Source: a virus. Taken from it: 24,012 nucleotides of DNA. Shown one piece after another: positions 1-24,012 of this stretch; within the stretch, counting starts at the first letter, position 1; each line of letters begins with the position of its first letter. The notes beneath the pieces were generated by a model, which was given only the letters and a program-made list of their open reading frames with translations, was not told the DNA's origin and searched no databases. The position numbers and the translations under genes are program-made. The stretch lies in the IMG/VR virus record IMGVR_UViG_3300036845_000859, positions 1 to 24,012 of that record. One strand, written 5' to 3'.

Positions 1-521
1 TGTCGATGGGCGACGAAGAGGCGATCGATCTGTTGGCAGAGATGCAGGCTGACCAGTCCCGGGTGACTCCGGACTTGCAGCAGCTCGTGAACGAACAGGT
101 CGATGCGCGGATGACGGGACGCAGCGAGTTCCAACGGGCTGTGGACTGGTTCGAGAGTGAGGCAGGATTTGCGGACGTGCTGACGACGCCGCGCTTGAAG
201 CAAGAGGCCGGACGGCTTGACAAGGAACTGGCCACCCAGTACCCGGAGCTCTCCCCCCGCCAACGGTTCGAGCGTGTCGGCAAGCAGATGCGTCAACTCC
301 GGGAGGACCTAGGCGTCGCTCCTCGAGGCAAAGGCCCCACCCCCCCGACACCGGCAACCAAGCTCCAGCGGAAAGCGCAGGCAGCCCGGGCGGCACCCGA
401 AGAGGCGGCTGGTCGACAGCGCCAGGACGAGGAGCCCGACGAGACGCAGTCCACCCAGGACGCCATACGGCAGATGGCGATGGGGCGAGGACAGGCGAGG
501 GCGATCACGCACAAACATTAG
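1..521 (+). CDS. Probable capsid scaffolding protein, C-terminal part (5'-truncated)
   Basis: The reading frame is open from the window edge (codon TCG at 3-5) to TAA at 519-521, so the real start is probably upstream and the ATG at 6 need not be the start. About 172 residues are visible. They are strongly charged and predicted helical, with Gln/Arg/Glu-rich stretches, followed by a Pro/Ala/Gln-rich linker (around residues 105-145) and a short basic tail ending RGQARAITHKH. The position immediately before the major capsid gene, the helical low-complexity composition and the basic C-terminal segment fit phage scaffolding proteins, which drive procapsid assembly and then leave. The call rests mainly on composition and synteny. 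I do not recognise a specific family signature, and a C-terminal piece of another head protein remains possible. Confidence 0.55.
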   Translation, partial: SMGDEEAIDLLAEMQADQSRVTPDLQQLVNEQVDARMTGRSEFQRAVDWFESEAGFADVLTTPRLKQEAGRLDKELATQYPELSPRQRFERVGKQMRQLREDLGVAPRGKGPTPPTPATKLQRKAQAARAAPEEAAGRQRQDEEPDETQSTQDAIRQMAMGRGQARAITHKH

Positions 522-561
522 GGAGTCACCAGCGCCACTGGGCGGCTCCTAGGAGTCACCA
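522..561 (+). repeat. 10-bp direct repeat GGAGTCACCA flanking a palindrome at the capsid ribosome binding site
   Basis: GGAGTCACCA occurs at 522-531 and again at 552-561, exactly 30 bases apart, in the short gap before the capsid gene. The second copy carries the AGGAG ribosome binding site and sits on the perfect 10-bp palindrome CTCCTAGGAG at 546-555. The ribosome binding site of the most highly expressed gene is therefore within a potential small hairpin. It could be a local duplication or a translation control element; function is unknown. Confidence 0.4.
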
Positions 562-563
562 CA

Positions 564-1535
564 ATGGCAGGTCAAGTCTGGGCAATCTCTTCGCTCGGCG
601 GCTATTTCTACAGCCGCCAGCTCTCGAACGTGATGCGCGCCGCGGTGCAGCCGCTCGTCAAGTTCCGCCAGTTCGCCGATGTCCACGACATCTCCCAGCA
701 GGGCAAGAAGAAGGGCGATACCTTCACCTGGGACGTGTTCTCGGATGTCGCCAACGCCGGCGGAATCCTCACCGAAACCAACACGATGCCGGAGACCAAC
801 TTCACCATCGTGCAGGGCACCCTGACGGTGACCGAGGGCGGCAACTCCATCCCCTACTCGGCGAAGCTCGACAACCTGTCGAAGTTCCCGGTCGAGGACA
901 TCATCAAGAAGGTCCTGAAGAACGACGCGGTGAAGTTCTTCGATCGCCTGGCCTGGGGCCAGTTCAACCAGACGCTGCTCCGCGCGATCCCGGTCAACGG
1001 CAACAGCCCGAACGCGATCGTGCTCTACACCAACGGCACGGTGACGGGCAACAACAACATCGCCTACTCCAACGCCCACGCCAAGGCGATCACCGATGCG
1101 ATGAAGGAGCGCAACATCCCGGCCTACGTGGCGGACGACTACTACGCCCTCGGCTGGCCGACCACGCTGCGCACCTTGAAGAACGCGCTTGAGACCATCC
1201 ACCAGTACTCGGACACCGGCTTCGGGCTCATCATGAACGCGGAGATCGGCCGCTACGAGAACACCCGGTACATCGAGCAGACCAACGTCGCCAAGGGCTC
1301 CGGCACCGACGGGGTGACCACCATCCCCTGGGTGAACGGGCAGTCGGACTGGCTGTTCTTCTTCGGCAACGACACCGTGGCCGAGGCCGTGGTGGTGCCC
1401 GAGGAGATGCGCGGCAAGATTCCGACCGACTACGGCCGCTCGAAGGGCATCGCCTGGTACTACCTGGGCGGCTTCGGCATCGTGCACACGCTCGCGACGA
1501 ACGTGCGCATCGTCAAGTGGGACTCGGCCGCCTAA
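564..1535 (+). CDS. Major capsid protein (coat), BPP-1/Bcep22-type podovirus
   Basis: This 323-residue protein follows the scaffold-like gene and has a good AGGAG site at 551-555 before ATG 564. The N-terminus (SSLGGYFYSRQLSNVMR, then KFRQFADV and KKGDTFTWDVFSDV) resembles, from memory, the coat protein of Bordetella phage BPP-1 and relatives such as Bcep22. That group has an HK97-type fold with rearranged topology. Composition is typical of coat proteins: balanced charge, few cysteines, many aromatic and Asn/Thr residues. It would form the icosahedral shell with the scaffold upstream and the probable decoration protein downstream. A strong hairpin follows the stop codon. The coat assignment is confident from context and length; the BPP-1 kinship is from memory and unverified. 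Confidence 0.88.
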   Translation: MAGQVWAISSLGGYFYSRQLSNVMRAAVQPLVKFRQFADVHDISQQGKKKGDTFTWDVFSDVANAGGILTETNTMPETNFTIVQGTLTVTEGGNSIPYSAKLDNLSKFPVEDIIKKVLKNDAVKFFDRLAWGQFNQTLLRAIPVNGNSPNAIVLYTNGTVTGNNNIAYSNAHAKAITDAMKERNIPAYVADDYYALGWPTTLRTLKNALETIHQYSDTGFGLIMNAEIGRYENTRYIEQTNVAKGSGTDGVTTIPWVNGQSDWLFFFGNDTVAEAVVVPEEMRGKIPTDYGRSKGIAWYYLGGFGIVHTLATNVRIVKWDSAA

Positions 1536-1556
1536 GCGGCTCCAACTGAAGGGTGG

Positions 1557-1578
1557 CCCGGGGGCCTTCTCCCCCGGG
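1557..1578 (+). terminator. Perfect 8-bp GC hairpin after the capsid gene (attenuator or mRNA-stabilising stem)
   Basis: CCCGGGGG at 1557-1564 pairs perfectly with CCCCCGGG at 1571-1578 across a 6-base loop (CCTTCT). It lies 21 bases after the capsid stop codon. No T-run follows (TGCTTCCC), so it is probably not a full intrinsic terminator. It could pause transcription or protect the 3' end of capsid mRNA. Confidence 0.5.
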
Positions 1579-1627
1579 TGCTTCCCAGCCCTAACAACGT
1601 CGGAGAGGCCGGCACAAGGAGACGACG

Positions 1628-2173
1628 ATGGCTCAGACTCAACAGGCCTCCACGCTGAAAAGCATGGGGTACGACCACCCGGCCTACACCACCCGCCAGG
1701 CCTTCGCCTTCGTGCGTGCGGCCGGCGCCAACGGCGTCACCGCGAAGTACTGCGCGCACGCCACCCTGCTCGCGTATTCCGCGTCCCTGCAGGTCACCGC
1801 GGTCGGCAACGCGACGAGCTCCTACACCTTCACGGGTGTGAACGGCTCGGCCACCGTCGCCGCGCTCTCGGACCAGCTCTCCCTCTACGTGGTCACGAAC
1901 GCCGGCGGCACCGCCTCGGTGGTGTTGACGACCGCGACCTATGGCCCGTGGGTGGTCACCGGCGCTTTCTTGAACACGGGCACCTACACCAACCAGATCG
2001 GCCAGACCCAGCAGATTCAGCTGCAGGGCTCCGCGTCCGGCACGGCGGGCTTGGGCGGCATCGTGATCCCGGCCGGCGCGCTGTTCTACTTCCAGGGCGG
2101 CACCGACACGGGCGCCTCGGCCTCCATCACGATGGACTACAACATCCAGCCGCTCGCGGCGGTCGCGGCCTAA
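1628..2173 (+). CDS. Probable capsid decoration/cement protein
   Basis: The protein has 181 residues, with an AAGGAG site seven bases before ATG 1628. It is rich in Ala, Gly, Thr and Ser with alternating hydrophobic residues and ends in a hydrophobic beta-like tail (ASITMDYNIQPLAAVAA). No enzyme motif is visible. Capsid-adjacent, small, beta-rich, charge-poor proteins in podoviruses of this type are commonly cement or decoration proteins bound to the outer shell, as in BPP-1, where a cement protein gene neighbours the coat gene. The gene lies between a strong hairpin (1557-1578) and a terminator-like stem (2187-2209), so it may be expressed at a level set by those elements. The decoration role is inferred from position and composition; a head fibre is the main alternative. 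Confidence 0.6.
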   Translation: MAQTQQASTLKSMGYDHPAYTTRQAFAFVRAAGANGVTAKYCAHATLLAYSASLQVTAVGNATSSYTFTGVNGSATVAALSDQLSLYVVTNAGGTASVVLTTATYGPWVVTGAFLNTGTYTNQIGQTQQIQLQGSASGTAGLGGIVIPAGALFYFQGGTDTGASASITMDYNIQPLAAVAA

Positions 2174-2186
2174 CGGTTCCTCGGTT

Positions 2187-2209
2187 GGGGCGGACACCAC
2201 GCCCCTTTT
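2187..2209 (+). terminator. Intrinsic terminator candidate after the decoration gene
   Basis: GGGGCG at 2187-2192 pairs with CGCCCC at 2200-2205 across a 7-base loop, directly followed by TTTT (2206-2209). This is the classical layout of a rho-independent terminator, 13 bases after the stop codon at 2173. Because further late genes follow on the same strand, it probably works as a partial terminator that lowers expression downstream of the abundant head proteins. Confidence 0.7.
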
Positions 2210-2232
2210 CATAGGCTCTACAGGAGCGATCG

Positions 2233-2469
2233 ATGAAGAAAGCAGCAGACGTCGGCAACCTCCCCAACTCCAAGCACATGGCGAACGGGGAGACGGTCGG
2301 CATCCAGGCCTCCGGGTATCTGGACAAGAAGGGCACCACGGGCGAGGGCGTGCAACGCCTGCCGCTGCCCCCCGGCATGGACATCGAGAATCAGCCGACC
2401 AAGGACATCAACGCGATGCCCTTCAAGACGGTGACCTCGATGGGGTACCCGGGCGACGGCTGGACTTAA
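2233..2469 (+). CDS. Unknown small head-region protein with LPPGMDI motif
   Basis: This 78-residue, hydrophilic, glycine-rich protein has no recognised domain. An AGGAG site lies shortly before ATG 2233 (TACAGGAGCGATCG). The second half contains LPLPPGMDI followed by a D...MP spacing, and the same pattern recurs in the next gene, so the two appear to be related or to share a short binding peptide. The C-terminus ends PGDGWT. It lies between decoration and connector genes, consistent with a minor head component or an assembly factor, but nothing in the sequence shows which. Confidence 0.65.
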   Translation: MKKAADVGNLPNSKHMANGETVGIQASGYLDKKGTTGEGVQRLPLPPGMDIENQPTKDINAMPFKTVTSMGYPGDGWT

Positions 2470-2473
2470 GGTC

Positions 2474-2860
2474 ATGGCCGGCATCCTGCAGGAGAAGTTC
2501 CAGGTCGACTACCCGGAGCAGCGCAACGACGACGCGCACTCGGGGTGGATGTCCGACCGCTCGGCGCGCACCAAGAAGGGCCTAAACGCCCCGACGGGCA
2601 CCACGCCGCTGCCGCCGGGCATGGACATCAACGCCCAGACGCGCACCGATCAGCGGCCGATGCCCCACACCATGGGCGGGGAGTCGGATGTGTCCCAGGA
2701 CTGGAACAGTGGCGCCATTGCCAAGGGCTTCACCCGGCGCACCATGCGCGGCACCGACGATGAGTACTCGAACGCCCACGTCGACGCCTTCTACGATGAG
2801 ATGACGGTCGACGGCGAGACAGGCTTCACCGAGCGCAACAACGTACTGGACCGGATGTAA
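2474..2860 (+). CDS. Unknown 128-aa head-region protein with LPPGMDI motif
   Basis: This charged protein of 128 residues begins only four bases after the previous stop codon, and the TAAGG of that stop acts as a weak ribosome binding site. Residues about 33-55 (KKGL...TPLPPGMDI...D...MP) align with the equivalent part of the preceding 78-aa protein. The rest is hydrophilic, with an acidic C-terminal third (FYDEMTVDGETGF). No enzyme motif, membrane segment or signal peptide is visible. The shared motif and adjacency suggest partial duplication or two proteins docking on the same virion partner. The function is not recognised. Confidence 0.65.
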   Translation: MAGILQEKFQVDYPEQRNDDAHSGWMSDRSARTKKGLNAPTGTTPLPPGMDINAQTRTDQRPMPHTMGGESDVSQDWNSGAIAKGFTRRTMRGTDDEYSNAHVDAFYDEMTVDGETGFTERNNVLDRM

Positions 2861-2865
2861 GCGCC

Positions 2866-3216
2866 GTGCCGCTCCCCCAGGTCGTCAACGCCCAGTACAC
2901 CGCGCTCTCGACCGCGGGCACCACCACCTTGAACGCGGGCCAGGCCGGCGGCGGGCCGCCGAGCTCTTCGGGCGTGCTGTACGGGGCGAGCGTGGTGTCG
3001 GCCGGCACCGGCTTCGCGGTCACGATCGTGGACATCATCAACCCCACGGGGTCCGGGACCAACACCGCGACCATCACCAACACGCTGATGAACGGCACCG
3101 GGTCCGCCGGGCAAATGCTGCCCGCCGGGATCTACAGTGTCGGTGTACGCTACCGCGGGGCGCTCGTCGCCGTGACGGCAGGCACGCCCGGACAGATCAA
3201 CGTGTTGTGGGATTGA
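2866..3216 (+). CDS. Unknown 116-aa beta-rich structural protein
   Basis: The gene starts at GTG 2866, five bases after the previous stop codon; no in-frame ATG lies near this position. The 116-residue product is rich in Gly, Thr, Val and Ala with alternating hydrophobic residues and very few charges, like a small beta-sandwich (repeated TI.N.L.NGTGS-type stretches; ends GQINVLWD). No catalytic motif is visible. Composition and position suggest a minor virion protein (head decoration or neck), but I do not recognise the family. Confidence 0.6.
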   Translation: MPLPQVVNAQYTALSTAGTTTLNAGQAGGGPPSSSGVLYGASVVSAGTGFAVTIVDIINPTGSGTNTATITNTLMNGTGSAGQMLPAGIYSVGVRYRGALVAVTAGTPGQINVLWD

Positions 3217-3231
3217 CCCGAGGAGACTGAC

Positions 3232-3669
3232 ATGGCCCAGGCCCAGAAGAAGCCGAAGATCGAGCGCGACCGCTTTGCCGACGATGGCGTGCGGCTGTTC
3301 AATGCCAGCAAGGAGCACGGCGTCGTCTATTGCGACGGCTACATGGAGGTGAAGTACATCCAGGAGTACGAGGGCCGCGAGACCCACTACCGGGGCGATG
3401 GCTTCCCGGTGGGCTACAAGGCGGGCGAGCCCTTACCGAAGCACGCCGACGAGCTCCTGGACGAGAACCGGCTGCTGCACGATCGCATCGCCGAGCTCGA
3501 GGCCTCGCAGAAGAGAACGAACGAGCTCCTGGCGCGGCTCTCCGCGCAGTTGGACGCCAAACCCGCCGCGAGCCCACCGCCCGCGGCCGAGGCGCCCACC
3601 ACGGGGCAGCTCGACACCCCCAAAGCCACTCCGGAGGCCGCAGGCCGTGGAGCGGCAAAACCCAAATAA
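3232..3669 (+). CDS. Unknown 145-aa protein with coiled coil and Pro/Ala tail
   Basis: An AGGAG site at 3220-3224 precedes ATG 3232. Residues about 1-75 form a compact mixed region (DRFADDGVRLFNASKEHGVVYCDGY, with KYIQEYEGRETHYRGDGFPVGYKAGEP). Residues about 76-103 (ADELLDENRLLHDRIAELE) form a heptad coiled coil. The last 40 residues are a disordered Pro/Ala/Thr/Lys tail. The architecture suggests an oligomeric scaffold-like or assembly factor rather than an enzyme. A terminator-like stem follows the gene. Function unknown. Confidence 0.6.
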   Translation: MAQAQKKPKIERDRFADDGVRLFNASKEHGVVYCDGYMEVKYIQEYEGRETHYRGDGFPVGYKAGEPLPKHADELLDENRLLHDRIAELEASQKRTNELLARLSAQLDAKPAASPPPAAEAPTTGQLDTPKATPEAAGRGAAKPK

Positions 3670-3692
3670 GGCGCGACGCACGCGTCACTCAA

Positions 3693-3726
3693 ACGGCACC
3701 GGGCACAGTCCCGGTGTCGTCGTTTC
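3693..3726 (+). terminator. 11-bp terminator-like hairpin upstream of the methyltransferase-GT9 gene
   Basis: ACGGCACCGGG at 3693-3703 pairs with CCCGGTGTCGT at 3710-3720 (ten Watson-Crick pairs and one G-U) around the loop CACAGT, followed by CGTTTCT. It begins 24 bases after the previous stop codon and ends 25 bases before the next ATG, so it divides the head genes from the modification enzyme. Read-through or a partial terminator is likely because no room for a promoter is obvious. Confidence 0.65.
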
Positions 3727-3744
3727 TACCCCGAGGAGAATGCA

Positions 3745-5520
3745 ATGACTTGGAAAATCACCGACCCGCAAGGGCATGAGGCGGCGAAAGTCCGCTGGGA
3801 GCTGGTGCGCTGGACCCGTGGCCGCGGCCTCGACATCGGCGCCGGTATGACGCGCACCTTTCAGCACTTCATCACCGTCGATAACAACATCGACGCGCAG
3901 CTCTTCGGCCACCCAATGCCCCGCCCGGACCTGTACGTCACCGACGGCGGGGACCTGTCGATCCTCGCCGATGCGTCCATGGACTTCATCTTCTCGTCCC
4001 ACATGCTCGAGCACGTGGAGGAGGAGCGCCTGGTCAAGGTGCTGCGCGAGTGGCTGCGGGTGTTGAAGACCGGCGGGCGCTTGATCCTGTATCTCCCGGA
4101 CGCGGACGAGTACCCGAAGGTCGGCGAGGAGGGCGCGAACCGGGACCACAAATGGAACGTGACCTACAACGGGGTGATGGAGCTCATGGGCCACACCGGG
4201 GTGGGCTTCGATCTCATGGACTACCAGAAGCGCAACGCCGGTTTCGAGTACTCGTTGTTCTTTGTGTTCAAAAAGACGGCCGAGACCCCGCGCGCCTTCC
4301 ACCACGATCGGCCGCGCCCGACCGCCAAGACCTGCGCGGTGATCCGCTACGGGGCGATCGGCGACATGATGCAGGCGGCGTCCGTGCTGCGAGCACTCAA
4401 GGAGGAGGGCTACCACACGACGCTCTACGCCGCCGAGGAGCCGAACGGCTGGGAGGTCCTGCAGCACGACCCGCACGTGGACGAGTTCTACATCCAGGGC
4501 CGCGGCCAGGTGCCGGACCAGGCGCTCCCTGAGTTCTGGGCGAACGAGCGGCCGAAGTACGACAAGTGGGTGAACCTGTGCGAGAGCGTGGAGGGCGGGC
4601 TGCTCGCGATGACCAATCGGCCGGTGGACACCTACTCGCCCGTGGCGCGGCACCAGATGCTCGACTTCAACTACGTCGAGCGCCAGCACTTGATCGCCGG
4701 CGTCATGCAATATCCACCGCGCGTGCATTTTTATGCAAACGCGGCGGAGCAGAAGTGGGCGCACGCCGAGAAGAAGGCCTTCGGCAAGTTCCTGGTGCTC
4801 TGGTCGCTGTCCGGCTCCTCGGTGCATAAAGTGTGGCCGTGGGTGGATAACATCGTGTCGGGGCTCCTGCTCGACTTCCCCGAGGTCACGGTGGTGTTCG
4901 TCGGCGGTGCCGATGGCGTCATCCTCGAGCAGGGCTGGGAGCAGGCGACGGGGCGCGTGCATCGCCGCGCCGGCAAGTACACCATCCGCGAGACCTTGAG
5001 CCTCGCGCAGATTGCGGACGTCGTGATCGGCCCCGAGACCGGCGTGCTCAATTCGGTGAGCCACGAGGAGATGCCGAAAGTCATCTTCCTGTCCCACTCC
5101 ACCGTCGAGAACCTGACGCGCGACTGGTGCAACACCCACAGCCTGGTGTCGGTCGGCACCGTGTGCCAGGGCCGCGGCAACGATGAGGCTCCGGCGTGCC
5201 ATCGCCTGCACCACGGCTGGGCCCGCTGCACGGAAGCCCCGCCGCTCCCGGGCACCGAGGATCAGCACGAGCGCAAGGGCTCCGGCATCGCCCAGTGCCA
5301 GATGGACATCGGCGCCGAGGATGCCTACCGGGTCATCTGGCACGTGGTGCAATGGCGCCTCGAGGAGTACGCCAAGCGCGACGGCCTACCGCCGCCCGGG
5401 GTGGTGAAGCTCACGGACGAGGAAGTGGCGCGCACCCGCGCGATGCTGCCGAAGTACATGGAGAACCCCGCCCAGGTGGTGGCCGAGAAGCCGCCAGAGA
5501 AAAGCGTGCTCGAGGTGTAG
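3745..5520 (+). CDS. Fusion of SAM-dependent methyltransferase and GT9-type glycosyltransferase
   Basis: The product has 591 residues, with a GAGGAG site (3733-3738) before ATG 3745. Residues 1-180 form a class I methyltransferase domain with motif I GLDIGAG (28-34), an acidic residue after the next strand (VDNN, 45-48), DFIFSSHMLEHV (80-91) and the post-motif strand GGRLILYLP (110-118). Residues about 195-545 match the heptosyltransferase (GT9, GT-B fold) pattern: RYGAIGDMMQA (201-211) is the usual N-terminal glycine-loop motif, and VVIGPETGVLNSVSH (426-440) is the sugar-nucleotide side motif. The rest is a helical tail. GT9 enzymes transfer heptose or related sugars from nucleotide donors; the methyltransferase half may modify the same product. 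The gene sits between head and connector genes. The acceptor (LPS, virion protein or other glycan) is unknown. Domain calls are confident; the biological role is inference. Confidence 0.85.
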   Translation: MTWKITDPQGHEAAKVRWELVRWTRGRGLDIGAGMTRTFQHFITVDNNIDAQLFGHPMPRPDLYVTDGGDLSILADASMDFIFSSHMLEHVEEERLVKVLREWLRVLKTGGRLILYLPDADEYPKVGEEGANRDHKWNVTYNGVMELMGHTGVGFDLMDYQKRNAGFEYSLFFVFKKTAETPRAFHHDRPRPTAKTCAVIRYGAIGDMMQAASVLRALKEEGYHTTLYAAEEPNGWEVLQHDPHVDEFYIQGRGQVPDQALPEFWANERPKYDKWVNLCESVEGGLLAMTNRPVDTYSPVARHQMLDFNYVERQHLIAGVMQYPPRVHFYANAAEQKWAHAEKKAFGKFLVLWSLSGSSVHKVWPWVDNIVSGLLLDFPEVTVVFVGGADGVILEQGWEQATGRVHRRAGKYTIRETLSLAQIADVVIGPETGVLNSVSHEEMPKVIFLSHSTVENLTRDWCNTHSLVSVGTVCQGRGNDEAPACHRLHHGWARCTEAPPLPGTEDQHERKGSGIAQCQMDIGAEDAYRVIWHVVQWRLEEYAKRDGLPPPGVVKLTDEEVARTRAMLPKYMENPAQVVAEKPPEKSVLEV

Positions 5521-5523
5521 CGC

Positions 5524-6564
5524 ATGACGGACTTGAACTTAGGTGGCGTCCAAAACCCCCAGCAGCCGGCGACCTCGGGGGTCTACACCTTTGCGCTGGT
5601 CCGGGACGACATCATCCGCGACGCCATGCAAAACCTCGGGCTCCTCGAGGAGTCCGAGATCCCCTCGGCGCGGGAGATCACCGACTGCGCGCGCAAGCTC
5701 AACATGTCCATCAAGCAGTTGGCCGGCACCATGGACAAGGCGCCAGGCTGGAAGATGTGGACCCGGGAGCGCGGCGACCTGTTTCTCACGAGCTCGAAGA
5801 ACGCCTACGACTTAGGTGCCGTCGGGGATCACTGGGCGGGCGGGGTGACGGGACGCGCGGAGCCCACCACCTACAACGCGACCACCCTGTCGGGTGCGTG
5901 GGCGGCGGGCACCACGGTCCTGCCGGTGCCGGACACCACGGCGATGAACATCAACGACTTCATCGGGATTCTGGTGGGCTCGGACCTGTACTGGACCACC
6001 ATCTCGGCGGTGAACGCCGGCGTCTCGGTGGTGATCCCGGCCCCTGGGCTCTCGGGCGCGGCCGCGTCGGGCGCGCAGATCTTCAACTACACCAAGCAGG
6101 CGCAGCGGCCGGTGCAGATCGAGACCGGCCTCCTGCACTACACCCAAGGGAACGATGACCCCTTGACGGCGATGACGCTCCCGGTCTACGAGGCGCTGCC
6201 CACCAAGAACATGCCCGGCAACGTGCAGGACCCGACGGCCTTTTACTACGAGCCCCGGCTCAAGAACTTAGCCGGGCGGCTCTTCATCGATTGCTGGGGC
6301 GCGCAGGATGTCACGCGGGTGCTGCACTTCGTGTTCCTGCGCCAGATCCAGGACTTTGTGAACCCCGGCGACCTGCCGGACTTCCCGCAGGAGTGGTACA
6401 ACCTGCTCTGCTGGGATCTCACCTTCGCCATCCACCCGATGTTTGACGTCGATTGGACCGCCGGCATGCAGGCGCTCTACGCCCGGGCGATCACCCCGGC
6501 GCGGGAGTCGAACCCCTCGAGGGACGCGGCCTTCTTCCAGCCGGACGATGAGGACGGGAACTGA
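5524..6564 (+). CDS. Head-completion/connector protein, P22 gp4-like
   Basis: The 346-residue product starts at ATG 5524, three bases after the preceding stop codon. The N-terminal helical part (DDIIRDAMQNLGLL..., then ARKLNMSIKQLAG at about 56-68) has the pattern of P22 gp4-like proteins (I..AL..LG followed by a second helix with LN.M). P22 gp4 itself is about half as long; the extra part here is a beta-rich segment (about 110-195, GTTVLPVPDTTAMN...) and a C-terminal helical domain (about 225-320, ending near LLCWDLTFAIHPMFDVD). It would seal the portal after packaging and carry the tail hub encoded next. The stop overlaps the following ATG (ATGC at 6564), indicating translational coupling with the gp10-like gene. 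Confidence 0.75.
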   Translation: MTDLNLGGVQNPQQPATSGVYTFALVRDDIIRDAMQNLGLLEESEIPSAREITDCARKLNMSIKQLAGTMDKAPGWKMWTRERGDLFLTSSKNAYDLGAVGDHWAGGVTGRAEPTTYNATTLSGAWAAGTTVLPVPDTTAMNINDFIGILVGSDLYWTTISAVNAGVSVVIPAPGLSGAAASGAQIFNYTKQAQRPVQIETGLLHYTQGNDDPLTAMTLPVYEALPTKNMPGNVQDPTAFYYEPRLKNLAGRLFIDCWGAQDVTRVLHFVFLRQIQDFVNPGDLPDFPQEWYNLLCWDLTFAIHPMFDVDWTAGMQALYARAITPARESNPSRDAAFFQPDDEDGN

Positions 6565-8051
6565 TGCAGCCCGTGCCGCTCTTTGGGTCGGGGGTGTACG
6601 GGAAGTCCGCGGTCGTCACCCGCCAACGGCGCGTGAACTGCTACTACGAGACCCGCAACGACGGCGACAAGGCGAAGGTGGTGGTCTACGGGACGCCGGG
6701 CCTGGTGCTGCTCTTCAACGTGTCCCAGCCCGGCAACCTCCCCTTACGCGCGATGCTGTGCGCGAACGAGACGGCGCTCTACGCGGTGCAGGGCAACCAG
6801 TTCTTGAGCTTGAACAGCGCGGGCGCCGCGCTCTTCGCCGCCACCATCAACACCATCGGCGGCTTAGTCTCCCTCGCCCCCTCTCCCAATGGCGCGCAGA
6901 TCGTGCTGGTGGACGGGGTGGGCGGCTGGGTGTACCAGCCGGGCGCCGGGACCTTCCTCGCGGTGCCGAACGGCATCTGGTTCGTACCGGGCGCGATGAC
7001 CGTGACCCAGGTGGGCGGCTACTTCGTCGCCGAGATTCCGGGCACCAACCAGTTCGGTGTCTCGAACTTGAACGATGCGACCACCGGCTCCGCGCTCTCC
7101 TTCGGCGCGATCGCCGCCTTCCCCGACATCTGCGTGGCGGTGGATAACGTCGCCGGGAACCTGGTGCCCTTCGGCAACACGCATCTGGAGTTCTGGCAGC
7201 CGCAGGGCTTCCCGCCGCCGGCGAACCCCTTCGCCCCCATCCAGTCGGCGACCGTGCAGGTGGGCCTGGCGGCGGTCTTCTCCCGCGCGCACGTGGCCTC
7301 GCAGCTGCTCTTCTTGGGCAAGGAGACCACCGGCACGAAGCGGGTGTACGCGATCAACAACTACGCCGTTAACGCCATCTCGGACGAGATCGACTGGATC
7401 ATCAACCAGCCGGGGTTCGTGGTCACCGACGCGGTGGGCCTGTCCTATCAGCGCGACAAGCACCCCTTCTACCAGCTCACCTTCCCGACCATGAACCGCA
7501 CCTTCCTGTACGACTTATCCACAGGCATCTGGAACGAGACGCAGACGGGCTTAACCACCGGCGGCCCGGTGCGCCACCAGGGGAACCTCTCGAGCTACTA
7601 CGGGGCGGTGAACAACGGCGACACCCTGGTCACCGACTGGGCCAACGGCAACGTGTACCGCTTCGATGATGCGACCTACAGCGACAACGGCGTGCCGCAG
7701 CTCTTCGAGGTCATCACCAAGCACCAGGTGAAGGGCTACAACCGCTTCCGGATCCCGCAGCTCTACCTCGACATGGAGACGGGCGTGGGCCTGCCCGGGG
7801 TGATCTCCGGCACGCCGGCCCAGGGCGTGACGCCGCAAATCTCGATCGAGGTGTCGAAGGACAACGGCCGCACGTGGCTCGCGCCGCGCCTCATCGGCTT
7901 AGGCGTGCAGGGCTCGTACCTCACCAAGGTCAAGGCCCGGCGCTTCGGCCAGGCGCGGGTGTTCACCTTTCGCTTTCGAATCACGGATCCGGTGAAGCGC
8001 GTGATCACCGACGGGGCCCTGCAGACCAAGGTCAGCAAGGGGGGCAAGTGA
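6564..8051 (+). CDS. Packaged-DNA stabilisation/tail hub protein, P22 gp10-like
   Basis: The 495-residue protein begins MQPVPLFGSGVYGKSAVV, and its ATG overlaps the previous stop. P22 gp10 (472 aa) begins similarly, with a short N-terminal tail, then repeated beta-propeller-like blades. Matching elements here include VNCYYETRNDG (early), VVYGTPGLVLLFNV, blade-like repeats, FGNTHLEFWQP (212-222), and a C-terminal section KSISIEV-like (QISIEVSKDNGRTWLAP) with TFRFRITDPVKRVI near the end. The role would be to close the tail below gp4 and hold the packaged genome. Size, context and motifs make the assignment likely. Confidence 0.8.
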   Translation: MQPVPLFGSGVYGKSAVVTRQRRVNCYYETRNDGDKAKVVVYGTPGLVLLFNVSQPGNLPLRAMLCANETALYAVQGNQFLSLNSAGAALFAATINTIGGLVSLAPSPNGAQIVLVDGVGGWVYQPGAGTFLAVPNGIWFVPGAMTVTQVGGYFVAEIPGTNQFGVSNLNDATTGSALSFGAIAAFPDICVAVDNVAGNLVPFGNTHLEFWQPQGFPPPANPFAPIQSATVQVGLAAVFSRAHVASQLLFLGKETTGTKRVYAINNYAVNAISDEIDWIINQPGFVVTDAVGLSYQRDKHPFYQLTFPTMNRTFLYDLSTGIWNETQTGLTTGGPVRHQGNLSSYYGAVNNGDTLVTDWANGNVYRFDDATYSDNGVPQLFEVITKHQVKGYNRFRIPQLYLDMETGVGLPGVISGTPAQGVTPQISIEVSKDNGRTWLAPRLIGLGVQGSYLTKVKARRFGQARVFTFRFRITDPVKRVITDGALQTKVSKGGK

Positions 8052-8317
8052 GCGGCATTCTGGGTCCCGCCCCGTTAAACGCGCCCGTCATGCAGGACAA
8101 GATCACGCACCCGGCCTGGCGCGCGTGGCTCTCCCAGCTCGCCGTCGTGGCCCAGGCGGTGGGCTCGGGCGGCACCACCGCGCAGCGGCCGGTGGGCACG
8201 CCGACCGTGCCGCTGTTTCTCTACCAGCCTTTTTTCGATACGACCCTGGGGAAGCCGATATGGATCAAAACCTTGAACCCGACGGTGTGGGTGGATGCGA
8301 CGGGGACGCCGGTATGA
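8048..8317 (+). CDS. Small tail-associated protein (89 aa, GTG start)
   Basis: The gene starts at GTG 8048, which overlaps the previous TGA (GTGA at 8048-8051). The product has 89 residues: SGILGPAPLNAPVMQDK, then WRAWLSQLAVVAQAV, and the ending PLFLYQPFFDTTLGKPIWI followed by VWVDATGTPV. The FFDTTLGKPIWIK...VWVDATG pattern is, from memory, common in podovirus tail fibre and adhesin C-termini and in small stand-alone proteins next to gp10-like genes. It occupies the gp26 (tail needle) position of P22 but lacks a long coiled coil. It is probably a structural or adaptor component. The call is based on motif recall and position. Confidence 0.65.
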   Translation: MSGILGPAPLNAPVMQDKITHPAWRAWLSQLAVVAQAVGSGGTTAQRPVGTPTVPLFLYQPFFDTTLGKPIWIKTLNPTVWVDATGTPV

Positions 8318-9123
8318 GCAAGGACGTCATGGTCACGGAGCCGGAGAAGGTCACGCGCCTCGAGCGCGACATGCTGCGCATGCCGCAGGCCGCCTGCACC
8401 GTGCGCCACCACTTCTCGCCGGGCCTGTACATCCGCGAGCTGCGCATGCCCGCGGGCACCATCGCGCTCGGGCACTACCAGCGCCACGCGCACATGAACA
8501 TCCTCATGCAGGGCGCCTGCCGGGTCTTAAACCCCGAAGGGCACCCGATCGAGATGCGCGCGCCCTTGACCTTCGTCGGCGCCCCGGGCCGCAAGGTGGG
8601 CCTCGTGATGGAAGACATCGTGTGGTTGAACGTCTATCCGAACCCGGACGACTGCCAGGACATCGATGCGCTCGAGGCGCGCCACCTCTTGAAGTCCCCG
8701 ACCTACCGCACCCACCAGAACGAGCAGGACTACGTGGAAATGCTCACCGAGGCGGGTGTCTCGGCCGAGCTCGTGTGGGAGCAGTCGAGCCGCGACGATG
8801 ACTGCATCCCCTGGCCGGCGGGCACCTACAAGGTGAAGGTCGGCGATTCCAAGATCGCGGGCAAGGGCCTCAACTGCACCGCCGACTTCGAGGCGGGCGA
8901 GGTGGTGGCGCCGGCCATCTGGCAGGGCAAGCGCACCCCGGCTGGGCGCTACACCAACCACTCCTCGAACCCCAACGTCGAGCCGCTGCAGCGCTTGGAC
9001 GGCAACACCTACTGGGTGGCGCTGCGCCCGATCTCCGGCTGTCGCGGCGGCCAGGACGGGGAGGAGATCACCATCGACTACCGCCAGACCGTGGCCTTAG
9101 CCCTTCGGAGGATGGACCCATGA
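8314..9123 (+). CDS. Cupin-like plus SET-domain protein (predicted lysine methyltransferase)
   Basis: The start is ATG 8314, overlapping the previous stop (ATGA, 8314-8317); product 269 residues. Residues about 35-110 form a cupin-like barrel: metal-binding pattern GHYQRHAHMNILMQG with H54, H58 and H60, then GLVMEDIVWLNVYPN. Residues about 172-258 carry the SET fold: KVGDSKIAGKGLNCTADFEAGEVV (the S.I.G.GL...F..GE pattern), YTNHSSNPN (213-221, the NHS.NPN pseudoknot) and GEEITIDY (249-256, the GEE...DY motif). These are the hallmarks of SAM-dependent protein lysine methyltransferases. It is inside the virion operon, and its stop overlaps the next start (9120-9123). No targets are visible. Confidence in SET is high; cupin is likely; substrate unknown. 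Confidence 0.85.
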   Translation: MSKDVMVTEPEKVTRLERDMLRMPQAACTVRHHFSPGLYIRELRMPAGTIALGHYQRHAHMNILMQGACRVLNPEGHPIEMRAPLTFVGAPGRKVGLVMEDIVWLNVYPNPDDCQDIDALEARHLLKSPTYRTHQNEQDYVEMLTEAGVSAELVWEQSSRDDDCIPWPAGTYKVKVGDSKIAGKGLNCTADFEAGEVVAPAIWQGKRTPAGRYTNHSSNPNVEPLQRLDGNTYWVALRPISGCRGGQDGEEITIDYRQTVALALRRMDP

Positions 9124-9857
9124 GCGGCATAGCGACGGCAGTTATCGGCGCGGCCGTGATCGGCGGCGTCGCCACCACCATCGCCTCGAACAAGGCCGCG
9201 TCCGCGACCAAGAGCGCGAGCGACGCGGCGATCCGGGGCGAGCAGGGCGCGCTCGCCCAGCAGGCGGCCCTCTCCCAGCCCTACCGGGACTTAGGCACCA
9301 GCAACATCCCCACCTACCAGTCGCTGCTCTCGGGCAACAAGCAAAAGACGGAGGCGACCCTGCAGTCGATGCCCGGGTATCAGTTCGCGCTCGATACCGG
9401 CACCGAGGCGGCGAAGCGCTCGAGCGCGGCGTCCGGCTTGAACCTCTCCGGCAACCAGGTGGGCGCGGTCGAATCCTTCGGCGTGGGCCTCGCGGACTCG
9501 ACCTACCAGACCGAGCTTGCGAACCTCCTGCAACCCATTCAGTTGGGCCAGGCGGCCGCGGCGGGCCAGGCGGCGAACATCGGCGCCACCGCGAATACCG
9601 TGGGCTCGCAGCTCATCGGCCAGGGCAACACCCAGGCCGGGATCGATGCCAACCAGGCCGCGTCCTACACGAAACTCGCGGGCGGCGCGGCCAATTCCTT
9701 GCTGACCTACAACACCCTGCAGGGCTTGAACAATCCGGGCGGCGGCAACCCGCAGAACTTGGGCGGCTCGACCCCGGTGGCACCGGACGGCTCGACGTTG
9801 ACCTATGACGCGAGCGGCAACATCACCGGCTCCGCCCCCGTGGCCGCTGTCCCGTAA
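9120..9857 (+). CDS. Ejection/internal virion protein, P22 gp7-like position
   Basis: The 245-residue product starts at ATG 9120, overlapping the SET gene stop. Residues 5-22 are a Gly/Ala-rich hydrophobic segment (TAVIGAAVIGGVATTIA), followed by a helical Ala/Gln/Ser-rich body. PGYQFALDTGTEAAKRSSAASGLNLSGNQ (positions about 85-113) is, from memory, a recurrent motif of phage DNA-transfer (ejection) proteins. The C-terminal 45 residues are Gly/Asn/Pro-rich and likely disordered. In P22-like phages the three genes after the tail hub encode ejection proteins (gp7, gp20, gp16). This gene is the first of three consecutive such genes, and the position fits gp7. It would be packaged inside the head and pass into the host envelope with the DNA. 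Confidence 0.72.
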   Translation: MSGIATAVIGAAVIGGVATTIASNKAASATKSASDAAIRGEQGALAQQAALSQPYRDLGTSNIPTYQSLLSGNKQKTEATLQSMPGYQFALDTGTEAAKRSSAASGLNLSGNQVGAVESFGVGLADSTYQTELANLLQPIQLGQAAAAGQAANIGATANTVGSQLIGQGNTQAGIDANQAASYTKLAGGAANSLLTYNTLQGLNNPGGGNPQNLGGSTPVAPDGSTLTYDASGNITGSAPVAAVP

Positions 9858-9866
9858 GGAGCACCG

Positions 9867-11468
9867 ATGGCACAGTTTGACCCCTCTACCATTCAGGACA
9901 TCGGCGCGGGCGCCGCCTCCTTCGACCCGGCGGCCGACACCCAAAAGGCGTTGACGCTGGCGGACCTCTACGACCAGAACAAGCTGAACAAGATCAAGGT
10001 CGCCGACGCCACGCAAAACCAGCAGGACATGACCTACGCCAAGCAAATCCTGCAGGGCAAGGACCTCTCGAAGCTCGACGATCAGAACGCGGCGGTCGCG
10101 AAGATCACCCAGCGCAACCCGCAGTTGGGCATGGAGCTCATGCGGTCCTTTTCCGGCCAGCGCCAGGACCAAAACGCCGAGAAGGAGCAGCAGCTCAAGC
10201 TCTACGATCACAAGAACGACATCATCGGCGGGGCGATGTACCAGTTGAAGGCGAAGCACGACCAGCTCCTCCAACAGGGCATGAACGAGCAGCAGATCCA
10301 CGACGCCATGAAGGGCGACGTGATGACCACCATCAAGGGCCTGGTCGAGGCGAAGACCCCGGACGGCAAGCCGCTGCTCGATCAGAACGACGCGAAGATC
10401 ATGCAGCAGGGCTTCGGCCAGGGCTACAACACCGGCTTCGTGGACCAGGCCGTGTCGCGCAGCGCCCAGGCGAAGGCGGCGATCGCGCAGAAGTTCAAGG
10501 AGCTCGACGAGCAGCGCAAAACCAAGGACGAGGACCGCAAGGAGAAGGCGACCAACGCGGCGATCGCGGCCGGGACCCGCCGCGGCGACCAGGCCGATCG
10601 GCGTTTGACCGACCAGGAGCAGGCGGCCAAGGCGAAGCGGGCGGTGGCGGAGGGCGGCAAGCTCGAGCCCGACGATGCCACCGCGCTCGCCGAGCAGTAC
10701 CTGGCCGGTGACAAATCGGTGATGACGGGCTTGGGCCGCGGCGCGCAAGGGGCGGAGAACATCATCCTGGTGCGCCACGCGATCGCGCGCGAGGCGAAGG
10801 CGCAGGGCATGAAACCGGCCGACATCGCCGCGCGTCTGGCCGAGTACCAGGGCTACACCGCCGAGCAGCGCTCCTTGGGGACGCAGCAGGCGAACGTCGA
10901 GATGGCCTCCTCCGAAGCGCAGCAGATGATCCAAAACGCCCGCGGCGCCTCGGACGACACGGCGGTGGCGCGCGCCCACTCGCTCGGCTGGAACAAGATC
11001 GACCAATGGTCGGACAAGCAACTGCAGGGCCCGGAGAACGCGAAACTGGCCTCACTCAAGGCGGCCACCACGGCGGTCATCAACACCTGGTCCCGGGCCA
11101 TCAACCCGAAGGGCGTCGCCACGGTGTCCGACAAGGAGCACGGCTACGAGCTCCTAAACGCCGCCCAGGACAAGGCCACCTACGACGCCGTGCTTGATCG
11201 CTTCCAGCAGGAGACCGAGGCCTCCCTCGCGGCGCCGGCGTCCGCCAAGCAGCGCCTGCACGATGCCTTCATTTCGGGGCAAACCCCGACCCCAGCCGCA
11301 GCGCCCACGGCGGCCTCCTTGCAGCCCACCCCGGGACGCGACGCACCGCCCGGCGGCGGTCCGGCGGCCATCCCGAAACCCGGCGCTACCCCGGGGCCGA
11401 CCGCCACGGGGCCGGACGGCAAGAAGGTGCAGTGGAACGGGACCGCCTGGGTGCCGGTGGGTGGCTGA
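9867..11468 (+). CDS. Ejection/internal virion protein, P22 gp20-like position
   Basis: The 533-residue product starts at ATG 9867 with an AAGGAG site ten bases upstream. It is almost entirely helical, rich in Ala, Gln, Lys and Asp (for example KAAIAQKFKELDEQRKTKDEDRKEK), with no transmembrane segment, and has a Pro/Ala/Gly-rich linker (about 465-515) and a tail ending KKVQWNGTAWVPVGG. Helical, Gln/Ala-rich, strongly charged composition with a low-complexity linker is typical of podovirus ejection proteins. It lies second of three such genes, and its stop overlaps the next GTG start by eight bases. I see no lytic transglycosylase motif. The position matches P22 gp20, but no direct sequence similarity to it is claimed. 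Confidence 0.65.
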   Translation: MAQFDPSTIQDIGAGAASFDPAADTQKALTLADLYDQNKLNKIKVADATQNQQDMTYAKQILQGKDLSKLDDQNAAVAKITQRNPQLGMELMRSFSGQRQDQNAEKEQQLKLYDHKNDIIGGAMYQLKAKHDQLLQQGMNEQQIHDAMKGDVMTTIKGLVEAKTPDGKPLLDQNDAKIMQQGFGQGYNTGFVDQAVSRSAQAKAAIAQKFKELDEQRKTKDEDRKEKATNAAIAAGTRRGDQADRRLTDQEQAAKAKRAVAEGGKLEPDDATALAEQYLAGDKSVMTGLGRGAQGAENIILVRHAIAREAKAQGMKPADIAARLAEYQGYTAEQRSLGTQQANVEMASSEAQQMIQNARGASDDTAVARAHSLGWNKIDQWSDKQLQGPENAKLASLKAATTAVINTWSRAINPKGVATVSDKEHGYELLNAAQDKATYDAVLDRFQQETEASLAAPASAKQRLHDAFISGQTPTPAAAPTAASLQPTPGRDAPPGGGPAAIPKPGATPGPTATGPDGKKVQWNGTAWVPVGG

Positions 11469-13773
11469 CATCCCGCCACCGCCGCCGGGCTTCACGCTGG
11501 ACGCCGCTCCCGGCGGGGGAGGCGTGCCACCGCCGCCTCCCGGCTTTACCTTGGACACGCCATCGGGACCCGGCCCCGTCGAGAAATTGATCGGGGGCCT
11601 CGATGTGCCCGCGGCGGTCCTGTCGAGCGCCGCCGGGAGTCTCGCGGGCGGCGTCGTCCAGGCGGGCGGCTACGGCATGCAGGCGCTGGGGCTCGCGAAA
11701 GAGGATGCCGGCCAGGCGGCGGCCAAGGCCGAGGAACTCTTCACCTACCATCCGAAGACGGATCGCGGCAAGGCGGTGATGGCGGACGTCTCGAAAGGGC
11801 TGCAGGCCTTCGAGGACTGGACGGATAAACAGGGGGACCAGGCACACCAGGCCATTCGGGCCGCCGGCGACAAAGCGGGCGAGGTCGCGAAGGCGTTGGG
11901 CGCCCCGCAGGCGGTGGTCGACTTCATCGAGCGCCACAAGGAGCAGGTGGCGGCGGCCTACGGGTCGGCGACGAAGACGGGCTTGAACGTGGTCCCGATG
12001 GTCTTAGGATCGGAGCTGAAACTCCCCCGCGGCGCCCGCGTGGCCGGGGATGAGGCGGGAATGGCCGGCATTCGGCCGCCGACGGGCCGTCCTGCGGATC
12101 AATCGTCCACGGGACCATCTGTGGCGCCTGTCGCTCCGACCGCTCCTGGGGCTTCTCCGTCGGTTTTAGAGGCCGCCCCGGCCGGTCCACGTGGAACACC
12201 CAACACCAGCCTGGAGGGGACGATTCCTCCACGCCCCCTCCCTGCTACCACCCCCCGCGCGAGGGCCGAGGCCTATGCACGTGATCGCCTTGGCCTTGAT
12301 TGGGATGCTATTGGGGCGGCGACGCAGGCCAAACTCACCCGCATCGCCGCCGATGCTCGCGCGCTGGATAAGCTCAATCCGGACGCGGTTCGCCGCCAGG
12401 CGCACTTGGAGCGCGAGGGCTTCGGCCGCAAGCCCATCACCACCACCGCGGGCAAGCTCAACCGAGACAACGCAGAGCTACTGCGTGAGCAGGGAGCTGC
12501 AGCTACCCCATCCGGACGATCCATCGTGGAGACTGACATTGCGGCAAACCGAGACCTACGTGCAAACATCGAAACACTCGTCGACCGACTCCGCGGCGTA
12601 GGGCAGACGCGTTCCAAAGCCACCAGCCGCGAGCAGGTGGGCGCCGCGGTGTCCGGCGAGGAAGGGGCGCTGACCTTGAAGCAGAAGAAGGCCCAGGCCG
12701 AGACCCGGCGCCTGTACGCCAAAGCGCGCGAGACCGAGCCCGAGGCCACCGCGAGCACCGCCCCGATCCTGGAGCTCTCCGGCAAGAACCCGGCCGTGCA
12801 GCATCTCTCCTGGGTGCCCGCCTGGTTCAAGAAGGCCGCCGGCGCCGAAGGGGTGGAGAGCCTGGAGCAGGTCAAGCTCAAGGACCTGCAGGACCTGCGC
12901 ACGCAAGCCGTGGGGATCGCCAAGAGCGGCGGTACCGACGGCTTTCACGCAGGCCAGGTGATCGAGGCGATCGACGCGGCCATGGAGACGGCGCCCGAGA
13001 GCGCGAAGGCCTGGAAGGCGGCACGCGACTCCTTCCGCGCCGAGCGGGCGGAATTTGCGAACCAGGGGGCCATCGAGCGCTTGGTCGGCACCAAGGGCGG
13101 GGCGTATCGCTCGGATCCAAAGACCGCGCTCGAGGATGTGTGGAAGACGGGGTTTAAGAACGCGAAGATCGAAGAGGTCCGGCAGTTGAAGCGTTCCTTG
13201 CTGTCCGGAGACGCCGAATCGCGTGTGGCTGGCAAAAAAGCGCTGCGCACGCTGCGGGCCGAGACCGGCCAGGACCTGGTGCGCGAGATCACGAAGGGCG
13301 TCTCGACCAATGTGAAGGGCGAGACCAACATCACCGCGGAATCGATCAACCGCTGGATCAAGGGCATGGGCGGCGGCTCGATCGAGGGCGGCGTGGAGAA
13401 GCTCAACGTGCTGATCGGCAAGCGCGCGACCAACGAGCTCATGAAGATCCGCGAGGACGCGCAGATCACCAAGACCGAGCCCACGGTGCGCAACGTGGGC
13501 TCGAACACCTTCCAGAAGATCTTGAACTGGATGGACGACTCGGGGCTCGGTGGCCTGATCAAAAAGATCCCCGGCGCGGGCCCCGTGGCGCACCTGGGCG
13601 ATATGGCGGTGAAGAGCGCGAAGAACGCGAGCGCAGTGCGCGCCGCCGGCGAGTCGGCCACCTCCGCCGCCGAGCGCACCTCGGCGGCCGCGGCCGAGAA
13701 GCGCGCGAAGCAACTGCAGCGCGAGCAGACGAAGCGCCGGCCGCTGCCGCCCACCTACGGGGACCGGGAGTGA
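11461..13773 (+). CDS. Large ejection/internal virion protein with PPPPPGFTLD repeats, P22 gp16-like position
   Basis: The start is set at GTG 11461 (VADIPPPPPGFTLD), overlapping the previous stop by eight bases. An extended reading from 11194 would begin in sequence antisense-like in composition to the preceding gene and is rejected. The 770-residue product has two N-terminal copies of PPPPPGFTLD (about residues 5-14 and 23-32). A Gly/Ala-rich hydrophobic stretch follows (about 44-70, LDVPAAVLSSAAGSLAGGVV), then long helical regions and a basic, Ala-rich C-terminal tail. The PPPPPGF repeat is known from memory in podovirus ejection proteins. No catalytic motif is evident. Third of three ejection-type genes. 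Bases about 12050-12610 have looser third-position codon use than the flanks, suggesting a recombined patch. Confidence 0.65.
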   Translation: MADIPPPPPGFTLDAAPGGGGVPPPPPGFTLDTPSGPGPVEKLIGGLDVPAAVLSSAAGSLAGGVVQAGGYGMQALGLAKEDAGQAAAKAEELFTYHPKTDRGKAVMADVSKGLQAFEDWTDKQGDQAHQAIRAAGDKAGEVAKALGAPQAVVDFIERHKEQVAAAYGSATKTGLNVVPMVLGSELKLPRGARVAGDEAGMAGIRPPTGRPADQSSTGPSVAPVAPTAPGASPSVLEAAPAGPRGTPNTSLEGTIPPRPLPATTPRARAEAYARDRLGLDWDAIGAATQAKLTRIAADARALDKLNPDAVRRQAHLEREGFGRKPITTTAGKLNRDNAELLREQGAAATPSGRSIVETDIAANRDLRANIETLVDRLRGVGQTRSKATSREQVGAAVSGEEGALTLKQKKAQAETRRLYAKARETEPEATASTAPILELSGKNPAVQHLSWVPAWFKKAAGAEGVESLEQVKLKDLQDLRTQAVGIAKSGGTDGFHAGQVIEAIDAAMETAPESAKAWKAARDSFRAERAEFANQGAIERLVGTKGGAYRSDPKTALEDVWKTGFKNAKIEEVRQLKRSLLSGDAESRVAGKKALRTLRAETGQDLVREITKGVSTNVKGETNITAESINRWIKGMGGGSIEGGVEKLNVLIGKRATNELMKIREDAQITKTEPTVRNVGSNTFQKILNWMDDSGLGGLIKKIPGAGPVAHLGDMAVKSAKNASAVRAAGESATSAAERTSAAAAEKRAKQLQREQTKRRPLPPTYGDRE

Positions 13774-15095
13774 ACGTGCTCCTGATCGAGATGGAGTCCG
13801 CGGGCTGCGGGCTCGCCTTTGCGCTCTTGTGCCTTAAAGCCGGTCACAAGGTGCGCTACTACCTGCGGCCCGAGAACAACACCACCATCGGCGAGGGCTT
13901 CCGCGGTCTGCAGCGGGTGAAGACCTGGGTACCGCATGCAGCCGGGTGGGCAGACTTGGTGCTCATGACCGGGAACGATCAATTCCTGCCGAAACTCGAC
14001 GCGCTTCGCCAGAAAGGCGTGTGTGTGTTCACCCCGTCGGTCGCCTCCGCCGCCCTCGAGATCGAGCGCGAGAAGGGCATGAAGTTCTTCGAAGCCGCGG
14101 GCATCGAGGTGCCGCCCTACAAAACGTTCAAGAGTCTCGACGAGGCGGAAGCTCACGTGCGGGCAAAGCCCGATCGGTATGTCTTCAAGACGCTGGGTTC
14201 GGAGGAAGACAAGAGCCTGTCCTACGTAGGAAAAACGCCAGCCGACATGATCGCGCGGCTGCAGCGCTGGAAGCGCCTGGGGCTCAACCCGAAGGGGAAG
14301 GTGATGCTGCAGACGTTTGTGGAGGGGCTCGAGATCGGCGTCTCGCGCTGGATGGGCACGGACGGCTTTATCGGCGAGTACAACGAGAACACTGAGAATA
14401 AAAAACTCCTCTCCGGCGACTGCGGGCCCAATTGCGGCGAGGCCGGCACCGTCATGAAGTACGTCAAGGAATCGAAACTGGGTGAGATGGTACTCGCCCC
14501 GCTCGAGGAGGCGCTCGTGAAACTCGGGCACTTAGGCGACATCGACGTGAACTGCATCATCGATGAGAAAGGCAAGCCCTGGCCGCTCGAGTTCACGTGT
14601 CGGTGGGGCTGGCCGGCGGCCAACATCATGTGGGCCACCCAAAAGGGCGATCCCGTGGAGTGGATGCGCGATGCCTGCGAGGGCGAGGACACCACCGACT
14701 TCGTGCGCTCCATGGCCTGCGGCATCGTCATTGCCCAGCCCGACTACCCCTATAGCGCCGCCTCCAAGGCCGACACGATGGACATCCCGATCAACGGTCC
14801 CTCACCGGGGAATCGCCCGTTCGTCTTTCCGCAGTCGGTGAAGATGGCGACTCTCCCCGCCATGAAGGGCGAGGAGATCACGGATAAGCGCATGTGGGCG
14901 ACCTGCGGGGACTACATCGCGGTGGTCACCGGGACGGGCAAGACGGTGAAGCAAGCGTGCGAGCGGGCTTACAAGGTGGTCAAGGAGATCCACGTGCCAG
15001 ATCTCATGTACCGCGACGACATCGGGGAGAAACTGGAAGAGCAACTGCCCGAGCTGCAGAAGCACGGATTCTGCAAGGAGTGGGCCTATGACTGA
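13770..15095 (+). CDS. PurD-like ATP-grasp ligase (glycinamide ribonucleotide synthetase family)
   Basis: The start is GTG 13770, overlapping the previous TGA; product 441 residues, close to the usual PurD length of about 430. The N-terminal domain starts VNVLLIEMESAGCGLAFALL...GHKVRYY, like the PurD nucleotide-binding N-domain. The ATP-grasp core follows, with FKTLGS (139-144), VMLQTFVEGLEIGVSRWM (178-195), and the metal-binding WPLEFTCRWGWPAAN (271-285), aligning with the PurD EFNARFGDPE signature. C-terminal motifs GIVIAQPDYP (318-327) and TGTGKTVKQACERAYKVVKEIH (387-408) resemble the PurD C-terminal domain. PurD joins glycine to phosphoribosylamine. The RFGDPE residues are changed (RWGWPA), so activity on the normal substrate is uncertain. 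It is coupled to the ejection-protein gene and followed by a reverse-strand HNH gene. The family call is firm; the substrate is inference. Confidence 0.8.
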   Translation: MNVLLIEMESAGCGLAFALLCLKAGHKVRYYLRPENNTTIGEGFRGLQRVKTWVPHAAGWADLVLMTGNDQFLPKLDALRQKGVCVFTPSVASAALEIEREKGMKFFEAAGIEVPPYKTFKSLDEAEAHVRAKPDRYVFKTLGSEEDKSLSYVGKTPADMIARLQRWKRLGLNPKGKVMLQTFVEGLEIGVSRWMGTDGFIGEYNENTENKKLLSGDCGPNCGEAGTVMKYVKESKLGEMVLAPLEEALVKLGHLGDIDVNCIIDEKGKPWPLEFTCRWGWPAANIMWATQKGDPVEWMRDACEGEDTTDFVRSMACGIVIAQPDYPYSAASKADTMDIPINGPSPGNRPFVFPQSVKMATLPAMKGEEITDKRMWATCGDYIAVVTGTGKTVKQACERAYKVVKEIHVPDLMYRDDIGEKLEEQLPELQKHGFCKEWAYD

Positions 15096-15527
15096 TCAGG
15101 CGATGTGCGCCCAGGCCTTGCGGTGGATCACCCTCATGATCATGTGCTGGGAGACCCCGTGGATCTTGGCCAAGGTCCGGCTGGAGAGTGCCGAGGCCCG
15201 AATTGAGCGCACCTTCTCCGCATCCAACTTGCGCGCGCTTCGCCCCTTGTCCCGCATGTCCGCGTTGTTGATCGCGTGGTCGCCGAGGAAGAGGTGGTGG
15301 GGATTGACGCACTTCGGATTGTCGCACCGGTGCAGCACGTGCTGGGCCTCCGGGATTTCCTGGACGTGCAGCTCGTACGAGAAGCGATGCGCCCGAACGA
15401 TGACGCCTTGTGTCACCCCGAAGGCCCCATACCCGCGTCGATCCTTGAAGCAAGCCGCCGTCCAGTTCCAGCACTCCGTCGGCGTTCTCTTGTCCACTTT
15501 TGCCCAGAATCGCGCGATGACGTCCAT
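15096..15527 (-). CDS. HNH endonuclease with C-terminal helix-turn-helix (probable free-standing homing endonuclease)
   Basis: This 143-residue protein is on the minus strand in the middle of the plus-strand virion operon. The HNH core reads HRCDNPKCVNPHHLFLGD (66-83), with upstream CWNW and a RAHRFSYELH strand-helix, typical of HNH_3-type phage homing enzymes. Residues about 101-138 (LDAEKVRSIRASALSSRTLAKIHGVSQHMIMRVI) form a DNA-binding helix-turn-helix typical of such enzymes. The gene abuts the ATP-grasp stop exactly (15095/15096) and leaves 14 bases before the tail fibre ATG. It has no Shine-Dalgarno-like sequence upstream, and codon use is looser than its neighbours. Most likely a mobile intruder cutting near its own insertion site in phages lacking it. 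Confidence 0.9.
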   Translation of the reverse strand: MDVIARFWAKVDKRTPTECWNWTAACFKDRRGYGAFGVTQGVIVRAHRFSYELHVQEIPEAQHVLHRCDNPKCVNPHHLFLGDHAINNADMRDKGRSARKLDAEKVRSIRASALSSRTLAKIHGVSQHMIMRVIHRKAWAHIA

Positions 15528-15541
15528 AGGCGGAATCTACC

Positions 15542-16543
15542 ATGGCTAACCCCACCGTTTTCTACCTCTCCCCGGCCGGGGTGATCATCCAGCAGCTCTC
15601 GAACTTGGGCGTGCCGCTCGCGGGCGGCCTCGTGTACATCCTGGTCGCGGGCTCCGCCGCCACCCTGCAGACGACCTACACGGATTCCACCGGTACCACC
15701 CAGAACCCGAACCCCATCATCTTGAACAGCGCCGGGCGCCTGGCCGCGAACAACGCGCCGGTGTCCATCTGGGTGCCGACCAACACCCCGCACAAGATGA
15801 TCCTCACGGACGCTACCGGGAACCTGCTCTCCGGAGGGGTGCCGCTCGACAACCTGTACGGCATCAACGATCCCGTAGGCATCTTGACCAGCCTCGATAA
15901 CCCGGTCACGGGCTTCGGCGCGGACTTGGTGGCGAACGCGGTGCGCTCCTACGACGTGGTGGCTTCGGTGCGCGCCGCGAATGTGCCGAGCCTCACCGGC
16001 TCCCAGACCCTCGTCATCGATGTCGAGGGCGGCGTGCTGGTGAACGATGGCAACGGCGGCATCTTCTACTGGTCGGCGACCTCGACCGCGACCGACGACG
16101 GCTCGAACGTGATCAAGCCGAACGCCATCATCGCGGCGAACCCCGGTCGCTACCTGCGCCAGGCGAATCTCTTCGGCTCCACGGGCTCCTTCCTCATGAA
16201 CATCACCGGGGCCGCGACCGCCCCCACGATGAATGTGACCTGGGTCAAGAACGGCAGTTTAGTCACGGTGAACATCGCCGGTACCGCGGCCTTGACCTCC
16301 AACTCGACCGCCTTCGGTGCCACCGGGTTCCTGCCCTTGCTGCAGGGCCCGAACTCGGGGGCCCTCTCGCAGCTCTTCGCCGCGACCGACAACAGCACCC
16401 CCGGGGTGGCGGCGACCGTGCAGATCCCGGCCGTCGCCGGCGGCACCGCGATCGCCTTCAACATCAACAACGCGAGCGGCCTGTGGACGGCGAGCGGCAC
16501 CAAATCGATCGTGCAGGGCGCGTTCACCTACGTGCTGCACTGA
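15542..16543 (+). CDS. Tail fibre/adaptor protein with podovirus N-terminal domain
   Basis: The 333-residue protein has an AGGCGGA site before ATG 15542. Residues about 8-100 match the repeated head- or tail-attachment domain common at the start of podovirus fibres: GVPLAGGLVYILVAGSAATL, TTYTDSTGTTQNPNPIILNS, AGRLAANNAPVSIWV, and HKMILTDATGNLL. The remainder is beta-rich with Thr, Ser, Gly and Asn, ending in a short beta-stranded C-terminal domain (SGLWTASGTKSIVQGAF). No chaperone-like or catalytic domain is visible. It is either a short receptor-binding fibre or an adaptor that links the following tailspike to the tail hub. The ending SIVQGAFTYVLH is followed, after a TGA, by the next gene within ten bases. 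Confidence 0.75.
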   Translation: MANPTVFYLSPAGVIIQQLSNLGVPLAGGLVYILVAGSAATLQTTYTDSTGTTQNPNPIILNSAGRLAANNAPVSIWVPTNTPHKMILTDATGNLLSGGVPLDNLYGINDPVGILTSLDNPVTGFGADLVANAVRSYDVVASVRAANVPSLTGSQTLVIDVEGGVLVNDGNGGIFYWSATSTATDDGSNVIKPNAIIAANPGRYLRQANLFGSTGSFLMNITGAATAPTMNVTWVKNGSLVTVNIAGTAALTSNSTAFGATGFLPLLQGPNSGALSQLFAATDNSTPGVAATVQIPAVAGGTAIAFNINNASGLWTASGTKSIVQGAFTYVLH

Positions 16544-16553
16544 GGGAGACACC

Positions 16554-19172
16554 ATGCGCCAGTACATCGATCTCGTCTCGGACCTGCAGGGCAACGCCCT
16601 CTTCGGGGCCACCGTCACCGTCACGAACTTCGTCGGCGGGGCGCTCTCCTCGCTCTTCTCGGACAATGGCTTGACGCCGATCACGGGCTCGATCGTCTCG
16701 ACCGACATCACCGGGCAGTATCAGTTCTTCGTCGCGGACGGGGACTACGTCCTCACCATCAAGGTGGCGGGCTCGGTGTACAAGACCTTGACGCCGGTGT
16801 CGATCTTCGACGGCGCGGCGCAGGTGACGCAAGCGGACACGGGCAGCGCGGCGAATCTCTATGCCACGAGCTCCGGGGTCCTCGAGAAGCAGCTGCGCAC
16901 GGGCCTGCGCTCCTGGTTCCTGGCCGCTCACACCAACACCGGGGCCTCGACCTACGCCTACAACGGCTTGACGCCTAAGAACATCGTCGCCTTCGACGGC
17001 TCGGCCTTGACCGCCGGCGTGATCGTCACCGGCGGCATCTACTCGGTGGAGTACAACGGCGCCGCCTGGCAGATGACGGCCTCGTTCCTCACCGCCACCT
17101 CGATCGGGACGCAGCTCTACCCGCCCTCGGCCGCGGAGATCGCGAACGGCGTCACCATCGTGTCGCAGTTCTACCCCTACAACGATTTCAGGCGCTACGG
17201 GATTCTGCCGAACGACATCACCAAGGCGACCACCAACACCGCGATCTTGAAGCAACTGTGGAACCCGGCGCTGACCGGCCCGGTGGGGGTGTTCCAGCTC
17301 CCGATCGTCACCGGGGCCGATATCTGGTACTTCAACGCGAACATCGCCATGCGCGACTACGTGTACCTCGACATGAACGGCCAGACCATGTCCTGGGCCT
17401 TCGCCACGGTGCTCGCCGACAACGGCGCCGGCCTCCTGACCGCGCAGCGCAACGTGAAGATCGAGAACGGCCACATCACCTGGGTGCTCACCAACGCGTC
17501 GGGCACCAGCAACTACGGCAACGGCCTGATGTTCGGCGGCCGCCAGAGCACCCCGGCCCTCTTTCCGCCCACCTACGACTCCCTGCTCCCGGCCCCGATG
17601 GGCAACATCGTGGTGCGCAACGTCACGCTGAACGGCACCGCCGACCCCACCCAGGCGCGCGCCATCTTCATGCTGGGCGGCCTGCAGAACATGACCTTCG
17701 ACAACATCAACATCGAGGGCAACGCGGCGCTCCTGGACGGGCACTACTACGAGTTCGGCTTCGCGACCAACCCCACGGACGTCAACTCCGCGCAGTCCTC
17801 CTACATGCAAAACGCCCGGTACACCAACTGGGTGGTCGATGGCTGCGTCAATTCCGCGATCTCTGGCAACGGCGCGACCGATGTGATGATCGACGGGCTG
17901 ATCGCCACCAATGTGAACTTCCCCATCGGCTGGGGCATCGGCGAGGCGGCCTTCATGACGCCCTGGAACCCGAACAACGTGGCCGGCGCCAAGCACGGGA
18001 TCCACATCAAGAACGTGATCTTCTCGCCCCTGGTCGCGGGCGGCACCGGCATCACCATCACCGGCACCTCCGGAACGCTTGCCGCCACCGCGACCTTCCG
18101 GCCGCAGTGGTTGGCGAACCACACCTACCACAACAACGGCGACGTGGTCTTCAACGGCGGCAACCTGTACATCTTGACCGCCGGCCAGGGCGGCAACTCG
18201 GCGAGCTCGGGCGGCCCCACGGGCACGGGCACCGGCATCACCGACGGAGCGCTCACCTGGGCGTACCTCAACAAGCAGGCCTCCACCGATCTTCTCGACG
18301 TGATCATCGAGGACTGCCACTCGAACGCGGGCAACGTCGGCGGCTACGCGGTGCGCCTGATCGGGGTGACCCAGGCGCGGATCCGCGGCTGCTACTTCAA
18401 GGGCTTCCAGCGCGGGGTTGACTCGGACGCGGACTCGACCCGCATCACCATCGAGGACTGTGTTATCCGCGACTGCACCGGGGTGGGCATTGCCTTGGCG
18501 GGCCAGGGCGCGACCGGCGTGTACCCCTCCGGGCGCAAGAGCCTGCACGCCATCCGCAATTGCTGGATTGCGGGCTCCGGCACCTCGGCCGCCTCGGCGG
18601 CGATCAGCTTGACCTCGGTCATCGGCGCCATTGTCGAGGGCAACCGCTTCGGCTACGAGACGGGGCACGACGATGTGGCCGAGACCACGCAGCTCTTCGC
18701 GGTGTCGATCGATGCGGCCTCCTTCGGCGTGCATGTGCGCAACAACTATGTCGCCGGCGTCTCGGCCGGCAACGCCTACGCCGCGGCCTCGGGCGGCACC
18801 TCGAGGAATAACCGCCTGGAGAACAACTCCGGCGTGCAGACCGCGCAGGGCTCCTGGATCACCGACTGGACGTCCGGCTCCCCGCAGGCGATCGGCACGG
18901 GCGGCACCATCGCCTTCGGGAACTTGAAGTACGTGCGCTTGACGCCGGCGGCCGCGGTCACGGGCGTCATCATCGGGGTGGGCACGGCGATCGCGACCGA
19001 TCCGGCGCAGGAGATCGTGCTCATCAACGAGAGCATCGCCGCCAACTCCATCACCATGGCGATCGCCGGCACCTCGGCGGTTGCGAACGGCGTCTCATGT
19101 GTGATCCCCGGCCTCACGGCGCGCCGCTTCGTGTGGGACCCTGCCACCTCCCTCTGGTATCAGCAAACGTAA
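16554..19172 (+). CDS. Tailspike with beta-helix domain and carbohydrate-binding-like insert
   Basis: The start is ATG 16554 (GAGGGAG site just upstream); the longer frame to 16317 lies inside the previous gene. Product 872 residues. Residues 1-95 (DLVSDLQGNALFGATVTVTN, then DGDYVLTIKVAG) look like an N-terminal beta-sandwich adaptor. Residues about 205-510 and 573-780 carry the short repeated beta-strand steps with stacked Asn/Gly (INIEGNA, VVRNVTLNG, IIEDCHSNAGN, IRNCWIAGS) of right-handed beta-helix tailspikes, often depolymerases or endoglycosidases. Residues about 513-572 resemble a carbohydrate-binding module (WLANHTYHNNGDVVFNGGNLYI..., then TDGALTWAYL). The last 100 residues form a separate C-terminal domain. 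It would recognise and perhaps cleave surface polysaccharide. Catalytic residues are not assigned. Confidence 0.82.
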   Translation: MRQYIDLVSDLQGNALFGATVTVTNFVGGALSSLFSDNGLTPITGSIVSTDITGQYQFFVADGDYVLTIKVAGSVYKTLTPVSIFDGAAQVTQADTGSAANLYATSSGVLEKQLRTGLRSWFLAAHTNTGASTYAYNGLTPKNIVAFDGSALTAGVIVTGGIYSVEYNGAAWQMTASFLTATSIGTQLYPPSAAEIANGVTIVSQFYPYNDFRRYGILPNDITKATTNTAILKQLWNPALTGPVGVFQLPIVTGADIWYFNANIAMRDYVYLDMNGQTMSWAFATVLADNGAGLLTAQRNVKIENGHITWVLTNASGTSNYGNGLMFGGRQSTPALFPPTYDSLLPAPMGNIVVRNVTLNGTADPTQARAIFMLGGLQNMTFDNINIEGNAALLDGHYYEFGFATNPTDVNSAQSSYMQNARYTNWVVDGCVNSAISGNGATDVMIDGLIATNVNFPIGWGIGEAAFMTPWNPNNVAGAKHGIHIKNVIFSPLVAGGTGITITGTSGTLAATATFRPQWLANHTYHNNGDVVFNGGNLYILTAGQGGNSASSGGPTGTGTGITDGALTWAYLNKQASTDLLDVIIEDCHSNAGNVGGYAVRLIGVTQARIRGCYFKGFQRGVDSDADSTRITIEDCVIRDCTGVGIALAGQGATGVYPSGRKSLHAIRNCWIAGSGTSAASAAISLTSVIGAIVEGNRFGYETGHDDVAETTQLFAVSIDAASFGVHVRNNYVAGVSAGNAYAAASGGTSRNNRLENNSGVQTAQGSWITDWTSGSPQAIGTGGTIAFGNLKYVRLTPAAAVTGVIIGVGTAIATDPAQEIVLINESIAANSITMAIAGTSAVANGVSCVIPGLTARRFVWDPATSLWYQQT

Positions 19173-19183
19173 GGAGCAAAGTT

Positions 19184-19300
19184 ATGCACAGCTTGTTACT
19201 GATCGGCGCCGGCCTGCTCGTGGGCCTCGCGGGCGGGTGGTATTTAAAGGGGCGCTTCGGCGTCCAGGTCGGCAAGATCGAGACCGACGTCAAGGCATGA
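19184..19300 (+). CDS. Small single-TM protein (38 aa), possible holin-like or lysis accessory
   Basis: ATG 19184 follows a strong AAGGAG (19171-19176) that overlaps the tailspike stop. The 38-residue protein is one hydrophobic helix (LLLIGAGLLVGLAGGWYL, about residues 4-21) followed by a basic and mixed cytoplasmic-type tail (GKIETDVKA). Its stop overlaps the muramidase start (ATGA, 19297-19300). The placement before an endolysin without a signal peptide suggests a membrane role in lysis, but a 38-residue single-span protein is shorter than most characterised holins. Function inferred from context only. Confidence 0.6.
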   Translation: MHSLLLIGAGLLVGLAGGWYLKGRFGVQVGKIETDVKA

Positions 19301-19728
19301 GCCAGGCGCTCGACCTCTTCCAGGGGCGGGTGATCGCCGAGGAGGGCGAGCGCCTGCAACCCTACGACGATGCCACCGGGGAGCCGGTGAAGGCCCCGCA
19401 GGGGTTCCTGTCCTGGGGCTGGGGCTTTAATTTGACACAATGCGGCTCGCACGCGCTCTTTGCGACGATGTTCCGCTTCCTGGCGGGTGCCATTGAGAAC
19501 CAGTTACAGGCGCTCACCTGGTACCCCGGCCTACCATCCGGCGTCCAGTCTGTGTGCCTCGACATCGCCTACAACGGCGGGGTGCACGACCTGCTCAACT
19601 ACCCGCACATGATCGCCGCGCTGGCGCTCAAGGACTACGCAGGAGCGGCCGCCCAGTGCACGACGAAGAACCCACAGCTGCAGAGCCGGTACCAGAAGCT
19701 CGCCGCGATTATCGCGGCCGGTGCGTAG
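19297..19728 (+). CDS. Endolysin, GH24-type (T4-lysozyme-like) muramidase
   Basis: The start is ATG 19297, overlapping the previous stop; product 143 residues. The N-terminal catalytic region IAEEGERLQPYDDATGEP (13-30) followed by FLSWGWGFNL (37-46) follows the GH24 layout: a catalytic Glu (E15 or E16) followed by an Asp (D24 or D25) and a T/S-containing WG.G loop in place of the usual TIGYGH. The later section LPSGVQSVCLDIAYNGGVHDLL and the helical tail also match. The enzyme cuts the glycan backbone of peptidoglycan. There is no signal peptide or N-terminal membrane anchor, so export would depend on a holin. The substitutions around the WGWGF loop mean the exact family branch is uncertain. 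Confidence 0.8.
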   Translation: MSQALDLFQGRVIAEEGERLQPYDDATGEPVKAPQGFLSWGWGFNLTQCGSHALFATMFRFLAGAIENQLQALTWYPGLPSGVQSVCLDIAYNGGVHDLLNYPHMIAALALKDYAGAAAQCTTKNPQLQSRYQKLAAIIAAGA

Positions 19729-19763
19729 CCGCGTGGGCCCGCTGTCGAGCCGGGGCGCGGTGG

Positions 19764-19934
19764 GTGTGGGGTCACCGCACCAAGGCCGTGGGAATTGCCA
19801 CGGGCGCGGCGGGCGGCATCCAGCAGCTCCTCGCCCAGTACGGGCACGTGATCCCGGTGAGCTGGCACGGCGCGCTTCTCGCAGCGGCCGGCATGATCAT
19901 GTTTCTGGTTGGCCTCTACAACACCTTCCAATGA
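19764..19934 (+). CDS. Candidate holin (56 aa, GTG start)
   Basis: The best start is GTG 19764, with GGGGCG-like purines just upstream; no in-frame ATG precedes it. The product VWGHRTKAVGIATGAAGGIQQLL...SWHGALLAAAGMIMFLVGLYNTFQ has a moderately hydrophobic first segment (about residues 8-25) and a strongly hydrophobic second (about 36-52), giving one or two membrane helices and a short charged end. The gene follows the endolysin and ends four bases before the next start, a usual holin location. Size and topology fit a small class II-type holin, but sequence similarity to a known holin was not established. Confidence 0.6.
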   Translation: MWGHRTKAVGIATGAAGGIQQLLAQYGHVIPVSWHGALLAAAGMIMFLVGLYNTFQ

Positions 19935-20284
19935 ACGACAGGATCCGCGCCGAGGAGGAGGCCGAGTGGGCCAACATCACATCGAAGCTCGACCGCGTGC
20001 TGATCGACTCGGACAACCTGCCGTTGCTCGTCGCCCGCCTGCGCAAGGACATGTACGTGGCGAAGGACGACCTCGCCAAGCTCGAGCCGCGCACCCGGGC
20101 GCTCGAGGTGAACGATCAGACCCGCTTCACGAAGAACGCGGCCGAGGACCTGTTCAAGGATTTGTTCCGCGCCGACATGGCCGAGCGCGCCGCCCTCGCA
20201 AGGCTGGTGAAGCTCATATACATTCCGCTGGGGCTCCTGGCCGCCGCGGCGCTCATCGAAGTGGTCAGAGGGTTTTTCAAGTGA
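19931..20284 (+). CDS. Coiled-coil protein with C-terminal membrane anchor
   Basis: The 117-residue protein starts at ATG 19931, overlapping the preceding stop (ATGA). Most of it is charged helix (RIRAEEEAEWANITSKLDRVL, then DDLAKLEPRTRALEV...), ending in a hydrophobic helix LIYIPLGLLAAAALIEVV (about 95-112) and a basic tip GFFK. This tail-anchored layout, within a lysis cassette, would suit a holin, antiholin or accessory of the lysis complex. No family signature recognised. The stop overlaps the next GTG (20281), so the genes are translationally coupled. Confidence 0.6.
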   Translation: MNDRIRAEEEAEWANITSKLDRVLIDSDNLPLLVARLRKDMYVAKDDLAKLEPRTRALEVNDQTRFTKNAAEDLFKDLFRADMAERAALARLVKLIYIPLGLLAAAALIEVVRGFFK

Positions 20285-20481
20285 ACGGCAAAGATACCGA
20301 GACCCGGATTGTCGAGGTGGTGCGCGAGGAGAACGAGGCGACGCGCCGGCACATCTCCTCTGTGGTGGGCGATATTCGCAACGACACGCGGATCACCAAG
20401 ACCCGCATGCAGCAGGTGAAACAGATGGTGCGCCGGTTCCTGACCAAGATGGGCGTCACCACGGACGACATCGACCCATGA
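20281..20481 (+). CDS. Unknown 66-aa charged helical protein
   Basis: The start is GTG 20281 within GTGA overlapping the previous stop. The product of 66 residues (TRIVEVVREENEATRRH..., then RMQQVKQMVRRFLTKMG) is predicted helical, with alternating charged and hydrophobic positions and no membrane segment or cysteine. It ends with ATGA overlapping the next gene (20478-20481). It could be an antiholin-like or regulatory partner of the preceding membrane proteins. The function is not recognised. Confidence 0.5.
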   Translation: MNGKDTETRIVEVVREENEATRRHISSVVGDIRNDTRITKTRMQQVKQMVRRFLTKMGVTTDDIDP

Positions 20482-20789
20482 AGCTCACCGACTTGAAAGC
20501 CGAGCTCCGCCACCCGAACTGGGACGGCACCGCGCCCGTGACCGTCGCCCAGGCCTGGGGCGTGCACTTCACCTGCCCCTGCGGCAAGCACGAGATCTGG
20601 GCCCCCTTCCAGCACGCCACCGCGAGCTCGCCGGCGTGGGCGGCCTCGGGCGAGGGCCTGCACGATCTCACCTTCTCCGACTCGCCCCGGGGCAGCCGCT
20701 CGATCCGGTGCAACGGCCCGTGCAAGGCCCACTTCAACATCACCAACGGGGCGATCGACTTCTACGGCGACTCAGGGGTCAAGGGATGA
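20478..20789 (+). CDS. Cysteine-rich protein, possible DUF6527-like zinc protein
   Basis: The 103-residue protein starts at ATG 20478, overlapping the preceding stop. Two Cys/His groups are visible: CPCGKHE (C33, C35, H38) and CNGPCKAHFNITNG (C78, C82, H85). A strand-rich core LTFSDSP lies between them. From memory the layout C.CGKHE ... LT.S.S ... C..HF.I.NG resembles the DUF6527 family, usually a small zinc-binding protein. It is unusual in a lysis cassette. The sequence layout supports a zinc-stabilised beta-fold; the family name is tentative and the function unknown. Its stop overlaps the Rz start at 20786. Confidence 0.55.
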   Translation: MKLTDLKAELRHPNWDGTAPVTVAQAWGVHFTCPCGKHEIWAPFQHATASSPAWAASGEGLHDLTFSDSPRGSRSIRCNGPCKAHFNITNGAIDFYGDSGVKG

Positions 20790-21247
20790 GCTACAAGGTC
20801 GTCGGGTGGATTCTCGCCTTCCTCGCCTGGTCCGGCTTTTGCTACTGGCAGGGCGGTCAGGGCACGCGCCTCGAGGTGGCAACGAAACAAGAGACGATCG
20901 ACGCCAAACTCGAGACGAAGCGGGCGAACGATGAAACGATAGTGCAAAAAGAAGGAACGACCTATGCCGCGGCCACCTCTGCTCCGATCCCTGACGCTGT
21001 CGCTCCTGTTGTCAGCGTGTGCTACTACCGCACAGCCCCCGCCGTGCCAGGCGCCCACCCCGCCGGATCCGGCGCTCATGATCCAGCCCCCGTACCAAAC
21101 GCGGGTGGAGGGGATCCTTATCTGCCTGCTCCCACCATCGTCCGATGGAACACCAAACCCCTTGTGCGAATCGGACGCGACGCCGACGCCCAAGTAGCGG
21201 GCCTGCAGGACTACATCAACCGGGTGTGCCTGGCGAAGGCGCCTTGA
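20786..21247 (+). CDS. Rz: Inner-membrane spanin subunit, Rz-like
   Basis: The start is ATG 20786, overlapping the previous gene by four bases; product 153 residues. An N-terminal membrane helix (VVGWILAFLAWSGFCYW, about 5-21) precedes a periplasmic helical segment (RLEVATKQETIDAKLETKRANDE, about 28-50) and a Pro/Ala/Gly-rich region. The C-terminal end IGRDADAQVAGLQDYINRVC is typical, from memory, of Rz-like proteins of beta/gammaproteobacterial phages. It would bridge to the outer-membrane lipoprotein Rz1 and disrupt the outer membrane at lysis. The 77-aa Rz1-like frame (20964-21197) lies inside it, the characteristic nested arrangement. Confidence 0.78.
   Translation: MSYKVVGWILAFLAWSGFCYWQGGQGTRLEVATKQETIDAKLETKRANDETIVQKEGTTYAAATSAPIPDAVAPVVSVCYYRTAPAVPGAHPAGSGAHDPAPVPNAGGGDPYLPAPTIVRWNTKPLVRIGRDADAQVAGLQDYINRVCLAKAP
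20964..21197 (+). CDS. Rz1: Outer-membrane spanin lipoprotein, Rz1-like (nested in Rz)
   Basis: This 77-residue frame is embedded in the +1 frame of the Rz gene, with a GAAGGA site (20951-20956) eight bases before ATG 20964. It begins with a positively charged signal sequence (MPRPPLLRSLTLSLLLSAC) carrying a lipobox (LSAC, Cys19), so it would be lipidated and transported to the outer membrane. The mature part is Pro-rich (PPPCQAPTPPDP) with little charge, as in Rz1 proteins. The nested position is strong support. Confidence 0.82.
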   Translation: MPRPPLLRSLTLSLLLSACATTAQPPPCQAPTPPDPALMIQPPYQTRVEGILICLLPPSSDGTPNPLCESDATPTPK

Positions 21248-21380
21248 GCGGCAAGAGCCGCTGCTGGAAATTGTGACGCCGTAGGAAGTCCTCGAGGCAC
21301 GGCCCGCCGCACCAGTGCACGCCGTGCTCCACGAGTTTGCCGGGCAGAAAGCGCCCGCACGATCGGCAATGGCCGGTCAC
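21216..21380 (-). CDS. Small zinc-ribbon-like protein (54 aa)
   Basis: Not obvious because it is short and begins with GTG 21380-21378. Translation of the minus strand gives VTGHCRSCGRFLPGKLVEHG, then VHWCGGPCLEDFLRRHNFQQRL, with a stop at 21218-21216. The two cysteine pairs CRSC (residues 5-8) and CGGPC (24-28) form a plausible zinc-binding knuckle, and the rest is helical and basic. It overlaps the 3' end of Rz by 32 bases on the opposite strand. The Cys spacing and protein-like composition make a real gene likely, but the start is uncertain and no ribosome binding site is clear. Possible DNA-binding or host-inhibition peptide. Confidence 0.55.
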   Translation of the reverse strand: MTGHCRSCGRFLPGKLVEHGVHWCGGPCLEDFLRRHNFQQRLLPLKAPSPGTPG

Positions 21381-21501
21381 GGATATCGAAGCGCGGGGCC
21401 CCGTCGAGCCCCGCCTCCGCCCGGTGTTATTCCGCTGTCACCGTGGCCGTCGCCACGATCGGAGGGGGATTGTTCCAACCGGGTACCCCCAGGAACCATG
21501 A
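21381..21501. other. Short gap between the 58-aa and 54-aa genes with a GC hairpin and a possible broken mini-ORF
   Basis: This 121-base gap holds GCGGGGC (21393-21399) and GCCCCGC (21408-21414), a 7-bp perfect stem with an 8-base loop, but no T-run on either side, so it is a weak bidirectional terminator at the convergence of the late and early operons. On the minus strand a frame without a start, reading WNNPPPIVATATVTAE and ending at TAA 21427-21429, is protein-like. It would become a 24-residue peptide starting MIMVPG if one G of the GGGGG run at 21484-21488 were skipped. Confidence 0.3.
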
Positions 21502-21678
21502 TCATCTGGCCTTCTCGGCCTGAAAGTGATCCAGCATCGCGCGCCGGCGCCGCTCATCGGCCTCCTCGAGCAGCCGCTCGAGCTCCCGCACGGTGACGTA
21601 CATCTCGTCGCGGGTGGTGCCGTTCGTGCGGCGCATGCCGCTCGAGGTCCACACCCAGCACTCGGCGTCAACCTCCAC
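21502..21678 (-). CDS. Unknown 58-aa helical protein downstream of csrA
   Basis: Minus-strand frame from GTG 21678-21676 to TGA 21504-21502, overlapping the csrA stop by a few bases. The product [20 protein letters not shown], then [38 protein letters not shown], is helical and charged; residues about 30-50 are strongly amphipathic. An AAGAAGG stretch lies upstream at a suitable distance within csrA. It looks translated with csrA. The composition (a coiled-coil-like second half) suggests a small regulator or partner. Function unknown. Confidence 0.55.
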
Positions 21679-21853
21679 CGGCGGCCTTCTTCTCGGCCGC
21701 GATGCGCTCGGCCACCTCTTCGCGATGCACGGCGACCGACGCCGGCGCCGAGATTCCGATGCGCACCTGGTTGCCCTTGACCCCCATGACGGTGACCTTC
21801 ACGTCCTCGCCGATGAAGACCGTCTCACCCACTCGCCTTGTTAGAAGCAGCAT
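21668..21853 (-). CDS. csrA: CsrA/RsmA-type carbon storage regulator
   Basis: The 61-residue protein matches CsrA along its whole length: [20 protein letters not shown], then [20 protein letters not shown], then [18 protein letters not shown]4, R6, R7, G9, and the RNA-binding VHREE with R44 are all present, so an active dimer is expected. CsrA binds GGA motifs in mRNA leaders and usually blocks or promotes translation and stability. The start at 21853-21851 has an AGGAGG site (complement of 21861-21866) seven bases upstream, itself including GGA in an ACAGGAGG context like the CsrA consensus. It is phage-borne, and its start lies within the 3' end of the zinc-finger-like gene. The family call is very secure; targets are unknown. 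Confidence 0.95.
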
Positions 21854-22061
21854 CGCCCAACCTCCTGTTCAGTTCATCCAGCGCCTCGCGGCGCCGGTTC
21901 CCATATTGCTCCGGATATTCGATCCGGCTGCCCCACGCCGTCTGCATCGTGGCCGCCATGCGCCAGCCGAGCAGCGCCCGGTGTTGGCTGCAGCACCACT
22001 GCGAATACTCCACCCACTTCGGGCACTCGGGCACCCCGCACCGATGGCGGCGGACCTTCAC
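21825..22061 (-). CDS. Zinc-finger-like 78-aa protein
   Basis: Start is set at GTG 22061-22059, overlapping the upstream TGA (GTGA), giving 78 residues; the ATG at 22091 would put extra residues inside the preceding gene. C8, C13, C23/C24 and H27 ([20 protein letters not shown], then SQHRALL) form a plausible zinc finger. A helical, basic C-terminal half ([18 protein letters not shown]) follows. It overlaps csrA by 29 bases. Likely DNA- or RNA-binding given the Cys/His set and basic tail, but no named family is recognised. Confidence 0.65.
21858..21870 (-). promoter_or_regulatory. Strong csrA ribosome binding site that resembles a CsrA-binding site
   Basis: Reading the minus strand from 21870, GAACAGGAGGTTG precedes csrA with a seven-base gap between AGGAGG and ATG. 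ACAGGAGG partly fits the CsrA target pattern with its essential GGA, and lies exactly where bound CsrA would block ribosomes. Autoregulation of csrA is therefore plausible. Inferred from motif similarity only. Confidence 0.45.
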
Positions 22062-22915
22062 TCCCGCGGTTCTACGAGATCGCGGATCCACGCGAGCGCC
22101 GCGTCCACCTGCTCGAAGGGCATCTCCTCGAGGCGCCCCAGCTCGAACTGCGCCAGGAAGTGGGTCTCAGGGATCCCGGACTCATCCAGCTTGCGCTTGA
22201 GGAGCCCCATCAGCGCCGCGGTCGCCGGCCGGGTCTCCTTCCTGGCCGACTTATCCACAGGCGGCGTGGCCGCCGGGGAGGGCGCAGGGGCGGAGCGGTT
22301 CTCGGGCGCTGTCTTGGTAGGGGGTGGGGGGTCCTTGGGCGGCGCCGGCTGTCGCTTAAAGGCCCCGGAGGCCGCGAGCGCCGTGAGGCACAGGTCCGCC
22401 TGCGCGCGCTTCTTCGCCATTTTGAGCACGGTGCCGGCCAGGTCCTCGGGGTTCGTGCGCACCTGGCGCGTCATGTAGGGGTTCCCGCCCTTGCCGTGGC
22501 GCCACTTCTCGCGCCGGCGGTTCTCGGGCGTCTGGTCCCACTCCTCCTTGCACACGACCTCGCGCCACTTGTACTTCTCCTCGTTCGTGGAGCAGCGGCC
22601 GATCCCCTCGCCGATGAAGCCGCCCGAGCCCATGTGCGTGCCGCGCACGTGCACCGTGTAGCGCACGAAGTCCGGACCCGTGCTCTCCTCGATGCGCGGC
22701 TCGATCGCGATTTGGAAGGCCGAGAGCAGAAGCTCGGTGCCCTCCTTGAGCAGCGTGCGGTTCTGGGTGCCGGGGATCACCCCGTAGTGCACCCCCTCGA
22801 CCATCATGGAGGCGATGACCTCCTGCACGTGCTGGGCGCGCTCCTTGAGCAGCACCACGGAGACCGGCTTGTCGGACTGGGGCACGATCGCCACCACGCG
22901 CGATTCGGAGCTCAT
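22058..22915 (-). CDS. Candidate phage recombination (single-strand annealing-type) protein
   Basis: The 285-residue protein starts at ATG 22915-22913. Residues about 15-187 form a conserved phage-type core (EVIASMMVEGVHYGVIPGTQ, TLLKEGTELLLSAF, IGEGIGRCSTNEEKYKWRE, NPEDLAGTVLKMAKKRAQAD). A Pro/Ala/Lys-rich linker (188-230) and a helical C-terminal domain (231-285) follow. A globular core, flexible linker and helical tail is the layout common to ERF/RecT/Rad52-type annealing proteins, and this protein pattern is commonly seen in phage replication and recombination regions. I recognise the family by memory only and it is often annotated as hypothetical, so the function is a hypothesis. It is the largest gene of the minus-strand block and starts ATGA-overlapped with the previous gene. 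Confidence 0.5.
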   Translation of the reverse strand: MSSESRVVAIVPQSDKPVSVVLLKERAQHVQEVIASMMVEGVHYGVIPGTQNRTLLKEGTELLLSAFQIAIEPRIEESTGPDFVRYTVHVRGTHMGSGGFIGEGIGRCSTNEEKYKWREVVCKEEWDQTPENRRREKWRHGKGGNPYMTRQVRTNPEDLAGTVLKMAKKRAQADLCLTALAASGAFKRQPAPPKDPPPPTKTAPENRSAPAPSPAATPPVDKSARKETRPATAALMGLLKRKLDESGIPETHFLAQFELGRLEEMPFEQVDAALAWIRDLVEPRE

Positions 22916-23106
22916 TCCGCTTGCCTCTTGAGGAAGGCGGGCACGTGCTCGGGGTCAACTTCGCGCCGCGCCTGCATGAGGGGGGTGAGGAAGCCGTCCC
23001 GATCGGTGGTCCAGTCGATCGTGACGAACATCCCGTGGGTCCGGCACCACTCGGCGATCTGTTGGGCGGTCATGCCGCGGTGGAGCGTGATGTTATCCGG
23101 CGGCAC
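22912..23106 (-). CDS. Unknown 64-aa protein
   Basis: The start is best placed at GTG 23106-23104 (VPPDNITLHRGMTAQQIAEW). The 95-residue frame from 23199 would mostly lie in the preceding gene. The product has 64 residues, a mixed sequence with TAQQIAEWCRTHGMF and a basic tail ending PAFLKRQAE, and no motif. It overlaps the 23093 stop of the upstream gene by 14 bases and its own stop overlaps the next ATG (ATGA). An internal ATG at residue 12 (MTAQQIAEW) is an alternative start. Function unknown. Confidence 0.5.
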   Translation of the reverse strand: MPPDNITLHRGMTAQQIAEWCRTHGMFVTIDWTTDRDGFLTPLMQARREVDPEHVPAFLKRQAE

Positions 23107-23314
23107 GGCTGACCACTCCCAAGAACGCCCAAAGGCCGAGGGCCACGATCCAGTGCCCCGTGGCGAAGAACGCCACGATGGCAAGGACCAGGAGCGCAAG
23201 GACCGTCACTGCGGGGTCCGCTTCAAGGAGCGGCGCAAATTCCGCGACACCTTGCGCTCGAGGCGGCGTGCGCGGTATGAGGGGGAGCGGACGCGGCGGC
23301 GGCTCATGCGACAC
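23093..23314 (-). CDS. Small two-TM membrane protein (73 aa)
   Basis: The start is GTG 23314-23312, overlapping the upstream stop by 11 bases. The N-terminal 30 residues are Pro/Arg-rich and soluble; two hydrophobic helices follow (about 37-51, VTVLALLVLAIVAFF, and 54-69, HWIVALGLWAFLGVV), with a short loop between. It is a membrane protein in an early-type operon, perhaps involved in host takeover or superinfection exclusion, though that is conjecture. No family recognised. Confidence 0.55.
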   Translation of the reverse strand: MSHEPPPRPLPLIPRTPPRAQGVAEFAPLLEADPAVTVLALLVLAIVAFFATGHWIVALGLWAFLGVVSRAAG

Positions 23315-23684
23315 TCCCGTCTTCGATGCGCGCGTAGATGGCGCTGATCACGTCATCGAAGTTCTTGTCGGCGCAGTGGTAGTCGCTGATGACATCCGCG
23401 CCGTTTCCGAGGATCAGCAGCACGCCGCGGTTGCCCCAGGAGTGCTTGCCCTTGTGGGTGAAATGCAGCGTGCATTCGTCCACGCTGTAGATCGCCTCGA
23501 GCGCGGCCGTCTCGTCCATGCCGGGCGCGTGATCGGGCACGAAGGCGGGCGGCATGTAGGACTTGCCGCCGCCCATCTGGTACACCTCGCCGTCCCACAC
23601 GGCGGCGACCTGGTAGCCAGCGGCGGCCATGGCAACGATGAGCGCCTTGATGATCGCGCGCTCTGCGATTTGCTCGGTGTTCAA
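23304..23684 (-). CDS. Unknown 126-aa phage protein
   Basis: The frame begins at TTG 23684-23682, which overlaps the upstream TGA (TTGA); an internal ATG at residue 19 (MAAAGYQV) is an alternative. The product has 126 residues with a mixed alpha/beta composition, and motifs AIYSVDECTLHFTH and HSWGNRGVLLILGNGADVISDYHC that recur, from memory, in hypothetical phage proteins. No catalytic motif can be assigned. It lies in a tightly packed minus-strand operon. Confidence 0.6.
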   Translation of the reverse strand: MNTEQIAERAIIKALIVAMAAAGYQVAAVWDGEVYQMGGGKSYMPPAFVPDHAPGMDETAALEAIYSVDECTLHFTHKGKHSWGNRGVLLILGNGADVISDYHCADKNFDDVISAIYARIEDGSVA

Positions 23685-24012
23685 GGTATGTGCTCGACAG
23701 TGACGGCGCCCTCGGCGACCTTGGTTCGGTGCGAGCTCGAGCGCTCGGCCTTCCAGCCTTTCGACTCGGCGAGCGCTTGGAAGTTGACGCTGACATCGAA
23801 GTGGATCGGATCGCCGTTGCGGTGGAGCACGACGCGCTTGCAGGAACCTGCACCCGGGGAGTGCAGATTCACCGCCCGCAAGAGCTCCATCCCCGGGTAG
23901 TGGGGGATGTTGCTGATGATGAGCTCCGCCTTGGCGGGGTTATCGACGGCCGAGCGGATCGCGCCGGCGATGTTGACCGTGAGCAGCGCGATCGCGGCGT
24001 CAAAGTCGGCTT
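23681..24012 (-). CDS. Unknown protein, C-terminal part (truncated by window edge)
   Basis: The minus-strand frame is open from the window edge to TGA at 23683-23681, giving at least 109 residues. The visible part includes ADFDAAIALLTVNIAGAIRS, then AKAELIISNIPHYPGMELL and KRVVLHRNGDPIHFDVSVNF, so the ATG at 23890 is only an internal methionine and not the start. Mixed alpha/beta composition; no domain recognised. It is the first visible gene of the early-type block. Confidence 0.55.
   Translation of the reverse strand, partial: ADFDAAIALLTVNIAGAIRSAVDNPAKAELIISNIPHYPGMELLRAVNLHSPGAGSCKRVVLHRNGDPIHFDVSVNFQALAESKGWKAERSSSHRTKVAEGAVTVEHIP

Follow-up and report, generated by a model that had tools for sequence, protein, structure and literature searches.

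Gene order around a cupin-SET gene in a virion operon

The window, the whole 24,012-nt stretch of a viral contig that was analysed here, carries a forward-strand open reading frame whose product joins an N-terminal cupin domain to a C-terminal SET domain (cupin-SET; Table 1). A prior sequence-only reading had given this frame 4-nt start/stop overlaps on each side and had placed it in a virion or ejection operon. Both points agree with what we find: ATGA overlaps occur at either end of the gene (8314-8317 and 9120-9123), and the order in the window runs from a P22 gp10-like gene through a small gene to cupin-SET and then to an ejection gene of PHROG 598. Its identification of the upstream neighbour as a tail hub is unsupported, the 89-aa gene at that place being variable among relatives. 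Also in the virion operon, at 3745-5520, lies a gene for a protein of 591 aa whose N-terminal part is a class I methyltransferase domain (Methyltransf_11, E=7.6e-10) and whose remainder returned no confident family match, and at 20964-21197 the window has a weak match to an Rz-like spanin (PHROG 3198, E=0.005).

Table 1. Features at and around the cupin-SET gene (window coordinates)
Feature	Position	Strand	Evidence or remark
P22 gp10-like packaged-DNA stabilisation / head closure Hc3	6564..8051	+	PHROG 578, E=3.5e-76
Small 89-aa virion-operon protein, P22 gene 26 position, differs among relatives	8048..8317	+	Sequence; synteny
Cupin-SET protein	8314..9123	+	269 aa; PHROG 34170, Pfam SET, AF2 pLDDT 91.6
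Cupin (jelly-roll) domain, residues ~29-110	8398..8643	+	AF2 strands, Foldseek cupins, PHROG 12032/24280
Helical linker, cupin to SET, residues ~117-158	8662..8787	+	AF2 secondary structure
Compact SET domain, residues ~173-257, SET-I loop nearly absent	8830..9084	+	Profile, AF2, Foldseek, alignment
SET motif I GxG (G183-K-G185)	8860..8868	+	Both Gly invariant, 87/87
SET motif NHSSNPN (N215-N221)	8956..8976	+	N215 and H216 invariant, 87/87
SET motif GEEITIDY (249-256)	9058..9081	+	E251, T253 and Y256 invariant, D255 in 85/87; Y256 predicted as catalytic
Ejection protein, P22 gp7 / T7 gp14-like pore protein, proposed client	9120..9857	+	PHROG 598 'DNA ejection', E=1.4e-20
Ejection-protein N-terminus, M1-S2-G3	9120..9128	+	Small residue 3 in phages with SET, Trp/Phe where the upstream gene is cupin-only
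Large protein, P22 gene 20 (second ejection protein) position	9867..11468	+	Position; no family match

The link to the ejection gene is the constant part of this arrangement. Among 87 SET loci whose sequence extends far enough downstream, 76 have an ejection-protein frame directly after the SET gene, and the genes upstream of cupin-SET vary among relatives. The same position maps to gene 14 in P22, before gene 7, and to gene 13 in T7, before gene 14, and cupin-only homologs occupy it ahead of gp7/gp14-like proteins in Vibrio, Shewanella, Dickeya and Autographiviridae phages. The likeness to T7 gp13 and P22 gp14 is one of position only, no sequence similarity to cupin-SET having been found: among Pfam families neither DUF2824 (P22 gp14) nor PF11090 (T7 gp13) matches the protein, searches with T7 gp13 and P22 gp14 gave nothing useful beyond their own families, and GNAT-like homology at this slot was limited to a weak Acetyltransf_4 match in phage PAE2 (E=0.027). 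Both families belong to the GNAT clan, a membership that has no part in the argument below. T7 gp14 forms an outer-membrane pore (PMC8954989), and the reported virion proteins of the T7-like phage phiPsa17 include gp14-16 but not gp13 (PMC4517105), as would suit a factor for assembly, and not a component of the virion, at this slot.

A compact SET domain fused to a cupin

Chromatin is the main setting in which SET domains are known, and the sequence-only reading had pointed to clear SET hallmarks at the C-terminus of this phage protein. Every line of comparison agrees with that assignment. Pfam PF00856 (SET) matches the C-terminal part above its gathering score (E=1.1e-4), the profile of PHROG 34170 ('unknown function') covers the protein at full length (E=4.9e-66), and a profile of 52 relatives matched MLL1 (E=3e-8) and PBCV-1 vSET (8e-5) in the PDB. 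AlphaFold2 models were template-free, and the full-length one was built from the family alignment; its mean pLDDT is 91.6, and its pTM of 0.59 leaves the relative placement of the two domains unsure. The SET part modelled alone reached a pLDDT of 91 and a pTM of 0.81, and the structural search that had been named beforehand as the check, Foldseek with this model, returned vSET (3kma) first (E=5.9e-5, TM 0.63), followed by MLL1, EZH2 and NSD. The loss of SAM-binding residues that was to have counted against the idea was not seen, since S179, G183, G185, T208, R212, N215, H216, E251, T253 and Y256 are invariant among 87 distinct full-length relatives. On predicted structure and profiles, then, the C-terminal part is a real SET fold with complete motifs. 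Purifying selection acts on the protein: against its nearest relative (97% identical), dN/dS is about 0.09 for the whole gene and 0.09 for the SET part.

The fold, GxG, NHSxxPN and GEExxxDY are common to the phage protein and to PBCV-1 vSET (A612L), MLL1 and EZH2. Unlike these, the phage domain is fused to a cupin, is encoded in a virion operon with no histone substrate available, and carries an extra GCxGG insert ahead of the GEE motif. It also has a much shorter SET-I region, nearly absent in alignments of the SET part, and is therefore a compact SET. The SET-I insert forms one wall of the substrate groove; its length varies among SET proteins and is not strictly defining.

Foldseek with the full-length model returned cupins (OxdC, KdgF) and so confirmed the jelly-roll fold of the cupin-like domain proposed earlier. 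The HxxxHxH metal site proposed along with it did not hold up across the family: H54 and H60 are common among the 87 relatives, and position 56 is Q or H, but H58 is kept in just 6 of the 87, position 58 being mostly Thr or Phe, so that the complete motif occurs only in the window protein and a few other sequences. Lys replaces H54 in cupin-only relatives, and no conserved 3-His/1-Glu cupin metal site is visible across the 87 relatives and the cupin-only homologs; a metal-dependent catalytic cupin enzyme was ruled out on these grounds. The domain is homologous to the cupin-only podovirus proteins of PHROG 12032/24280, annotated 'short tail fiber protein' or 'tail fiber adhesin', which share the gene position and lack the SET domain.

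Contrary to the rarity of SET domains in phages that the first reading implied, relatives of cupin-SET were found in at least 310 IMG/VR contigs in a first scan and at least 503 in a second. Named genomes with family members include Rhodoferax phage P26218, phage zth2-2 and Pseudoalteromonas phage PH1, and six full-length relatives come from contigs catalogued as parts of bacterial or archaeal genomes. In public databases these proteins go by 'hypothetical protein' or by SET labels assigned automatically. By profile and structural match, PHROG 34170 and UniProt A0A6J5PTS6 ('SET domain containing protein', uncultured phage) belong to the same family, and both carry automatic annotation only, with no descriptive paper found; in our search of the open literature, likewise, neither a SET nor a cupin-SET protein was found described for a phage. 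Cupin-SET is thus a real, conserved and previously undescribed phage SET family of short-tailed phages.

Several loci depart from the common architecture. Five (L204, L210, L219, L224 and L233, with L230 partial) encode the reverse order, SET-cupin, again just before the ejection gene, which implies that fusion or rearrangement happened separately at least twice. At L156/L157 (3863-4773) cupin and SET are two adjacent overlapping frames, followed by an ejection protein that begins MSW, and at L255 (2842-3675) a fused SET that has lost one residue of NHSxxPN (NHGKPN), possibly a decayed domain, also precedes an MSW ejection protein.

Residue 3 of the ejection protein changes with the SET domain

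The ejection protein downstream of a cupin-only gene starts M-(S/T/A)-(W/F) in 63 of 64 distinct N-termini (M-S/T-W/F after the PHROG 12032/24280 proteins), and T7 gp14 starts M-C-W. In SET phages, by contrast, residue 3 is Gly, Ala, Ser, Val or Met, non-aromatic in 129 of 132 distinct N-termini, and 128 of the 132 have Ser2, giving a start of M-S-(G/A/S/V/M). The mutual information with SET status amounts to 0.86 of 0.94 bits at position 3; positions 2 and 4-16 carry no more than 0.31. The same data yielded both the pattern and its first test; about 48 of the 132 SET-phage N-termini were fetched after the pattern had been noticed, and 45 of these 48 fit.

Closely related ejection bodies that differ in SET status also differ in residue 3 (L203/L184, L095/L148, L247/L154 and L220/L183). 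On an ejection-body tree that leaves out the first 15 residues, 10 independent contrasts on well-supported branches went the same way in 9.4 cases on average and the opposite way in none (sign test, p ~0.004), and on the best such tree 28 of 29 contrasts were in that direction. The exceptions are L157, with its separate SET frame (MSW), L268, with an intact SET (MSF), L233 (MGY) and L255, with its altered NHS motif (MSW).

Another origin of the pattern would be physical linkage, in that the residue-3 change could be co-inherited with the upstream gene through recombination near the start codon and would then not reflect contact. The cupin tree resolves gains of SET poorly, its supported branches forcing only 1 change where the best tree needs 8, which leaves room for recombination that linked the N-terminus with the upstream gene. 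The reverse-order loci bear on this directly: the cupin end of their SET-cupin fusions adjoins the ejection gene and resembles cupin-only proteins, and residue 3 is nevertheless small in 4 of the 5 downstream ejection proteins, a point against mere linkage to the adjacent 3' end. The ejection-protein alignment is otherwise highly variable, too much so for a scan of the collection. An ejection N-terminus that changes with the presence of SET suggests that these phages modify or chaperone the apparatus with which they inject their DNA.

Possible roles of the cupin-SET protein

A conserved lysine was looked for as a substrate in two neighbouring virion proteins. None was found in the family alignment of the ejection protein, where the best column is 33% K and where the protein of one SET phage (L020) has no lysine at all, or in the gp20-like protein, where the best column is 48% K. 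Without a high-K column in either neighbour a conserved lysine target there is unlikely, and this candidate was rejected. The comparative data point instead to the ejection-protein N-terminus.

We propose, at what we consider even chances, that cupin-SET is a morphogenesis factor for the podovirus ejection machinery, in which the cupin binds the ejection protein and the SET domain methylates or docks it near its N-terminus. The cupin domain would serve as a non-catalytic binding or assembly module for the adjacent P22-gp7/T7-gp14-like pore-forming protein, the compact and motif-complete SET would be an AdoMet-dependent protein methyltransferase, and it would act on, or at least dock, the ejection protein at or near the N-terminus. 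Binding to the ejection protein, catalysis by SET and the ejection protein as substrate are all things that we infer from comparison of sequences. An association of SET with DNA-ejection machinery in at least 500 contigs implies a post-translational modification or a SET-based chaperone that would serve the building of a trans-envelope pore; it provides the slot of P22 gene 14 and T7 gene 13, about which little is understood, with a testable role, and residue 3 of the ejection protein offers a one-residue comparative handle on the substrate.

Of the specific reactions that this proposal could accommodate, the conserved N-terminus of Ser followed by a small residue suggests the alpha-amine as a candidate methylation site. 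The fuller version, in which SET methylates the N-terminal alpha-amine (of Ser, after Met removal) of the phage's own pore-forming ejection protein, we hold to be rather improbable as it stands. The alpha-amine would have to enter the narrow SET channel, so the residue next to the N-terminus would have to be small; if true, this would explain both the switch from Trp/Phe to Gly/Ala/Ser and the absent conserved lysine, and would amount to protein N-terminal methylation by a SET domain during virion assembly. A SET-type enzyme that methylates an alpha-amine has a precedent in the Rubisco small subunit. Methylation of that alpha-amine is reported in a paper that does not name the enzyme.

Two other accounts of the SET domain are less likely. 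SET enzymes are mostly lysine methyltransferases, and the domain might be an active one directed at a host protein or another virion protein, with the residue-3 switch an incidental linkage; the complete motifs fit this, and a conserved target would have to lie elsewhere given that no lysine is conserved in the gp7-like and gp20-like proteins. The place of the gene among late virion genes, its fixed adjacency to the ejection gene and the confinement of the switch to one residue speak against it, and we regard it as an unlikely but credible alternative. The domain might also be a catalytically dead or vestigial binding module in a protein that is purely a chaperone or scaffold, as the near absence of the SET-I loop and the fact that equivalent genes (cupin-only, T7 gp13 and P22 gp14) manage without SET would allow; we think this unlikely, as AdoMet and catalytic motif residues that are invariant in 87 diverse sequences would not be expected of a dead enzyme, and the low dN/dS of the SET part weighs the same way. 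A role for cupin-SET as short tail fibre or adhesin, which the PHROG 12032/24280 labels on its cupin part suggest, is very improbable, because we found no experiment behind those labels, the gene occupies the gp13/gp14 position before the ejection gene and apart from the tail fibres, and we know of no adhesin precedent for a SET domain.

Besides the family placed here in the ejection operon, two further genes came to light. A Comamonadaceae contig, probably a prophage (L097, 5884-6450), encodes the linker and SET, with no cupin detected, one small gene before an ejection-like protein, and a scan with this mini-SET found nothing. In the large genome of Cyanophage P-RSM6 (HQ634193), a distant SET-like match at 132115-132534 overlaps or adjoins an annotated baseplate wedge subunit.
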